The notes beneath the pieces are model-generated. The model did not search any database. It worked only from the letters and a program-made list of their open reading frames with translations, and was not told the DNA's origin. Shown in pieces: positions 1 to 64,000 of a DNA stretch of 64,000 nucleotides (position 1 is the stretch's first letter; each line of letters opens with the position of its first letter). The stretch lies in NCBI GenBank assembly GCA_938039675.1, contig CALHUI010000007.1, positions 186,001 to 250,000 on the forward strand. The letters run 5' to 3'. A program made the position numbers and the translations under genes. The stretch comes from an uncultured Cytophagales bacterium (GTDB lineage Bacteria > Bacteroidota > Bacteroidia > Cytophagales > Thermoflexibacteraceae).

Positions 1-3000
1 TTAATGGCCAAGATGTCGGCAGGCGTAACAGCACCATCGGAAAGCGGCATACCTGCTTTTACGTAGTCGTTTTCCTGCACGAGAATGTGCTTAGAAAGCG
101 GCACCATGTATTTCATCTGTACCCCTTCTCGGCTCTTTACGTAGATTTCGCGATTACCGCGCTTAATGCTACCGTAGCTTACCTCGCCGTCAATTTCACT
201 TACAACAGCAGGGTTAGACGGGTTGCGAGCTTCAAACAATTCTGTTACACGTGGCAGACCACCGGTAATGTCGCGGGTTTTGCCGATTGCACGCGGAATT
301 TTCACCAGTATCTGACCTGCGCGAATATGCTGTCCGTTCTCAACTACCAAGTGAGAACCTACCGGCAAGTTGCTGCTTGCCTGTTCGCCGGTTTGCGGAT
401 TGCGAACCGTAATAGTCGGGTTCTTAGAACGGTCTTTGGTTTCAATAATTACTTTTTCGCGGTGGCCGGTCTGCTCGTCATACTCTTCTTGGTAAGTAAT
501 GCCTTCCTCAATGGCCTCAAACTCAACAATACCGTCGTACTGTGAAAGAATAACAGCATTGAATGGATCCCAGAAGCATATCTCCTGTCCTTTCTCTACC
601 ATATCGCCTTCTTTCACGCGCAGGAACGAACCGTAAGGCACGTTGTTACTAATGAGCACTTGGCCGTTTTCAGGATTGACGATGCTTACCTCCGCAGAAC
701 GCGCCATCACTACATCAATGCTTTCGCCTTCGGCATTGGTGGTCGTAACCTTGCGCATTTCTTCAAACTTGATTTTGCCGCTGTATTTGGCAACAATGCT
801 CGAATCTACGGCAATGTTAGAAGCCGTACCACCTACGTGGAAAGTACGTAATGTCAGCTGAGTACCCGGCTCACCGATAGACTGAGCAGCTATTACGCCC
901 ACTGCATCACCTATCTGAGCGAGCTTGCCTGTGGCCAAGTTGCGGCCGTAGCACTTGGCACATACGCCTTGCTTGGTTTCACAGGTGAGCACCGAGCGAA
1001 TTTCAACAGATTCAATGCTGGTTTCCTCAATACGGCGCGCAATATCCTCATCTATCTCTTGACCTGACTCAACAATCAGTTCGTCGGTCAGCGGGTCGTA
1101 CACATCGTGTACGGATACACGCCCCAGAATACGCTCGGAAAGTTTCTCGATAACGTCTTCTTGGTCTTTCAGGGCTTCCACGGTCAGGCCGCGCAGTTTA
1201 CCGCAGTCCTCTTCATTAACTACTACGTCTTGCGCAACGTCCACCAAACGACGGGTCAGATAACCGGCATCGGCAGTTTTCAAAGCTGTATCGGCCAAAC
1301 CTTTACGCGCACCGTGAGTAGAAATGAAGTACTCCACAACGTCTAGACCTTCCTTAAAGTTAGAAAGGATGGGGTTCTCAATAATTTCACCTACCGAACC
1401 TTGCAGGTTTTTCTGAGGTTTGGCCATCAAGCCCCTCATACCGCCCAACTGACGGATTTGCTCGCGAGAACCACGTGCACCGGAGTGCATCATCATGTAA
1501 ATGGAGTTGAAGCCGCCTTTGTCTTCTTCCAACTGCTTCAACAGTGTATTGGTGATGCTGTTATTCACGCGTGTCCAGATGTCAATAATCTGGTTATAGC
1601 GCTCGTTGTCGGTAATCAGACCCATGTAGTAGTTATTCCACACGGCATCTACTTCTTTCTTGGCTTCGGCAATCAGTTGGTGTTTCGATTCAGGAATCAT
1701 AATATCATCCAAACCGATAGAAAGACCGCCCTTGTAGGCAGTTTGGAAGCCAAGTTGTTTGATATCGTCCAAGAACTGAGCCGTGCGTGCCATACCCACA
1801 ATTTTGAATACGTGGGAAATGATACCCTGCAACTTTTTCTTAGTCAGTTCTTCATTAACAAAGCCTACTTCTTTGGGCACTACCTGATTAAAAATCACGC
1901 GACCGGCAACAGTTTGTACTAATTTGGTTTCCAGTTGCTTGGTCTGCTCGTTGCGTACAGGTACGCGCACTTTGATATAGGCATTCTTATCGAGTTGTCC
2001 TTCGTTGATAGCAATAATCACCTCTTCGGGAGAGTAGAACGATTTGCCATAGCCTTTTACAGGATGTTCAGGCGTAGGTTTACGTTCTTTGGAGAGGTAA
2101 TACAAGCCCAATACCATGTCCTGAGAAGGTACGGCAATAGGCGAGCCGTTGGCAGGGTTCAAGATGTTGTGAGAAGCCAGCATCAACAGCGATGCTTCCA
2201 GTATAGCCTCATGCCCCAGCGGCACGTGTACTGCCATTTGGTCGCCGTCAAAGTCGGCATTGAAAGCCGTACAAACCAACGGGTGCAACTGAATCGCCTT
2301 ACCTTCAATCAGTTTTGGCTGGAATGCCTGAATACCTAAACGGTGTAGCGTCGGAGCGCGGTTGAGCAGCACCGGATGGCCTTTCAACACGTTTTCCAGA
2401 ATATCCCACACCACAGGCGACTTGCGGTCTACTATTTTCTTGGCAGATTTTACGGTTTTAACAATACCGCGCTCAATGAGTTTGCGGATGATAAATGGCT
2501 TAAATAGCTCGGCTGCCATATCTTTCGGCAAACCGCACTCGTGGAGTTTCAGCTCGGGTCCTACCACAATCACCGAACGGCCGGAGTAATCCACACGTTT
2601 ACCCAACAGGTTTTGGCGGAAACGTCCCTGCTTGCCTTTCAGCATGTCTGAAAGTGATTTCAGCGCACGGTTGCCGTCTGAACGAACAGCATTTACTTTG
2701 CGTGAGTTGTCAAACAGCGAATCAACCGCTTCTTGCAACATACGCTTTTCGTTACGCAAAATCACCTCCGGCGCTTTGATATCTATCAAACGCTTCAAGC
2801 GGTTGTTGCGAATAATTACGCGGCGGTACAAGTCGTTTAAGTCCGAAGTAGCAAAACGTCCGCCATCCAGAGGCACCAACGGGCGCAGTTCAGGCGGAAT
2901 CACAGGCACCATGCGGATAATCATCCACTCAGGGCGATTTTCCACACGTGAGTTGGCGCTGCGGAAGGCTTCCACTACTTTGAGGCGTTTCAAGGCTTCC

Positions 3001-3668
3001 GACTTGCGCTGCTGAGAGCTGTCATTGGCAGCCATATCGCGCAGTTCATAGGAAAGTTCATCCAAGTTCAATCGGGAAAGCATCATTTCCAATGCTTCTG
3101 CACCCATCTTAGCAATGAACTTATCAGGATTGCTGTCTTCCAGTTGCTGATTTTCACGAGGCAGCATATCCAGTTTTTCTAAGTATTGCTCTTCGGTCAA
3201 GAAATCGCCTTCTTTCAAATCCTTATGAATACCGGGCTGAATAACTACATAACGCTCGTAATAAATAATCTGGTCTAGTTTTTTTGTGGACAGACCTAGC
3301 AGATAGCCGATTTTGTTAGGCAGTGAGCGGAAATACCAGATGTGAGCCACCGGAATAACCAGCTGTATATGTCCCATACGCTCGCGGCGGACTTTTTTCT
3401 CCGTTACTTCTACACCGCAGCGGTCACAGATAATGCCTTTGTAGCGAATACGCTTGTATTTGCCGCAATGACATTCCCAATCTTTCACCGGGCCAAAAAT
3501 GCGCTCGCAAAATAAGCCTCCCATTTCGGGCTTGTAAGTGCGGTAATTAATGGTTTCAGGTTGTGTAACCTCGCCGTGAGAGCTTTCCAGAATGGATTCA
3601 GGAGAAGCAAGACTGATTGTGATTTTCGTAAAGTCGTTGCTAAACTTCTTGTTTTTCTTGAATGCCAT
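1..3668 (-). CDS. rpoC: DNA-directed RNA polymerase subunit beta' (3' end outside window)
   Basis: This is the large catalytic subunit of RNA polymerase, read from an ATG at 3666-3668 to the window edge without a stop, so the first 1222 codons are present and roughly the last 200 residues of a Bacteroidota-length protein are missing. Seen in the sequence: the N-terminal zinc-ribbon cysteines (CHCG and CDRCG, about residues 70-88), the catalytic NADFDGD motif near residue 465 that carries the metal-binding aspartates, and a second cysteine cluster (around + strand 950-1000) of the CxxxxxxCxxC type. The start is followed by MAFKKNKKF, a usual beta' beginning. The gene upstream is the divergent rplS, not rpoB; in most bacteria rpoB lies directly upstream of rpoC. 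Identification is secure. Confidence 0.98.
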
Positions 3669-3699
3669 GTATAATGATGCAGTTTATGCTTTGAACCAA

Positions 3700-3707
3700 C
3701 AAAGGTA
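3700..3707 (-). promoter_or_regulatory. Candidate -7 element of rpoC
   Basis: On the minus strand this reads TACCTTTG, a match to the Bacteroidota -7 consensus TAnnTTTG, 32 nt before the rpoC start. No good TTG lies 19-21 nt upstream, so the -33 element is weak or absent. It supports rpoC having its own promoter. Confidence 0.45.
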
Positions 3708-3791
3708 GCATAAAAAAGCATTTTAACCATATTTGCAAGTTTTTTTCCGTTGTTTTTCAGCATTTGTTGCTTAAATTTCAATGATATAGCG

Positions 3792-3821
3792 TTGTTTTTA
3801 TGTAAAAAAACACTACGTTTG
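3792..3821 (+). promoter_or_regulatory. Promoter of rplS
   Basis: TTG (3792-3794), 19 nt, then TACGTTTG (3814-3821): an exact fit to the Bacteroidota sigma-A promoter, ending 36 nt before the rplS ATG. The transcription start is expected near 3828. Confidence 0.7.
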
Positions 3822-3857
3822 CAATTCTTTTTTGAAGGCATGTAAATCCGTAGCGTC

Positions 3858-4214
3858 ATGAACGATTTGATAAAATTAGTAGAGAAAGAGTATGCAGGCA
3901 AAAGAGCTGATATTCCTGCATTCAAAGCCGGCGATACCATCAATGTACACGTGAAAATTGTGGAAGGCAATAAAGAGCGCATCCAGCAATTTCAAGGCGT
4001 AGTGATTCAGCGCAAGAATACCAACACCAACGGCGAAACTTTTACCGTGCGTAAAATTTCTAACGGCATAGGTGTTGAGCGTATTTTCCCTATCATTTCG
4101 CCGAGCATTGATAAAATTGAGCTGGTACGCCGCGGTTCGGTGCGCCGCGCAAGAATTTACTATCTACGCGGCCTTTCTGGCAAAGCCGCTCGTATAAAGG
4201 AAAAATTGAACTAA
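3858..4214 (+). CDS. rplS: 50S ribosomal protein L19
   Basis: Large-subunit ribosomal protein bL19, which sits at the 30S/50S interface. The 118 residues match the usual family length and show the characteristic [28 protein letters not shown] and GVERIFP segments and the basic C-terminal [15 protein letters not shown] stretch. It is transcribed alone: a strong promoter lies just upstream and a perfect hairpin terminator follows the stop. It is divergent from rpoC across a 189 bp spacer. In many bacteria rplS follows rimM and trmD; here neither is beside it. Confidence 0.97.
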
Positions 4215-4238
4215 TTGTTTTTCTCTCTCAATGGGGTC

Positions 4239-4268
4239 GCCAACAGTTCAAAGCTGTTGGCTTTTTTT
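4239..4268 (+). terminator. Rho-independent terminator after rplS
   Basis: Perfect 8-bp stem GCCAACAG (4239-4246) / CTGTTGGC (4254-4261) with a 7-nt loop, followed by seven T residues, 25 nt after the rplS stop codon. Confidence 0.9.
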
Positions 4269-4632
4269 ATTTACTTGCAGTTAAAATAACTGCACTACCG
4301 GCTTATGACTACCGGCCTACCAAACAAAACGCTCTTTTTTATCTAATCCATTCTTGTTGGCATATTCGTTTTTGCTCTGGCAGCCCTCTTTCATATAAAT
4401 CCGATTGAATGCGGCTTATGTCCATCCCCTATGGCGTAAAAGGTTCGCTTTATTTATTATTACCACTATTCAGTACTCCGCAGGGGCTTTGCCGGGTTAC
4501 ATTTTGCTTGGTGGTATCAAAAAGAACAAAGCCTCAAGAGGTTGTACCATCGGAATCGGCATTGCTGTCACATTTTCGTAATGCGCTTCAATATCATTGC
4601 AAACAACTTTTGCAACTGCATCGGCTGTTGTA
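4269..4632. other. Non-coding spacer without recognised content
   Basis: A 364 bp stretch between the rplS and gldN terminators, which converge here. The short open frames in it (for example + 4409-4633) have no recognisable domains, no plausible ribosome-binding context and run into the gldN terminator. I see no tRNA-like cloverleaf, no promoter of the TAnnTTTG type and no repeat family member. Confidence 0.5.
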
Positions 4633-4678
4633 ATAAAGCAATCCTAACATTTATATATACCTGTCAGGATTGTTTTAT
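4633..4678 (-). terminator. Terminator of the gld operon (bidirectional)
   Basis: Long inverted repeat with arms 4633-4649 and 4662-4678. The arms pair over about 17 bp, with GU pairs as the exceptions, and are flanked by A and T runs. It lies 15 nt beyond the gldN stop and would terminate in either direction. Confidence 0.75.
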
Positions 4679-4692
4679 TGCAATTTTTAAGA

Positions 4693-5550
4693 TTAATACT
4701 CCCAAAGCTGTGCCTCAAAATCAAGCAGCGCGTACTCTACTTGTAAAGCAGCATACAGAGCCAAATCACCGTCGCCATAGATATCTGTAATGGTTTCATC
4801 TTGGCTGTTAGAGTATTTAATCAAATGCGCAGCAAACAGTCGCAAATCAAATGCCTCTGCCATATTGCGGTGCTCTTTCGGGTTCGCATTATTGAACCAT
4901 ATCGCATCAGGATTATCCTTAAAAACGTTTTCTACGAGCTCCTTGTAAGAGAAAGATGCAATAGGAATGTCAGCTTTTTGATTGATTTCAAAGGGTATAA
5001 GTATTGTGATACTCTGTATATCCCGATACATGCGAGAACGCTTTTTATCAAAAATCAAATCTTCTTTTAATTCTAACAAGTACAACTCTTTACCAGGAAG
5101 ATATGTATCAGGGCCTGTAGCCCCCGCGTCGTCGCCCCCGTTACTAAACTCATCACCCCAACCGCCTCCATCATCTTCTAACCCAAAACCAAGTGCTTTC
5201 TCTTCTTCGGTAAGACCATCTCCAGCAGAGGGCCGCGTGATTTTAGCCATAAACTCATCATAGGTCAAACGATTTTTCAAAGAGTCATTTACAAATGCCC
5301 TGATGATACCCGTCTTTACGGCCTCAATAATAATTTTTGTGATTTCATGATTCTTAGCATTTAATGGCTTATTCTGTTTTTCACGCAAGTCTATACGCCA
5401 CCAAAGCCTTTTACTGAATAACTGATCGTGGTACTTGATAGGACGAAGCGAGTTTGAGTTATACCCGTATTCATCTCTTTCCTGCGCATAGGATAGGGTC
5501 GCAAAAACCATTATACATGCTGCTGCTGCTAACCTAATCAACGATTTCAT
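4693..5550 (-). CDS. gldN: Type IX secretion/gliding motility protein GldN
   Basis: Periplasmic ring component that, with the lipoprotein GldK (PorK), forms the large outer-membrane-associated ring of the type IX secretion system. The 285-residue reading starts at an internal ATG (5548-5550) because it places a clean signal peptide at the N-terminus (KSLIRLAAAACIMVFATLSYAQ); the open frame extends 8 codons further upstream. The body carries the GldN-type segments RPIKYHDQLFSKRLWWRIDLREKQN (split by family variation) and NPDAIWFNNANPKEHRNM. An acidic glycine-rich stretch near residues 145-160 is typical of a linker. It is the last gene of the gldK-L-M-N block and is separated from gldM by a strong hairpin. 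Confidence 0.93.
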   Translation of the reverse strand: MKSLIRLAAAACIMVFATLSYAQERDEYGYNSNSLRPIKYHDQLFSKRLWWRIDLREKQNKPLNAKNHEITKIIIEAVKTGIIRAFVNDSLKNRLTYDEFMAKITRPSAGDGLTEEEKALGFGLEDDGGGWGDEFSNGGDDAGATGPDTYLPGKELYLLELKEDLIFDKKRSRMYRDIQSITILIPFEINQKADIPIASFSYKELVENVFKDNPDAIWFNNANPKEHRNMAEAFDLRLFAAHLIKYSNSQDETITDIYGDGDLALYAALQVEYALLDFEAQLWEY

Positions 5551-5600
5551 ATAATAGATATATTTTTTAAACATTCACAACAATAAATATGCCGCTCGAT

Positions 5601-5645
5601 AAAAAGAAAGCCCTTTTCATGAAAGATGAAAAGGACTTTCTTTTT
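5601..5645 (-). terminator. Hairpin between gldM and gldN
   Basis: Arms 5601-5620 and 5626-5645 pair at 19 of 20 positions around a 5-nt loop, with A5 on one side and T5 on the other, so it looks like a bidirectional terminator. It sits 17 nt after the gldM stop and 51 nt before gldN. Since gldN is the downstream partner, it may instead be a partial terminator or an mRNA-stabilising 3' structure. Confidence 0.7.
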
Positions 5646-5661
5646 ACAAACCACAAAACTG

Positions 5662-7260
5662 TTATTGGGTTATTTGGAAGCTGATGGCATCTACGTTTGC
5701 TTTAACATCCAGAATATCGCCTTTGTAGTTACGGCGTTTTACCTGCTTCACCTCAATGATCAGGCGATCTCCTTCTTTAGCTTGCGCACGGAAATCAGCC
5801 AGGTTAGCCTCTTCAGTGGTAAATTTCCGCTCCGGAATAATCGGACGACGACCGCGCACCAACATTACAGTCCATTCTGTAACGCGATAGTTAGCATCTT
5901 TCGGAATTACATCGCGAATGCTTGGGTCGCCAAGAGCACGTGCTTTCAGCGAATTAGGACAAGCACCACCATTTTTTACATCCAAAGGCTTGCCTCCATT
6001 CAAAATTTCAACCTTAGGTTCAGGCAGCAGTTTTACTTTGAACTCTTTAGGCTCAATCAGGTTGCCATCGCTGAATACTTTGAGTACTACTTTGTTAGCA
6101 GTAGGCACCACAATAACTTCGCTCTTAGAAGCTCCTTTGATCACCTCTGCACCCTCAGCTTGGAAAGACGGGTTGTAAGCAGCACCCAATGCAGGTACGT
6201 TTACTTTCAACTCATTACCACACTGGAAGTAGAGAGCAGAAACATTAGCTGCCTGAATATCTACCACAGGTTTAGCTACGATATACTCTTCCTTCACACG
6301 GAATACAGTGTCTTCACCATCAGCTTTCTTGATTTTGATGGTACCTTCCCAAGATTTTTTCAGGTTACCGTCTTTATCATAGTTGCCGCCCTGAGCAGTA
6401 AATTCTACGGTACCGATACCATTTTCAACTTTCACCGGACCAGCTGTAGAAGACATCTGAGGTGCAATATTGGAAGCAGAAGCAGCCAAAAACATGGTTG
6501 CGCGATATTTTGTACCGGCAGCTACAATCTTAGATTCTGCGCTTACCATGGCATTGATGCGGTCAAATTTAATTTCCACACCACCTACTTTGGAACTCAA
6601 CTTCTTGATAACATCGCTCTCTGCACGCACTACATCTGACTGGAATTGACTAAGAATAGCCAAACAAGCTACCAAAGGAGTGCGTTCGAAGTTAATTTGT
6701 GCAAAATCCTTATGATTTTGGTTGCCGTCGTTTTTGAAACGCGGCATCTCTTTAGCATCAAGAGCAATTTTCGCAATCTGGATTTCTTTATCGTAAGTGC
6801 TCATTTTTTCGGCAAACTCATTGAGTCGTTTTTTCAACTCATAGGCTTTACCATTTTTCGAGCCTTCCGGACCAATAAGAAATGTAGTAGACTTATCGTA
6901 GTTTTTCTCATCGACATATTTACCGTCGTCTTTCATACCACCGGTATACTCGATTAAGTCTTTGCGTATTTTTTCGATGAAGTCCATCATTTCCGATGTC
7001 TTGGCCTTAGCTTCTTCTGCCTGAGCAATAATCGCCAAATCTTTTGGCTTATTGCCTTCTTTGGCCACTTGGGCTTTCATACCCTCTAATGTTTTATTGG
7101 TTGCTTCACGAGCAAGACCGTTGGCATAACGGAGACTGTCATCCATATAATAGAACTTCTCCAATACCGTGTTGCTCACTTGCAAGGCCAACAAACAGGT
7201 CAGTACGAGATACATCATGTTAATCATCGCCTGCCTTGGTGTTTGCTTACCACCTGCCAT
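5662..7260 (-). CDS. gldM: Type IX secretion/gliding motility protein GldM
   Basis: GldM (PorM) is the inner-membrane protein whose periplasmic arm spans the periplasm and couples the GldL motor to the GldK/GldN ring. The 532-residue product has the hallmark N-terminus (AGGKQTPRQAMINMMYLVL) leading into a single transmembrane helix at about residues 15-35. A long helical domain follows, and then the beta-rich periplasmic domains, including a conserved segment with KANVDAISFQITQ at the C-terminus. Length agrees with the family (about 510-540). It lies 52 nt downstream of gldL, and the gene order K-L-M-N is the conserved one. Identification is secure. Confidence 0.96.
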   Translation of the reverse strand: MAGGKQTPRQAMINMMYLVLTCLLALQVSNTVLEKFYYMDDSLRYANGLAREATNKTLEGMKAQVAKEGNKPKDLAIIAQAEEAKAKTSEMMDFIEKIRKDLIEYTGGMKDDGKYVDEKNYDKSTTFLIGPEGSKNGKAYELKKRLNEFAEKMSTYDKEIQIAKIALDAKEMPRFKNDGNQNHKDFAQINFERTPLVACLAILSQFQSDVVRAESDVIKKLSSKVGGVEIKFDRINAMVSAESKIVAAGTKYRATMFLAASASNIAPQMSSTAGPVKVENGIGTVEFTAQGGNYDKDGNLKKSWEGTIKIKKADGEDTVFRVKEEYIVAKPVVDIQAANVSALYFQCGNELKVNVPALGAAYNPSFQAEGAEVIKGASKSEVIVVPTANKVVLKVFSDGNLIEPKEFKVKLLPEPKVEILNGGKPLDVKNGGACPNSLKARALGDPSIRDVIPKDANYRVTEWTVMLVRGRRPIIPERKFTTEEANLADFRAQAKEGDRLIIEVKQVKRRNYKGDILDVKANVDAISFQITQ

Positions 7261-7312
7261 AACTCAGTTCTCTTTTTTGGTTAGAAAATTATTGAAATTA
7301 ATATGACAAGTA

Positions 7313-8131
7313 TTAGCCTTTCATTGCGGTAAGCATGTTGCCGTAAACTTTGTTCAGAGAAGTCAAATTGGCTGTCAGTTTTGACATCTGATCTTTGAAC
7401 AATTGGGATTCTTTACTTGCATCGGCCATGCTCTCCATAGCTACTGTAAGGTTGCCATAGAATTTATTCATTGCCTTTAAATGACTGTTGGCATCTTTCA
7501 ATTCCATTTCATACACTGCGTTCAGCGCACCCAAGTTTTTGGTAATAGTCTGTACTTGTGCATGATATTCTTTTGCCTGTGCAGAGGCATTAACCATGGC
7601 AGCCATTGCTTCTACAGTAGAAGCATATGATTTATTCAGCGTTATTAAAGACTGAGAAGCTGCACGTAGGTTTTTAGAATAGTCTTCGGAAGCAGCAGCA
7701 GCCTCACTAATGTCACGCATTTTCAACGCTGACTCGTTGAGGGTTTTGATGCCTTTGCCAAAGCTTTTGAAGGATTCGGTAGAAAGTTCTGCTTCTTGCA
7801 ACATTTGGTCGAGGCCAACAAGTACACCTGTAGCGGCAAGTTTATTAGCAGCCTGAGAATCTACTTTAGTAACTTGACCTTCCTCTGCCAATTCAGGATA
7901 CACACGCTCCCACTCATAATGCTTCTCAGGAGGAGGAACAGGGGCAATCACACCCAGCAAGAAGATGAAGGCTTCCACAGAAAGTCCTACAACGAGCATA
8001 GGACCAGCACCAGGCCATGACATAATCTTGAACATAGCACCTACGATAACCACTGCAGCACCTACGCTGGTGATTTTTGGAACTATCACGCGATTAAACT
8101 TCGCGACAGCGCTTTCTTTTCCGCTACCCAT
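7313..8131 (-). CDS. gldL: Type IX secretion/gliding motor protein GldL
   Basis: GldL (PorL) is the cytoplasmic-membrane protein that, with GldM, forms the proton-driven motor of the type IX system. The 272-residue protein has two N-terminal membrane helices (about residues 20-38 and 44-65, IVGAMFKIMSWPGAG and LVVGLSVEAFIFLLG). The second contains the conserved glutamate (SVEAF) expected in the proton path. The rest is a long helical cytoplasmic domain rich in Ala, Lys and Asn, which is usual. A 195 bp spacer with a strong hairpin separates it from gldK, so it may have its own transcript or reduced read-through. Confidence 0.95.
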   Translation of the reverse strand: MGSGKESAVAKFNRVIVPKITSVGAAVVIVGAMFKIMSWPGAGPMLVVGLSVEAFIFLLGVIAPVPPPEKHYEWERVYPELAEEGQVTKVDSQAANKLAATGVLVGLDQMLQEAELSTESFKSFGKGIKTLNESALKMRDISEAAAASEDYSKNLRAASQSLITLNKSYASTVEAMAAMVNASAQAKEYHAQVQTITKNLGALNAVYEMELKDANSHLKAMNKFYGNLTVAMESMADASKESQLFKDQMSKLTANLTSLNKVYGNMLTAMKG

Positions 8132-8255
8132 TTTGTTTGAAGGTTAAATGATTGAAAATTTAATTAAGTTAAAAATTGTAATTGAGGTTACCAAAATAAG
8201 GTAAATTCCTACGGATTGTCAATAGGGGATTTACACCATTTTTTACTTTTAACGC

Positions 8256-8304
8256 AAAAAGTCCGGCGATATTGCATTGGAAGCAACCCATTGCCAGACT
8301 TTTT
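8256..8304 (-). terminator. Hairpin between gldK and gldL
   Basis: Outer 12-bp stem AAAAAGTCCGGC (8256-8267) / GCCAGACTTTTT (8293-8304) with one GU-type position and a 25-nt internal region, lying 23 nt after the gldK stop. It has A and T runs on both sides, so it could act in both directions. Placed inside an otherwise co-directional operon, it probably lowers or uncouples downstream expression. Confidence 0.65.
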
Positions 8305-8326
8305 ACAAAAAATTAATGTTGTAATA

Positions 8327-9424
8327 TTAGAATTCAAAGCCCGAAGAGCGTCCCAAATAGGTCATTGCGCAACGGAAACCAATAAATGAACGGGCAGTAT
8401 CTCCATACTCAAAACTGCGTGTGCCGGTTTCAATTAGGAAAGCAATGTCTTTCCATGAGCCGCCACGGATGAGTTTGCGTGGTTCGTTTTCGTCGTAATA
8501 GGTGGGATTCAAGTCCCATACCAACGGTACGCTTACAGGGCTGAAAGCGTCCTCGCACCACTCGGCGACATTACCGGCCATATCGTAAAGACCATAATCA
8601 TTAGCAAAGTAAGATGCTACCGGGCCTGTATAGGAGAAGCCGTCGTCATAATAGTTGCCACGTCCGGGTTTAAAATTGGCAAGTGCACAGCCTTTTGCGT
8701 TTCGTACATATGGGCCGCCCCAAGGATATTTTGCCATATCGCGGCCGCCACGAGCTGCATACTCCCATTCAGCTTCAGAAGGCAAGCGGAAGTTTGGCAT
8801 CGGGAATTTGCCTTTGTCTGTTCTGGCCTGATTCAACTTTTTGGTGCGCCATTCGCAAAACAGCAGGGCGGCCTTCCATGAAACACCTACTACGGGATAA
8901 TCGTCGTAAGCAGGATGGTCAAAATAATAAGTCGTCATGGGGTCGCCCATGTGATAGGTGAAGTCTTTCATCCATACCATTGTATCCGGATAGGCCACAT
9001 CTTTCAAAGACTGTTCGTCTTCAATCAGTGGCAGAACTTTTCTGTAGCGTATAAAAATGGTGCTGTCGCCGCCCAAAGGAAAATATTCAGCGGCTTCATA
9101 TATAAACTGGCGGTACTCATTGTTGGTAATTTCGGTATCGTCCATATAAAAGCCACTGATGGTAATTTGCTTGTTCATAGCAATTTTAGAGGAAGCTACG
9201 TCCTCGTCTGCCTGCCCCATGTGAAAAGTGCCGGGAGGAATGGAAACCATGCCGTATGGTAATTCCTGCTTCCATCCTTCGCGCCCTTTAACACCTGTCA
9301 GTTCACCGGTATCTTTGTTCTTACCGCCAAAAATACAGCTTTGTAAGACCAGCACTATTGCCAAAGTGCTGTAAAGCGGTGATACACTACGCAATCGGCT
9401 GTATCGTGTCATAATTCTGAGCAT
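8327..9424 (-). CDS. gldK: Type IX secretion/gliding lipoprotein GldK
   Basis: GldK (PorK) is an outer-membrane lipoprotein that forms the periplasmic ring with GldN. The protein has the formylglycine-generating-enzyme-like fold: MVSIPPGTFHMG near the start, then TEITNNEYRQF, RLPSEAEWEYAARGG, GNVAEWCEDAF and IRGGSWKD. The family keeps this fold without known enzyme activity. A lipobox (VLVLQSC) gives the lipidated cysteine. The open frame runs up to 9637, but that would overlap porP. I chose the ATG at 9422-9424, which puts the cysteine at residue 30; ATGs at 9448 and 9412 are alternatives. porP lies 100 nt upstream. Confidence 0.92.
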   Translation of the reverse strand: MLRIMTRYSRLRSVSPLYSTLAIVLVLQSCIFGGKNKDTGELTGVKGREGWKQELPYGMVSIPPGTFHMGQADEDVASSKIAMNKQITISGFYMDDTEITNNEYRQFIYEAAEYFPLGGDSTIFIRYRKVLPLIEDEQSLKDVAYPDTMVWMKDFTYHMGDPMTTYYFDHPAYDDYPVVGVSWKAALLFCEWRTKKLNQARTDKGKFPMPNFRLPSEAEWEYAARGGRDMAKYPWGGPYVRNAKGCALANFKPGRGNYYDDGFSYTGPVASYFANDYGLYDMAGNVAEWCEDAFSPVSVPLVWDLNPTYYDENEPRKLIRGGSWKDIAFLIETGTRSFEYGDTARSFIGFRCAMTYLGRSSGFEF

Positions 9425-9524
9425 GATTTCTATCAGTTTATCAGACATTGGTCGTATCTTCTCAATAGGGTTTGATAAGTAACGACTTTCAGCGCAACTT
9501 CTTGCAAAAATAAGTCCAAAAGTT

Positions 9525-10511
9525 TTAGTCAAATCTGAATCTTGGCGTTCTGATATTAAATAATTCTGCCTTTTTAGGGGCAGGTATGCGATAGCCAATT
9601 CTGAATTCATGCGAAGTGGCAGCTTTTGCCGCTGCACCGGTTATCTCATAATCAAATGCATAACCCAGTGTCATGGAATTGTCTTTCAATATAGAAGCAC
9701 CGATGAGCATTGAAACACTGCTTACAGGGCCTAAATCGCGAAAGGAGGCTCCCGCATAATATTTGCGGCTGATATCCAGCAATACGGCACCTTCATAAGA
9801 AACAACGTTGCGCAAGTTAGTTTTAACAATGGCGGAAGGCCGAATAGAAAAATCAGAAGACAGCACAAAATCTCCGCCTCCCAATAAAGTATAATTTCGT
9901 TCAAGAGGACTGATTGCAAATGTTGTACTATATTCAAATCCGGGTTGCAGCAAGTGGTTGGCACTAATGCCGGCAAAATACTTTTGAGTAGAGTAGTACA
10001 TACCTACTGCAAAGTCGGGTGTAAATTGGCTTTCTCTACCCTTGCCTGTAATGAGCGGGTCGTTGGGTTCATTCGGACGCAATTTCCCGAAATCGAAGAT
10101 TTGATTGTAGAAACCGCCTCGCATACCCAAAGATAAACGCACACCGTTTTTTAATGCATGATGATAGGCATAGGACAGTTGTATGTCGTTGTTAGTAATT
10201 GGACCCAATGCGTCGTTTAGAATATGAATACCCACACCGCTTCGTATGGCATTAATGGGCATGGTGGCAGACAATACGGTGCTGACAGGTGCCCCCCCAT
10301 CACCATCGAGGGTGGTGCTGTAACCTACCCACTGCCTGCGATGAATTAAATTGAAATGTGTAAAACGACTGTCTATACCCGCAGTGGCTGGGTTCAAGTA
10401 AAGCTGATTAAACATAAACTGGCTGAACTGCGCATCTTGCTGTGCCGATGCTTCCCACCCAAAATCTAACGTAAACAGGGTAATGAGAAAGTAAACAAGG
10501 TTTCTTTTCAT
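9525..10511 (-). CDS. porP: PorP/SprF family type IX secretion outer-membrane protein
   Basis: Outer-membrane beta-barrel of the PorP/SprF family. The version in this position (first gene of porP-porK-porL-porM-porN in Porphyromonas) is needed for T9SS function. The start at 10509-10511 gives a signal peptide ending WEASAQQ, followed by the family signature DAQFSQFMFNQLYLNPATAG and HRRQWVGY. The C-terminus ends in alternating beta strands and FRFD. The 329 residues match family length. The open frame extends 26 codons upstream, but those would overlap hemD. It is 34 nt downstream of hemD, so transcription may be shared. Confidence 0.9.
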   Translation of the reverse strand: MKRNLVYFLITLFTLDFGWEASAQQDAQFSQFMFNQLYLNPATAGIDSRFTHFNLIHRRQWVGYSTTLDGDGGAPVSTVLSATMPINAIRSGVGIHILNDALGPITNNDIQLSYAYHHALKNGVRLSLGMRGGFYNQIFDFGKLRPNEPNDPLITGKGRESQFTPDFAVGMYYSTQKYFAGISANHLLQPGFEYSTTFAISPLERNYTLLGGGDFVLSSDFSIRPSAIVKTNLRNVVSYEGAVLLDISRKYYAGASFRDLGPVSSVSMLIGASILKDNSMTLGYAFDYEITGAAAKAATSHEFRIGYRIPAPKKAELFNIRTPRFRFD

Positions 10512-10545
10512 AATTGCCAAACAGAATGCCGGGCAATATAGCAAA

Positions 10546-11349
10546 TTATTGCTTATTGCTTTTTTCTGTTTCTTTGATATAAAGCTCAATAGCCCCTGTC
10601 ATGGAAGGTGCATCGGGATGAGGAGCCTGAATATCGAGTATCAGGTTATTGTCTGTAACAGCTTTGCCGGTGGTCGGCCCGAAAGCGGCGAATAATATGT
10701 CCCCTTGTTTAAATTCAGGGAAGTTGGTCAGCAGTGAATTAACGCCCGACGGACTGAAAAAAGCAATGAGGTCATACTGCTTAATGTCCATATCTTTCAA
10801 GTCGCTGGGGACTGTATGATAGATGATGGCTTCGGTGAACTTAATACCGCTTTTTTCCATAAATGTAGGCAGGTCGTCCTTGCGGATATCTGAACAAGGA
10901 TACAGGTAGTTTTCCGTTTTATGTTTTTTAATCAAATCGAACAGGTCGGTAACAGTTCTTTTACCCGTGAATATTTTCCGCTTGCGGATGGTAATATATT
11001 TCTGCAAATAATTGGCTGTCTGGTCAGAAATGCAGAAATATTTCATCTCGGGCGGCATCTCTATTTTGCTTTCGTTACACAGCTTAAACAAATGATCAAC
11101 GGCATTTTTGCTGGTAAAGATGATGGCTGTATGTTCTAATATATTGATTTTTTGCTTCCTAAACTCTTTGATACCAACGGAATCGACCTGAATAAAAGGA
11201 CGAAAATCTATCTGCAAATTGAATTTGGCAGCCAGCTCGGAATAAGGATTTTTGTCGGATTCCGGCCTTGGCTGTGAAATCAAAATTCTTTTGATTGGCT
11301 TGAGACGTTCAGGATGCAGCACAATGGATGAAACTTTACCCTCTGTCAT
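10546..11349 (-). CDS. hemD: Uroporphyrinogen-III synthase
   Basis: HemD closes and inverts ring D of hydroxymethylbilane to give uroporphyrinogen III in haem synthesis. The 267-residue reading from the ATG at 11347-11349 contains the family pattern, which is diffuse in sequence: KRILISQPRPES near the N-terminus, AIIFTSKNAVDHLF about one third in, NYLYPCSDIRKDDLP in the middle and DLIAFFSPSGVNSLL and FAAFGPTTGKAV toward the end (the substrate-cleft SPSG and the GPTT turns). The frame is open to 11505, but this would overlap the upstream gene. It follows the DUF4271 gene by 8 nt; this pairing recurs in Bacteroidota. Confidence 0.88.
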   Translation of the reverse strand: MTEGKVSSIVLHPERLKPIKRILISQPRPESDKNPYSELAAKFNLQIDFRPFIQVDSVGIKEFRKQKINILEHTAIIFTSKNAVDHLFKLCNESKIEMPPEMKYFCISDQTANYLQKYITIRKRKIFTGKRTVTDLFDLIKKHKTENYLYPCSDIRKDDLPTFMEKSGIKFTEAIIYHTVPSDLKDMDIKQYDLIAFFSPSGVNSLLTNFPEFKQGDILFAAFGPTTGKAVTDNNLILDIQAPHPDAPSMTGAIELYIKETEKSNKQ

Positions 11350-11357
11350 ATGCAAAT

Positions 11358-12554
11358 TTATGAAGGAATCAGAAATAGCTTGAGTACTAACAATAAAGGT
11401 AATACTTCGGTGGTGCAAAGATAGGCAATTAAATAAATAAATCGCTGTGTAACGGATAAGCACAACATAAGTCCTGTGAGGACGGTTACTGTTACCCACC
11501 CCCAAATCAGCGAATAATACAGTACGTGCGGTGAAATATACAGCCGATAATAATGGCTCAAATGGTAGGCTGTAAACAGCGCAAATGTGAGCAGAATAAA
11601 TATTTTGTAAATATTAAAACTGATGACTATATGCTTTTCGGCCAACATACGATGTGCAAAAACACTATGCAGCAGTTCTATTAACAGGTATTTCGACAAT
11701 ACAAAAAGCATCAACCATCCACCGGTTTTCAAGTAGTTGCCGATAAACCGATTGTTTCCCTCGGCAACAGTGGCAACTTGTGCGAAAGAATCGGAGTATT
11801 CAGCAACAAGCATCAGTAGGTAGGTTGCTAACGCAGCAAACATTACTGCAAATACCAACAATGCGTTAAAGTCTGTTTTTTCCTGAACTTCACGGTATTT
11901 GAACAGTTGAATGAGTGACTGTAAGCTATCCATAGTGGAAACGTAGCGTGGGTTGATTAACGAAAATGTAGCAAGCATCGCACTACACGCAACAGCAACT
12001 GCCAGCAGGTAATTCTTATGCTCGGAAGTACGGCGTGCTGTTGCAATTGGCTGATTTATTTTCTTAGTGGCCGGCAGATTTGTTACACTTTTTATTAAAG
12101 AATCTACATTGCGTACAACAGCAGGTTTGGTTTGTTGCTCGCCTAAAAACAAGGGAGGCAGTTTTGCCATCGGACGCTCAGAGGCATAGGTTAGCAGCAA
12201 AGTGGTGTTACCTGTCACTAAGCTGTCTAAGTCCCATACCATTGTTTGGGGCTGCCGGATATGGTGACTGAGGTTATTGTTAATAAACAATAATGTTTCC
12301 TTTTCAACGGGCAATACCAACTTACCAGCAGATTGCCCTGCCTGAGGTTGCAGCACTATATGCAGATAGCGGGTGGGCGGATGAATGCCAGGCAGGTACG
12401 GCACGTATATTTTTTCTTTGTAGTCGTATATCAGCCACTGGTGGCTGATGTCTTCATAGACGGCAAGACCTGTTGCAGACTGCCCCAAAGCATTATATGC
12501 TACAAGGCTCATCCACAACAAGCCTATCCAATAACTACACCAACGCTTACCCAT
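11358..12554 (-). CDS. DUF4271 domain membrane protein
   Basis: A 398-residue protein of unknown function. It has a signal peptide ending YNALGQS, a periplasmic beta-rich N-terminal half (about 30-160), and then five to seven membrane helices (for example LLAVAVACSAMLATFSLI, FNALLVFAVMFAALATYLLML and IFILLTFALFTAYHLSHYY), the arrangement of the DUF4271 family. The start at 12552-12554 was chosen for the signal peptide; the frame is open 24 codons further. It sits between the Fe-S oxidoreductase (24 nt upstream) and hemD (8 nt downstream), and the linkage to hemD and T9SS genes is recurrent in this phylum. No catalytic motif is visible. Confidence 0.8.
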   Translation of the reverse strand: MGKRWCSYWIGLLWMSLVAYNALGQSATGLAVYEDISHQWLIYDYKEKIYVPYLPGIHPPTRYLHIVLQPQAGQSAGKLVLPVEKETLLFINNNLSHHIRQPQTMVWDLDSLVTGNTTLLLTYASERPMAKLPPLFLGEQQTKPAVVRNVDSLIKSVTNLPATKKINQPIATARRTSEHKNYLLAVAVACSAMLATFSLINPRYVSTMDSLQSLIQLFKYREVQEKTDFNALLVFAVMFAALATYLLMLVAEYSDSFAQVATVAEGNNRFIGNYLKTGGWLMLFVLSKYLLIELLHSVFAHRMLAEKHIVISFNIYKIFILLTFALFTAYHLSHYYRLYISPHVLYYSLIWGWVTVTVLTGLMLCLSVTQRFIYLIAYLCTTEVLPLLLVLKLFLIPS

Positions 12555-12577
12555 CTGCCTCGTTTCTTGCGGACTAC

Positions 12578-13921
12578 TTAAATTTCTGATGCCCAGTTGA
12601 AGCGGTCGGAAGCAGAAAATGCCCACGGAGCCGCATTGTTTTCAATATTGGCAAACATGGAGTTCCATGATGCAGGCGTAGCGGACTCTTCCATGGCTAT
12701 ATATTGCCGCACTTGTACAATGATGTCCAACGGATTAATATTAATCGGGCAGGCATCTACACAGGCGTTGCAGGTAGTACATGCCATCACTTCTTCTTTG
12801 GTGATGTAGTCGCCGTACAGGGATTTGCCATCATCATAACCCTCGCCGAACTTGGCAATCAGCTTGCCTTTTTCTTCCAGACGATCGCGGGTGTCCATCA
12901 TAATTTTGCGCGGGCTGAGCAGCTTACCGGTAATATTGGCAGGACAAGAGGCTGTGCAACGCCCACATTCGGTACAACTGTAAGCATCCATCAAGTTTTT
13001 CCATGTCAGGTCTTCCACATCTTTTGCACCAAATCGTGAAATTTCTTGCAGAGTGGCTGCTTCTTGACCATCGTTGATACCCAGCATAGATTTTACTTCG
13101 GCGGTAACTACTGCCATGTTTTCAATCTTACCCTTAGGTTCCAGATTGGAAAAATAGGTATTGGGAAATGCCAGCGCAATATGCAGGTGTTTAGAGTAGG
13201 TTACGTAGACCGCAAAGGACATAATGCCTAAAATGTGCAGCCACCACGCACCGCGCTCAAGCAGTATCAAAGAGCCGGTATCCAAGCCTTTATACAGAGG
13301 AGTAAGCAGGCTACTTACCAGAAATGTGCCTACTTCGGGGTAGTGAGCCATGACATATGTGCTGTCTTCACGGGTTTGCAGGATGCTGTCGGCAGCGTTC
13401 ATGGTGAACAGGCAGAACATCAGTGCAATTTCGGCCGTAAGGATGATATTGGCATCTAAACGCGGCCATGCGGTCATTTCACGACTCCAAAATCGGGGCA
13501 CCAATCGGGCATTGCGACGAATCAGGAAGATTACGCAGGTAATTACAACGCCCAACGCAAGCAACTCAAAGAAGTTCAGCAACAAGCGGTAGGCACTGCC
13601 CAAATAAGGCGCAAAAAGGCGGTGCGTACCCAGCAGCCCATCCAGCACAATTTCCAGCACCTCAATATTGACAATGATAAAAGCCGCATAAATGATGAAG
13701 TGCATCAGACCCACCAAGGGCTTATCAAACATTTTCTTTTGCCCGAAGGCAATCAGCAGCATAGTTTTCAGGCGCTCTGAGGGGCGATCGGTGCGGTCGA
13801 GTGGCTTACCCAACCTGATATTGCCCGCAATGCGTTGTACGCGAGATGTTACGGCAATCGCAGCTGCCGCAAGCGCTGCCAAAAAGAAAAGTTGCTGCAC
13901 AAGTGAAGTAAATAGTTCCAT
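12578..13921 (-). CDS. Membrane-bound (4Fe-4S) electron-transfer protein
   Basis: The 447-residue product has an N-terminal membrane half with about five helices (LFFLAALAAAAIAV, LMHFIIYAAFIIVNIEVLEIVL, LLLNFFELLALGVVITCVIFLI, and two more), resembling a cytochrome-b-type quinone-reactive domain. A HdrC/GlpC-like domain follows, with two ferredoxin motifs, CTECGRCTASCP and CTTCNACVDACP (about residues 305-395). It probably passes electrons between the quinone pool and a cytoplasmic partner. In relatives, a second CCG-motif Fe-S protein often follows; here the next genes are DUF4271 and hemD, so the partner is missing locally. The ATG at 13919-13921 is preferred over a TTG four codons upstream. 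Confidence 0.85.
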   Translation of the reverse strand: MELFTSLVQQLFFLAALAAAAIAVTSRVQRIAGNIRLGKPLDRTDRPSERLKTMLLIAFGQKKMFDKPLVGLMHFIIYAAFIIVNIEVLEIVLDGLLGTHRLFAPYLGSAYRLLLNFFELLALGVVITCVIFLIRRNARLVPRFWSREMTAWPRLDANIILTAEIALMFCLFTMNAADSILQTREDSTYVMAHYPEVGTFLVSSLLTPLYKGLDTGSLILLERGAWWLHILGIMSFAVYVTYSKHLHIALAFPNTYFSNLEPKGKIENMAVVTAEVKSMLGINDGQEAATLQEISRFGAKDVEDLTWKNLMDAYSCTECGRCTASCPANITGKLLSPRKIMMDTRDRLEEKGKLIAKFGEGYDDGKSLYGDYITKEEVMACTTCNACVDACPININPLDIIVQVRQYIAMEESATPASWNSMFANIENNAAPWAFSASDRFNWASEI

Positions 13922-13952
13922 AAGTCCTTGCAATAGTCTTGTAGCGTTCTGA

Positions 13953-13960
13953 CAAATTTA
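13953..13960 (-). promoter_or_regulatory. Candidate -7 element of the Fe-S protein gene
   Basis: Minus-strand TAAATTTG, an exact TAnnTTTG match, 31 nt before the chosen ATG. No exact TTG is present at the expected distance upstream. Confidence 0.45.
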
Positions 13961-14286
13961 ATTGATTTTCCTAAAAACCATTCGTCAGGCGATTGTGTTG
14001 GCCATGCGCATTTAATTCCTGCCGTAAAATGCAGCGAATTTCGTATTTTTTGGAAATACTGCTTTTGTTGCAAGGGCATAGTAACTATTCAGATGAGATA
14101 AGCAAATTACAATAAGAAAACTGCCGGCAAAGACTTCATCCGCCGACAAATTAGGTAAAGTACCTTAAATTACTTATTTGCACACATGCGAGAGCAAAGC
14201 ATTTTGTGAAGAGAATTTTTGCATAAAAAATCAAAACCGGAGATTAAAACCTGACAAGCCTTAACGGTTTATCGTTTGTATGCAAC
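13961..14286. other. Divergent intergenic region
   Basis: A 326 bp spacer between the divergent Fe-S gene and the plus-strand small ORF/VWA pair. Apart from the minus-strand -7 element next to it, I see no clear TAnnTTTG promoter for the plus strand, no tRNA and no strong hairpin; only a short AAACC...GGTTT pairing near 14250-14270. Confidence 0.4.
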
Positions 14287-14379
14287 ATGCGAAAAAGTAT
14301 CACAACTATTGCCCGAATTATTGCATTACTTTTGTTTTTTGGCTTAGGAATCGGACTTTTAAGGATGATTTTTAAGTAA
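14287..14379 (+). CDS. Predicted 30-residue single-span membrane protein
   Basis: A small frame from ATG (14287) to TAA (14377-14379). The peptide starts with a basic segment (MRKSITTIAR), has one hydrophobic helix (IIALLLFFGLGIGLL) and ends in RMIFK, a positive-inside pattern typical of real small membrane proteins. It ends 14 nt before the VWA gene, so it may be co-transcribed and translationally linked with it. No family is recognised; the case rests on composition and position only. Confidence 0.4.
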   Translation: MRKSITTIARIIALLLFFGLGIGLLRMIFK

Positions 14380-14393
14380 TCGCACAAACCGGC

Positions 14394-16484
14394 ATGAATC
14401 AACTCATCACCGCCTACTCTCCATGGTTCATTATCCTTTGTATTGGGGCAGGTCTCCTGTATGCAGCCCTGCTGTATTCGCAGAATGCCCCTTGGAGCAA
14501 ATCTACCAATCGGATATTGGCTTTTGTTCGCTTTCTGCTGGTCAGTTTACTTGCTTTTTTGCTTCTTGAACCAATGATTCGGCAAATCAACAATGAGTAT
14601 GAGAAGCCCGTGGCGGTTGTAGCCATAGACAATTCCGAATCACTGGCACTTACCAACTCACCCGAAAAATTGAAAAAGGCTGTTCAAACCATGAACAGCA
14701 TAGCCGAACGCTTAGAAAAACGAGGATTTGAGGTGCAAATGCGCAGCCTCTTGCCTAATGCCCTTCTCAGTTTTGATTCCGTGCGGTTCAATCTGCCCAT
14801 TACTAACTTACAAGGGTTGTTTTCTTCCATTCAAAACAACTTTGAGAATCGCAACTTGGGCGCTGTAGTATTACTCTCCGATGGCATTTATAACCAAGGC
14901 AGTTCGCCTTTGTACCAACCCGTCAAGGCCGGTATTTACACTATCGGCATAGGCGATACGCTCCCCCGCAACGATGTCAGCATTCGCGCAGTTTATCACA
15001 ACAAAATAGCCTACCTCGGCAATCAATTCCCGATTGTAACGGAAATTACCCACACCGGATTTGAAGGTCGCGAAGTTCAGTTGAGTGTTTCACAGGCGGG
15101 CAAAGTGCTTGATTCTAAACGCGTGCTGTTAGGCAAAGAGGGTACGCTGCAACAAGTACAGTGCTTAGTAACTGCCTCTCAAAAGGGCGTACAACGCTAT
15201 GAATTACAAATTAGCCCGCTGGAAGGCGAGTTTACGCAGCAAAACAACGTAAGGCAGGTCTATATTGATATTCTGGATGGGCAAGAAAAAATTCTGATAG
15301 TGGCCGCTTCTCCCCACCCCGACATCAAAGCCCTAAGAGCTGCCTTAGAAAAAAATTCTAACTACCAGATAAGCCTTTTCATCCCTAATGTGATGCCTAA
15401 TGAGGCCTTAAAACGCAACGAAAAATACGACCTGATAATTCTCCACCAGTTACCCAATGCCAATGCTATCACGGGCAATTTGGTGAAAGAACTACTGGCT
15501 GCCAAAGTGCCTGTATGGTTTATCGTAGGTACGCAAACTTATATTGCAGCTTTCAATGCTTTGAGCCCGGGTGTCAGCATTGCCGCATCGGGCTATCAAA
15601 CAGACCGCGTAACAGCTGCCATTCACCCGCAGTTTGACAAGTTTTTGCTCAGCGACGAAAACAAATCGGCCATTGCCAAATATCCGCCGTTAGTTGTTCC
15701 TTTTGGCGACTTTAAACTGGCACAGGGCACTGTTCCTATGCTGATGCAGCGCGTAGGCAGCCTGCAAACCAACAAGCCGCTCCTTGTTTTTGCCGAACAA
15801 GACGAGCGCAAAATCGGCATATTGCTTGGCGAGGGCATCTGGCAATGGCGATTGCAGGAATTTTCCCGCAGCGGCGAACAAGCCACCTTTGATGAAATGA
15901 TTGGGAAAATTATGCAATACCTCACTGCAAGGCAGGATAAGCGCAAGTTTCGCGTCAATACTGTTGCCAATGAGTATTTTACGGGTGAAACCGTGGAGTT
16001 TGAAACCGAAGTTTACAACGACATCTACGAAAAGATATACGGGCAAACCGTGCAGTTGGAAATTATACCCGAAAAGGGCAATAAAAGCACATTCAGCTAC
16101 GTAAACAGCGGTGAGGGGTTCCGCTATAAAGTCTCCGGATTGAAGCAAGGCGTGTATAACTTCAAAGCAAGCACCATATTGCCGAACGGCAAAACCGAAA
16201 CTGCGGAAGGTCGGTTTGCGGTAAAGGAAATACAGGCGGAAGCACTCAACACCCGCGCCGACTTCAACCTGCTGCGTCAATTAGCCAAACAAAGCGGCGG
16301 CGAATTTTACACATTGGAAAACGCCTCGCAACTGATAGATAAATTGGAAAATCTGGAAGCTGCGGCCGTTATTCACAGCAGCGAAGAAAACAAGGAAATC
16401 CTGTTTTTGAAATGGCTGTGTTTCTTGTTGCTGGCACTCGCCACAGGCGAATGGTTTGTACGGAAATTCAGAGGCAGCTACTGA
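14394..16484 (+). CDS. Membrane-anchored von Willebrand factor A domain protein
   Basis: A 696-residue protein. Two N-terminal membrane helices (WFIILCIGAGLLYAALLY, about 11-28, and ILAFVRFLLVSLLAFLLL, about 41-59) precede a VWA domain with a recognisable metal site: VAIDNSESL provides DxSxS at about residue 78, and VVLLSDGIYNQG the later aspartate. A middle region (about 290-400) resembles a class-I glutamine-amidotransferase-like fold seen in related proteins. The C-terminus carries a final helix (LFLKWLCFLLLALATGEWFV). The layout resembles the large BatA-like membrane VWA proteins, which act in periplasmic assembly or stress functions; its substrate is unknown. A predicted 30-residue membrane peptide ends 14 nt upstream. 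Confidence 0.8.
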   Translation: MNQLITAYSPWFIILCIGAGLLYAALLYSQNAPWSKSTNRILAFVRFLLVSLLAFLLLEPMIRQINNEYEKPVAVVAIDNSESLALTNSPEKLKKAVQTMNSIAERLEKRGFEVQMRSLLPNALLSFDSVRFNLPITNLQGLFSSIQNNFENRNLGAVVLLSDGIYNQGSSPLYQPVKAGIYTIGIGDTLPRNDVSIRAVYHNKIAYLGNQFPIVTEITHTGFEGREVQLSVSQAGKVLDSKRVLLGKEGTLQQVQCLVTASQKGVQRYELQISPLEGEFTQQNNVRQVYIDILDGQEKILIVAASPHPDIKALRAALEKNSNYQISLFIPNVMPNEALKRNEKYDLIILHQLPNANAITGNLVKELLAAKVPVWFIVGTQTYIAAFNALSPGVSIAASGYQTDRVTAAIHPQFDKFLLSDENKSAIAKYPPLVVPFGDFKLAQGTVPMLMQRVGSLQTNKPLLVFAEQDERKIGILLGEGIWQWRLQEFSRSGEQATFDEMIGKIMQYLTARQDKRKFRVNTVANEYFTGETVEFETEVYNDIYEKIYGQTVQLEIIPEKGNKSTFSYVNSGEGFRYKVSGLKQGVYNFKASTILPNGKTETAEGRFAVKEIQAEALNTRADFNLLRQLAKQSGGEFYTLENASQLIDKLENLEAAAVIHSSEENKEILFLKWLCFLLLALATGEWFVRKFRGSY

Positions 16485-16523
16485 TGCTCTGTTTGTACGT
16501 GCCTGCAAGCAAGTAGAATCAAT

Positions 16524-16538
16524 CGGATTTCGGACTTT
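16524..16538 (+). repeat. Dispersed CGGATTTCGGACTTT-type motif, copy 1
   Basis: Short intergenic motif 40 nt after the VWA stop codon. Close variants occur at 19628-19645 and 31924-31950, each also just beyond the 3' end of a plus-strand gene. Confidence 0.5.
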
Positions 16539-16587
16539 ATAAAAAATCAGCGAAAAGCTGCAACAACCTGTTTTATTTTGCTTATGC

Positions 16588-16992
16588 TTACAACAATGCC
16601 TGCAACATACGGTACAAATAAGCTGCCGAATGGAGGGCTATTAGAAACAGAAGAATAGCCTGCTTCTGCTTGGCAAAAGTCAACTTTTTAATCGCATCCA
16701 TCAAGTGCGATATATCGTGCCCCTCGGTGGTTGCCAACAGCGCAAACGAATACGCTATACGCCATAGGGTAACACCAATAAAGGCATATAACACAGCAGC
16801 AATGCTTTCATAAGCAAACTCCGTCCAGTCAATCCGAATATTTAAAGAATCTACGGAGTAGGCCTTGGCAAAGGCTACTAATTCTTCAACAAATGCTACC
16901 GTAATAAAAGCCAATCCCGTAACGCGTAACATACGCGCCAAACGTACCATTTGCTGTTCCTGCTCGGGCGAGAACTCGTAATTATCTGCCAT
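16588..16992 (-). CDS. Small membrane protein of unknown function
   Basis: A 134-residue hypothetical protein. After a hydrophilic N-terminus (MADNYEFSPEQEQQM) there are about three membrane helices: LRVTGLAFITVAFVEELVAFA (about 22-42), AYESIAAVLYAFIGVTLWRIAY (about 64-85) and AILLFLIALHSAAYLYRML (about 112-130). The segment between the last two (TTEGHDISHLMDAIKKLT) is charged and conserved-looking. No family name is recognised. It has its own well-formed promoter and converges with the VWA gene, so it is a single-gene unit. Confidence 0.7.
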   Translation of the reverse strand: MADNYEFSPEQEQQMVRLARMLRVTGLAFITVAFVEELVAFAKAYSVDSLNIRIDWTEFAYESIAAVLYAFIGVTLWRIAYSFALLATTEGHDISHLMDAIKKLTFAKQKQAILLFLIALHSAAYLYRMLQALL

Positions 16993-17014
16993 AAGTTGAT
17001 AAAGTTGCTTTTTC

Positions 17015-17045
17015 CAAAATTAATTGATTTTATAAGCAGATACAA
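17015..17045 (-). promoter_or_regulatory. Promoter of the 16588-16992 membrane protein gene
   Basis: On the minus strand TTG (17043-17045), 20 nt, then TAATTTTG (17015-17022): a full match to TTG-N19-21-TAnnTTTG, 22 nt before the start codon. Confidence 0.65.
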
Positions 17046-17103
17046 TACTTGTTTGATTTTTTGTGCGATTCGGTGAATTTTGCACACCAATTTACCCAAC
17101 GCA

Positions 17104-17979
17104 ATGAAAGCATACATTTTTCCGGGACAAGGCGCACAGTTCCCCGGCATGGGCAAAGAACTGTACGAGCAGCATGAGGCTATCCGCCAACTTTTTGAGC
17201 AAGCCAATACTTTGCTGGGTTTCCGCTTGTCCGATATTATGTTCAACGGCACCGAAGAAGACCTGAAACAAACCAAAGTTACGCAGCCTGCCATCTTCCT
17301 ACATTCGGTAGCGGTTGCCAAAACAGCAGCAAACTTCAAACCCGACATGGTAGCCGGCCACTCTTTGGGTGAATTTTCTGCCTTGGTAGCTGCCAGAGCC
17401 ATGAGCTTTGAAGACGGGCTGATGCTGGTATCGCAGCGTGCACAAGCCATGCAGCGCGCCTGCGAAATTAACCCATCTACTATGGCAGCCGTGCTGGGAC
17501 TGGACGATGATAAAGTAGAAGAAATCTGTGGACAAATTACCGATGAAATAGTGGTTGCGGCAAACTACAACTGCCCGGGACAATTGGTTATTTCGGGTTC
17601 TTTTAAAGGCGTAGAATTAGCAGGTGAAGCATTGAAAGCCGCAGGAGCTAAGCGTGTGCTGCCTTTACAGGTGGGCGGAGCTTTCCACTCGCCGCTAATG
17701 GAATCTGCCCGCGCGGAACTGGCTGCTGCCATTGAAAAAACATATATTGTAACACCTGTGTGCCCCGTTTATCAAAACGTGGATGCCAAACCTTACACCG
17801 ACCCTGCACAAATAAAGGCCAACTTGATTGCGCAACTAACCGCCCCCGTGCGCTGGACACAAAGCATACAAAACATGATAGCCAACGGCGCTACCGAATT
17901 TTTAGAATGTGGACCCGGCAAGGTTTTGCAAGGACTTGTGAAAAAAATCAATAAAGACGCGGCGGTTGCTTCCCTGTAA
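17104..17979 (+). CDS. fabD: Malonyl-CoA:ACP transacylase
   Basis: FabD moves malonyl from CoA to acyl carrier protein for fatty-acid elongation in the cytoplasm. The 291-residue protein begins MKAYIFPGQGAQFPGMG, has the nucleophile serine in VAGHSLGEFSA (Ser87) and the partner histidine in GGAFHSPLM (His195), and ends near ECGPGKVLQGLVKKI, all standard. I use the ATG at 17104 since MKAYIFPGQGAQ is the normal family N-terminus; the frame is open 8 codons upstream. It stands alone, away from the fabH/fabG/acpP genes it often neighbours in other phyla, and ends at a hairpin shared with the convergent acetyltransferase. Confidence 0.95.
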   Translation: MKAYIFPGQGAQFPGMGKELYEQHEAIRQLFEQANTLLGFRLSDIMFNGTEEDLKQTKVTQPAIFLHSVAVAKTAANFKPDMVAGHSLGEFSALVAARAMSFEDGLMLVSQRAQAMQRACEINPSTMAAVLGLDDDKVEEICGQITDEIVVAANYNCPGQLVISGSFKGVELAGEALKAAGAKRVLPLQVGGAFHSPLMESARAELAAAIEKTYIVTPVCPVYQNVDAKPYTDPAQIKANLIAQLTAPVRWTQSIQNMIANGATEFLECGPGKVLQGLVKKINKDAAVASL

Positions 17980-18010
17980 CCATTTCGGATGTAGCAGCAC
18001 GCTTTTATAA

Positions 18011-18046
18011 AAAAACCGACAGGTCTTGACAGCCTTTCAGGTTTTT
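18011..18046. terminator. Bidirectional terminator between fabD and the acetyltransferase
   Basis: Imperfect inverted repeat: AAAAACC (18011-18017) pairs with GGTTTTT (18040-18046), extended inward by ACAGG/CCTTT-type partial pairing. It lies 31 nt after fabD and 55 nt after the end of the convergent gene. Confidence 0.6.
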
Positions 18047-18101
18047 AAATGCTTATTTTTCATCAATTTACATAAAAAATTCCTACAAATCACTCGCGCT
18101 T

Positions 18102-18653
18102 TTACATAGCCGTCAAATCCCAGACTACCACTGCCCAATGCTCATCATGTTGGTAGCTGTGAATAATCTCGTAGCCCATGCGTTGGTGTGCCCGCATAGA
18201 GCGTGCGTTGCGATAAGAAACTTCGGTAACTACCAAGTCATAGCGCCCCCGTAACTGCTCGCGCATGGCCAGATACAACTTGTCAAAAATCCCCTCGCCC
18301 CGATAGCCGGCTGCCACACATATCTGCCCCATCAGGCAGTAGCGATAATCCGTAATAGGTTTGCCTTTGTAAGCAAGTCCGGTAATCATCTCGGATGTGG
18401 ATTGTAAAAATTCGGAAGCAGCGGCAACCGTTAAGGGAGTCGGCAGACAGTACCCCACCACTTTATCACCGTCATAAGCCACCAAAGGCGGCTCTGCTGC
18501 ATACAGCCGCTCCAAAAAGGGAATATCATAGCGCGCTACCACAAATCCTTGCAATTGCCGGGCAGATTCACTGATGTTTTCGCGCAAGTTAGCGCGTTGA
18601 AGGCCTATAATCTGTTCCAGGTCTTGCGGCAAAACATTTCCTATCCGAATCAT
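18102..18653 (-). CDS. GNAT family N-acetyltransferase
   Basis: A 183-residue acetyl-CoA-dependent acyltransferase. The GNAT core is visible: GYCLPTPLTVAAASEF (beta4), ICVAAGYRGEGIFDKLYLAM (the V-x-x-x-Y-R-G-x-G pyrophosphate loop at about 112-131), and RNARSMRAHQRMGYEIIH (the helix and the R-M-G-Y motif near the C-terminus). The substrate is not evident; the long N-terminus with RIGNVLPQDLEQIIGLQRANL suggests action on a small molecule. It has a well-formed promoter and is divergent from the lipoprotein gene. Confidence 0.85.
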   Translation of the reverse strand: MIRIGNVLPQDLEQIIGLQRANLRENISESARQLQGFVVARYDIPFLERLYAAEPPLVAYDGDKVVGYCLPTPLTVAAASEFLQSTSEMITGLAYKGKPITDYRYCLMGQICVAAGYRGEGIFDKLYLAMREQLRGRYDLVVTEVSYRNARSMRAHQRMGYEIIHSYQHDEHWAVVVWDLTAM

Positions 18654-18673
18654 GTATTTTGAAAGGCTTTTTG

Positions 18674-18702
18674 CAAATTTAGCTGTAACAAAGCCATTCC
18701 AA
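18674..18702 (-). promoter_or_regulatory. Promoter of the acetyltransferase gene
   Basis: Minus strand TTG (18700-18702), 18 nt, TAAATTTG (18674-18681), 21 nt before the start codon. Confidence 0.55.
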
Positions 18703-18714
18703 CAGCACGATAGC

Positions 18715-18722
18715 TACATTTG
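18715..18722 (+). promoter_or_regulatory. Candidate -7 element of the lipoprotein gene
   Basis: TACATTTG, an exact TAnnTTTG match, 26 nt before the ATG at 18749. No TTG at the expected spacing upstream. Confidence 0.4.
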
Positions 18723-18748
18723 CACAAGATTTGCGCCTATTTCAATTT

Positions 18749-19609
18749 ATGAAACAACTGTTGCTGCTACTGTTTGTGGCAGGCACGCTGGTTGCCTGTA
18801 AAAGTAACGTTGCTCCCGAAGGCGAGCCTACGGAAATCAGTTTTGACAGCCTTGCTTTTCACCCCGATATTACGCGGCGCAACACTTCACGTGAGCGCAT
18901 CATCCGCCCCAAAATAAGTCCCGAAGAAGCCCGCGGGCGTTTTGAAACCGATATTGCGGGTTTAGACATAAACGAGTCGGATGGCAGCATCAACATAGAC
19001 CGCAGCGAGGCAGGCATTCGCTACACGGTGCGCTTTGTACCCAACAACCCCAAACTGAAACCGGATACTGTCGGCCTGCTGATTGCCGGACTTGATTACT
19101 TGGACAGCATTTATGTGCTGGCACGCAACCGATTTCGTGCTTTCCCGATAGTGAACGCAGACCGCAACTATAAGGCCTCTAACGGTCAGGCAGGGTTACC
19201 GCGCAGCATGAACGGGCGATTTACAGGCAATTTTGGCTTTGCTTCTGCTCTGCCGCCGCTATTGAACGACTCGCTGGGCATTATAGACCTGAAACGCGCC
19301 AAAGATATCATTTTGGAGCGGCGACGCACCAACTCGGCCTTTACCAATCCGCTCAACCTGACGGTTCGCTATACGCTCCGCGACAGTGTTAAAAATGCCG
19401 TGCGCGATACTATCCTAGACAGGGCAACATCTTTTGCAGTAGTACAAAACACCATCAGTGTACAAATTTATCATTACCGGTTTCGCAACGACATTCCCGC
19501 TTTTGTATCGGATGCACTGCGCGAACGCCGTACTTTCCCTCGCGGACGCACCGAAAATACACCCCGCACCGAACGGCCTGTTATCTTGGTTGTCGTGGAC
19601 AGGGATTAG
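18749..19609 (+). CDS. Predicted outer-membrane or periplasmic lipoprotein, function unknown
   Basis: A 286-residue protein beginning with a lipoprotein signal (MKQLLLLLFVAGTLVAC; cysteine at residue 17). I chose this ATG over one six codons upstream because it gives a compact signal. The mature part is polar and Arg/Asp-rich, with a repeat-free beta-like middle region (FVPNNPKLKPDTVGLLIAG, LDYLDSIYVLARNRF) and a charged tail (RTFPRGRTENTPRTERP). No domain is recognised. It is not obviously coupled with neighbours: the next gene downstream is decayed, after a 282 bp spacer holding a dispersed motif. Confidence 0.7.
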   Translation: MKQLLLLLFVAGTLVACKSNVAPEGEPTEISFDSLAFHPDITRRNTSRERIIRPKISPEEARGRFETDIAGLDINESDGSINIDRSEAGIRYTVRFVPNNPKLKPDTVGLLIAGLDYLDSIYVLARNRFRAFPIVNADRNYKASNGQAGLPRSMNGRFTGNFGFASALPPLLNDSLGIIDLKRAKDIILERRRTNSAFTNPLNLTVRYTLRDSVKNAVRDTILDRATSFAVVQNTISVQIYHYRFRNDIPAFVSDALRERRTFPRGRTENTPRTERPVILVVVDRD

Positions 19610-19627
19610 CATAGGAAATTCAGATGT

Positions 19628-19645
19628 GGGATTTCGGATTTGGGA
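19628..19645 (+). repeat. Dispersed GGATTTCGGATTTGGGA-type motif, copy 2
   Basis: Second member of the short intergenic motif family (others at 16524-16538 and 31924-31950), 19 nt beyond the lipoprotein stop codon. Nothing else is recognised in 19610-19891. Confidence 0.5.
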
Positions 19646-19891
19646 GTAAACCAAAGGCAGCGATTACTTGTTTGCCGTTTTTATGAATCAAGCTATATGC
19701 AAAACTCTTTGCGGTCAACTGCTGCTTTCTTTACGGTAAACAAGATACCCCACAGTGTGTGCGGAGTATTACACGCGGAGAGGCACATTTACCAAACCCA
19801 TTGGGTATTGTGTAAAAAATTTGCGCCGCCAATGGAACGTTTACACGCATGGAGAAAGTAAACAATGAATGGAACTAATCGGTAAAAATAC

Positions 19892-22536
19892 ATGAACACT
19901 CCTTGCTCCTTCCCACTGCCAACCATCGTAGCTTTTATCGGCAGTTTGTATTTGTTGCTGCCCATATCGGCTTTTGCCCAAAAGACAGACTTAAAGAAAG
20001 GGCTTCAGTTGCTGTCAAGTAAACAACTTGGCGCAGCGCAAGAATTTTTTGAAGATATCATCAAGACAGACAGCACCCATACTGCTGCTTATTTTGCACC
20101 GGCACAGACCTACTTTGAGCAGTACAAAACGCTGTGGGAGCAGCAAAAACATCAGGTGCGCCTGTGAATATCCAGCCACAATTGGACTTACTTAAAAAAG
20201 TCATCAGACAGCAGCCGATTTTAATCGCCTCTACGCCAAGTTGGAGAGCAGGTCTAAGAAAAATATCAGAAGTTTATTAGCCGTAAGCGAGCAGATGCTT
20301 ACAAACGATTTTGCGCAAAGCATTACCAAAGAGGCTTTTCAGTTAATCAATCAGGCACCCTATCGCCGCTCATTAGACCAACTATTCGACAGTAAAATTT
20401 ACGACCGTGTTACTGAATCGGATACGGTAATTGCACTGCGCCACCTGCTGGCTCAGCGATGCGGGCAATACATCAGCGCATTTCCGAAAAGTACGCATGT
20501 CAGTACGGTGCGTCAGATTGCCCGCGAGATTTTACAGGAATACCTGAGCATGGAACGGTTACGCCGCTCCGGTGAACGCCATCGACGGCAATATGAGCAG
20601 TTCTGCGAGCTTATTTTGGCATGCAGCACGGCTGATGAGTATAGGCACGTCTTGCCTGAATTTTATGGAGCTTACTTTGGTTTTAACAAACAGAATTATC
20701 TCAAACACCACAACTACTTCAAACTGAAAGAATTATCACAGGAATTCGGTCTTTCGCCTGAAAATCTTCTGTGTGAACTCAACCTGCATAATGCCGGTTA
20801 CACACCCGAAAAACAGGCTCTTTATGAGGCTTTATCAACACTTTTGTGCCCGAAGACGTAGTGCTGGTAGCCGTAAAAAAAATGGCTGAACCTGCTATCA
20901 TAAAGCGTGAATGGGAAAACGCACGCACAATTTTTAAACGCTATTCCCAACTTTTTCCTAACAAAGATGATTATTTCGCAAAAATGGATGCACTACTGGC
21001 TGAACCCGAAGGCGACAAAAATTAGAAAACTTAGGGCCTGCCATTAACTCCAACAAATGCGAATATGCACCTGTTTTAACGCCGGACAGTCGCACACTCT
21101 ACCTCTGCCGCCTCTCCTACAATACAGGCGAAGATGTATTTGTCAGCGAATGGGACGGCAAAGAATGGTCGAAAGCAAAACCGTTAGACAAAGAAATCAA
21201 TACAGAACTGTCCGAAGCACCGCTTGCCATCATCCCCGATGAACAAACCTTGTTCCTGTTTGGCAACTATCACAAGCTGCCTAATTTTTTATACGTTATA
21301 CAGAATGTAGAATTAGGCAAAGGCGATTACTACTTTGCCGAAAAACAGGGCAACACTTGGAGTAAAATCAGTGCCATACCGAACCCTATAAATTCTGTGC
21401 ACTTTGAATCAGGTTTTTGTATGAGTGCAGACGGCAGCGCAATACTGTTTGCTTCCGACAGGCCGGGCGCTGTGGGCGGCCATTTCCCTAACTACAACCC
21501 CAATTACCTGTATTATCACGGTTCGGGAGAGTTTAATGTTGGATATCTACGTATCGCTGCGCACCCAAAACGGTTGGAGCAACCCCATCAATCTGGGGAA
21601 AGTGATTAATACGCCCTTTGCAGAAAGCAGCCCATGGCTGCATCCGGACATGCGCACCTTATATTTCATTTCCGATGGGCATCCGGGGCTGGGCAATTAC
21701 GATATTTTTGTCAGCCGCCGCCTGCGCGAAGACTCATGGACAGAATGGAGCGAACCCGTTAATTTGGGCAAAGCCATTAACAGCGCAGGCAGCGATGCCA
21801 TCCACATAACAGCCGACGGTAAAACTGCACTGATTGTTTCTTCTCAATCGGGTAATTCGTATGGAGAAACCGATATTTATCGCATTACGCTACCAGAGTC
21901 GTACCGCGCAGAACCGGTCGTAGTTGTAACGGGTACTGTTATTGACAGCAACGGCAAACCCGTAAAAAAAGCACAAATAACATGGCAGGCAACCGATAAC
22001 TCAAAGAAAGGCACGGCAAGCGTACAGCCCAACGGACGGTTCTCTATTCCTCTGAAAAGAGGCAAAAAATACCGCTATCAGCCCGTTGCTCACAACTACT
22101 TTTCGGGTTCGCAAATTATAGACCTTACGCAGACACCCGCAACAACTCTTGTGATGAAACAGCCCGTCATAAAAATGGGCAGTTTAAACAAGTCCGAATC
22201 TAAGGAGTTTGTCATCAATTCTTTTCTTTGGAGTTTGACTTTGGCAGCGATGTTATTCGCCCGCAGTCCTTTCACGACTTAGACCGATTGGCGGCACTTT
22301 TGCAAGACAACAGCCTGACACTCCACATTGAAGGCCACACCGACAATAAAGGCAGTGATGAGTTCAACCTTTTATTGTCGCGCCAACGCGCCGAAGCTGT
22401 CAAAAAATATCTGCTTGCCAAAGGTTGCAAAGCACAGATGATAGCCAAGGGTTTCGGCAAAACACAACCGATAGCACCTAACACGACCGCAGAAGGCCGA
22501 CAGAAAAATCGCCGAGTAGAGTTTCGGGTGGAGTAG
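19892..22536 (+). pseudogene. Decayed OmpA-family protein: TPR, PD40 propeller, regulatory domain, OmpA (PorE-like layout)
   Basis: The pieces line up in order but in different frames. First comes a signal peptide and a TPR-like start (ends at 20167), then helical repeats (20241-20861), then a stretch to 21025. Next are PD40 beta-propeller blades (NLGPAIN... to 21535, then LDIYVSLRTQNGWSNPINLG and DIFVSRRL...). These lead into a carboxypeptidase-regulatory-like domain (VVTGTVIDSNGKPVKKAQI, about 21920-22160) and an OmpA peptidoglycan-binding domain (FDFGSDVIRP...IEGHTDNKGSDEFNLLLSRQRA, 22228-22536). Frame changes fall near 20100-20155, 20193-20200, 20831, 21016-21022, 21535 and 22218-22228, several at A or T runs. 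TPR-propeller-regulatory-OmpA is the known order of the T9SS protein PorE, though other paralogs share it. At least six shifts make this a pseudogene rather than a split gene. Confidence 0.85.
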
Positions 22537-22538
22537 TC

Positions 22539-23777
22539 CTACTCAAATCGCAGCGATTCTATCGGGTCTAATTTGGAAGCTTTGAAGGCAGGATAATATC
22601 CGGACAGGATGCCTACACCTATGCATACAATAAGCGCAACCAGCATCCATGCCCAAGGCACAAGGAATCCTCCTGCCTTTACCAGCACCGCTACCAAGTT
22701 GCCAATCAGGATGCCGAGGATGATGCCGACCACTCCGCCAATGATGCAAATAACAACGGCTTCAATCAAAAACTGTTCGCGAATGCGCATAGGGGTTGCA
22801 CCCAAGGCCTTGCGAATACCTATTTCGCGTGTGCGTTCCGTTACCGAAACGAGCATGATATTCATCAACCCGATGGATGCGCCCAAAAGGGTGATGAACC
22901 CGATACCGAAACCGCCTATGCGAAGTTGTCCGCTGATATTGTCTAAGGCTTCCTGTGCCGTTTCATTTTTTTCTATCAGGAACGATTCGGGTTTGCCGAG
23001 CGCATCGCGGCGAATGAGCCTGAATTTACCCGTAGCTTCGCCCATGAGGTATTCCAAATCGGCAGGGTTACGAACGATGCAGGTTGCCCGATAGTACAGC
23101 CTGCGCCCGTTGGCAAGCGCTACGGCTTTTTCAAAAGGGATGAGCACGTTGCGGTTCAGACCGCCGCCGCCGCCAAAGCCCGCTTTGTTTTTCAACACCC
23201 CAATAACACGGAACTGATTGCCGAGCAACAATATGTGTTGATTAAGGGCTTTTTCAGCACTTGTGAACAGCTTTTGGGCAACTTCGTTGCCGATAATAGT
23301 TACGGGTACGCCGTTGCGCAGTTCTACGGTCGAGAAATTTCTGCCGACTTCCAAGTCGCCACCGACAGTGGCCAGATAGTGTTCATCTGCTCCGATAACC
23401 GATATGTTGGGGTTAGTTTTTTGAGAGCCGCTCTTGATTTCCGCCGTTCCCGAAAGGTTGGTTTGCAAAGCTACGGGCGCATATTCTTCAAACTTTCGCT
23501 TAAAAAGCATGATTTCTTGGTAAGAAATCGGTTCAGCCTGTGTCGTATTAACCCCCATTTGCTGCCTGCGCCTGCGGTCTAAATCGGTGATGTTGAAAGT
23601 ATTAGCCCCAAGGTCGGACAACCCTTGCGAAACAGAATTCTGAATGGCATCTATTGCCGTCAAAATCCCTACCAACGCTGTAATGCCGATGGCAATAATG
23701 GCAGCAGTCAGTGAAGTTCTTAACAAGTTATCGCGAATGGCTTTCATTGCCTCGCGAACATTTTCGGTAAAAATCAT
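22539..23777 (-). CDS. MacB/FtsX-type ABC transporter permease
   Basis: A 412-residue inner-membrane permease. It has an N-terminal helix ([21 protein letters not shown], about 23-43), a MacB-type periplasmic core (about 50-260) and three C-terminal helices forming the FtsX domain ([68 protein letters not shown]). The conserved loop [18 protein letters not shown], which contacts the ATPase, and the ending [17 protein letters not shown] are both present. Such proteins form mechanotransmission complexes for export of peptides, lipoproteins or toxins. No ATPase gene is adjacent. It converges on the decayed OmpA-family gene with only 2 bp between stops. Confidence 0.9.
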
Positions 23778-23794
23778 CTTATAGAGAACGTAAG

Positions 23795-23802
23795 CAAATA
23801 TA
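23795..23802 (-). promoter_or_regulatory. Candidate -7 element of the permease gene
   Basis: Minus strand TATATTTG, exact TAnnTTTG, 17 nt before the start codon; no clear -33 partner. Confidence 0.4.
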
Positions 23803-23827
23803 CGGGAAAGTTCCCGTTGTTTGGGTG

Positions 23828-23835
23828 TAACTTTG
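23828..23835 (+). promoter_or_regulatory. Candidate -7 element of menG
   Basis: TAACTTTG, exact TAnnTTTG, 20 nt before the menG ATG; no clear -33 partner. Confidence 0.4.
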
Positions 23836-23855
23836 CAACTTTCAACGATTGCCGC

Positions 23856-24587
23856 ATGACCGTAGTTCCATATAAAGACAGAAAAGAGGGAAAAAAAGAG
23901 CAGATAGCCGATATGTTTGACAGCATTTCGCCGCGCTACGACTTGCTAAACCGACTGCTCAGCGGAGGAATTGATATTTACTGGCGCAAAAAAGCCATAC
24001 GCAAATTAGCTCCTGCCAAGCCTCAACTCATCCTCGATATTGCAACAGGCACAGCAGACCTTGCCATAGAGGCGCTTTCGCTGCATCCGCAAAAAATCAT
24101 AGGCGTTGATATTTCGGAAGGCATGCTTGCTTTCGGCAAAAAGAAACTGGAAAAAATGGGCTTGCAAAATAAGATTGAACTCCGCAAAGGTGATTCGGAG
24201 GCGCTGTTGTTTGATGACAACACCTTTGACGCAGCAATGGTATCTTTCGGTGTGCGCAACTTTGAAAACTTAGACAAAGGGCTGGCAGATATCTGCCGCG
24301 TGCTGAAACCCGGAGGCATGTTAATGGTGCTGGAATTTTCACAACCTACCGCCTTCCCTGTCAAACAACTGTATGCGTTTTATTCAAAACATATTCTCCC
24401 CCGAATCGGCAAAGTCATTTCCAAAGACAGTTCGGCCTATGACTACCTGCCCGAATCGGTAAAGGCTTTTCCCTACGGTGAAATGTTTTTACAACACATG
24501 CGCCGTGCAGGTTTTTCCGAAACCCGCTGCGAGCCGCTCACTTTTGGCATTTGTTCCATTTACACCGGCAAAAAAAGCGAAGGTTGA
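23856..24587 (+). CDS. menG: Demethylmenaquinone methyltransferase
   Basis: UbiE/MenG family SAM-dependent C-methyltransferase that makes menaquinone from demethylmenaquinone, the last step in quinone synthesis; Bacteroidota use menaquinone. The 243-residue protein shows [21 protein letters not shown], the SAM site [16 protein letters not shown], the conserved [21 protein letters not shown] (split within the family motif), [15 protein letters not shown] and the terminal [13 protein letters not shown]. The start is the ATG at 23856; an upstream in-frame stretch of 13 codons overlaps the promoter. It precedes porT by 57 nt, a pairing that recurs in Bacteroidota. Confidence 0.94.
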
Positions 24588-24644
24588 TACATTATGGCAT
24601 GAATTTTTACGCCTATCAACAACAGTTCATCAAGTCAATTATTC

Positions 24645-25367
24645 ATGCGATTTTTATTGATTGGGGCAGTGTTGCTCTTGACTTTGCTTGTTTGCGATGC
24701 AGCGGCGCAGAAAAAGCGCAACAATACAGGATACGGGCGCAGCAAAAATCTGCCAACTTACGATGACCGCGTATTGCGCTACGGCTTCCAGTTAGGGCTG
24801 CACCAGTCGCGGTTCAATATTCGCCATTCCGATTTTTTTGCCAATAATGGCGACAGCACCACTGCTGTTCACCCCAAATGGTCGCCCGGATTTATGCTGG
24901 GGCTGATTACGAGTTTTCGGCTGGGCAATGAGCTCTGGAATCTGCGCTTTGTACCCAATGTGTCGTTTTATGAACGCAGCATTGAGTACCAGTACCGCAA
25001 CAATCCTGAAAACCTGCACAACGAAATTTTTGAAAATACGATGATTGAATTTCCCGTACTGCTCAAATACAAGTCCTTGCGGCGAGGCAATCATCGGATG
25101 TACATGGTAAGCGGGCTTTCCGCTAATTTTAAGGTGGCAGGAAAAAAGGAGCGCCTGAACGATTTGCAATTGCAATCCATCAATCAAAACATAGAGGTCT
25201 GCTACGGCATTGGCTGGGACTTGTATTTTGAGTTTTTCAAATTCGCGCCTGAGCTCCGCTTTTCGCATGGCATTCCCAATCTGCTCATTAAAAACGGCAA
25301 TGCGGCATCCAACAACTTAGACCGCCTCACTACGCATCGGGTAGCACTGATTCTCAATTTTGAATAG
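24645..25367 (+). CDS. porT: PorT family outer-membrane protein of the type IX secretion system
   Basis: A 240-residue predicted outer-membrane beta-barrel. It has a signal peptide (MRFLLIGAVLLLTLLVCDAAAQ), then a short linker and alternating strands typical of an eight-stranded barrel: LRYGFQLGLHQSRFNI, WSPGFMLGLITSFRLG, LRFVPNVSFYERSIEY, FPVLLKYKSLR, MYMVSGLSANFKV, VCYGIGWDLYFEFFKF and a final aromatic-ended strand HRVALILNFE. The conserved position after menG/ubiE supports PorT (SprT) rather than a generic barrel. PorT is required for T9SS cargo export, so this is the second T9SS locus in the window. Confidence 0.82.
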   Translation: MRFLLIGAVLLLTLLVCDAAAQKKRNNTGYGRSKNLPTYDDRVLRYGFQLGLHQSRFNIRHSDFFANNGDSTTAVHPKWSPGFMLGLITSFRLGNELWNLRFVPNVSFYERSIEYQYRNNPENLHNEIFENTMIEFPVLLKYKSLRRGNHRMYMVSGLSANFKVAGKKERLNDLQLQSINQNIEVCYGIGWDLYFEFFKFAPELRFSHGIPNLLIKNGNAASNNLDRLTTHRVALILNFE

Positions 25368-25393
25368 TGCCTTTCATTTGCGTAAATTGCAGC

Positions 25394-25936
25394 ATGAGAT
25401 TCATTCGGCTTCATCATTTGATAGCCTTCCAATGCCTGATTTTGGCAGGCATGTTTGTAAAGGCTTATTACCCTCTTTGGGTAGGCAAGGAGGTAGTGCT
25501 GCGGGTAGTACCCCGCGACCCGCGCGACTTTTTCCGCGGCAACTATGTGGCTTTGCAGTATTCCTTCTCGTTGCTTGTTTTGGACAGCCTGCCCAACGAC
25601 CTGGAAGCCGGGAAAACCTATAACTTCGGCGATGCACTCTATCTGGAACTTCGCTCCAAAGGCAAATTCTATGAGCCCGCAGCCCTGTACCAAAAACGCC
25701 CTGAAAATAAGCTTTGCCTGCGCGTGACGCCTTCCTATGCCTATACGCATAACGGTAACGACGGCTATCATTATATCAACCTGCAAGGCGGGATAGAATC
25801 CTATTTTACCAATTCACAGCAAGCCCAAAAACTGGAAGCACGCACTTCTTGGCAAAACCGCGACTCTATTACCGTTAGCGTAGCCGTAAAAATAGCCCCG
25901 GACGGTACGGCGCGCATCAGCAAAGTCCTATTTTGA
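25394..25936 (+). CDS. GDYxxLxY domain membrane-anchored protein
   Basis: A 180-residue protein with an uncleaved-looking N-terminal helix (LIAFQCLILAGMFVKAYYPL) followed by VVLRVVPRDPRDFFRGNYVALQY. The RGNYVALQY segment is the signature of the GDYxxLxY family (here GNYVALQY), proteins of unknown function usually exported by Bacteroidota. The rest is a beta-rich extracytoplasmic domain. I start at the ATG at 25394, just after the porT stop codon; an in-frame codon at 25367 overlaps porT. In other genomes this family is often next to a DUF2157 membrane protein, which is not here. Confidence 0.75.
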   Translation: MRFIRLHHLIAFQCLILAGMFVKAYYPLWVGKEVVLRVVPRDPRDFFRGNYVALQYSFSLLVLDSLPNDLEAGKTYNFGDALYLELRSKGKFYEPAALYQKRPENKLCLRVTPSYAYTHNGNDGYHYINLQGGIESYFTNSQQAQKLEARTSWQNRDSITVSVAVKIAPDGTARISKVLF

Positions 25937-26034
25937 CGGGCTGTATGCCGTTCTTTTGTTTTCGTTGCGTAGAAAGTACTTCACCAAATTCAAACGCACT
26001 GCAAAATATTCAAGCGGAATGAAGGCGGGAACCC

Positions 26035-28365
26035 CTACTTTTCCACAATCATCAGTTTGGCGAAGTTGAGCAGCAGGGTTTTCTCCCCTACTTTGTCAAA
26101 CCGAATAACTGCGCGTTTGTCTGCCCCTAGCAAATCTAATTTTACGATTTTGCCGAAACCGAACTTGGCATGCTCTACGAGCATACCTTCACGCAGAAGC
26201 GCCGGGTTGCTGGCTGTAAAATTGGCAGAAGGCTTATGCAGATAATTATTGGCAGGCGGTGGCGGTATCATGCCGCAGGAAACAGGCGAAGAAGATTTTT
26301 CCAACATTTTTTCGCGCAGTGGCGATTCTCCGCGCTGAAGTTTGCCGGGTATGTCGGTCAGGCTGACTACTTTTCCCACGTTATCTACAAAACCCTCGCG
26401 GCGGATATGTCTGATTTGCACATAGCGCTGGTCTAATTCGTCCAGAAAACGGCTCGGTTCGCAGGGGCGCAAGTTGCCGAATCGGTAGCGTTGCAGCGCA
26501 TAACTCAACACCAATTTCTTCTCAGCGCGGGTAATGGCCACATAGAACAGGCGGCGTTCTTCCTCCAAATCGGCACGGGAGGCCAGCATCATTTGCGAAG
26601 GGAACAAGTCCTCCTCCATACCCACCACATACACGTACTTAAATTCCAAACCTTTGGCCTGATGGATGGTCATGAGCGAAACCGCGTCTTCGTTGTCTTT
26701 GTCGCCTTCTTCGGCGGTGGTGAGCAAAGAAACTTCCTGTAAAAATGCCGACAGGCTTTTGTCTTCACGGTCGGGTGTGTCGGTAAATTCTTTGATGGCA
26801 TTGAGCAATTCCTGCACGTTGTCGTAGCGGGCGCGACCTTCTATGGTTTTGTCTTCAAAAAGCTCACGCAGCAAGCCCGAAGCCTTAGCAATATGTGAAG
26901 CAGTTTCATATGCATCTTTTTGTGTCAGCGTGAGCATGAAATCCTTAATCATGGTGGCAAAGTTGGCAATGGCAGCACCAATCCGCGACTTGCCTAAGTA
27001 CTGTTCAGGATGGCAAACCACCTCCCATATAGGCACATTGTGCTCTGCCGCAGCTACCACCATTTTCTGAATGGTAGAATCGCCGATACCGCGCTTAGGT
27101 AGGTTGATAATGCGCTTAAATGCTTCCTCATCGCGCTGATTGACCGTAAAACGGAAATAGGCAATCAGGTCTTTGATTTCCTTGCGCCGGTAAAACGACA
27201 GCCCTCCATAAATTTTGTATTTGATACCCAACTTGCGCAATGCCTCCTCAAAAGAGCGCGACTGCGCGTTAGTGCGGTACAAAATTGCAAAATCGGTGTT
27301 GGATGCCTGATGTCGCATTTTCAATTCAAAAATAGAATTGGCAATCAGGCGGCCTTCGTCGTTGTCAGTCGCTGCACGAATAATCTCTATATGCTCGCCT
27401 TCGTCGTTGTCGGTCCAAACCGTTTTCTGCAACTGGTTGCGGTTCTGCGCGATTACTTTATTGGCAATGTGTACAATTTTTTTGGTAGAACGATAGTTTT
27501 GTTCCAACTTAACCGTTACCAAGTCGGGATAATCCTTAGAAAAATTCAGAATGTTTTGAATGTCTGCCCCGCGGAAGGCGTAAATACTTTGCGCATCGTC
27601 GCCCACCACGCAAATATTCTGATGAACAGCCGCTAAGTTCTTTGTAATCAGATACTGGGCAAAATTGGTATCCTGAAACTCATCTACCAGCACATAGCGA
27701 AACTTGTGCTGATACTTGTGCAATACATCCAGGCAATCGCGGAAAAGTACATTGGTATTGAACAGCAAGTCATCAAAATCCATTGCATTGGCTTTGAAAC
27801 AGCGCTGCACGTATTGTTTATAGACTTCGCCGAGTTTTGGTTTAGCAGCTTCGGTATCCTCCGCCAAAAAAATCGGATTGCGAATGTACTCATTCCACGA
27901 AATTAGGCGATTTTTAGCCGCCGAAATACGCGACATCACTGCCGATACCTTATACACTTTATCGTCCAGCCCCATTTCGTTGAGAATGGTTTTGATAAGC
28001 GACTTAGAGTCATCGGTATCGTAGATAGTGAAATCGGAGGTGTAACCCAAACGATGTGCTTCTATGCGCAAAATTTTTGCAAAAATGGAGTGAAACGTCC
28101 CCATCCAGAGGTTGCGCGCATCATGCCCAACTAACTGCTCGATGCGGTGGCGCATTTCGCGGGCAGCCTTGTTAGTAAAAGTGAGTGCCAAAATATTAAA
28201 AGGTTCTATGCCCTGTTGCATCAGCCATGCAATTCGGCAGGTCAGTACACGGGTCTTCCCTGAGCCTGCTCCGGCAATAATCATTAGCGGGCCTTCAGTA
28301 TGCAACACAGCATTGCGCTGAGGCTCGTTCAGCAAAGCCAGATAATCGGCGAAGCGCTTTTCCAT
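26035..28365 (-). CDS. pcrA: UvrD/PcrA-type ATP-dependent DNA helicase
   Basis: Superfamily 1A 3'-5' helicase acting in repair and replication-restart. The 776-residue protein has the Q motif (LNEPQRNAV), Walker A GAGSGKTR (about 32-39), motif Ia LTFTNKAAREM, Walker B LVDEFQDTN, motif III VVGDDAQSIYAFRGAD, motif IV EQNYRSTKKI, motif V MTIHQAKGLEFKYVYVVG and motif VI LFYVAITRAEKKL. The end (GMLVEHAKFGFGKIVKLD) is the PcrA/UvrD Tudor-like domain that binds RNA polymerase. It is divergent from murB with 39 bp between start codons. Confidence 0.95.
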   Translation of the reverse strand: MEKRFADYLALLNEPQRNAVLHTEGPLMIIAGAGSGKTRVLTCRIAWLMQQGIEPFNILALTFTNKAAREMRHRIEQLVGHDARNLWMGTFHSIFAKILRIEAHRLGYTSDFTIYDTDDSKSLIKTILNEMGLDDKVYKVSAVMSRISAAKNRLISWNEYIRNPIFLAEDTEAAKPKLGEVYKQYVQRCFKANAMDFDDLLFNTNVLFRDCLDVLHKYQHKFRYVLVDEFQDTNFAQYLITKNLAAVHQNICVVGDDAQSIYAFRGADIQNILNFSKDYPDLVTVKLEQNYRSTKKIVHIANKVIAQNRNQLQKTVWTDNDEGEHIEIIRAATDNDEGRLIANSIFELKMRHQASNTDFAILYRTNAQSRSFEEALRKLGIKYKIYGGLSFYRRKEIKDLIAYFRFTVNQRDEEAFKRIINLPKRGIGDSTIQKMVVAAAEHNVPIWEVVCHPEQYLGKSRIGAAIANFATMIKDFMLTLTQKDAYETASHIAKASGLLRELFEDKTIEGRARYDNVQELLNAIKEFTDTPDREDKSLSAFLQEVSLLTTAEEGDKDNEDAVSLMTIHQAKGLEFKYVYVVGMEEDLFPSQMMLASRADLEEERRLFYVAITRAEKKLVLSYALQRYRFGNLRPCEPSRFLDELDQRYVQIRHIRREGFVDNVGKVVSLTDIPGKLQRGESPLREKMLEKSSSPVSCGMIPPPPANNYLHKPSANFTASNPALLREGMLVEHAKFGFGKIVKLDLLGADKRAVIRFDKVGEKTLLLNFAKLMIVEK

Positions 28366-28404
28366 TGTGCCGCAAGTTACGATTTAATCTGTTTTCTTTG
28401 CATT

Positions 28405-29427
28405 ATGAACACCCTGCTTGTCAACCAATCGCTGCGTACTTTCAATACTTTCGGCATTGATGCCGCTACTCATTATTTTATGGAAGTGGACAGCGTCGCA
28501 GCCTTGCAAAATGCCCTGCAACTACCCGAAATTCAAGATTTACCATTACTGGTGCTCGGGGGTGGCAGTAATCTGCTCCTCACCCGCAATTTTGAAGGCT
28601 TTGTGCTGAAAATCAATCTGAAAGGCATTGAATTACTGCATGAAGACGCGCAGTTTTACTACGTGCGGGCAGGTGCAGGTGAAAACTGGCACAGCTTTGT
28701 ACAACACTGCATCGCCAACGATTGGGCAGGCGTGGAAAACCTGTCACTCATTCCCGGTACGGTGGGCGCTGCACCTATACAGAACATCGGCGCTTATGGT
28801 GTGGAGTTGAAAGATGTTTTTTATGAATTGCAGGCGCTTGCCATTGCCGACGGCAGTTTGCATACGTTTTCACACAGGGATTGTCGGTTTGGTTATCGGG
28901 AAAGTGTTTTTAAACACGAAGCCAGAGGAAAATACATCATCACATCGGTAACTTTTCGCTTGCGCAAAACACCGCAAATTAATATTTCATATGGTGCCAT
29001 CTGCCAAATATTGGAAGCGATGGGCATCAGTTCACCGACGATTGCCGACGTAAGCCGCGCTGTGATTCACATTCGCCAGAGCAAATTACCCGACCCTGCG
29101 CAATTGGGCAATGCAGGCAGCTTTTTCAAAAATCCCGAAATCCCGAAGGTACAATACGATGAACTCAAAAACCGCTATCCTAACCTGCCCGGCTACCCGA
29201 CCCCCCACCCCGACCAGATGAAAATAGCCGCAGGCTGGCTAATTGAACAATGCGGCTGGAAAGGCAAACGAGTGGGCAACACGGGTGCACACAAAGACCA
29301 AGCCTTAGTATTGGTAAACTATGGCGGGGCAAGTGGTGCGGAAATTTGGCAGTTGGCACAACAGATTCAGGCTTCGGTAGCTGACCGCTTCGGCGTACAA
29401 TTGCAGCCGGAGGTGAATGTAGTGTAG
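28405..29427 (+). CDS. murB: UDP-N-acetylenolpyruvoylglucosamine reductase (type I)
   Basis: MurB reduces UDP-GlcNAc-enolpyruvate to UDP-MurNAc with NADPH and FAD in cell-wall synthesis. The 340-residue product has NTFGIDAAT at the N-terminus, the FAD site VLGGGSNLLLT and SLIPGTVGAAPIQNIGAYG, the CRFGYRESVFK arginine segment, GNAGSFFKNP (catalytic serine) and a C-terminal glutamate in LQPEVNVV. The extra loop near LIEQCGWKG and its overall length make it type I. The ATG at 28405 is used; an in-frame extension upstream overlaps the divergent helicase. It is followed by cca 35 nt later. Confidence 0.95.
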   Translation: MNTLLVNQSLRTFNTFGIDAATHYFMEVDSVAALQNALQLPEIQDLPLLVLGGGSNLLLTRNFEGFVLKINLKGIELLHEDAQFYYVRAGAGENWHSFVQHCIANDWAGVENLSLIPGTVGAAPIQNIGAYGVELKDVFYELQALAIADGSLHTFSHRDCRFGYRESVFKHEARGKYIITSVTFRLRKTPQINISYGAICQILEAMGISSPTIADVSRAVIHIRQSKLPDPAQLGNAGSFFKNPEIPKVQYDELKNRYPNLPGYPTPHPDQMKIAAGWLIEQCGWKGKRVGNTGAHKDQALVLVNYGGASGAEIWQLAQQIQASVADRFGVQLQPEVNVV

Positions 29428-29462
29428 TCGCCCGCAAACCAAAAATCATTGTATTTTTGCAT

Positions 29463-30911
29463 ATGAATTTTGCCGAATTACTGCACCAAACGCCTGTATT
29501 CATGCAGGTAGCGGAGGCCGCACACGAACTTAATGTACCCGGCTACATGGTAGGTGGCTATGTGCGCGACCTTGTGCTACGTCGCCATCACAAGCCCGAT
29601 GTAGATTTTGTTTGCGTAGGCAGCGGTATCTGCTGGGCAGAGCGCGTTGCCGAGCGCTTAGAGGCACTCTACGGGCAACCGGTCAGCCTTGCGGTGTACA
29701 AAAACTTCGGCACGGCAATGGTACAAGCCCCCGATATGACGCTGGAATTTGTCGGGGCACGAAAGGAGTCTTACCGCGCCGATTCCCGCAAGCCCATTGT
29801 GGAAGACGGCACCCTGCAAGACGACCAACTGCGCCGCGATTTTACTATCAACGCCATGGCTATCAGCTTGAACAAGGCAGACTTCGGCACGCTGATAGAC
29901 CCCTTCGACGGGCAGGGCGACCTGCGGCGAAAACTCATCAAAACACCCTTAGACCCCGATATTACATTTTCGGACGACCCGCTGCGCATGATGCGGGCAA
30001 TCCGATTCGCCACACAACTCAATTTTGACATTGCGCCCGAAACCTTTGAGGCAATCATCCGCAACCGCGAGCGCATATCTATCCTTTCCATGGAGCGCAT
30101 CACGGACGAGTTGAACAAAATCATCCTCTCTAATGTGCCTTCTTATGGATTTAAACTGCTGTTTATCAGTGAACTGTTGCATCAGTTTTTCCCTGAAATG
30201 GTGGCGCTGCACGGTGTAGAAACCGTCAATGGACATTCGCACAAAGACAACTTCTACCATACACTCAAAGTATTAGACAACCTCTGTGCCTATTCAGATG
30301 ACCTCTGGCTGCGCTGGGCTGCCATTCTGCACGACATCGCCAAGCCGGCCACGAAGCGCTACTACCCTAAACAGGGCTGGACGTTCTACGGGCACGAAGA
30401 GAAAGGCGCACGCATGGTGCCGCACATTTTCCGCCGCCTCAAACTGCCGATGAACGAAAAAATGAAGTTTGTACAAAAACTCGTTCGTCTGCATTTGCGC
30501 CCCATTGCATTGGTGAAAGAAACCGTAACCGACTCTGCCATCCGTCGCCTGTTGTTTGAAGCCGGCGATGACATTGACTGCCTGATGAAACTTTGCCGCG
30601 CCGATATTACCTCCAAAGACGGCGCAAAAGTGAAAAAATACCTACAAAATTTTGACCGTGTAGAACAAAAAATTGCCGAGGTAGAAGCTCGCGACAAAAT
30701 TCGCAATTTTCAACCCGTTATTACCGGAGAAATTATCATGGAAACTTTTAATATTACTCCGGGAAAAGCCGTCGGCGATATCAAAATTCAAGTGCGGGAA
30801 GCTATATTAGACGGGAAAATCCGCAACCAATTTGAAGAAGCTTATCCTTTCATGCTGGAAATAGGCAAAAAATTAGGCTATGAGCCTGTCAAAATCATTA
30901 CACAAGCATAG
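29463..30911 (+). CDS. cca: CCA tRNA nucleotidyltransferase, HD domain
   Basis: Adds or repairs the 3' CCA of tRNA. The 482-residue protein carries the class II polymerase-beta fold: GGYVRDLVLRRHHKPDVDFV (GG-x(n)-RD plus DxD, about 32-51), the RRDFTINAMA motif and the DPLRMMRAIRFATQL RNA-binding segment. A C-terminal HD phosphohydrolase domain follows (HSHKDNFYHTLKVL...AAILHDIAKP, about 260-300). Bacteroidota often have this single HD-type enzyme. Start at the ATG at 29463; an ATG two codons upstream is equally open. Its stop codon lies 5 nt before the next start, giving tight spacing. Confidence 0.93.
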   Translation: MNFAELLHQTPVFMQVAEAAHELNVPGYMVGGYVRDLVLRRHHKPDVDFVCVGSGICWAERVAERLEALYGQPVSLAVYKNFGTAMVQAPDMTLEFVGARKESYRADSRKPIVEDGTLQDDQLRRDFTINAMAISLNKADFGTLIDPFDGQGDLRRKLIKTPLDPDITFSDDPLRMMRAIRFATQLNFDIAPETFEAIIRNRERISILSMERITDELNKIILSNVPSYGFKLLFISELLHQFFPEMVALHGVETVNGHSHKDNFYHTLKVLDNLCAYSDDLWLRWAAILHDIAKPATKRYYPKQGWTFYGHEEKGARMVPHIFRRLKLPMNEKMKFVQKLVRLHLRPIALVKETVTDSAIRRLLFEAGDDIDCLMKLCRADITSKDGAKVKKYLQNFDRVEQKIAEVEARDKIRNFQPVITGEIIMETFNITPGKAVGDIKIQVREAILDGKIRNQFEEAYPFMLEIGKKLGYEPVKIITQA

Positions 30912-30915
30912 TTGG

Positions 30916-31890
30916 ATGTTGCAAGGAACAAAAATTGTTGTTACCGGAGGCGCAGGCTTCATTGGCAGTAATCTGTGTGAATACCTGCTAGCGCAAGGCG
31001 CATCAGTCGTTTGTTTAGATAATCTCTCAACAGGCAGTAGAGAAAATATAACCGATTTAGAAAAAAATCCTCATTTTACCTTCATCCAAGGTGATATCCG
31101 CGATTTATCAACTTGCCTTGCGGCCTTTGCCAGAGCCGACTATGTGCTGCATCAGGCTGCGCTCGGTTCTGTGCCGCGTTCTATTAAAGACCCTCACACT
31201 ACCAACGAAATAAATGTGGCGGGCTTTCTCAATGCGCTTGAAGCCGCACGTCAGACAGGCGTAAAGCGTTTTGTCTATGCTTCCAGTTCATCGGTTTACG
31301 GCGACCTGACTGAATCGCCCAAGGTAGAAGAGCGCACGGGCAACCTGCTGTCGCCTTATGCGGTCAGCAAATACACTAATGAGTTATATGCAGGTGTTTA
31401 TCAGTTGTTGCACGGGCTTCCCTGCATTGGTCTGCGCTACTTCAACGTATTCGGCAGAAGACAAAACCCGCTGGGCGAGTATGCTGCGGTAGTCCCCCGA
31501 TTTATCAACCAGCTGAAAAAAGGCGAACGACCCACTATTTTCGGCGATGGCACGCAATCGCGCGATTTTACCTACATAGACAATGTGATTCAGGCGAATG
31601 TAAAAGCCTTGACAAGCTCCCCTGAATCGACGGGTAAGTGCTATAACGTTGCTTGTGGCGCAACCATTTCGCTGAATCAATTATTTGCTACCATGGTATC
31701 ACTCGCAGCCCGTTATCAGCCCGACGTAGTCAATATTCAGCCGATATATGCGCCCCCCCGTCCGGGCGATATCCCGTTTTCACTGGCAAGCATCGAACGC
31801 AGTAAAAAGCTGTTAGATTACCATCCTACACACTCTTTTGAAGAAGGTTTGGCAGAAGCCATCGATTGGTATTGGACGCAGGACTATTAG
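30916..31890 (+). CDS. NAD-dependent UDP-N-acetylhexosamine 4-epimerase (WbpP/TviC type SDR)
   Basis: A 324-residue extended short-chain dehydrogenase that probably interconverts UDP-GlcNAc and UDP-GalNAc (or their uronates) for surface glycan. Seen: the NAD motif VTGGAGFIGSNL, the serine/tyrosine/lysine triad in YASSSSVYGD and SPYAVSKYTNEL, HQAALGSVPRSIKDP, YFNVFGRRQNPLGEYAAVVPRF (the WbpP-type substrate loop) and DGTQSRDFTYIDNVI. The WbpP-like ALGSVPRS and GRRQ segments favour N-acetylated substrates over plain glucose. The start lies 5 nt after cca. It is 20 kb from the glycan locus at the right end. Confidence 0.87.
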   Translation: MLQGTKIVVTGGAGFIGSNLCEYLLAQGASVVCLDNLSTGSRENITDLEKNPHFTFIQGDIRDLSTCLAAFARADYVLHQAALGSVPRSIKDPHTTNEINVAGFLNALEAARQTGVKRFVYASSSSVYGDLTESPKVEERTGNLLSPYAVSKYTNELYAGVYQLLHGLPCIGLRYFNVFGRRQNPLGEYAAVVPRFINQLKKGERPTIFGDGTQSRDFTYIDNVIQANVKALTSSPESTGKCYNVACGATISLNQLFATMVSLAARYQPDVVNIQPIYAPPRPGDIPFSLASIERSKKLLDYHPTHSFEEGLAEAIDWYWTQDY

Positions 31891-31923
31891 TGATAGCAAG
31901 GCGCATAGACAAAACAAGTCAGT

Positions 31924-31950
31924 ATTTCGGACTTCGGACTTGGGATTTGG
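31924..31950 (+). repeat. Dispersed ATTTCGGACTTCGGACTTGGGA-type motif, copy 3
   Basis: Longest member of the short motif family (others at 16524-16538 and 19628-19645), with internal TTCGGACT repetition, 34 nt after the epimerase stop codon. Confidence 0.55.
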
Positions 31951-32030
31951 AAGTTAAAAAACAACGAAAACCCCATCCGCAACCATCTTTGTGACTTTGT
32001 TATGCAATTGAAATTGTTTGATACTCTTAT

Positions 32031-32087
32031 TTAAAAATATTACAGCTTTAAAAATATTACAGCACTCGCATTTGAAAATGTGAGTGC
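32031..32087. repeat. Tandem 16-nt repeat next to a hairpin
   Basis: TTAAAAATATTACAGC occurs twice at a 17-nt period (32031-32046 and 32048-32063). It abuts an inverted repeat GCACTCGCATTT / AAATGTGAGTGC (32062-32087; one GU pair). The region lies between the epimerase and the decayed dehydrogenase; it could be the remnant terminator of the latter. Confidence 0.55.
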
Positions 32088-32860
32088 CGATAAAAGCCAA
32101 ACGACAGCCTAATAAGCTTGCCATCTTATCACAAGCACCTCTGCATTGACAAAACTTGAATCGTCACCGGCCCAAAAAAGCTGCTTTAGCAATTTCAATA
32201 GGCTCACCTATGCGCGGGTTTAACATCATCCCTGACATGATTCTGTCATTGACCAAAGGAGTAATTTTAGTGAAATCTATGGTTTCGCTGATGCTTGTAT
32301 TTACCACCCCCGACACAATGACATTGCAACGAATCCCTGATTTGCTGTACATAAAGCCCGTATTTTTGGTCAAACCGATGAGTGCACGTTTGCCGGCAAT
32401 CGGTATAAGCTGCGCCTACACGTATCCCCTGCAAACCTCCTACCGAAGCAATATTGGTGATGTTGCTGCTGCCTTTGGCAAGAAAAATTTTGACAGCACT
32501 GCGCATGGTCTTCATCGGACATTCTGCGCTCGCTTTCATCACCTTATCCCACATGGCATTATCCAACTCTCCTACAGGAGCAAAGTGTTCCATAATGCCC
32601 GCCGCATCATTCACCACAATATCCAAAATGCCGAATTGCAATACTGCCATTTGAATCATGTTTTGGATGCCAGTATCTACTGCCATATTGGCAAGTATGG
32701 TAACAACCTGCCCGCCTGATTGTGTAATTTCCTCGCGAAGGGTATCCAAACGTGCCTGTTGATATCGGCGGCTACTACTTTGCAACCTTCGGCCGCAAAA
32801 AGAAGGGCTATGGCTTTCCCACTCCCGTGTGACGGCCACTTTGTTTGTCAGTTGTAATCA
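32085..32860 (-). pseudogene. Decayed short-chain dehydrogenase/reductase
   Basis: Fragments of a classical SDR are in three frames. The first has a weak VAVT at the start; another frame reads AIALLFAAEGCKVVAADIN. The main frame starts ARLDTLREEITQSGGQV and reads NDAAGIMEHFAPVGEL, NITNIASVGGLQGI and AAYT. A frame change at about 32400 leads to ALIGLTKNTGFMYSKSGIRCN and IGEPIEIAKAAFL, and another near 32165 to DDSSFVNAEVLVI. The glycine-rich cofactor loop and the start codon are destroyed, and the catalytic tyrosine region is interrupted. Shifts lie near 32760, 32825, 32400 and 32170. It is clearly non-functional. The original substrate cannot be told; the YTAxKHALIGLTK region is typical of glucose-dehydrogenase-like SDRs. 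Confidence 0.85.
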
Positions 32861-32871
32861 GAGTTAAAAAA

Positions 32872-33472
32872 TTAGGGCTGAATTCCGGGCTTTACAAGTG
32901 TTCCCTTGTTGTAAATATCAGCCAGTGCAATCATACACTGGCCAATTGGGATGGTTCTGCTTTTGTCTTTGGCAGACTTGAGCAACCAATCGTCTTCGGG
33001 TGTGCGGGTAGAAGTATCTACCGAAACACGCTCATAATCAACTACTACGTGCTGAGGTACATCGGGGATGGTTTTGTAGCATTCAAACTTTTCGGTTAAG
33101 TCATAAACAGCCGTGCTTTCGGGAAGTACTTCAATCACAATATTGGGATTGAGCAATACGTCTATCCCTTTTTGGCGTTTTTCGGCAAATTTTACCTCAT
33201 CGTACACAATCACCACATTGGCGTAAACATAGCGTTGGCAATCAAGAATATGCATGAGCATATCGCCGGGATATATCCGGCAGTTTTTATTTTTCCTGAC
33301 GAGTATAAAGCTCACCTATCAAATTGCTGACAATCAGATTGTTCGGTTCTTGTGCACCTGCCATTGCCACAATTTCGCCGGCGTGGTATTCGCTTTTGTA
33401 TTCTTCCTGCAATTCCTGAACGAGGTAGGCTTCTTCTTTGGGCGAAAGGTACGAAACAGGATTTATACGCAT
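32872..33472 (-). pseudogene. Frameshifted Uma2 family (DUF820) nuclease-like gene
   Basis: The N-terminal part (33287-33472: YLSPKEEAYLV, YKSEYHAGEIVAMAGA, NLIVSNLIGELYTR) runs into a stop. The continuation (NKNCRIYPGDMLMHI, VVIVYDEVKF, NPNIVIEVLPEST, ALADIYNK) is in the next frame down to 32872. A single indel in the A5 run at 33284-33294 (minus strand) restores one frame of about 200 codons, the normal Uma2 length. Uma2 proteins are PD-(D/E)XK-like. Here the usual Pro-Asp before the VVVV strand reads Ala-Asn, so the metal-binding aspartate is also lost. The family is expanded in cyanobacteria and Bacteroidota with mobile distribution. Confidence 0.85.
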
Positions 33473-33548
33473 ATTGACAATATTTCAAATACATACAGCC
33501 TCTTGCATATTTTCATGTTAAAAAGTAGTTACATTCCGGTATATCACA

Positions 33549-33556
33549 TACATTTG
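33549..33556 (+). promoter_or_regulatory. Candidate -7 element upstream of the HupE/UreJ gene
   Basis: TACATTTG, exact TAnnTTTG, 38 nt before the ATG; no exact TTG at the expected spacing. Confidence 0.4.
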
Positions 33557-33594
33557 CGAAAACTATCCTGATTTTCAACACATAAAGCAAGTAC

Positions 33595-34185
33595 ATGTCC
33601 GACTTTCAATTGTACCTTGTCGAAGGTTTCAGGCACATCTCTGATTTAGGCGCGTATGACCACATTCTGTTTATCACCGCTTTGTGCGCCATTTATCAAC
33701 TTTCCGAATGGAAGAAAATCCTGATTTTGGTTACTGCTTTCACTATCGGGCACTCTGTTACTCTTGCGCTGGCAACGCTCCGCATTGTTTCTTTTCCGAC
33801 AGAAGTCATTGAATTTCTCATTCCTATTACCATCGTTATCACGTGTCTATTTAATTTCTTTTCAGCAACAGACAGCAGGAACATCACCAAACAGCTCATG
33901 GGCTATCGCTATGTAACGGCGGCACTTTTCGGGCTGATTCACGGATTAGGTTTCTCTAATTTTCTGCGCAGCATGTTAGGCAAAGAGGAAAGTATCGTTA
34001 CACCACTTTTTGCATTCAACGTTGGGCTGGAAATCGGACAACTGGCAATTGTGTTTGCCATCTTGTTACTTTCAGGCGTAATGACTAATTTTCTGAAAGT
34101 GAAACAAAGAGAGTGGAATCTCATCCTTTCAGGCATTGTTTCAGGCATATCAATCACACTGATACAAAAAACATGGATTTTTTAA
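33595..34185 (+). CDS. HupE/UreJ family membrane protein
   Basis: A 196-residue protein with five or six membrane helices and the family signature FRHISDLGAYDHILF (histidine plus aspartate-histidine near residues 12-25), then AFTIGHSVTLALA and FGLIHGLGFSNFL, whose histidines resemble the metal-transport sites of HupE/UreJ nickel/cobalt permeases. No hydrogenase or urease genes are nearby. In Bacteroidota this subfamily usually stands alone before a peptidase or other exported protein, so metal transport is only a suggestion from the motifs. The M1 peptidase starts 16 nt downstream, so the two are likely one operon. Confidence 0.85.
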   Translation: MSDFQLYLVEGFRHISDLGAYDHILFITALCAIYQLSEWKKILILVTAFTIGHSVTLALATLRIVSFPTEVIEFLIPITIVITCLFNFFSATDSRNITKQLMGYRYVTAALFGLIHGLGFSNFLRSMLGKEESIVTPLFAFNVGLEIGQLAIVFAILLLSGVMTNFLKVKQREWNLILSGIVSGISITLIQKTWIF

Positions 34186-34201
34186 AAAATTTTGTTCAAT
34201 C

Positions 34202-36604
34202 ATGAATAGACTATTTGGACTGTTGAGCAAAGGGCTGGCGGTTTGTCTGATGGCAGCAGCATGGAATGCTTTGGCACAAACACCGCGCAAAGCCGATTAC
34301 GTAAACAGGGCAGCCCAAAAGTTTGCTCAATTAGGCACTGAACTGCCTACGCCCAATTCTTTCCGCACAGCCTCAGGTGCGCCCGGTTATAACTACTGGC
34401 AGCAGCGCGCCGACTATGACATCAAGGTGCGCTTAGACGATGAAAAACAGCGCATCAGCGGCGATGAAGTAATCACCTACTTCAACAACTCACCCGACCC
34501 GCTCACCTACTTGTGGTTGCAGTTAGACCAAAACATCTTGGACAAAGAATCGGACACCTACAAAACTGCCACAGGCAAAATAGAAGAGCGCATGAGTAGC
34601 AGCGAACTTAACGCACAGTTCGACCGCAGTTTCGATGGCGGACACAAAATCCAGTACGTGCGTGATGCAACGACCAATCGCCCGCTGCCCTATACCATTG
34701 TTAAAACGATGATGCGCGTAGAGTTACCACGTCCGTTGCGCAAAGGCGAAAACTTCAAAATGGCTATCGGCTGGAACTACAACATCAACGACCGCAAAAA
34801 TCCTGCGTTGCGTGCTGGCTCGCGCGGCGGTGCCGATTTCTTTCCCGAAGACGGCAACTGGCTGTACAGCATCACCCAGTGGTTTCCCCGCATGGCGGTT
34901 TATGACGACTATAACGGCTGGCAACACAAGCAATTCCTTGGTCAGGGTGAGTTCACGCTGCCTTTTGGCAATTACAAAGTGGCTATCACCGTTCCGGCAG
35001 ACCATATCGTAGGAGCAACCGGCGAATGTCAGAACTATTCACAGGTGCTGACTTCTGAGCAATTGCGCCGCTGGGAGCAAGCCAAAACAGCGAAAAAACC
35101 TGTGGTAATTGCTACACAGGAAGAAGCCGTTGCCCGCGAAAAAACCCGTGCAACAGGCACTAAAACATGGGTGTATTATGCACAAAACGTGCGCGACTTT
35201 GCTTGGACAAGCTCGCGTAAATTCATCTGGGATGCAATGGGTGTAAACATTGGCGGACGTACCGTAATGGCCATGTCGTACTACCCCAAAGAAGGGAACC
35301 CGCTTTGGGGGCAATACTCAACCGAAGTAGTAGCTCATACGCTGCGTGTTTACTCCAAATACACCATTGACTATCCGTATCCGGTAGCCATCTCGGTAGA
35401 TGCCGAAAACGGTATGGAATATCCGATGATTTGCTTTAACTACGGTCGCCCCGAAAAAGACGGCACCTACTCCGAGCGCATCAAATACGGCATGATTAGC
35501 GTAATCATCCACGAAGTAGGACACAACTTCTTCCCGATGATTATCAACTCCGACGAACGCCAATGGACATGGATGGACGAAGGCTTGAATACATTCGTTC
35601 AATATCTGACCGAACAGGAATGGGAACGCAACTACCCATCGCGCCGCGGACCTGCCCGCTATATTACCGACTACATGAAGGCTGACCCTAATACTTTGGA
35701 GCCTATTATGACCAACTCCGAGTCGATACAAAATCTTGGGGCTAATGCCTATGGAAAGGCTGCCACGGGGCTGAACATATTACGTGAGACCATCATGGGG
35801 CGCGAACTTTTTGATTATGCCTTTAAAGAATATGCGCGCCGCTGGGCTTTCAAACACCCGACTCCCGCAGACTTCTTCCGCACAATGGAAGATGCTTCGG
35901 GTATCGATTTGGATTGGTTTTGGCGCGGTTGGTTCTACACTACCGACTACTGCGATATTGCTATTGAAAATGTCATTGAAGCCGTACCATCCACAGGCAA
36001 CCCCGAAGTAGAAAAACCATTTGCTAAAGCTAAAGCCATGGGCGGCGAACGTGAAGATATTGGTATCATCCGCAACCGCACCGACATAAAGCAAACTGCC
36101 ACCGAAGCTAATCCGGCATTGAATGACTTCTACAATACCTACGACCCGTTTGCAGCTACTAAAACCGACAAAGAAAATTATCAGCGCTACTTAGCCACGC
36201 TTGGCGATGAGGAGAAGAAGATGATTGAAAGCAAAAACTTCTTCTATCAGATTGACTTCAAAAACTACGGCGAACTGGTTATGCCTGTAATTGTTGAGTT
36301 TGAATTTGAGGACGGCACCCGCGAACTGCAACGCATCCCTGCCGAAATCTGGCGCAAAAACGATAAGGAAGTGAGCAAAATTTTCAAAACAGAGAAGCGC
36401 GTAAAGCAAATATACTTAGACCCTTATCAAGAAACAGCCGACATCAACATGGAAAACAACTTCTTCCCGAGAAAGAGTCAACCTTCCCGCTTTGAAATTT
36501 TCAAACAACGCCAAATGGGTCGCGGCGCAACAGGCGGTGCCGAAAACCCCATGCAGCGTGCCCTTCGCGAAAACCGCAGCACACCTAACGGTGGCAATGA
36601 ATAA
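34202..36604 (+). CDS. Secreted M1 family zinc aminopeptidase
   Basis: An 800-residue exported metallopeptidase: signal peptide (LAVCLMAAAWNALAQ), an N-terminal beta-rich domain, and a gluzincin catalytic domain with HEVGH (His437, His441) and the third zinc ligand Glu460 in WMDEGLNTF, exactly 18 residues after the second histidine. The exopeptidase motif near residues 395-405 reads ENGMEYPMI instead of the classic GAMEN, as in the periplasmic Bacteroidota branch. The C-terminus (YQETADINMENNFFP, then a low-complexity Gly/Arg tail) has no clear T9SS sorting domain, so it is probably periplasmic. It is followed by a strong terminator. Confidence 0.9.
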   Translation: MNRLFGLLSKGLAVCLMAAAWNALAQTPRKADYVNRAAQKFAQLGTELPTPNSFRTASGAPGYNYWQQRADYDIKVRLDDEKQRISGDEVITYFNNSPDPLTYLWLQLDQNILDKESDTYKTATGKIEERMSSSELNAQFDRSFDGGHKIQYVRDATTNRPLPYTIVKTMMRVELPRPLRKGENFKMAIGWNYNINDRKNPALRAGSRGGADFFPEDGNWLYSITQWFPRMAVYDDYNGWQHKQFLGQGEFTLPFGNYKVAITVPADHIVGATGECQNYSQVLTSEQLRRWEQAKTAKKPVVIATQEEAVAREKTRATGTKTWVYYAQNVRDFAWTSSRKFIWDAMGVNIGGRTVMAMSYYPKEGNPLWGQYSTEVVAHTLRVYSKYTIDYPYPVAISVDAENGMEYPMICFNYGRPEKDGTYSERIKYGMISVIIHEVGHNFFPMIINSDERQWTWMDEGLNTFVQYLTEQEWERNYPSRRGPARYITDYMKADPNTLEPIMTNSESIQNLGANAYGKAATGLNILRETIMGRELFDYAFKEYARRWAFKHPTPADFFRTMEDASGIDLDWFWRGWFYTTDYCDIAIENVIEAVPSTGNPEVEKPFAKAKAMGGEREDIGIIRNRTDIKQTATEANPALNDFYNTYDPFAATKTDKENYQRYLATLGDEEKKMIESKNFFYQIDFKNYGELVMPVIVEFEFEDGTRELQRIPAEIWRKNDKEVSKIFKTEKRVKQIYLDPYQETADINMENNFFPRKSQPSRFEIFKQRQMGRGATGGAENPMQRALRENRSTPNGGNE

Positions 36605-36639
36605 TATTTCCGTCTAACAAAAAGACCGCACAACCGTTT

Positions 36640-36673
36640 AACAACCTTACAGGGGTAATTCTGTAAGGTTGTT
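36640..36673 (+). terminator. Terminator after the M1 peptidase
   Basis: Perfect 13-bp stem AACAACCTTACAG (36640-36652) / CTGTAAGGTTGTT (36661-36673) with an 8-nt loop and a T-rich 3' flank. It ends only 19 nt before the next ATG, so the next gene's promoter must overlap it or read-through occurs. Confidence 0.85.
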
Positions 36674-36692
36674 TGTTTATTCCGAATCAATC

Positions 36693-37610
36693 ATGCAACG
36701 AGTACTCATCACTGGTGGCACTGGGCTTGTAGGCAGCCATCTTACGAAACTATTATTAGAAAAAGGCTACGATGTATGCTGGCTGGGGCGAACCTCGGAT
36801 ACAGCCGCTAAGATTATAAAATATAAATGGGATATTGGCAAAGGCTACATAGACCCCGAAGCCCTTGCCCAAACCGATTATATCATCCACTTGGCGGGGG
36901 CCGGCGTAGCAGATAAGCCTTGGACAACCACACGCAAACAGGAAATCTTGGAAAGCCGCACGCACTCTACCGCCCTGCTGACCAAGGCATTGCGCGAAAT
37001 GTCGCATCGGGTAAAGGCAGTTATTGCTGCAAGTGCCATCGGGCTATACGGATTGGATACAGCCGACCGCCTGCTGACGGAAAATGCCCCCGCAGGTCAG
37101 GATTTTCTGGCGCGTGTAGTGCAGGCTTGGGAAGCCGAAACCGATTTGATTGCCCAATCAGGCCTCCGCACGGTGAAACTGCGCATTGGCATTGTATTGA
37201 GCAATAAAGGTGGTGCTTTGCCCAAATTGGTGCAACCCATACGACTATGTGTAGGTGCACCAATTGGCAGCGGCAAACAATGGATGTCGTGGATTCACAT
37301 AGACGACCTTTGCCGCATGTTCATTTGGGCAATGGAAAATCCGCAGGCAACAGGAGCTTACAACGCCGTAGCGCCCAATCCTGCCACGAACGAAGCGGTT
37401 ACCAAAACCGTCGGTAAAATTTTGCATCGCCCGATTCTGCCGCTTAACGTGCCGGCTTTCACCATCAAACTCATTTTTGGCGAAATGGGAAACATTATAC
37501 TCGGCGGCAATAAAGTAAGCAGCCGGCGCATGGAGCAAGAAGGCTTCGTTTTCAGATACCCGCAGTTGGAAGAGGCTTTGCACGATTTGTTGGCAGTACA
37601 AACCGTCTAA
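36693..37610 (+). CDS. TIGR01777 family NAD(P)-dependent epimerase/oxidoreductase
   Basis: A 305-residue atypical SDR (YfcH/SulA-like family). It begins MQRVLITGGTGLVGSHLTKLL (cofactor loop), has HLAGAGVADKPWTTTRKQEI, ASAIGLYGLDTADR (the usual S-A-x-x-x-Y-G motif), VKLRIGIVLSNKGGALPKLV and WMSWIHIDDL, and closes with the DUF1731-like region GEMGNIILGGNKVSSRRMEQEGF. The substrate is unknown; relatives are linked with cell division or sugar chemistry but no reaction is established. The ATG at 36693 is used because it is directly followed by the cofactor loop. It converges on the site-2 protease gene with 2 bp between stops. Confidence 0.88.
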   Translation: MQRVLITGGTGLVGSHLTKLLLEKGYDVCWLGRTSDTAAKIIKYKWDIGKGYIDPEALAQTDYIIHLAGAGVADKPWTTTRKQEILESRTHSTALLTKALREMSHRVKAVIAASAIGLYGLDTADRLLTENAPAGQDFLARVVQAWEAETDLIAQSGLRTVKLRIGIVLSNKGGALPKLVQPIRLCVGAPIGSGKQWMSWIHIDDLCRMFIWAMENPQATGAYNAVAPNPATNEAVTKTVGKILHRPILPLNVPAFTIKLIFGEMGNIILGGNKVSSRRMEQEGFVFRYPQLEEALHDLLAVQTV

Positions 37611-37612
37611 GG

Positions 37613-38752
37613 CTACTCAATCAAAAACGGCTGCGGCGAAAAACAAAGAATAAATATAAATAGGGCTATCCAGCCAAGTATTTTTCTGCCCGTGCTTAGC
37701 GGCGTTTCATCGGCGGCTTGCGGATGATAGATGCCCAGCACACGCCCCAGCAAAAACCCGAAAACTAACCAGCCCTGATAACCTTTGAGCGTAGGAAAGA
37801 AAAAAACCGTTACAAACTGCGCCCCAAATACGCTGACGGCAAGTAGCAAAACAGTTAGTTTATTGTCCGAAGTTTTACCGAATACCAAGTACAAATACAG
37901 CAAATAGAGTGGCAATGAGGTTGCCAAGTCTTCAGGGGCATCATTGGGCGTAATCATACCTAATCCAGCATAAAAGATGAAAATCCAGAACAACACCAGC
38001 GAAAAAAGGCGATGCGCCTTGCCGCCAATCAAGCCATAAAGAATGTGTCCGCCGTCCAACTGCCCGATAGGAATCAGATTCAATGCCGTAAAAAACAACG
38101 CCAAGTAGCCCGCCAGCAACCAAGGGTAGTGCATCATTTCTTGTGGTGGCGGAATGCGCTCAGAGTCTGCCACATAGGTTTTGAAAAACTCAAACAGCAA
38201 GTTGCTGCCTAAGATAACGTTGCTGCCCGGCGGCAGATTCTTGTATGCCTGCTCGTAGAACCGCACCCCAAACTGACGATACTCGGGGTGGATGTTGAAA
38301 ATGTAGTCTATGGGCGGCAGGTTGGCAAAGCCGTACCAAAGTACCCCGACGGCGACAACAAATCCCGCCAGCGGTCCGGCAATTCCCACATCAAAAAATG
38401 CCTTTGCACTGCGAATGCGGCTACGAATGCGAATGAACGCCCCCAAAGTACCGATGGATGTCGGCAAGCCCAGAAAACCCAACCACATGGGAATGTAGTA
38501 GGGCAGGCTTACCCGCAAACGGTATTTTTGAGCAGTTAAATAATGTCCGAACTCATGCACGGTCAGGATGCCCAAAAATGGCAGCGAAAAGGTCAGCCCT
38601 TGCCAAAATTCCTGCCAGCCCATCGGTCGGGCAGAATAAAGGAATGAATTGCCAAACATCCACTCTGCCCCCGCCAATGTGGTACAAATGAGAGTGATAA
38701 CAAAAAGCGACAGGTGAAGGATATAATTGCGGATTTTCGGGGGGATGCTCAT
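37613..38752 (-). CDS. Site-2 protease family (M50) intramembrane metalloprotease
   Basis: A 379-residue polytopic protein with the S2P motifs HEFGH (His66, Glu67, His70) in a membrane helix and NLIPIGQLDGGHILYGL (N-x-x-P-x-x-x-L-D-G-G) further on, together forming the zinc site. About seven helices are visible. S2P-family proteases cleave transmembrane regulators, but the plain (PDZ-less) form here matches the plastid EGY1-like/bacterial branch. Its ATG overlaps the stop of the upstream DUF2805 gene by the ATGA arrangement, so translation is coupled to the crtW-DUF2805 pair. Confidence 0.9.
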   Translation of the reverse strand: MSIPPKIRNYILHLSLFVITLICTTLAGAEWMFGNSFLYSARPMGWQEFWQGLTFSLPFLGILTVHEFGHYLTAQKYRLRVSLPYYIPMWLGFLGLPTSIGTLGAFIRIRSRIRSAKAFFDVGIAGPLAGFVVAVGVLWYGFANLPPIDYIFNIHPEYRQFGVRFYEQAYKNLPPGSNVILGSNLLFEFFKTYVADSERIPPPQEMMHYPWLLAGYLALFFTALNLIPIGQLDGGHILYGLIGGKAHRLFSLVLFWIFIFYAGLGMITPNDAPEDLATSLPLYLLYLYLVFGKTSDNKLTVLLLAVSVFGAQFVTVFFFPTLKGYQGWLVFGFLLGRVLGIYHPQAADETPLSTGRKILGWIALFIFILCFSPQPFLIE

Positions 38753-39039
38753 CTCTTACTGATTTTATTGAATGAAATTGCCCGTTGGCGACTGCAACGG
38801 TGGCGGAATCCTGTATCGGGTGATTTGGCGGCATGTTTGGTGGCTCTGCCCTGTACGCGCTCGCGCCACATTTTCCACGAAGAAAGTTTCATTTCTTGCC
38901 GCATGAGTTTGATAACGTCTTTTTCGGGCAGCCCAAATTGCGCCAAAATCGCGTCAAACGGTGTGCGGTCTTCCCACGCCATTTCTATGATGCGGCTTAC
39001 GTCTTCTTCCGAAAGTTGATATTGCTCGGCTATGCTCAT
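38749..39039 (-). CDS. TIGR03643/DUF2805 family protein
   Basis: A 96-residue protein. The conserved core QLSEEDVSRIIEMAWEDRTPFD, then AILAQFGLPEKDVIKLMRQEM and SSWKMWRERVQGRATKHA, is the TIGR03643 signature, a small helical family of unknown function common in proteobacteria and Bacteroidota. It looks like a helix-turn-helix-like domain but no DNA binding is shown. The ATG (39037-39039) overlaps the stop of crtW by ATGA and its own stop overlaps the M50 start in the same way. An in-frame extension to 39147 is rejected, as it would lie inside crtW. Confidence 0.88.
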   Translation of the reverse strand: MSIAEQYQLSEEDVSRIIEMAWEDRTPFDAILAQFGLPEKDVIKLMRQEMKLSSWKMWRERVQGRATKHAAKSPDTGFRHRCSRQRAISFNKISKR

Positions 39040-39776
39040 CGTTGGCTCAGCTCTTTTTCTTTGTGCAACAGCCACCAAGGCGTTCCCGGGCGGTTGTGAT
39101 GTTCGTAATGATAACCAAAAAAGTAACAACTCAAAAACGCCCACCAATGGTTCAGTTGTTGGCTGCGCGATTTATGGATATTTTCGGGCGCATGTTCGCC
39201 CATATGGGGCACATACGTGCCGAAATAGAATAATTGCAAGGTTGAAAATACGGCAGGCAGCATCCAGAAAACAATCAGATTTGCCATTGGCAGCACCAAC
39301 TTTAACAGGTTGTACGTTACAGCCATCAGTAAAATTTGCCAAATATTAACATATTGTTTGGCAAAGTGGAAATACCAGACAAAAAAATTGCCGCCGTGAT
39401 AGTCGGGGTCTTTGTCTGTGCCTACAAATCGGTGATGCAGGTGGTGCTTGCGGTTCAGGTTATCGTAAAAGTTGAACGAAAACAGGATGCAGCAAATCCG
39501 CCCAATCCATTCGTTGAGTTTTTTGTTGGTCGAAACTACGCCGTGCATGGCATCATGCGCTGTGATAAACAAACCCGTGTACAGATGCGTAAGCAATAAA
39601 AACAGCAGGTAAGTTATCGGCGAATAGAAATCCAAGCGATAAAAACCGATGGCATAGCTCATCACCAATGCCCACAACCCGATAATCACGGCTGCAATCC
39701 ATACCCCTTTCCCCGACTTGACCTGCCGGCGGAAAGAGGTTTGAGCGGCGTAATCGGCTACTGCTTCGTTTGACAT
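39036..39776 (-). CDS. crtW: CrtW-type beta-carotene 4-ketolase (fatty-acid-hydroxylase superfamily)
   Basis: A 246-residue integral membrane di-iron oxygenase that likely converts beta-carotene to canthaxanthin or related ketocarotenoids. The histidine clusters are intact: HDAMHG (about 73-78), RKHHLHHRF and DKDPDYHGG (about 107-125), and GYHYEHHNRP (about 219-228). Four membrane helices are visible between them. CrtW shares the histidine pattern with desaturases, but the HDAMHGVV...KKLNEWIGR...LNRKHHLHH sequence and the DPDYHGG follow-up fit CrtW best. First gene of a three-gene coupled operon. No other carotenoid gene is in the window. Confidence 0.8.
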   Translation of the reverse strand: MSNEAVADYAAQTSFRRQVKSGKGVWIAAVIIGLWALVMSYAIGFYRLDFYSPITYLLFLLLTHLYTGLFITAHDAMHGVVSTNKKLNEWIGRICCILFSFNFYDNLNRKHHLHHRFVGTDKDPDYHGGNFFVWYFHFAKQYVNIWQILLMAVTYNLLKLVLPMANLIVFWMLPAVFSTLQLFYFGTYVPHMGEHAPENIHKSRSQQLNHWWAFLSCYFFGYHYEHHNRPGTPWWLLHKEKELSQR

Positions 39777-39792
39777 AATTGGTGTTTTATGG

Positions 39793-40836
39793 TTAATAAC
39801 CGATGTAGCTTGCGTTTGTTCTTTTCACTCGGCTAAAATCCGTTCTATCTCGGCAACCAACAAGCCTGTCAGGCGGCTGATTTCCGCCAAGTTCTGCCCC
39901 TGACTGTGCAGCAACCTGACTGACACAACTTGCAGTTGTAATTTTTCCTTCCGCTCTTGCTTGGCTTTCTGCTCGGCAGTTTGTCGCAAGCACTGCGCTT
40001 CTTCTCTTTTCTTTGTTGCCTTTCCTCACCGGCTCGTTTTCCGCTGTTTCTATGCGAAACTCGTAGTCGTTCAACTCGCACAAAAAGTCATCCTCTATCT
40101 GCATCTTATTGCGCATCTCTTTGCTCTGTACCGCCGCCTGCAAACAGCGTATCACCGGACGATACCGCTCGGGAAAATCCCCCTCCCGAACATTCATGAT
40201 GTGATGACTCTCGTCTATCTGCTCTTGGTCGAATATGCCCAACAGCGTTTCCAACTCGTTCCGCCAACGATGACTCAACGCGGGCACGTTGATTATCAAA
40301 CCCTCGTAAAACAGCGACGGCACAAAATCACCTTTTAAACCCAACAACTCGCCCGTGTGGTGGTCCCGAACCGATGTTTGCGGTTTCACTACCGGAACGT
40401 CGGCGTATTCCTGCAAGCTCTTGCCTAAAATGAAAATGGCATATATCGGGATGCCTGACTTGTAACGCCAACCTTGACGGCTGACTATCCACCGAAACAA
40501 GTCCGTATTCATGTATTGCCTGCCCAAATACGACCGAAACCGAATCATGTCGTTGGTCAGCTTGGCTTTTTGCAGCTCGATGATGATTTGCCGTTCTTTG
40601 CCTGTTTGGGTGCGAATCTGCGCGGCAAAGTCCAAAGAGTAGAACGTTAAGCCCGTAGTAAACTCGATGCGCGAAGACTGCCCTTCCTGACCGAAGTCGG
40701 TGCTTAATTCCTGCGGCTGAAACTGCAACCCAACAATTTCCTTGCCCAACAGTGCCGACAGGAAAATCCGCGCCGCCTTGTTGTCTTCCATCAGGTACTT
40801 GAATACCACGTCGTATATCGGATTGGCTATTTGCAT
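39793..40836 (-). pseudogene. Frameshifted Rpn family nuclease/recombination-promoting protein
   Basis: The first about 265 codons encode a typical Rpn/PD-(D/E)XK nuclease family protein: NPIYDVVFKYLMEDNKAARIFLSALLG, LDFAAQIRTQTGKERQIIIELQKAK (catalytic D...ExK region) and IRFRSYLGRQYMNTDLF. Near 40020-40040 the frame departs. The current frame gives a low-quality tail to 39793, while another frame continues EEAQCLRQTAEQKAKQERKEKL then LAEISRLTGLLVAEIERILAE, the standard coiled-coil and helix-turn-like family ending, with a native stop at 39825-39827. One indel in the AG-rich run explains this. It starts 3 bp after the holB stop, so the two share a transcript. Confidence 0.82.
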
Positions 40837-40839
40837 GGG

Positions 40840-41976
40840 CTATTTCAATTTCAACAGGTTGCCTATTCGGAAGGAAAGACTTAAAAACGCCATTCGCGGG
40901 TTGGCGTTGCGCTCAATTTCGTAATACGTCCGATTGAAAACATCGCTCAAAAGCGCAAGGTTTCTTTCATTGATGACTTTTGAAAAGTTGCGGACAAATT
41001 CCAGCGCATCGGCTGTGAGCCGCGTGCCTGCCTCGCCCAAGTGTTGAAAAGCAAGCGACTCGCGCAGAATGGTAAGCCCGTATTGCAGGATACCTTTTTG
41101 TGTCTCTTTGTCCAATCCCGCGAATCGGTCGGCTTCTTTGATGAGCGCCGCCACGTCGGGCTTGAAACAGAGGCGCATCCAATTGCGAAAGGCATTTTGC
41201 CCCGTTTGGTCGGCGGCTTCTGCCATCCGTAGGGCCTGATTGAGGTTTCCGTTGGCAAGCAGTGCCGTTTGACGAGCTTTTTCCGTCGGCATTCCGTACT
41301 TTCGTTCCAATACCGCTATAAGTTCGGCATCGGTGTAGGGGCGCACGCTGACCAACTGCGTCCGCGAAAGAATAGTCGGCAGCACCTGTTCGATTTGCTG
41401 AGCTACCAACAGGAAAACGGTTTTTTCGGGCGGCTCTTCCAAAATTTTCAGAATGGCGTTGGCAGCACTCACGTTCATCAGCTCGGGCAGCCAAATGAGC
41501 ATCACTTTGTAAGTTGCTTCAAACGATTTGAGCGACAGATTTTTGATGATGTTGCGCCCTTCCTGCACGGGAATGATGCACTGCTTGTTTTCCGCACCCA
41601 ATTCACCCGCCCAATCTGCCAGATTGCCGTAGGGTTTATGTTTCAGAAATTCGCGCCACTCTTTCAGAAAGGCACTGCTGACTGCTTCCTCGCGTTTGGT
41701 GATTTGCTTGGTGGTTGCTGTGGGAAAAACAAAATGTAAATCGGGGTGGATATAGCGGTCGTATTTGTAGCAAGAAGCGCAAATCCCACAGGAATCGGCG
41801 CTGTTTTCGTTGCGGTTTTCGCAATTCAGAAACGTAGCATAAGCCAGTGCCAGTGTGAGGTTTGGGCTGCCTTCACGCCCCAGCCAAAGTTGCGCGTGCG
41901 GAATCTGCCCCACCTTAACGGCAGCGATAAGCGATTGTTTGAGTTGGTCAAAACCTGTGATGTCGTTGAAACGCAT
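40840..41976 (-). CDS. holB: DNA polymerase III subunit delta'
   Basis: The delta' subunit of the clamp loader. The 378-residue protein begins with RFNDITGFDQLKQSLIAAV and IPHAQLWLGREGSPNLTLALAYA, where the Walker A lysine is absent (GREGSPNLTL), as expected for the inactive delta' ATPase fold. Four cysteines of the zinc module (CENRN, CGICASC) lie at about residues 52-68, then the conserved NAANAILKILEEPPEKT (as SAANAILKILEEPPEKT) and ILSRTQLVSVRP. Starts 3 nt after the acetyltransferase end and is followed by the Rpn gene. The second subunit gene, holA, is 6 kb away on the other strand. Confidence 0.92.
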   Translation of the reverse strand: MRFNDITGFDQLKQSLIAAVKVGQIPHAQLWLGREGSPNLTLALAYATFLNCENRNENSADSCGICASCYKYDRYIHPDLHFVFPTATTKQITKREEAVSSAFLKEWREFLKHKPYGNLADWAGELGAENKQCIIPVQEGRNIIKNLSLKSFEATYKVMLIWLPELMNVSAANAILKILEEPPEKTVFLLVAQQIEQVLPTILSRTQLVSVRPYTDAELIAVLERKYGMPTEKARQTALLANGNLNQALRMAEAADQTGQNAFRNWMRLCFKPDVAALIKEADRFAGLDKETQKGILQYGLTILRESLAFQHLGEAGTRLTADALEFVRNFSKVINERNLALLSDVFNRTYYEIERNANPRMAFLSLSFRIGNLLKLK

Positions 41977-41979
41977 GGC

Positions 41980-42399
41980 TTACAACTTCTTCTGAAAGTG
42001 AAACCCAAGTATTTTGTAGCCTTGATTGAACCAGAATTTATGCCCACGCTCGTTAGTTACATAGGCGTTCAACTCTGAGGCGATGCAGCCGATAGAGCGG
42101 GCGTAGTCAAAAATCCAATGCATCATCAGTTCACCTACGCCACGGCTGCGATAGTCGGGATGGATGATGACATTATCGGGTTCAATGTGTTTGCCTACAT
42201 AAAATTTAACCAAAATCCAGATGCCGGAAATGCCAATCAGGCGGTCGCCATCGTACACGCCAACGCACTGATAGCCCAGTGGCAGCATCTGTTCCAGCCG
42301 TTCGCGCAGCACTTCTTCGGGCAAATCGGGGTTGGTCATTTTCACCAGCGGCAAGATGGAATGTATTTCTTCGGTGGGAATGAGTCGGACTTCAAACAT
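41980..42399 (-). CDS. GNAT family N-acetyltransferase
   Basis: A 139-residue acyltransferase. GNAT signs are the RLIGISGIWILVKFYVGKHIE region (beta4), then VIIHPDYRSRGVGELMMHWIFDYAR (the acetyl-CoA loop, IHPDYRSRGVG) and ELNAYVTNERGHKFWFNQGYKILGFHFQK (terminal motif). The family cannot be narrowed; ALS-type side-chain acetylation is as possible as small-molecule acylation. It precedes holB by 3 nt, so it may be expressed with it. Confidence 0.85.
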   Translation of the reverse strand: MFEVRLIPTEEIHSILPLVKMTNPDLPEEVLRERLEQMLPLGYQCVGVYDGDRLIGISGIWILVKFYVGKHIEPDNVIIHPDYRSRGVGELMMHWIFDYARSIGCIASELNAYVTNERGHKFWFNQGYKILGFHFQKKL

Positions 42400-42422
42400 A
42401 AAAAAAGCATTGTGCGTAGCGC

Positions 42423-42430
42423 CAAAGTTA
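42423..42430 (-). promoter_or_regulatory. Candidate -7 element for the acetyltransferase-holB unit
   Basis: Minus strand TAACTTTG, an exact TAnnTTTG match, 23 nt before the start codon. No TTG at correct spacing. Confidence 0.4.
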
Positions 42431-42583
42431 GCGGTTTGTCCAGAATTGTTTGAAAAAACAATAGCATTGCCGTCTGTTGCTGCTAAATGTAGATAGTAGG
42501 CTTTTGCCTAAAATTCTTGTTATCGGAAATTTTTCTTCTGACAGATTGCGTAAATTGAGCAATTCTTAACTATTGCTTAACTT

Positions 42584-43546
42584 ATGTCATTCCTACTGTT
42601 TCCTTATACCGAAGTAGTATTTAGCGTAGGCAATATTGAAAAAGCAGCTGCTATTTACCGCGATTATATGGGCTGGCAGGTTGTGCATACCGCCCAAGGC
42701 GACCGCCAACAGCCTGCATTTTGGCAGTTGCCCGAACATTGTACGGCAGATGAAATGCTACTTAGGCTACCCGGCACCGACAAAGGGCAAATCCGCCTGT
42801 TAAAATTCAACGGTGTGGCACAAGAGTACATCCGACCCGGAGCCCAGAGTTGGGATACGGGTGGCTATTTAGACATTGACCTGCGCGTAGATGACATGCA
42901 ACAAGTCCAAGATGACCTGCGCGAAATGGGGTGGCATGGCATTAGTAATCCCGTAGAAATGCAGATGGGGCCTTTTCTATTGCAAGAACTTTTGATGAAA
43001 GGCCACGACGAAATTATGATTGCCTTTGTGCACCGCATAGACCCGCCGCAACAAACAATGGAAGGTGGCCGCCATATTGTCAGCAACGTTTACCTGTCGG
43101 CAATGATTGTTAAAGACTTGGAGCGTGCCAAACACTTCTTTATCCATCAGTTAGGGTTTCAACTGCTCAATCAAATGACCATTTGCCGCAATACGCCCGG
43201 CCCTACCATTTTTGGTTTTCCGCATAATGTAGCACCTCATGCACCTGCACATCTGGCTATTGTTTCGCCCGACGGCTCGCGCGACCATATGCTGGATATT
43301 ATCAAAATTGATAACGTAATCGGAGAAGATTTTTCTGACAGAGGCGTACCGCCCAATCGCGGCGTACTGATGTTTCGCTTTCCGGTGCAGGGGCTGCGCG
43401 CCTATGCAGACTTTGTGCTGCAGAATGGCGCAGTGCTGCAAATTCCTGTTACGCGCACGCATATAGCCCCGTATGGCGACGTAGAGGCGTTCGCTGTGCG
43501 CTCTCCTGATGGTTGCTGGCTGGAATTTTATGAAGTAATACCGTAG
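42584..43546 (+). CDS. Two-domain VOC (glyoxalase/dioxygenase superfamily) protein
   Basis: A 320-residue protein with two vicinal-oxygen-chelate domains: the first starts YTEVVFSVGNIEKAAAIYRDYMGW, the second VYLSAMIVKDLERAKHFFIHQLGFQL, each followed by the beta-alpha-beta-beta-beta arrangement. Candidate metal ligands are the glutamate/histidine residues near each domain end, such as VLQIPVTRTHI and WLEFYEVIP. The family covers glyoxalases, ring-cleaving dioxygenases and resistance proteins, so the substrate is open. No pathway neighbours help: the next gene is a DsbA-family oxidoreductase 150 nt on. Confidence 0.8.
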   Translation: MSFLLFPYTEVVFSVGNIEKAAAIYRDYMGWQVVHTAQGDRQQPAFWQLPEHCTADEMLLRLPGTDKGQIRLLKFNGVAQEYIRPGAQSWDTGGYLDIDLRVDDMQQVQDDLREMGWHGISNPVEMQMGPFLLQELLMKGHDEIMIAFVHRIDPPQQTMEGGRHIVSNVYLSAMIVKDLERAKHFFIHQLGFQLLNQMTICRNTPGPTIFGFPHNVAPHAPAHLAIVSPDGSRDHMLDIIKIDNVIGEDFSDRGVPPNRGVLMFRFPVQGLRAYADFVLQNGAVLQIPVTRTHIAPYGDVEAFAVRSPDGCWLEFYEVIP

Positions 43547-43696
43547 CAGTTGTCCGACTGTGTGCTTAATCGCACATTTCCGAACAACTATTTACCCGTT
43601 TGTGTTAGCCATGCATTTGCTTGCTGTCATCAGAGGTTTATGACTGCCAACAGCAAGCAAAGACCAATAAACCTGTCCCTTGTATTTAGCAATTTT

Positions 43697-44311
43697 ATGA
43701 AAGTAGAAATCTGGTCGGACATCATATGTCCGTTTTGTTATATCGGGAAGCGCCGTTTTGAGCATGCCTTGTCACTGTTCCCGCAGGCTGACAAGGTGCA
43801 AATTGAATGGAAAAGTTTTCAGTTAGACCCCGAAAGTACTACCAATACTTCCCAAAACTATGCACAGGTTTTGGCAGAAAAGAAAAATATGCCCTTGCTA
43901 CAGGTGCGCGAGATGTTTGCCAACGTGGCAGAAATGGGACGCGACGAAGGTTTACGCCTGGATTTTGACAAGGCAATAGTAGCCAATTCGTTGCAGGCAC
44001 ACCGATTTACATATCTTGCCAAAGCACATGGTAAACAAAATGAAGCCGAAGAATTGCTCTTCAAAGCACACTTTACGGACGGTAAAAACATAGATGATAC
44101 AGAGGTACTGGCACAATTAGGCGAAAAAATCGGTATTGGCGCAACTGCCGTGCGCAAAATGTTGGCATCGGAAGCCTACATATCCGACGTGCAGCGCGAC
44201 CAGTACGAAGCCTACCAGATAGGAGTGCGCGGCGTGCCGTTCTTTGTTTTCAATAACAAATATGCCATATCGGGTGCACAGGAAAGCCGCGTATTTCTTT
44301 CTGCCCTGTAA
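43697..44311 (+). CDS. DsbA/FrnE-like thioredoxin-fold oxidoreductase with premature stop
   Basis: A DsbA-family disulfide isomerase-like protein, cytosolic by its lack of a signal peptide. It starts MKVEIWSDIICPFCYIGKRRFE with the CPFC active site, and has the inserted helical domain with VANSLQAHRFTYLAKAHGK, then IGVRGVPFFVFNNKYAISGAQ (the cis-proline loop). The frame stops with TAA at 44309-44311 after SRVFLSAL. The next 28 codons continue in the same frame (QSFREWQQNNAAIQILTEGT, then SCSADGIC) to another TAA at 44396-44398. They resemble the normal family tail with its closing C-x-x-x-G-x-C. So one nonsense codon appears to remove the C-terminal helix. An open in-frame stretch upstream to 43550 is not used. 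Confidence 0.85.
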   Translation: MKVEIWSDIICPFCYIGKRRFEHALSLFPQADKVQIEWKSFQLDPESTTNTSQNYAQVLAEKKNMPLLQVREMFANVAEMGRDEGLRLDFDKAIVANSLQAHRFTYLAKAHGKQNEAEELLFKAHFTDGKNIDDTEVLAQLGEKIGIGATAVRKMLASEAYISDVQRDQYEAYQIGVRGVPFFVFNNKYAISGAQESRVFLSAL

Positions 44312-44465
44312 CAATCGTTCAGAGAATGGCAGCAAAACAATGCCGCCATTCAAATATTGACAGAGGGCACAAGTTGCTCAGCGGACGGAATTTGCTAAAA
44401 TCGCTTTACAGGGTTTGCCCCATCACCATATGAAAAAAACAAACTAAAGAATTAAGTTTGAGACT

Positions 44466-45749
44466 ATGAAAAAGTGGATTGCATTAGTTTGGTTTTCTAT
44501 GGTAGCTTTTTCGATGGCTGCTCAACAGGAAGCAGAAACTCGTTGCGGTTTTTATCTTAGCCCCGAATCGCGGGAAAAAATGGCTTACTTTTTTGACAAT
44601 GCCGATAAACTGGGACAAGCACCTGCCAATGCCCGCACGGAAAATGTGGTCTATCGCATTCCGCTGATTTTCCACGTATTCCACTATGGCGAACCTGTCG
44701 GCACGGGCACCAACATCAGTGCAGCACAGATTTATTCGCAGATAGAAGTTTTGAATGAAGATTTTCGTCGCCTGAACCCCGACCGAACCGAAACATTGCC
44801 AGAATTTCAGTCGGTAGCGGCAGATGTAGGCATTGAGTTTTACCCGGCGGCTTATGACTCTGCGGGTCGGTTATTGCCCGAAAGAGGCATTCGCAGATAT
44901 CGGATTGAGCGCATTCCGGGCTTTTTCTGGACAAATGAGACCTTAGACCGCGACCTGAAACCGCAAACCATCTGGGACCCCACTCGCTACCTGAACGTGT
45001 GGGTTATAGACAGCTTGCGCCTCAACAACCGCGTAGGGTTAGCCTATGCACAATTTCCCGACCTGAGCGGCTTGCAAGGGCTTCCGCAACAAGGCGGGCT
45101 TGCACTTACCGACGGGCTGGTTATTCGCTATAACCGCATCGGCTCTTACAACAAAGTGCGCGTTACACAGTTGGAACGCGGACCCTATAACTTAGGCCGT
45201 ACACTAACCCATGAAATGGGACATTTTTTAGGCCTGCTGCATCCGTTTGACCAATACTCCTGCACAACAGATGGAGACTTTTGCCCCGATACACCGCCGA
45301 CCAATACAGAAAATTTCCGTTGTAACCTAAGCACGCGCTACTGCACCAATGCCCCTACCCCTACCATGATTCAAAATTACATGGACTTTACCGATGACTT
45401 CTGCATGAATATTTTTACGCAGTGTCAGGCACAGCGTATGAGGCGCATAATGGAGGTCAGTCCGCGCCGACGTGAATTGCTGACTTCTACAGTAGGTCTG
45501 GAATCGGAAGAGATACGCCCCGAAGTACGGCTGTATCCCAATCCTGCGCAGGGCAACTTTAAGGTTGCAATAACAGGTGCACAGGCAATTGGCTATCAGC
45601 TGTATGATACCATGGGAAGGCAAATAGCCACGGGCAGCCTCACGGATAATGAAGTTGATTTTTTGCTGGAAGGCAATCCCAAAGGATTGTATTTGTTACA
45701 AATACATACTTCCAAAGGCACGGTGTTAAAGCGGTTGATGGTAAAGTAA
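44466..45749 (+). CDS. T9SS-exported M43 (pappalysin-like) zinc metalloprotease
   Basis: A 427-residue secreted protease. It has a signal peptide (MKKWIALVWFSMVAFSMAAQQ), an M43 catalytic domain with HEMGHFLGLLH (His249, Glu250, His253, His259; the HExxHxxGxxH zinc motif) and a Met-turn region (MIQNYMDFTDDFCMN). Several cysteines lie between the two, likely disulfides. The end is a T9SS type A sorting domain: VRLYPNPAQGNF, then YQLYDTMGRQIATG, and KGLYLLQIHTSKGTVLKRLMVK. This makes it a direct candidate substrate of the gld/por machinery in the left part of the window. It is monocistronic and converges on bshC. Confidence 0.92.
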   Translation: MKKWIALVWFSMVAFSMAAQQEAETRCGFYLSPESREKMAYFFDNADKLGQAPANARTENVVYRIPLIFHVFHYGEPVGTGTNISAAQIYSQIEVLNEDFRRLNPDRTETLPEFQSVAADVGIEFYPAAYDSAGRLLPERGIRRYRIERIPGFFWTNETLDRDLKPQTIWDPTRYLNVWVIDSLRLNNRVGLAYAQFPDLSGLQGLPQQGGLALTDGLVIRYNRIGSYNKVRVTQLERGPYNLGRTLTHEMGHFLGLLHPFDQYSCTTDGDFCPDTPPTNTENFRCNLSTRYCTNAPTPTMIQNYMDFTDDFCMNIFTQCQAQRMRRIMEVSPRRRELLTSTVGLESEEIRPEVRLYPNPAQGNFKVAITGAQAIGYQLYDTMGRQIATGSLTDNEVDFLLEGNPKGLYLLQIHTSKGTVLKRLMVK

Positions 45750-45817
45750 ATCAGGCAAATGAGCAAAACACTTGGACTTTTTACAGAAACATATGTCGGT
45801 ATGATTTGCTTACTTAC

Positions 45818-47389
45818 TCACAATTCCACCACCACAAAGCGATTGTCAAAAGGATTAAAAGTTGCTTTTAGTTCATCTAACAACTCCATATTGTTGAGAA
45901 GGAACGTTAAAAAATTCTCCGAACGCTCCTGTAATCCACCCGAAGGAAACAGTTGCTCTCGCAACCATGTCCATTGCCGAATAGTAGCTTCGTATTTACG
46001 TTCCTGAGCTTTGCGTATTTTACCTGCTATATGGAGCAACTTCTTCTGGGTTAGTACTTTTTGTGCCTGTGCAGTTTTCAATAAGGTAGCATCTGCCTGC
46101 ACGGCTTTGGCTATGATTAGGTCAAATTGTTGGGCAATTGCCTCTATTTCCTGCCGTATGTGCGTATAATGATTTTGTTCGCGCAGAATAATTTTTTGCT
46201 TGTTATCGGCTTCGGATGCAAAAATATCCATTACGGTAAGCCCGATTTTTTCCAACCTGTTTTGATGTGCTTCGTTCAGCAGCAAGGCAAAATTACGGGG
46301 CAGCAGCAGCGGCATCGGCACATCAAATGCTTCAAACATTTCTTTGAGTTGCAGCCAGTAGGCCAACTCGCCGGGGCCTCCCGTGTAGCTCAGGTTGGGC
46401 AGAATCATTTCCTGATACAGCGGGCGCAAAATAACATTAGGACTAAACTTTTCAGGATGTACTTCCGCAAGCCGGAGCAGTTGCTCTTCTGTGAAGGTAA
46501 GGTTGGTATTGAGTACCCTAAAAATGCGTTCTTGCACCTTGTGCTCTACTGTAATGCGCTCCCGTAGGTGATTGTCTAAGTAAAAAAGATTGATTTCGCG
46601 GGGTGTAACCTGTGCCTTATACCCTAAACTTGTCAGTTTTTCGGTTGTATGCTTCACTGCATAAAAAGAGGTCTGCTCACTTATTTCACGACGCAAAGCA
46701 GGCAAAAACAGGCGTTTCAGTGCCGCATCATCGCCGTCTATCACCATCAGTCCGTCCTTGCCGTAGAAATAATGTACGATTTTGCGGGTTGCATCTGCTA
46801 ATGTCGGGCTGTTTGCATAGGACTCTGTAAATATATGGTGCATTTCTGGGGCAAGGCGTGCTAGCTGCACAAGGCTCTGCGGATTAAATCGGCCTACTGC
46901 ACCTTTTTCGGTGGTGTGCCAAGTATATTTTTTACCAAACAGCCTGAAATGGCTGATTTCGTCGGCATCGTGGTCTTCGCTTGCCATCCAATAGACCGGC
47001 ACAAAGTCATAGGCTGGGTACAATGCTTTGAGGCGTTTGGCCGTATTGATAACAGTAATGATTTTATAATGAAAATACAGTGGCCCGGTAAAAATATTGA
47101 GCTGATGGCCGGTAGTAACCGTAAATGTGGTCGGTTTGGTAAGCAGTGCTACAGTTTCAGGCAACATACATTTTCCCTGCTCATATTGCCTCATAATTAC
47201 CTGATGTAATATTAATCTATTTTCTGCATGGAATACTGACTGTTTTACATCAATTATATCACCAAAAGCAGTTTCCACAGGCCATTCCCTAATAAAAGGT
47301 TTCAATGAGTCATCCTGACGAACATATTGTAAAAATAATTTAGAGAATTGTCGGGTTTCTTCAGGGGCAAAGTAGGCAGTGCTCTTCAT
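45818..47389 (-). CDS. bshC: Bacillithiol biosynthesis cysteine-adding enzyme BshC
   Basis: BshC adds cysteine to glucosaminyl-malate in the last step of bacillithiol synthesis. The 523-residue protein has TTGHQLNIFTGPLYFHYKIIT (nucleotide-binding region), VPVYWMASEDHDADEISHFR (the signature WMASEDHD), LSYTGGPGELAYWLQLK and the long C-terminal coiled coil (about residues 380-500) ending QERSENFLTFL. Bacteroidota use bacillithiol widely. No bshA or bshB is nearby. It diverges from the secreted-protein gene at 47491 and converges on the M43 protease. Confidence 0.94.
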   Translation of the reverse strand: MKSTAYFAPEETRQFSKLFLQYVRQDDSLKPFIREWPVETAFGDIIDVKQSVFHAENRLILHQVIMRQYEQGKCMLPETVALLTKPTTFTVTTGHQLNIFTGPLYFHYKIITVINTAKRLKALYPAYDFVPVYWMASEDHDADEISHFRLFGKKYTWHTTEKGAVGRFNPQSLVQLARLAPEMHHIFTESYANSPTLADATRKIVHYFYGKDGLMVIDGDDAALKRLFLPALRREISEQTSFYAVKHTTEKLTSLGYKAQVTPREINLFYLDNHLRERITVEHKVQERIFRVLNTNLTFTEEQLLRLAEVHPEKFSPNVILRPLYQEMILPNLSYTGGPGELAYWLQLKEMFEAFDVPMPLLLPRNFALLLNEAHQNRLEKIGLTVMDIFASEADNKQKIILREQNHYTHIRQEIEAIAQQFDLIIAKAVQADATLLKTAQAQKVLTQKKLLHIAGKIRKAQERKYEATIRQWTWLREQLFPSGGLQERSENFLTFLLNNMELLDELKATFNPFDNRFVVVEL

Positions 47390-47417
47390 ACAATGAGACG
47401 ATAAAATTGATGTAATA

Positions 47418-47450
47418 TTTGCACCATTTGTAGCAAATGGAGTAAATTTG
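47418..47450 (+). promoter_or_regulatory. Promoter with palindrome between its two boxes
   Basis: TTTG (47418-47421), 21 nt, TAAATTTG (47443-47450) fits the Bacteroidota promoter for the 47491 gene. A perfect inverted repeat CCATTTG-tag-CAAATGG (47424-47440) fills the spacer, a position where a bound protein would block polymerase; it is a candidate operator. Confidence 0.5.
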
Positions 47451-47490
47451 AAGGTTTTGTTCGTGTAAAGTTAAACCTATAAGTATCGGA

Positions 47491-48156
47491 ATGAAATTAC
47501 TTGCCGCAATTTTCTTGTTCTTATGCTGTATAAGGGGCACCTACGCACAAACTAACTCACTTAGATTTCGCATCACGCATTTCAGAGAAGTCAGCGGATG
47601 TACGAAAAATCAGGGCATCGTTTTTGAGCAGGGACACATTTCTGCCAAAGACATGACAAAGCCGACAATCGTAACTATTTACTTTGAAAAAAATAACGGA
47701 GCTTTTGTAGCTATGCGCAGAACCTACCCTGCGGGCACGGTCAATGTTAAACTCAACATATTTGACTGCGACTATACCGGCAATCACTACGCCTACATCA
47801 AATACGCCGATGATATAGATTTCAACTTCCCCACCGTTGATGAAGTATATAGAAGACATAAAGAAGTATTGGCAACCAGCAAGCCGGAGTGTTTGGTTGC
47901 TACCGTTAGAGCCAACCCCAAATGCCCGCATTCTTACCGCATTGAAAAAGGGATTGTTTACTCTCCCGCCGGAGGCCGTGTAGATGTTAAGCTGCTCATA
48001 GAAACCACATCGGGCGAATGGCGCACCCTGCATTTGTATCGCTATGGCACAGGGCCTATATCTATCAACTATGCCGCCTGCGACTTGACCGGCAAAACCA
48101 ACCCTATTGCAAGTTTTGGATACAACGTAAATTTGTCCGAAGCATACAAAAACTAA
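47491..48156 (+). CDS. Secreted protein with an internally duplicated cysteine-pair domain, function unknown
   Basis: A 221-residue exported protein: signal peptide MKLLAAIFLFLCCIRGTYAQ, then two domains of about 75-80 residues. Domain 1 (about 25-108) has C37, GIVF (42-45) and CDYTG (93-97). Domain 2 (about 136-212) has C145, GIVY (154-157) and CDLTG (197-201). The spacing of the cysteine pairs is similar (56 and 52), and both halves share a V/L-K-L-x-I-strand pattern, so they are paralogous. Each pair likely forms a disulfide. I recognise no family. There is no T9SS sorting domain, so the periplasm or outer membrane is the likely location. The gene has a clear promoter with a palindrome, and holA follows 3 nt later. 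Confidence 0.75.
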   Translation: MKLLAAIFLFLCCIRGTYAQTNSLRFRITHFREVSGCTKNQGIVFEQGHISAKDMTKPTIVTIYFEKNNGAFVAMRRTYPAGTVNVKLNIFDCDYTGNHYAYIKYADDIDFNFPTVDEVYRRHKEVLATSKPECLVATVRANPKCPHSYRIEKGIVYSPAGGRVDVKLLIETTSGEWRTLHLYRYGTGPISINYAACDLTGKTNPIASFGYNVNLSEAYKN

Positions 48157-48159
48157 ATC

Positions 48160-49185
48160 ATGTCGGCAAACGCTGAAAGCATACTAAAAGACCTCAAAGC
48201 AGGAAAAACCGCCCCCCTGTATTTTTTGCAGGGCGATGAGCCCTACTACATTGACTTGCTCAGTGATTATGTTGAAAATGAGCTGCTTCGCCCCGAAGAA
48301 CGCGGTTTTAACATGACCGTTGTTTACGGCAGAGATACGAACATGCAGGGAATTATCAATGCGGCAAGGCGTTTCCCCGTAATGGCACAACGACAGGTGG
48401 TGCTGGTAAAAGAGGCGCAGGATATGAGCGATTGGAACAGCGACAAAGCCAAAGAAATGTTGCTGCGCTATACAGAAAAGCCTGTACCTTCTACTTTGCT
48501 CATGTTTTGTTACAAATATAAAAGGCTGGATGCGCGCACGCAACTTGCCAAGGCACTTGCCAAAAATGCAGTTGTGGTAGAAACCAAAAAACTTTACGAC
48601 AATCAGCTTGTAGGCTGGGCAAAACAGTACTTTGCGAGCAAGGGTTTCCAGTCGTCGGATAAAGCCAATGCCATGCTGGCCGAATTTATCGGAAATGACC
48701 TCTCGCGCATGGCCAACGAAATAGACAAACTGCTGATTAACTTTTCTGACAAAAATATTACCATCACCGATGAAGAAATCACACGTTATGTCGGAATCAG
48801 CAAAGAATACAACTCTTTTGAGTTGCAAAGTGCCATTGCCCAGCGCAACATTCTGAAAGCCAACAAAATAGTTAATTATTTTGCCGCCAATCCAAAAAAC
48901 AATCCGGCCATTCCTGCTATTGCGTTGTTGTTTGGCTACTTTACCAAAATTTTACAGATACACGAAAGCTCTGATAAGAGTAAGCAGGACGTTGCTTCGC
49001 TGTTGGGTATCAATCCCTACTTTGCTGAAGAGTACATAGCTGCTGCTCGCATCTACACCCGCGAGAAGGCAATACAGGCTATTCACCTGCTCTATCAGGC
49101 AGACTGTCGCGCTAAAGGCATTGACAGCACCATGGAAGACGAGGACATCTTGCGTGAACTTGTTTATCGCTTGCTTCACCTGTAA
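48160..49185 (+). CDS. holA: DNA polymerase III subunit delta
   Basis: The delta clamp-loader wrench that opens the sliding clamp. The 341-residue protein shows APLYFLQGDEPYYIDLLSDYVE (AAA+-like N-terminus), PVMAQRQVVLVKEAQDMS, LGSDLSRMANEIDKLLI-type segment (GNDLSRMANEIDKLLI), ITDEEITRYVGISKEYNSFELQSAI and IRIA-like C-terminal helices ending DEDILRELVYRLLHL. It starts 3 nt after the secreted-protein gene, so the same promoter and any operator there would also drive it unless an internal one exists. It converges on rng with a terminator between. Confidence 0.92.
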   Translation: MSANAESILKDLKAGKTAPLYFLQGDEPYYIDLLSDYVENELLRPEERGFNMTVVYGRDTNMQGIINAARRFPVMAQRQVVLVKEAQDMSDWNSDKAKEMLLRYTEKPVPSTLLMFCYKYKRLDARTQLAKALAKNAVVVETKKLYDNQLVGWAKQYFASKGFQSSDKANAMLAEFIGNDLSRMANEIDKLLINFSDKNITITDEEITRYVGISKEYNSFELQSAIAQRNILKANKIVNYFAANPKNNPAIPAIALLFGYFTKILQIHESSDKSKQDVASLLGINPYFAEEYIAAARIYTREKAIQAIHLLYQADCRAKGIDSTMEDEDILRELVYRLLHL

Positions 49186-49195
49186 GGACATAAAA

Positions 49196-49220
49196 AAGGC
49201 TGCCCGAAATGGACAGCCTT
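49196..49220 (-). terminator. Terminator at the end of rng (and holA)
   Basis: Stem AAGGCTG (49196-49202) / CAGCCTT (49214-49220), extended by two inner pairs. On the minus strand it is followed by TTTTTT, a good terminator for rng; on the plus strand the T-run is short. Confidence 0.75.
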
Positions 49221-49234
49221 CATTGCGGCAATAT

Positions 49235-50785
49235 TTACAATTCAATGAATTGGTCTTGTTGGTTCTTGAAATGAAATTCAGTAACCCCCAAGGAAGAATC
49301 TTTCTCAATCCTTACCCATCTTCTGTATTTAAAGAACCAGTTCAACCGAATGGAAGGCCACCCCGCCGTAAAATAGGCGTACAGATAAGGATGGACAATC
49401 AGAGCGATTTTGCTTTCATTTTGTCGGGTCAGGATATAATCGAGTTTGCTTTCAATTTGGTCAGCTACTGATATAGAAGCATTTATTTTGCCTGTTCCGT
49501 TGCAAGTCGGGCATTTTTCTACGGTAGAAATATTGAGTTCAGGCCGTACACGCTGTCTGGTAATTTGCATCAGACCAAATTTGGTAAGCGGTAACACGGT
49601 AAATTTTGCACGGTCAGACTTCATTTCGGCTTTAATATGCTCATAGAGCATTCGCTTGTGTTCGGCAGATTTCATGTCAATAAAATCTATGACAATGATA
49701 CCGCCCATATCGCGCAGCCTGAGTTGGCGGGCTATTTCGGTAGCAGCTTCCATGTTTACGGCAAAAGCCGTGTTTTCCTGCGTACTTTCCGAATTGGATT
49801 TATTGCCGCTGTTCACGTCTATTACGTGAAGTGCTTCTGTGTGCTCAATTACGATGTATCCGCCATTGGGAAGACTTACAGTCGGACCGAAAAGTAATTT
49901 GATTTGTTTTTCGATTCCGAAGGCCTCAAAAATTTTGGCTTTGCCGGTGTGTAGCTTTACGATTTTTTCCTTTTCCGGAGCAATATTCCGAATGAAACTT
50001 TTAATGTCTTCAAACATTTCGCGGTCATCAACCGTGATGCTGTCGAAAGTTTCGTTGAGCATATCGCGCAGCATGGAGTTAGCGCGCCCCACCTCGCCGA
50101 TAATTTTTTCACGCGGCTTGGCGGTCTGTAGCTTTTCTATGCCTCTTTGCCAATTGCTCAGCAGTTCGTTAAGGTCTTTATCCAGTTCGGTAATGTCTTT
50201 GCCTTCGGCGACCGTTCGGATAATGATTCCAAAATTTTCCGGCTTAATAGAAGAAAGCACCTTAATTAGCCGCTTTCTTTCTGTATTGTCTGTTACTTTT
50301 TTAGAAACATTGACCGTATTGGAAAATGGCACAAGTACGATAAATCTGCCTGCCAACGAAAGCTCGCAGGAAAGGCGCGGCCCTTTGGTTGAAATGGGTT
50401 CTTTAACCACCTGTACCAAAATTTGCTGGTTTACTTTTAGTACATCGCTGATTTTACCCAGTTTATCCAATGGCGGCTCCATTTTGAACCCTGAGAGCAG
50501 GGCATTATCATACTTGCTACTCTGCACCATTTTGGTGAACTTTTGCATGGAGCGGAAGTTTGAGCCTAAGTCTAAATAGTGCAGGAAAGCATCTTTTTCG
50601 TATCCTATGTCAATGAACGCTGCGTTCAGCCCGGGTACAATGCGCCGAACGATTCCTAAAAAAATATCGCCTACAACAAAATTTTCACTATTGTCTTCGT
50701 AATGAAACTCTACCAAACTTTTATCTCGTAGAAGCGCTATCCGGCCGCCGTTTTGAGTTGAGTTGATAACTAATTCGTTACTCAT
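49235..50785 (-). CDS. rng: Ribonuclease G/E family endoribonuclease
   Basis: Rng/CafA-like single-strand endoribonuclease for rRNA 5' processing and mRNA turnover. The 516-residue protein has an S1 domain at about 37-125 (VGDIFLGIVRRIVPGLNAAFIDIG), the catalytic aspartates in LHVIDVNSGNKS and GGIIVIDFIDMKS, and the zinc-link CPTCNGTG near residue 440. It lacks the long RNase E C-terminal scaffold. Upstream in the same direction are a 29-residue basic protein, a TPR protein and HU, a recurrent Bacteroidota neighbourhood for rng. Confidence 0.94.
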   Translation of the reverse strand: MSNELVINSTQNGGRIALLRDKSLVEFHYEDNSENFVVGDIFLGIVRRIVPGLNAAFIDIGYEKDAFLHYLDLGSNFRSMQKFTKMVQSSKYDNALLSGFKMEPPLDKLGKISDVLKVNQQILVQVVKEPISTKGPRLSCELSLAGRFIVLVPFSNTVNVSKKVTDNTERKRLIKVLSSIKPENFGIIIRTVAEGKDITELDKDLNELLSNWQRGIEKLQTAKPREKIIGEVGRANSMLRDMLNETFDSITVDDREMFEDIKSFIRNIAPEKEKIVKLHTGKAKIFEAFGIEKQIKLLFGPTVSLPNGGYIVIEHTEALHVIDVNSGNKSNSESTQENTAFAVNMEAATEIARQLRLRDMGGIIVIDFIDMKSAEHKRMLYEHIKAEMKSDRAKFTVLPLTKFGLMQITRQRVRPELNISTVEKCPTCNGTGKINASISVADQIESKLDYILTRQNESKIALIVHPYLYAYFTAGWPSIRLNWFFKYRRWVRIEKDSSLGVTEFHFKNQQDQFIEL

Positions 50786-50813
50786 AAGTGGCGCGGAGTA
50801 GAGTTACAGGCTG

Positions 50814-50903
50814 TTACTTCTTCTTATGTCTGTTTTTTCTTAGGCGCTTTTTGCGTTTGTGGGTAGCGATTTTGTGTCTTTTTCTTTTTTTTCCGCAAGG
50901 CAT
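50814..50903 (-). CDS. Tiny basic ribosome-associated protein (AURKAIP1/COX24, mS38-like)
   Basis: A 29-codon gene from ATG (50901-50903) to TAA (50814-50816). The peptide MPCGKKRKRHKIATHKRKKR plus LRKNRHKKK matches the COX24_C/AURKAIP1 pattern of mitochondrial ribosomal protein mS38 and its small bacterial relatives (bS22-like), known in Bacteroidota at this length. It is 31 codons or less in most genomes and easily missed. Composition (over 60 percent Lys, Arg and His) fits rRNA binding. It sits 28 nt before rng in the same direction, consistent with co-expression of a ribosomal component and an rRNA nuclease. Confidence 0.85.
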   Translation of the reverse strand: MPCGKKRKRHKIATHKRKKRLRKNRHKKK

Positions 50904-50934
50904 AGTCTTACACGGTTAAAGGTGAAACAATCAT

Positions 50935-51765
50935 TTATTTTAATTTCTGCAAGTAGTCATCGACAGCAGCCTGAATGGCAGGGTCTTGGTCGGCTTTTTT
51001 CACTGCCTCGAACCATTTAATGGCCTCCTGCTTTCTTCCGGCTTCTGCCAGCGACATTGCCAGATAAAACTGCGCTTTGGTGTCCTGAGGGTTGAGCCCT
51101 AACAACTGTTCAAATCGGGCAATGGCCTTGTCGTATTGCCCCGATTGCATGGAAAGTACCCCTAAATTAAACAATGCAAATTGATTTTGGGGGTCTTCTT
51201 CCAATACTTCTCTAATCAGGGCTATTCCCTGCATAGGCGCATCGGAAACGATGTAGGTCATACCCATTTTTGTTTTGGCATCTAACTGCGAAGGGTCGGC
51301 AGCCAACACTTGTTTGTAGTAGCTGCGTGCCTTTTCGCCCAACTGTTTCCCTTTTTCGGGACTAATGGCAAATCCGAAGGCTTCGTAGTAAGCATCGGCA
51401 GCGCGCATTTGCAAACTAACTGAGGGATAGCGGTCGGCAAGTATGCCGCTGTAATAGGCAATGCTATCCAACTGATTAACGGCTCGGTAGAGTGCCGCCA
51501 TTGAGTCCAGCACCACTGTCAGACGATTTTTATCGGCTCCACTGCGAAATTCAGCTTGCAAGGCTCTGAGCTCCTGCTGCTGAATATCACTCAACGGTAG
51601 ATTATGCATACGCACTACGTTTGAGTCGGGTGCTACCTGTCGGTTGGCTGCGGGAGCGGTTTTCATGTCTTTAATATCGGTTTCCACAATAGATTTGGGA
51701 AGAACTGATAAACCGACAACGGCTACCAAGGCTATACCTGCGACAATTAACTGATGCTTATGCAT
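50935..51765 (-). CDS. Membrane-anchored tetratricopeptide-repeat protein
   Basis: A 276-residue protein with an N-terminal hydrophobic anchor (LIVAGIALVAVVGLSVL, about 6-22), a Pro/Asp-rich linker and TPR repeats over the C-terminal 180 residues. Examples are VSLQMRAADAYYEAFGFAIS, PSQLDAKTKMGMTYIV, NQFALFNLGVLSMQSGQYDKAIARFEQLLGL and TKAQFYLAMSLAEAGRKQEAIKWFEAVKK (split over a repeat). It probably acts as a scaffold in the periplasm or at the inner membrane; partners are unknown. It lies 31 nt upstream of the 29-residue protein and 12 nt downstream of HU, so it is part of the hup-rng operon. Confidence 0.82.
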   Translation of the reverse strand: MHKHQLIVAGIALVAVVGLSVLPKSIVETDIKDMKTAPAANRQVAPDSNVVRMHNLPLSDIQQQELRALQAEFRSGADKNRLTVVLDSMAALYRAVNQLDSIAYYSGILADRYPSVSLQMRAADAYYEAFGFAISPEKGKQLGEKARSYYKQVLAADPSQLDAKTKMGMTYIVSDAPMQGIALIREVLEEDPQNQFALFNLGVLSMQSGQYDKAIARFEQLLGLNPQDTKAQFYLAMSLAEAGRKQEAIKWFEAVKKADQDPAIQAAVDDYLQKLK

Positions 51766-51777
51766 AACCTTAGTTAC

Positions 51778-52086
51778 TTATTGAGCATTGTGTGCCAAAC
51801 GCACCTTTTCGCTGTTTTTAATTTTATCTACAAAAGTTTTGGCTGGCTTAAAGCTCGGAATATAGTGTTCACCGATTTCAATAGGAGTGTTTTTAGAGAT
51901 GTTGCGACCAATTTTCTTGGCTCGCTTCTTATTGATGAAAGAGCCAAAACCTCTGATGTAGATGTTGTGCCCTTCGGCCATGCTCTGGCGAATTACGTTA
52001 AGGAAGGCTTCAACTGTGGCGGTTACATCGCCTCTATCTATCCCTGTCTTTTCCGCAACTTCTGCGATTACGTCTGCTTTTGTCAC
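51778..52086 (-). CDS. hup: HU family DNA-binding protein
   Basis: A 102-residue histone-like protein that bends DNA. It begins MTKADVIAEVAEKTGIDRGD and contains the HU signature IRGFGSFINKKRAKKIGRN and the DNA-intercalating arm ending IPSFKPAKTFVDKIK. The start is GTG at 52084-52086, because the family N-terminus (TKADV) begins exactly there. A well-formed promoter lies 65 nt upstream. It is first in an apparent operon HU-TPR-small basic protein-rng. Confidence 0.93.
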   Translation of the reverse strand: MTKADVIAEVAEKTGIDRGDVTATVEAFLNVIRQSMAEGHNIYIRGFGSFINKKRAKKIGRNISKNTPIEIGEHYIPSFKPAKTFVDKIKNSEKVRLAHNAQ

Positions 52087-52150
52087 CGGTAAAAAGATTT
52101 TCTGTTCCTGAAAATGTATAAAATCCTATAAATCAAGCGATTTAGGGCTG

Positions 52151-52181
52151 CAAATTTAGAGTTGCCTTTTTGTATTTGCAA
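52151..52181 (-). promoter_or_regulatory. Promoter of the HU-rng operon
   Basis: Minus strand TTG (52179-52181), 20 nt, TAAATTTG (52151-52158), an exact consensus promoter 65 nt before the HU start codon. Confidence 0.7.
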
Positions 52182-52195
52182 TACTACGCAAAAAT

Positions 52196-52690
52196 TTAGC
52201 TTAACGCAGTGCCAAATGTCCATTGCTCCATTTGCGAACGAAACAATTTGCCGTTCATCCATTCGCCGTCCAAATGCGCCCCTAATCGCTTGTAGAACGC
52301 TATGGCGGGTGTATTCCAATCCAGTACTTGCCAAGTCATCAAGGCCATGTTTTGGTTCAGGCATTCCCGTACCATTGCATCGAACAGCAACTTGCCAATG
52401 CCTTTGCCGCGTTCGCTTTGTGTAACAATAAGGTCTTCCAGATATAGGCAACGACCTTTCCACGTAGAATAGCGCGTGTAGTAAAGTGCCATGCCCACAA
52501 TAGAGCCGCTGTCCGCCCGTTCTGCCACATAAAAACCAAATACGGGCGTATCGCCAAAACCGTCCTGCAACATTTGCTCAGGTGTTGTAATCACCTCATT
52601 TTCAGCTTTTTCATAAATAGCCAACTCTACTATTAACCGATGGGCAGCAGGCAGGTCGGCAGGGGTGCCCTTGCGAATAATAACTGACAT
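52196..52690 (-). CDS. GNAT family N-acetyltransferase
   Basis: A 164-residue protein close to the SSAT/YhbS-like diamine and amino-acid acetyltransferases: RKGTPADLPAAHRLIVELAIYEKAENEV at the N-terminus, YYTRYSTWKGRCLYLEDLIV (beta4), SERGKGIGKLLFDAMV (pyrophosphate loop) and WQVLDWNTPAIAFYKRLGAH (the N-x-x-A-x-x-F-Y-x-x-x-G-A motif). The YSTWKGRxLYLEDLIV segment is typical of thialysine/diamine N-acetyltransferases, but the substrate is only inferred. It lies upstream of HU but is separated by the HU promoter. Confidence 0.85.
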   Translation of the reverse strand: MSVIIRKGTPADLPAAHRLIVELAIYEKAENEVITTPEQMLQDGFGDTPVFGFYVAERADSGSIVGMALYYTRYSTWKGRCLYLEDLIVTQSERGKGIGKLLFDAMVRECLNQNMALMTWQVLDWNTPAIAFYKRLGAHLDGEWMNGKLFRSQMEQWTFGTALS

Positions 52691-52937
52691 GACTCATGCA
52701 ATTAGTAAGATACAAAGCTATGAAAGACTTCCGAATTTGCAGGAACTGTTTTGAGCGGAAGAAGTTTTGATTTGATATTTGTTTGTTTTTATGCAATATA
52801 TTACTTTCATTTATCAATAGCTAATGGCCTACCCAATAGGTTTTAAGCGCATAAAAACTACTTTTACGACTATTTAAAGCAAGTGAGTGGCTTTTTATTA
52901 TTCATTTTTGCTTAAAAAATTACATGAAAACTCAAAA

Positions 52938-53700
52938 ATGTGCTTACCTGCCGTACAAAAACCAGTTCACACACCCACTGATACTCCATTGCCCGAAAAA
53001 CGACACGGCGAAGCGGATGAGTTGGAACGCTTCATTTATCGTGCCTCGCACGACCTGCGCGGGCCTCTCTCCCGTTTAATTGGCTTATGCAATGTAGCCA
53101 CATTAGAAGTTAGCCATGTGCAGGCGCTGAACTATCTTTACCGCATTGCTTATGCGGCCAATGAAATGGATGAAATGTTGCACAAAGCGCTTAAAGTTGA
53201 GTTAGTGAAGCAGAAAGAGCTCAACAAAGCTCCTGTCAGCCTGCCGAAAATAGTAATAGCAGTCATAGAAACCGTTTTTAAAGAAGAAGGTCGCCCCCCG
53301 ATTGCACACGTGATAGATGCCAACCCCCGCCTTGATTTATACAGATGCTTTTTTATTGGAACTAGCCATAGAAAATCTGGTTAGAAATGCTGTTCAATAC
53401 CGAATCACTTCAGCAAGAGTAGCTCCACTGATAACTGTCAGTAGCAAAGAAGAAGGCGGCCGGCTTATTTTAACCATTACAGACAACGGAACAGGTATTC
53501 TCCCCGAACACCAACCACGTTTGTTTGAGATGTTTTTTCGGGGCTCGGAGCTCTCCAAAGGTCCGGGACTAGGTCTATATGTTACTTGGCTCTGCATGAA
53601 ACGTCTTGGCAGTGGAGCATATTTGCTGGAAAGCCGCCCTCAGTTTACGGCTTTTGAGTTGCGCCTGCCGATGGGTTTGTGGAGGCGAAAGAGATTTTAA
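52938..53700 (+). pseudogene. Frameshifted sensor histidine kinase
   Basis: The first part (52938-53328) has the dimerisation/phosphoacceptor helix ELERFIYRASHDLRGPLSRLIGL with histidine in SHDLRGP. The second (frame of 53317-53700) has the ATPase lobe: N box ELAIENLVRNAVQY, G1 DNGTGI, F box FEMFFRGS and G2 GPGLGLYVT. The two join if one base is removed or added in the C5 run at 53324-53328. No N-terminal sensor domain, membrane helix or response regulator is nearby, so even the repaired version would be a short cytoplasmic kinase. The upstream GTG at 52887 is an alternative start. Its 3' end overlaps the convergent membrane gene by 56 bp. Confidence 0.82.
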
Positions 53701-55424
53701 ATAGTGAGGAGCCATTGAACGCAGCGAGCGGATTGTGAAGTTGTTGCCACTCGACTTCTTTCCCATAATGTTCTCTCATGTAATTCCTGTAAAGCTCTAA
53801 TTCCTTTAATTGGTAGCTCCTCAATAGCAGATAAACATCAGGTCTTTCGGCTATTGCAGTATATAAATCTGTAATCTGAAATTTTTGCAGCATACGTTCA
53901 GATGCTGGTAACTGCTGACCCCATCCCAAAGAAAATATGTTTAGCTGTTTTAAATAAGATATATCTTCAAAAGGTTTGATGCTTTCAAAAGGGAATGCAG
54001 CACCCCAAGAAACAAGCAGACTCTTGTTTCCGCCAATTTGTTGAGCCAATTGAATAACAGCTGTACGAAAAGGAATTTGAGTTGCTTTAGATTCCTGATA
54101 GTTTTTCCATCGGTGCAATAACGTGTATCGGGTATTGCGTAAAATTTTCCGAATGGGATAAAGGCTGATTAATATTACGAAAACAAATGCATAAGGTATT
54201 TTGATATAGTCTGCCAGACCCTTCCCCCTTTCATTCATATGTATAATATAAGGGCTTATGCAGGTAGCCATATACATTACAATAAATACACGCTCAGGAG
54301 GTGGTTTGAGAAAAAAAGCAATCAGATGATACATTACAAAAAGATAAGCTATGACACCAACATAGAAAATCAATTTTTTCGGAGATATATCAGATATTGC
54401 AAATACTACAAAAAATAATACAAGATGTAAAATAATGGGGAGCCTTAAAATGTCTATCGTATCTTGAAAGGTTTTTGAATATTGCAAATAATTAGACAGA
54501 TGGTGAAGATTTTTAGTAGGAGTATGAGCAACTATTTTCCTAAATGCTTCCGTATTGTACAGATTCTTCTCCATAAAAAACCAGTACATAAGCATCTGAT
54601 AATCATTTTTGACTCCATTTAATTTCATCAAGTATGTGCTCCATTGTCTCCGAATTACTATTTTCCAAGATGCGATAATCCAATAATTCTGCTATATAGC
54701 CATTGAATAGACGATATTCCTGTTTATGTGCATCATAACGATTAATCACAAAAGCAATGAATGTTATACCTACTATCTTCCCAAACAATGGAAAATTTTT
54801 TATCCATTGACGGTTTTTTTACGTAAGTTATTATCAGGAAGCCATAAACAGGAATAAACATGACTAATACCAATACAAAAGATTGGAATCTAATGAGAGA
54901 AGATACAATTAAGAATACGACGCATAAAATCTCTTCTACAGGATGCCTGAGCTTAGATAGTAAGCCTGTAAATCCTGCATTGCAGCTATTCCCGCAACTA
55001 CTGTAAACTGTAAATAGACAATAGAAAGTAAAAACCCTGCAATAAAAATAACTATATACGACATCTTAAGAAAAATACCTGAGACCTTTCTAAGAATGCA
55101 ATATAAAGGATACGTGTAAGACACATAGGTTATTATCAAAAAAGACAGCGGATACCAGTCTATATACCCAAGCCATTGGTACAACCAGCCTATCAAAGAG
55201 GAAAAAATAATATTAATAAAAATTACTTCAGGCGAAGGTTGGTCAGTAATTCCAATCCCTCTGATATAGAGCATCATTCCGACATCGTCGTTAGTTTTAT
55301 AGGTAAGACCAAATGTGGCAGTTATTAACCCAAATAACAACAAATTGAATATTACTGCTATTGGCAGTGCATAATCTGAGAGCGGTTGATTGATTGATTT
55401 TTCCCAATAATTGCTGTTAGACAT
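53645..55424 (-). pseudogene. Decayed multi-span membrane protein of the glycan locus (GT-C-like)
   Basis: Four consecutive pieces are in different frames. The first is 54936-55424, with three or four membrane helices and an acidic loop TYKTNDDVGMMLYIRG, as seen in GT-C transferase-like proteins. Then comes an unbroken stretch near 54790-54960 (EEILCVVFLIVSSLIRFQS, GFLIITYVKKPS). The third is 54603-54788 (GKIVGITFIAFVINRY, EYRLFNGYIAELLDYR), and the last is 53645-54631 with four helices and a soluble end. Frame changes fall near 54950-55000, at the A6 run near 54795, and at 54610-54640. Joined, it would be about 590 residues. Position beside glycosyltransferases suggests a lipid-linked sugar transferase or glycan polymerase role. 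It cannot be functional as written. Confidence 0.78.
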
Positions 55425-55439
55425 TGTAATAGTTAGAAT

Positions 55440-55571
55440 TTAGTTATACATAGCTTTTTTATATCCACCAATATGAACTACCATATTAAAAGCCATCATA
55501 CCCGCAATCAGCACATAGCACAATATCGAGAGATAGAGTTGGTTTTTGAAGTTGAGAGTAGGTTGAAGCAT
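55440..55571 (-). CDS. Predicted 43-residue single-span membrane protein
   Basis: ATG (55569-55571) to TAA (55440-55442). The peptide has a polar start (MLQPTLNFKNQ), one helix (LYLSILCYVLIAGMMAFNMVV) and a polar tail (HIGGYKKAMYN). It fits exactly into the gap between the glycosyltransferase (10 nt upstream) and the decayed membrane gene (15 nt downstream), which suggests a real small gene in the operon. No family is recognised; it might also be the cut-off start of the decayed neighbour, though that has its own start. Confidence 0.5.
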   Translation of the reverse strand: MLQPTLNFKNQLYLSILCYVLIAGMMAFNMVVHIGGYKKAMYN

Positions 55572-55581
55572 AAATAAGCTA

Positions 55582-56508
55582 CTATTTTTTCTTAATTAGA
55601 TAACCCGGTCTGTTTTTGACTTCTTCGTAAATACGCCAGATGTACTCTGCAATAATACCTAATGAAAATAAAATCAGTCCACTAAAAAAGGACATAATGA
55701 CGATGGTAGAGGTCCAGCCGGGCAGATAGCCGCCCCAAAATTCAGGATCGCCAAATAGTCTGATATATGAGTAAAACAGGATAATCACAAAGGCGATAAA
55801 CGAGAAGAAAAGACCAAGATTTCGGATAATTCTGATGGGCCAGGTAGAAGAAGAGATAAAGGTATCCTTAAATAGTTTTGCTTTCTTTTTGAATGTCCAT
55901 CGGCTTTTATGGTTACTGCCTTTATGCCTTCTGTAAGGTAATAAGTGCGGATCGTAGCCCAAGCGCAGTACTTCAATAATACTCGAAGTATTAATAGGAC
56001 GGATGCGTTCATTGATTACATCAATGACTTCTCGGTCGATGAAAAATGTATCTGCCCCGCCTTTGGGAAACTGAATATCTGTCAGGTAGTTGATGATATT
56101 GTAGTACAGATTTGAGAAGAAATCGTTGAAAAAGCCGTCGCTTCTCGCAATTCTATGTGGGATAATTACTTTTGCTCCTTGCTGCCAAAGCCTGTACATA
56201 TCCACAATCGTATCGTAGGGTTGCTGCTCGTCATCCGGTATGGGTGTGGCACACTGTCCTTGTGCAAGACTCAGCCCCGCAAAGATTGCATAGTGTGAGG
56301 TGTAGTTCTTACTCAGCTGGTAGGCACGCACATTACTGTAACGCTCTTCTAATGTACAGGCAATTTTGTAAGAGTCATCTTTAGAGCCATCGTCTATAAT
56401 GATCAGCTCAAAGTCAATTTGTGCAGCACTTAATACCGTTGTCAATCGTTCGTAAACCGTAACAATTCGCTGGCTGCTGTAATAAGATAAAAGAATAATA
56501 CTGAGCAT
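55582..56508 (-). CDS. Family 2 glycosyltransferase (polyprenyl-phosphate glycosyltransferase type)
   Basis: A 308-residue protein with a GT-A domain (SIILLSYYSSQRIVTVYERL, IDDGSKDDSY, then a DDEQQP acidic motif and YLTDIQFPKGGADTFFIDREV) and two C-terminal membrane helices (LGLFFSFIAFVIILFYSYI and IVIMSFFSGLILFSLGIIAEYIW). This is the DPM1/GtrB-like layout, making polyprenyl-phosphate sugars that membrane GT-C enzymes then use. The partner GT-C-like gene directly downstream is decayed, which would leave this product without its user unless the 63212 gene fills in. It follows fdtB by 10 nt in the operon. Confidence 0.88.
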   Translation of the reverse strand: MLSIILLSYYSSQRIVTVYERLTTVLSAAQIDFELIIIDDGSKDDSYKIACTLEERYSNVRAYQLSKNYTSHYAIFAGLSLAQGQCATPIPDDEQQPYDTIVDMYRLWQQGAKVIIPHRIARSDGFFNDFFSNLYYNIINYLTDIQFPKGGADTFFIDREVIDVINERIRPINTSSIIEVLRLGYDPHLLPYRRHKGSNHKSRWTFKKKAKLFKDTFISSSTWPIRIIRNLGLFFSFIAFVIILFYSYIRLFGDPEFWGGYLPGWTSTIVIMSFFSGLILFSLGIIAEYIWRIYEEVKNRPGYLIKKK

Positions 56509-56518
56509 GGCAGATAAT

Positions 56519-57628
56519 CTACAGTTGATTAAAAAATGAGTTGATCCGAAAGCAGACTTCTTCTGTCATCGCATAGCTCATACCCGGCCAAAGAGGAAGG
56601 CTCAGGCAGGTTTCTGCCATCTGTTCGGCTATTGGAAAACTTCCTTTGTGATAGCCTAAAAACGTATAAGCATTTTGTAAATGCGGCGGGATTGGGTAGT
56701 GTATCAGGCTACCAATCCCATTTGCTCCAAGGAATTGTTGGAGAGCGTCTCTGTGTTTAGTCCTGATCACATATAAATGATAGACATGTGTTGCATCAGG
56801 GTGCGTTACGGGTAGGATTAGATTACCTACGCCTTTTAGTAAGTCATTGTACCAACCGGCTATTTCTCTTCGCTGCGCCGTCCAATTGTCTATATGTTGT
56901 AGTTTGACGGTAAGTAGAGCCGCTTGTAATTCGTCGATGCGCATATTATACCCAACCAGTTCATTCATATACTTCACCTTCGAGCCATAGTTGCGCAGCA
57001 TTTTTACGGTATCGGCAATATGCAGATGATTGGTTGTTACAGCACCGGCTTCCCCCAATGCACCCAAATTTTTCCCCGGATAGAAGCTAACTGCATTGGC
57101 ATGTCCCCAACTGCCCGTAGGCTTACCTTTGAAAGTTGCACCATGTGCCTGTGCATTATCTTCTACTACTGCGAGGTTATGCTGTGCTGCGAGCTGCATA
57201 ATCCGTTCCATTTCGCAGGCTTGTCCATACAGATGAACGGGCATGATACACTTAGCGGCAGGCGTTATGGCTTCTGCTATCTGCCGCGGATCTATATTAC
57301 AGGTCTGCGGATCAGGCTCAACGGGAACAATTTTGGCCCCTATATTTGTAATAGCCAGCCAAGTGGCAATGTATGTATTAGAAGGAACAAGGACTTCATC
57401 TCGAGCTGAAATACCCAAAGCCTTCAAGCTAATGGTAAGTGCGTCCAGCCCATTGCTGATGCCTATGCAATACTTTGTGTGATTCCATGCCGCATATTGC
57501 TCTTCAAACGAGGTGGTGAAGTTACCCAATACATAGTAACCTGAATCATAGAATTTTTCAAATGCTTCTTGCATCTGCTTTTTGAGCGGTACATGCATGT
57601 GCTCAAATGATAAAAACGGAACCTTCAT
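56519..57628 (-). CDS. fdtB: dTDP-3-amino-3,6-dideoxyhexose transaminase (FdtB/QdtB family)
   Basis: A 369-residue PLP-dependent DegT/StrS sugar aminotransferase. The N-terminal family segments are VPFLSFEHMH and CIGISNGLDALTISLKALG. The PLP site comprises PVHLYGQACEM, VVEDNAQAHGATFKGK and SFYPGKNLGALGEAGAV with the Schiff-base lysine in PGKNLG. NELVGYNMRIDELQAALL contributes the other subunit's contact. Closest in pattern to FdtB/QdtB, which put an amino group at C3 of dTDP-3-keto-6-deoxyhexose. The neighbouring ketoisomerases and N-acetyltransferase complete that pathway, supporting the call. The C3 versus C4 specificity is inferred from context. Confidence 0.85.
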   Translation of the reverse strand: MKVPFLSFEHMHVPLKKQMQEAFEKFYDSGYYVLGNFTTSFEEQYAAWNHTKYCIGISNGLDALTISLKALGISARDEVLVPSNTYIATWLAITNIGAKIVPVEPDPQTCNIDPRQIAEAITPAAKCIMPVHLYGQACEMERIMQLAAQHNLAVVEDNAQAHGATFKGKPTGSWGHANAVSFYPGKNLGALGEAGAVTTNHLHIADTVKMLRNYGSKVKYMNELVGYNMRIDELQAALLTVKLQHIDNWTAQRREIAGWYNDLLKGVGNLILPVTHPDATHVYHLYVIRTKHRDALQQFLGANGIGSLIHYPIPPHLQNAYTFLGYHKGSFPIAEQMAETCLSLPLWPGMSYAMTEEVCFRINSFFNQL

Positions 57629-57635
57629 AGCGGCT

Positions 57636-58190
57636 TTAGGTACTGAGTTGGACTAAGCGTTGTTGTTCATCAAAGCAATAGCGATTACCGGTTCTTTCAT
57701 CTGTCAGGCTCATATTTAATGGAATACCTTCCTCTGTAACAAAGCCTATTTGTCGGGCAGGATTACCTACCCATAGAGAATAGGGCGGAATATCTTTTGT
57801 TACAACGCTTCCTGCACCAATGAGTGCATATTTCCCAATGCGCACGTTTGCTAATACGGTAGCGTTGGCACCTATAGATACACCATGCTCGATCACGGCA
57901 CCTTTGTGCCGTGCGGGATATTGCATGGAACGAGGGTAGGTATTATTGACAAAAGTTACATTGGGGCCAACAAATACATCATCCTGAATCGTAATGCCGT
58001 CCCAAATATAAACCCCGCTTTTGATAGTTACACGATCACCAATACTGACATGATTTTCTATAAAACAGTGGCAATTGATATTACAGTTTTTACCGATAAC
58101 TGCCTGCGGTAAGATCACTACAAACTGCCAGATTCGTGTGCCTTCGCCTATCGTTTGTGTTTGAACGTCAGCTGTTGGGTGTATGTACAT
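57636..58190 (-). CDS. fdtC: dTDP-3-amino-3,6-dideoxyhexose N-acetyltransferase (FdtC/QdtC type)
   Basis: A 184-residue left-handed beta-helix acetyltransferase. Hexapeptide repeats run from about residue 12 (IGEGTRIWQFVVILPQAVIGKN...HVSIGDRVTIKSGVYI) to about 155, with a loop bearing NNTYPRSM, typical of sugar N-acetyltransferases, where a histidine or asparagine acts. ALIGAGSVVTKDIPPYSLWVGNPARQ is the standard C-terminal coil. It would make the N-acetylated 3-amino sugar from the FdtB product. Its ATG lies inside the end of the upstream isomerase gene (23 nt overlap), and fdtB begins 7 nt after it. Confidence 0.85.
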   Translation of the reverse strand: MYIHPTADVQTQTIGEGTRIWQFVVILPQAVIGKNCNINCHCFIENHVSIGDRVTIKSGVYIWDGITIQDDVFVGPNVTFVNNTYPRSMQYPARHKGAVIEHGVSIGANATVLANVRIGKYALIGAGSVVTKDIPPYSLWVGNPARQIGFVTEEGIPLNMSLTDERTGNRYCFDEQQRLVQLST

Positions 58191-58593
58191 ATTGCAGATA
58201 GTTTTGGTAATCTCTAATATAGTCGTTTTCGTCGTAAAGGTGCGAGGCTAATACCAAACAAACTGCCCCTGAAGAAAAGTTAATCTCTGAGGCCCAAAGA
58301 CCGGGCGGAATATGCAACCCTATAGTAGGTCGGTTAAGCATTACCTGACGCTTGATTTTGCCATCGTCTAATAGTACTTCAAAAGCACCGCTGGCAGCAA
58401 TCAGAAACTGATGACAACACTTGTGTGCATGTGCGCCTCTTGATTCGCCGCCGGGAATATCATATAAGTAAAAAACCCTCTGTACGGCAAATGGCACTTC
58501 AATATGGTTGTGAATAAAAGTGATATGTCCCTCGCGGTCGCCTATTTGAGGCAGATAAACCAACTGTGCGTCAAATACTGTTCTGTTTTGCAT
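58168..58593 (-). CDS. fdtA: dTDP-4-keto-6-deoxyglucose 3,4-ketoisomerase, FdtA-like copy 1
   Basis: A 141-residue cupin of the WxcM/FdtA family that moves the keto group of dTDP-4-keto-6-deoxyglucose from C4 to C3. The core is YDIPGGESRGAHAHKCCHQF, with the histidine pair (HAH) that acts as acid/base in the family, then ASGAFEVLLDDG, and PPGLWASEINFSSGAVCLVLASHLYDENDYIRDY, which is conserved (ending in the YIRDY motif). It overlaps its upstream neighbour, a second FdtA-like gene, by 23 nt, and fdtC by 23 nt. Whether it gives a galacto (Fuc3N) or gluco (Qui3N) product cannot be told from motifs. Confidence 0.85.
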   Translation of the reverse strand: MQNRTVFDAQLVYLPQIGDREGHITFIHNHIEVPFAVQRVFYLYDIPGGESRGAHAHKCCHQFLIAASGAFEVLLDDGKIKRQVMLNRPTIGLHIPPGLWASEINFSSGAVCLVLASHLYDENDYIRDYQNYLQYVHTPNS

Positions 58594-58990
58594 GAGTCAG
58601 CTCAGTAAAAAGTTTAAAATCTCTGATGTAGTCTTCCGGGTTAAAAGCCGAATTAGATAAATGCAGGCTAAATGCGTTTGTTGAGAAGTTCTCCATATGT
58701 CGCCATGTCAAGGGTGGCAGATAAAGTCCATAGTATGAACGGTTTAATGAGAATACTTCTTTAGTGCCATCCGAAAGGGTAATTACTACGTCAAAACTCC
58801 CGCTGATAGCAATTATTATTTCCTCTTGCCTATGATAAGCATGTCCGCCTCTTATTGCTCCCCCTGGTACATCATAGGTAAAAAATACCCGTTGTATCTC
58901 AAAAGGAATTTGATCCATATTCTGGATGAATGTCAAGTTTCCTCTGGGGTCTAAGATCTTGGGAAGATTCAAAAGAGTTGGTCGGGACAT
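58571..58990 (-). CDS. FdtA-like ketoisomerase paralog, copy 2 (altered histidine motif)
   Basis: A 139-residue cupin of the same family, adjacent and overlapping copy 1. Shared features: ILDPRGNLTFIQN, QRVFFTYDVPGG, ISGSFDVVITLSDG and the ending FNPEDYIRDFKLF. The catalytic stretch reads RGGHAYHRQEEII where copy 1 has RGAHAHKCCHQFL, so the second histidine of HAH is a tyrosine and the following HQ is EE. It could be a ketoisomerase with different stereochemistry, a non-catalytic partner, or an enzyme for another sugar. It lies directly after wecE (18 nt). Confidence 0.82.
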   Translation of the reverse strand: MSRPTLLNLPKILDPRGNLTFIQNMDQIPFEIQRVFFTYDVPGGAIRGGHAYHRQEEIIIAISGSFDVVITLSDGTKEVFSLNRSYYGLYLPPLTWRHMENFSTNAFSLHLSNSAFNPEDYIRDFKLFTELTHAKQNSI

Positions 58991-59008
58991 AGCAGTTTTT
59001 TTCTTACT

Positions 59009-60136
59009 TTAAAACTTTATCAACTCCTCCACCACTTGCTCAACTTCCAGCCCGTAATACATCGGCAGCCGAACTAAGCAATCTGAGTAGCGGTCACTGT
59101 TTGGCAGTTCGCGCCCGTCGTGGCGGGGGGCGTAGAAGGGTGATTTGTGCAAACTCAAATAGTGAAATACTGCCAAAATCCGGTTTTTCTTGAGATGTTC
59201 AATCAATGCGGTGCGCTGCTCCAAACTTTGGCAAATCAGATAAAACATGTGCGCATTATTGCTTGCATAGGGAGGAATGATTGGTAAACCGATGCCATGT
59301 CGCACAGCCCATTCTTGCAAGCCATCATAGTAGGCTTGCCATATGGCTTTGCGGCACTGCTGAATTTGCTCTAAGTGTTCCAACTGTGCCCACAAAAAGG
59401 CAGCAATAATTTCCGAAGGCAGGAACGATGAGCCTATGTCCACCCAGCCGTATTTATCCACCTCGCCGCGGAAAAATGAAGAACGGTTCGTGCCTTTTTC
59501 CCAGATGATTTCGGCGCGGGCTTTGAAACACTCGTCGTTGACGGCAAGCATGCCGCCTTCGCCCGAAATAATATTTTTGGTTTCGTGGAAAGAAAACGCC
59601 GCCAAGTGACCAATGCTGCCCAAGGCTTTTTGCGTACCGTCGGAAAAGGTATAATAGCTGTCAATTGCCTGTGCGGCATCTTCAACGACCCAGAGGTTGT
59701 ATTTGGCAGCCAGTGCCATGATGCGCTCCATGTCGCAGGCTACACCCGCATAGTGCACGGGGACTATTGCCTTGGTGCGCGGCGTAATGAGTTCCTCAAT
59801 CAGTTCGGCGTTAATATTGGGCTCTTCGCTGCGACTGTCGCAAAAGCGGATGTTTGCCCCGCGCAGGATGAAGGCATTGGCGGTAGAGACAAAAGTATAA
59901 GACGGCATAATGACCTCATCGCCGGGCTGTATGTCCACCAGCAGGGCAGCCATTTCCAGTGCATCGGTGCAGGAAGTAGTGAGCAGGCACTTGCCAAAGC
60001 CATAGTACTCCTCAAAAAAGCGTTGGCACAACTGCGTATATTTACCATTGCCCGATAACTTGCCTTCATAGACGGCATCGTACATGTAATGGGCTTCTTT
60101 GCCTGTGAGGTGGGGGCGGTTGAAGGGGATAGGCAT
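59009..60136 (-). CDS. wecE: dTDP-4-amino-4,6-dideoxygalactose transaminase
   Basis: WecE/RffA-type PLP aminotransferase that makes dTDP-Fuc4N from dTDP-4-keto-6-deoxyglucose. The 375-residue protein starts MPIPFNRPHLTGKE and has CLLTTSCTDALEMAALLVDI, MPSYTFVSTANAFILRGA, AIVPVHYAGVACDMERIM, VVEDAAQAIDSYY, SFHETKNIISGEGG (Schiff-base lysine), WEKGTNRSSFFRGEVDKY (a WecE signature) and YGWVDIGSSFLPSEIIAAFL. This segment set distinguishes WecE from FdtB. Its presence with the FdtA-FdtB-FdtC set means two different amino sugars could be made from one precursor. Confidence 0.9.
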   Translation of the reverse strand: MPIPFNRPHLTGKEAHYMYDAVYEGKLSGNGKYTQLCQRFFEEYYGFGKCLLTTSCTDALEMAALLVDIQPGDEVIMPSYTFVSTANAFILRGANIRFCDSRSEEPNINAELIEELITPRTKAIVPVHYAGVACDMERIMALAAKYNLWVVEDAAQAIDSYYTFSDGTQKALGSIGHLAAFSFHETKNIISGEGGMLAVNDECFKARAEIIWEKGTNRSSFFRGEVDKYGWVDIGSSFLPSEIIAAFLWAQLEHLEQIQQCRKAIWQAYYDGLQEWAVRHGIGLPIIPPYASNNAHMFYLICQSLEQRTALIEHLKKNRILAVFHYLSLHKSPFYAPRHDGRELPNSDRYSDCLVRLPMYYGLEVEQVVEELIKF

Positions 60137-60147
60137 AGAAAATAATG

Positions 60148-60909
60148 CTATTTTTTCTCAGCATAAATAGCTTTGTAATCTCCCCATTTCCAACCAAGTG
60201 TATGCATTATCCATTGTCCAATATGATATATAGGCTCTGTAATAAACATTGGAATATTAAAGTAAGATAGAATTAATCTAACAGGAACAAAGTGCATTTG
60301 CCTAATCGTTTTAATTTCCAGTCCTGCCTGTTCCATTAAACTAACAAACTCTTCTAAATCAATATTAAGGACACGATGTAAAAAACCTTTGTGAATAGGT
60401 TCTATAATAATGCATTTTCCACCGGACTTCAGACTTGAAGATATATTTTTTAGCACCACTGTAAGTTCATTGGCATCTTTACAAGCTACTGTTAAGCATG
60501 TGCGACAATTTATAATATCATATTCGTCAGGATAATAAAAGTTAAATACGGATTCAACCACGAAAAAAATATTAGAGATTCCTTCCGATCTCTTTTTAGC
60601 TATTTTAATTGTTTCTTCTGAAAAGTCAAATCCAGTAACATTTGCACCATATTTTGCAATTATACGTGTCACATTACCCGTACCGCAACCTAAATCAGCG
60701 GCCTTAAGATTAGTGATGTTATTCAAAAACTCATCATAAAACCGCATGTGCTCTTTCTCATAAAGTCTATTTAAGTTATTATTGGGCCACAAAGAAACAG
60801 CATCTCCTTCAAGTTCCTTTGCTTTGGCATTCCAATAATCAGCCTTGTTATAGACGCTTTCTCTCGCAAAGCGATTTTTTATCATATTTATTATTCCTGT
60901 TACTTTCAT
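60148..60909 (-). CDS. SAM-dependent methyltransferase, substrate unknown
   Basis: A 253-residue class I methyltransferase with LKAADLGCGTGNVTRIIAKYG (motif I), VTGFDFSEETIKIAKKRSEG, YDIINCRTCLTVACKDANELT (acidic loop before motif IV) and SGGKCIIIEPIHKGFL (post-motif). The C-terminal half is a variable substrate lid. No recognised substrate signature; the location between an aminotransferase and an ATP-grasp ligase suggests modification of a sugar or amide in the glycan. The coding region is clearly AT-rich compared with the rest of the window. Confidence 0.8.
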   Translation of the reverse strand: MKVTGIINMIKNRFARESVYNKADYWNAKAKELEGDAVSLWPNNNLNRLYEKEHMRFYDEFLNNITNLKAADLGCGTGNVTRIIAKYGANVTGFDFSEETIKIAKKRSEGISNIFFVVESVFNFYYPDEYDIINCRTCLTVACKDANELTVVLKNISSSLKSGGKCIIIEPIHKGFLHRVLNIDLEEFVSLMEQAGLEIKTIRQMHFVPVRLILSYFNIPMFITEPIYHIGQWIMHTLGWKWGDYKAIYAEKK

Positions 60910-60911
60910 AT

Positions 60912-62096
60912 CTATTTTATGAATTTGATTTGTGAATCAATTAAAGAATATTCTATTTTATTTATTTCTTCTATGGTTGAACCTTGAATAACAACTTCTC
61001 CTACACGATTCCTTCCATTTATGAATGGATTAACAGATTCTCCCGGTTTGTACTCTACATTAATATACTTGATATTGGGACATTCCTTAAGATAATCAAT
61101 ATATTTCACATCATAACTGATTATAGATGGATACAAACTTCCAAGTAGCTTGACTTTTGTCAATTTAGGTTTATCAAAGACGGTCGTTTTAATGCTACTT
61201 CTTGTGGCATAGGCTATTAAATACCCAATCATATCAAATCCATATGCATACCTAATTAATGTAGTTAGCGAGTTACCTCCAACTCTTGGTGTTACTTCCA
61301 AAATATAGACTTGCTGAGAAGTTAAATCAACAACTATATCTGCATCAAAAGGCCCATTTGAATATTGTAATTTATTAAAAATAAAACTAATTTGCTCATG
61401 TACATTATCTATTATGCTTTGAGTAGCATAAGCACTGGGCATTATATGTCCCCATGTTGCAACATAAGGGACGGGCGCTGTAATTCTGTCAGATATAAAA
61501 AGATTCTCAATGCATCCGTTATATAACGTTCCTTCTGCTGTTAAATGATGACCATAAATTTCTTTTTCTATGATTACTTTACCATTTAGAGAGTAACTCA
61601 TACTTTCTTCAAGTCGTAGATGCAACTCTTCAGATGTTCTAATAACAAATATACCTTTGCTACCTGATGACCTATCTGGCTTAATTATAAATGGATAACT
61701 TACAGTAATGTCTTCATCATCATACACACAAAACTCCGGATGATTTAACTTATGTTGTTTTTGAAACTTACGAAACATAATTTTACTTGTTAGTACCTCA
61801 ACACAATAAGAACCGGGAGAGGGAATATTCATTTTTTCTCCTACATAAGCCACCGTCTTAAGAGCAATATCTGAACACGGTGATATTATACCATCTACTT
61901 GATGATCGAGGCAGATTTCAGCAATTTTATCATATTCTATTGTACTAATATTATAACTTATATCAGAAAATACATGGCCTATATTTTCTGGCTGGTTATC
62001 TACTGTTATAACAAAAAGACCATCTTCACTCGCTCTTTTGATAAAAGGCAATTGATAAATTGAAGCAGGTAATATCAAAATTTTTTTATTATTCAT
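60912..62096 (-). CDS. ATP-grasp ligase (CarB-like)
   Basis: A 394-residue ATP-grasp enzyme. It begins MNNKKILILPASIYQLPFIK with a pre-ATP-grasp Rossmann-like domain (about 1-100). The ATP-binding core is YPFIIKPDRSSGSKGIFVI, VIIEKEIYGHHLTAEGTLYNG (about 175-195), and the metal-binding LEVTPRVGGNSLTTLI with its glutamate and asparagine. ATP-grasp ligases form amide or peptide bonds via acyl phosphates, so it might attach an amino acid or other acid to an amine, such as an amino sugar made by WecE or FdtB. The start at 62094-62096 is chosen; the frame is open upstream to 62168 within the next gene. Overlap with that gene is 8 nt. Confidence 0.82.
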   Translation of the reverse strand: MNNKKILILPASIYQLPFIKRASEDGLFVITVDNQPENIGHVFSDISYNISTIEYDKIAEICLDHQVDGIISPCSDIALKTVAYVGEKMNIPSPGSYCVEVLTSKIMFRKFQKQHKLNHPEFCVYDDEDITVSYPFIIKPDRSSGSKGIFVIRTSEELHLRLEESMSYSLNGKVIIEKEIYGHHLTAEGTLYNGCIENLFISDRITAPVPYVATWGHIMPSAYATQSIIDNVHEQISFIFNKLQYSNGPFDADIVVDLTSQQVYILEVTPRVGGNSLTTLIRYAYGFDMIGYLIAYATRSSIKTTVFDKPKLTKVKLLGSLYPSIISYDVKYIDYLKECPNIKYINVEYKPGESVNPFINGRNRVGEVVIQGSTIEEINKIEYSLIDSQIKFIK

Positions 62097-63006
62097 AAAT
62101 ATCACTAATGACGTAGCTATTTTTAACTCTAATGGTTGCCTGATAAATTCTTGCAATATATAGGCCAAATATCAATAAAGTCAACAAATTAATTGTGCTA
62201 AAAAATGACATCATAAACATTACACTTGCCCATCCTGTTTTGAAGTAATTTAAAAACATCGCTCCTATAAAAACATAGATAGCAAAACAAAATGATAGAA
62301 TAAAAGAAAATAGAAGAAGAATAATAATCATATAAATTGGAATGGATGAATAATTTATTACTAAATTAAGAGCTAATTTAAGTGTATTTGACAACTTATA
62401 ATTTGATTTGCCGTATATTCTTTTATCATGTCTTACCCATACGTTAAGATAATTTGTTGTGTGAGAAAGTAGCATAGATGTTACGTAGGGATAAGGAACA
62501 CTCATCTCATTAACTGCTTCTACAATATGTTTTCTTATAGCTCTAAAGCTTGTCAATTGAAAATCTTTGGGTATATTAAAAATTTTTCTTTGAATACTGT
62601 CAATTATATATCCCCCAAAATTTCTAAACTTACCATGCTGTTTTGTTTGGTAGGCACCAATCACAAGATCGAACCCCATATTAATTCCTTCAATTAACTT
62701 CCCTATTTCCTCTGGTGGATTTTGAAAATCATCATCCATTGTTATAATAATTTCACCTTTTGCATATTTAAACCCGCATAGAATAGCGTTGTGCTGTCCA
62801 TAATTTCTTAATAGATTTATCGATTTCACCTTTTCATATTTTTCTCTAATATTCTTAAGCACTTCCTTTGTATTGTCGGGACTACAATCGTTTACAATTA
62901 TAATTTCATAATCCATGTGGTTTTTAGTAAAAAAAATGTCTATTTCTTTTACAAGAAGAGCTATAAAATTTTCACTTTTATAAGTGGGTATTACAACCGT
63001 TACCAT
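62089..63006 (-). CDS. Family 2 glycosyltransferase (DPM1/GtrB-like)
   Basis: A 305-residue protein starting MVTVVIPTYKSENFIALLVKEID, with IVNDCSPDNT, LRNYGQHNAILCGFKYAKG, MDDDFQNPP (the DDDxQ motif), and LTSFRAIRKHIVEAV. Two membrane helices close it (YMIIILLLFSFILSFCFAIYVF and SVMFMMSFFSTINLLTLLIFGLYIA). The layout is the same as the 55582 gene, but the sequence is more distant and much more AT-rich. It is a polyprenyl-phosphate-sugar synthase by family. First gene of the minus-strand glycan block in the window, divergent from the membrane protein at 63212. Confidence 0.88.
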   Translation of the reverse strand: MVTVVIPTYKSENFIALLVKEIDIFFTKNHMDYEIIIVNDCSPDNTKEVLKNIREKYEKVKSINLLRNYGQHNAILCGFKYAKGEIIITMDDDFQNPPEEIGKLIEGINMGFDLVIGAYQTKQHGKFRNFGGYIIDSIQRKIFNIPKDFQLTSFRAIRKHIVEAVNEMSVPYPYVTSMLLSHTTNYLNVWVRHDKRIYGKSNYKLSNTLKLALNLVINYSSIPIYMIIILLLFSFILSFCFAIYVFIGAMFLNYFKTGWASVMFMMSFFSTINLLTLLIFGLYIARIYQATIRVKNSYVISDIYE

Positions 63007-63211
63007 AATTATAAAACTATAAGAGAAGTTATTTTTTGTGCCAAGTTAGCTGATATTATTAAATGGGTTAAAAAAATATAAAACCCGTTGGAATTACATT
63101 TGTATTTGTTTTACTAACGTATTTAGCAGGTATTTATGACACAAAGATATGCTAAAAATTTTCCAAAAGTAAAGAAAGCCTTGCTATTTTTGCTAAAAAG
63201 CAGCACATTTG
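63007..63211. promoter_or_regulatory. Divergent AT-rich regulatory region
   Basis: The 205 bp between divergent genes holds TAnnTTTG matches: TATCTTTG on the minus strand (63142-63149), and TACATTTG (63095-63102) and TATTTTTG (63185-63192) on the plus strand. None has a TTG at the right spacing, so they are only candidates. No hairpin or tRNA is evident. Confidence 0.35.
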
Positions 63212-64000
63212 ATGCCAATGGTTGAGTTTGCCGTGCCAAAATCTACTTATATTTGCTCAAAATTGACCTTTTTATCGCTGATGCCGGCTCGTTTGCATAT
63301 CCCCCCGCCTGATAAGGTATCTTTTTGGCTTGCTGTAGTAGTGCTACTACGATTCGCAACAAGTATGGTAATCTTTTGGCTTGGCGAAAAAGATCCGTTT
63401 AACTCGGGCTTATGGCATCTATCAACTGATGCAATAGATTTCTATGTTAAAACAGCAACTAACTTAGCAATGTTAGGGATTTACTCTAAGGATGGCGTTC
63501 TGCCCTATGCCGGACGAATGCCGGGCTATGATATAATAATTGCACCTCTTTTCTTTTTTTTCGATCAGCCGCTTGCTTTCAATTTACTTGTAGTCACACA
63601 ATGGTCTTTAACATCTTTAAGTTACTATCTGTTAGCCTTGCTTTCATACAATACTTTTCACAAGGTACGACTGTTTTATATAGTTATTATCGGTATTAGC
63701 CTCAATACTTACATTGCCTACTATGATTTTTACATATTAACAGAAAGTTTTGCCGTGTCGGCAGTGATTATAGGGATTTATTTTGTACACACTAAAAAAA
63801 GCAAGCTTTACTTATTATTATCGGGTACATTTTTTACGTGGGCGTTTTTCCTGCGTCCCTACCTGTTGGCAATCTACATACTTGCGGTTCTTTATATCAT
63901 TTGGATATATCGTTATGAGTTAAGAATTCTTTTAGTACGCCTCTTGTACTTTGGAAGCATATTTATACTATTTGAAAGTATGTGGATAATACGTAATTAT
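63212..64000 (+). CDS. Multi-span membrane glycosyltransferase-like protein (5' part)
   Basis: An open frame from ATG (63212) to the window edge (263 codons, no stop), so the C-terminal part is outside. There is no ATG-preceding in-frame alternative that is better. At least six membrane helices are visible, for example FWLAVVVLLRFATSMVIFWL, IDFYVKTATNLAMLGIYS (extracytoplasmic), YYLLALLSYN and LFYIVIIGISLNTYIAYYDF. The motif APLFFFFDQPLAFNLLV follows GRMPGYDIIIAPL, a PMT/ArnT-like R-x-P-G-Y segment used by GT-C fold transferases. It is therefore likely the lipid-linked-sugar-dependent glycosyltransferase that would pair with the family-2 enzyme across the divergent promoter, but this is an inference. 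Confidence 0.65.
   Translation, partial: MPMVEFAVPKSTYICSKLTFLSLMPARLHIPPPDKVSFWLAVVVLLRFATSMVIFWLGEKDPFNSGLWHLSTDAIDFYVKTATNLAMLGIYSKDGVLPYAGRMPGYDIIIAPLFFFFDQPLAFNLLVVTQWSLTSLSYYLLALLSYNTFHKVRLFYIVIIGISLNTYIAYYDFYILTESFAVSAVIIGIYFVHTKKSKLYLLLSGTFFTWAFFLRPYLLAIYILAVLYIIWIYRYELRILLVRLLYFGSIFILFESMWIIRNY

Follow-up and report, generated by a model that had tools for sequence, protein, structure and literature searches.

An unnamed Cytophagales protein family with two paralogous units, paired cysteines and a predicted signal peptide

By title, the described proteins that come closest in structure to the one studied here are mostly Ig-like sandwiches, and the matches are weak. The Ig-like beta-sandwich domain of GH2 proteins (6byc, 5t98 and 6d50) sits in a large hydrolase, and FnIII and cytokine-receptor proteins (1qr4 and 9eza) carry two Ig-like sandwiches in tandem. 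Shew_1734 (3o0l) is a DUF1425 protein, and CsgH (2n59), the curli inhibitor, is a small beta sandwich from a bacterial envelope protein.

The protein that we compare with them is encoded in DNA of an uncultured bacterium of the order Cytophagales. We analysed a stretch of 64,000 nucleotides, called the window below (assembly GCA_938039675.1, contig CALHUI010000007.1, positions 186,001 to 250,000 of the forward strand), and all coordinates without a locus label refer to it. Here, the whole protein consists of two paralogous units of about 90 residues each. We read it as an exported, non-enzymatic envelope protein in which two Ig-like modules, each stapled by a disulfide, would serve a binding or scaffold role, and we put the probability of this reading at roughly 0.55.

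The gene, its neighbours and its family

The gene lies on the forward strand at 47491..48156, stop codon included (open reading frame 47491 to 48153, stop codon at 48154-48156), and encodes 221 aa. We measured dN/dS against two congeners and obtained 0.14 for the nearest and 0.11 for a more distant one, where dS is 1.87 and near saturation. The value of 0.14 is that of a gene under purifying selection and therefore of a real gene; for the same nearest-congener pair, holA gave 0.06. The divergent upstream neighbour is bshC (45818..47389, reverse strand), which was recognised by its Pfam BshC domains. On the other side, and on the forward strand, is holA for the DNA polymerase III delta subunit (48160..49185; Pfam DNA_pol3_delta, E 5.2e-16).

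An initial annotation of this DNA, made from the sequence, had pointed out that the gene precedes holA by 3 nt and that its control would thus affect a replication gene too. The 3-nt gap and the common strand stand, with holA starting at 48160, but the adjacency on which the wider claim depends is genus-specific. In 4/4 congeners holA directly follows the gene, in one of them with an overlap, while in all eight other family genomes that have a holA match the preceding gene of holA is something else (a thirteenth family genome has no holA match and is outside this count). The holA link is a feature of one genus, with 4/4 congeners against 0/8 other family genomes. A functional tie of the gene to replication, for which the short gap and the arrangement in the congeners speak, is very improbable given these eight genomes and the signal peptide borne by the product.

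We clustered the neighbours of the 46 family members in search of an operon partner common to the whole family and found none; no neighbour is general across the 46, and neighbours change between genera. One neighbour cluster supplies a divergent gene at 10 loci (L020, L026, L028, L029, L067, L068, L071, L074, L092 and L093), which together carry 11 family members and belong to other genera, from two families of the order. The one example identified, at L074, is an ADP-glyceromanno-heptose 6-epimerase (TIGR02197, E 1.8e-117). In 11 members a protein of 876-889 aa is encoded upstream on the same strand (at L063, L064, L065, L081, L082 and L095-L099, and at L062 with one gene between). The one example searched, from L065, resembles the models for OmpA-like CHU_0125 (E 5.2e-60) and PorE (2.3e-48), both below the cutoffs. 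The epimerase and OmpA-type neighbours are envelope genes and give no more than a hint of an envelope link, possibly to the outer membrane. One family gene is followed on its own strand, after some 50 nt, by a gene for a DsbD/thioredoxin-like protein (L071:5065-5661).

With the single window protein, a contig search of genomes found no relative; an alignment query then gave 14 loci. A search of 39 genomes, the window's own included, gave matches in 11. A 16-row alignment matched 35 of 390 sampled genomes of the order, in 13 of 129 genera. The profile of a single unit matched the same 35 genomes, in open frames of 152-280 aa, and no fusions to other domains were seen among the 390. In a sample of the phylum, the window's own genome was the only match among 395. 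No relative was found in viral contigs, in phage records queried with the protein of one relative, or in plasmid records queried with the window protein. By record name, the carriers include Thermoflexibacter ruber, Flexibacter sp. and Bernardetiaceae MAGs.

The 100 family open reading frames on overlapping loci amount to 46 distinct proteins when compared over the last 120 residues. In the tree of these proteins, the genus of the window forms one clade (support 100/100) on a long branch (1.46), nested in one of the two paralogue groups of its family. Two family paralogues stand in tandem at L020:7253-8636 and lie on different contigs in two other genomes of that genus.

The initial annotation had recognised no family, and our searches of Pfam, NCBIfam, PHROGs and the PDB sequences likewise gave no convincing match. 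The best in Pfam was zf-DNA_Pol (E 0.016, in 1/16 members), the best in NCBIfam had an E-value of 0.0019 (1/16 members), and the best in PHROGs was the unnamed phrog_19465 (E 0.0019, in 4/16 members), with none for the window protein. We also considered the phage tail tube (Pfam Tail_tube, E 0.018, 2/16 members), which for the window protein is below that family's cutoff, and rejected it. This is an unnamed family, known from one order only in the samples searched, and a compact and well-bounded one whose members are predicted to be exported.

The promoter and the palindrome within it

PMC7366714 quotes a consensus promoter with TTTG at -33 and TAnnTTTG at -7, and PMC9723704 gives the same -7 consensus. 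Upstream of the gene, on the forward strand, we found both: TTTG as a candidate -33 element (47418..47421) and TAAATTTG as a sigma-A-type -7 box of the form TAnnTTTG (47443..47450). In 4/4 congeners a TAnnTTTG motif precedes the start codon by 46-52 nt, and the motif occurs in 19 of the 46 family upstream regions, where 8.7 would be expected. The full two-box promoter is present in two of the 46, those of the window genome and its nearest congener (0.36 expected). We judge from these motif counts that the promoter is credible.

Between the boxes is a perfect 7-3-7 palindrome, CCATTTG-TAG-CAAATGG (47424..47440, unstranded), 2 nt from TTTG and 2 nt from TAAATTTG. The initial annotation had seen it and had called the gene 'probably repressed'. 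If the palindrome were an operator, a dimeric repressor bound to it would shut off the gene and, via read-through, lower holA. Its perfect form and its position, which fits the space from the -33 to the -7 element exactly, favour an operator, as does its uniqueness: the 3.28-Mb genome holds only this perfect copy, besides two sites that differ by 1 mismatch. A 7-3-7 palindrome turns up in Markov copies of the 101-nt intergenic region with a probability of 0.013. However, the chance rises to 0.077 for any 7-(0..8)-7 palindrome, and the window as a whole is rich in such elements, with 12 palindromes of the 7-3-7 type against 5.1 expected (about twice the number in Markov copies) and 55 with spacers of 0-6 nt against 34.3 expected. 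Across the family, some 7-(0..8)-7 palindrome lies upstream in 16 of 46 homologues, near the background of 12.75.

Comparison within the genus bears on the same question. Counted by eye, 7/7 Watson-Crick arm pairs in the window become 6/7 in the closest congener, which would suit an operator, but 5/7 in the next, and in the fourth congener the palindrome is not seen. The -7 box is kept throughout. Upstream of the gene in the third and fourth congeners there are different palindromes with 7-nt arms, unrelated to this one.

The initial annotation had proposed looking for the motif elsewhere in the genome, and this search also went against repression. If up to 2 mismatches are allowed, 42 sites resemble CCATTTGNNNCAAATGG, that of the window included, compared with 12 for a backward-read control pattern, an excess that counts for an operator. 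Despite this excess, we read all 42 sites and found that none supports a regulon. We looked for TAnnTTTG within 14 nt of each of the 41 other near-copies and found it at 0/41. Of these 41, 39 fall within open frames of 100 aa or more and 2 fall outside; as 90% of the window is covered by such frames, this proportion is near background. In other words, the palindrome decays in the congeners while the -7 box stays, and its near-copies do not adjoin a -7 box, which leaves an operator distinctly unlikely. Most probably the palindrome arose by chance in an AT-rich promoter and is local to it. Attractive as it is, it is shown by these comparisons not to be a conserved control element.

Duplicated units and paired cysteines

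Three parts follow the leader on the forward strand: unit 1 with C37 and C93 (47548..47826), a linker containing H123 (47827..47877) and unit 2 with C145 and C197 (47878..48132). The initial annotation had described the units as paralogous. BLASTP of the window protein's own halves is suggestive only of such a duplication, with an E-value of 0.003 over 37 residues only. When we instead built half profiles from the 45 two-unit homologues, HHalign aligned them over 88 columns with a probability of 99.85% and an E-value of 1.2e-30, which confirms the paralogy. The shared motifs are also as described: each unit has an early cysteine and one in C-D-[YL]-T-G (C37 and C93, C145 and C197), and the GIV(F/Y) strand appears as GIVF and GIVY stretches. 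A fifth cysteine of the mature protein, C134, was absent from the earlier description. One case of a unit standing alone is a homologue of 129 aa (L089:4659-5045), which ends after the linker region and occurs in the same genome as the two-unit copy L072; this suggests a modular unit.

The distribution of the cysteines over the 46 members is strongly paired. C37 and C93 are present in all 46. Of C145 and C197, 38 members have both, 7 have neither and none has just one; the remaining member lacks unit 2. A further pair, C104 and C111, is present in 18 and absent in 28, again never singly, and judged by eye its state changes more than once on the tree; the window protein is without it. Because these pairs are gained or lost together across the 46 homologues, disulfides within the units are likely, and we predict one per unit, with an optional third elsewhere in the family. 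Cysteine pairs do not account for every cysteine, as there are unpaired columns at C134 (4/46 members, including the window protein) and at C43 (10/46).

The seven members without both unit-2 cysteines (L069 and L083-L088) keep the unit-1 pair and belong to another family of the order. They form one clade, with support of 98/96; therefore, the loss of C145 and C197 was probably a single event.

The cysteines could also be read as a redox or metal site, which would make this a thiol-disulfide or metal-handling protein. Consistent with that are the invariance of C37 and C93, the presence of H123 in all 45 two-unit members, the odd fifth cysteine in the mature window protein and the DsbD/thioredoxin-like gene that adjoins the relative at L071. 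Yet the sequence of the mature protein has no CxxC motif, the seven members that lack both unit-2 cysteines keep the rest of the pattern, and none of the family libraries gave a convincing match. We consider such a site improbable, and structural disulfides the better reading.

Export, fold and comparison with known proteins

In most Bacteroidetes substrates of signal peptidase I, Gln follows the cleavage site and is cyclised to pyroglutamate, a regularity that PMC5837995 calls the Q-rule. Residues 1-19 of the window protein (47491..47547, forward strand) were read, by eye rather than with a predictor, as a signal peptide cleaved after TYA, so that the hydrophobic leader MKLLAAIFLFLCCIRGTYA is directly followed by Q, as the Q-rule describes. 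This agrees with the initial annotation, which had called the protein secreted, and from this leader we infer export and cleavage between A and Q. By mechanical count, AQ occurs within residues 15-40 in 20 of the 46 members; the third family (f18) has 21 members, of which 16 are without it. The chain terminates shortly after unit 2. We found no type IX C-terminal sorting domain: at E <= 1 the window protein had no NCBIfam match, and the 3 models that one or more of 16 members matched do not include a sorting domain.

AlphaFold2 modelled the mature protein with confidence (pLDDT 92, pTM 0.83). Each unit is all-beta and has six strands, and the linker between them holds an alpha helix (mature residues 97-110). 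Unit 2 modelled alone also has six strands (pLDDT 94.8, pTM 0.81). The initial annotation had proposed a structural search with one unit, and the neighbours that it yields are weak and generic. The best VIA-align Z was 6.7 for the whole mature model (68 residues at 2.6 A) and 6.4 for a single unit (71 residues at 2.8 A), and the neighbours are mostly Ig-like by title, namely the GH2 sandwich, complement macroglobulin domains, FnIII/cytokine-receptor domains and the designed DIG14. A Z below 8 can reflect merely a common arrangement; therefore, we take an Ig-like sandwich as the best reading of the models and claim no superfamily membership.

Other searches were in keeping with this caution. 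With Foldseek against the PDB, the sole match of the whole protein at E <= 0.001 was VPS26B (E 8.4e-4, TMq 0.21, rmsd 21), and no match of a single unit reached E 0.001; for the single unit, the best TMq among the matches listed was 0.57, to a DUF1425 protein. At E <= 0.001 a viral fold library gave two matches, its best, with rmsd 17; one of them (E 8.7e-4) bears the annotation of a carbohydrate-binding protein. The G (seventh) strand of the Ig-like fold is absent from both six-stranded units. The canonical disulfide between strands B and F is not found either: by model and alignment, the conserved cysteines fall in the two loops that follow strand 1 and precede the last strand.

Sandwiches that lack the G strand might accept a strand from a partner or from the next copy, and the protein would then be a fibre subunit, or a chaperone or inhibitor of fibres. 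The six strands of both units, the end of unit 2 soon after its sixth strand and the presence of the curli inhibitor CsgH among the weak Foldseek matches would fit. But the units are modelled confidently without a partner strand (pLDDT about 95), the CsgH match, at E 0.18, is non-significant, and no neighbour is common to the family, so no usher-like partner is indicated. We regard strand donation as unlikely. A bolder form of it, in which a lineage-restricted tandem Ig-like family without the G strand takes the donor strand from a partner and forms or guards a fibre of the Cytophagales envelope, the palindrome then being a recent operator at the species level, is a long shot.

We therefore return to an exported envelope protein with a binding or scaffold role as our preferred reading. 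It is favoured by the leader with Q after the cleavage site, the duplication, the confident fold, the pairing of the cysteines, the dN/dS of 0.14, the lack of fusions among the unit-profile matches, the envelope-related neighbours and the viral match annotated as carbohydrate-binding. Against this role, no ligand, partner or conserved operon was found, and the Ig-like part of the reading faces weak structural matches (best Z 6.7, best TMq 0.57 among the matches listed) with no sequence homology. The probable single origin of the unit-2 cysteine loss, the unpaired C134 and C43 and the scarcity of AQ in f18 also count against the reading. Transcription would start from the sigma-A-type promoter, and in this genus read-through would probably carry holA along. 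Export through Sec, with removal of residues 1-19 by signal peptidase I, would leave a Gln at the N terminus, predicted to cyclise to pyroglutamate. In the oxidising periplasm the mature chain would fold into two Ig-like beta sandwiches joined by the helical linker, with one predicted disulfide per unit (C37-C93 and C145-C197) joining the loop after the first strand to the loop before the last. The product would act in the periplasm or at the cell surface as a two-module binding or scaffold protein, like tandem Ig-like or FnIII-like proteins. Both the binding role and the envelope location, like the read-through, are put forward here as proposals. For a new domain entry, the confident model, the clear duplication and the strongly paired cysteines are enough.

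The described proteins named at the outset compare with the units as follows. CsgH matched a unit in the Foldseek search with a TMq of 0.40, non-significant at its E-value. Shew_1734 has the single-unit TMq of 0.57 that is best among the matches listed, with rmsd 3.4, and a VIA-align Z of 5.5 at 11% identity to the unit; a DUF1425 profile match was not found in Pfam at E <= 1 for the window protein or the 16 aligned members. The GH2 sandwich is alike over the whole unit (81-82 residues aligned, Z 5.9-6.1, below 8) at 6-13% identity, but it is one part of a large hydrolase, whereas two units make up the entire protein here. The FnIII and cytokine-receptor domains are alike in having two sandwiches in tandem; with both domains aligned together, the rmsd is 8.6-9.3, and there is no sequence match. 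The order of E strand, C-D-x-T-G-x-Y and F strand in the family is reminiscent of the tyrosine corner. A difference from the FnIII and cytokine-receptor domains is that the family cysteines lie between loops.
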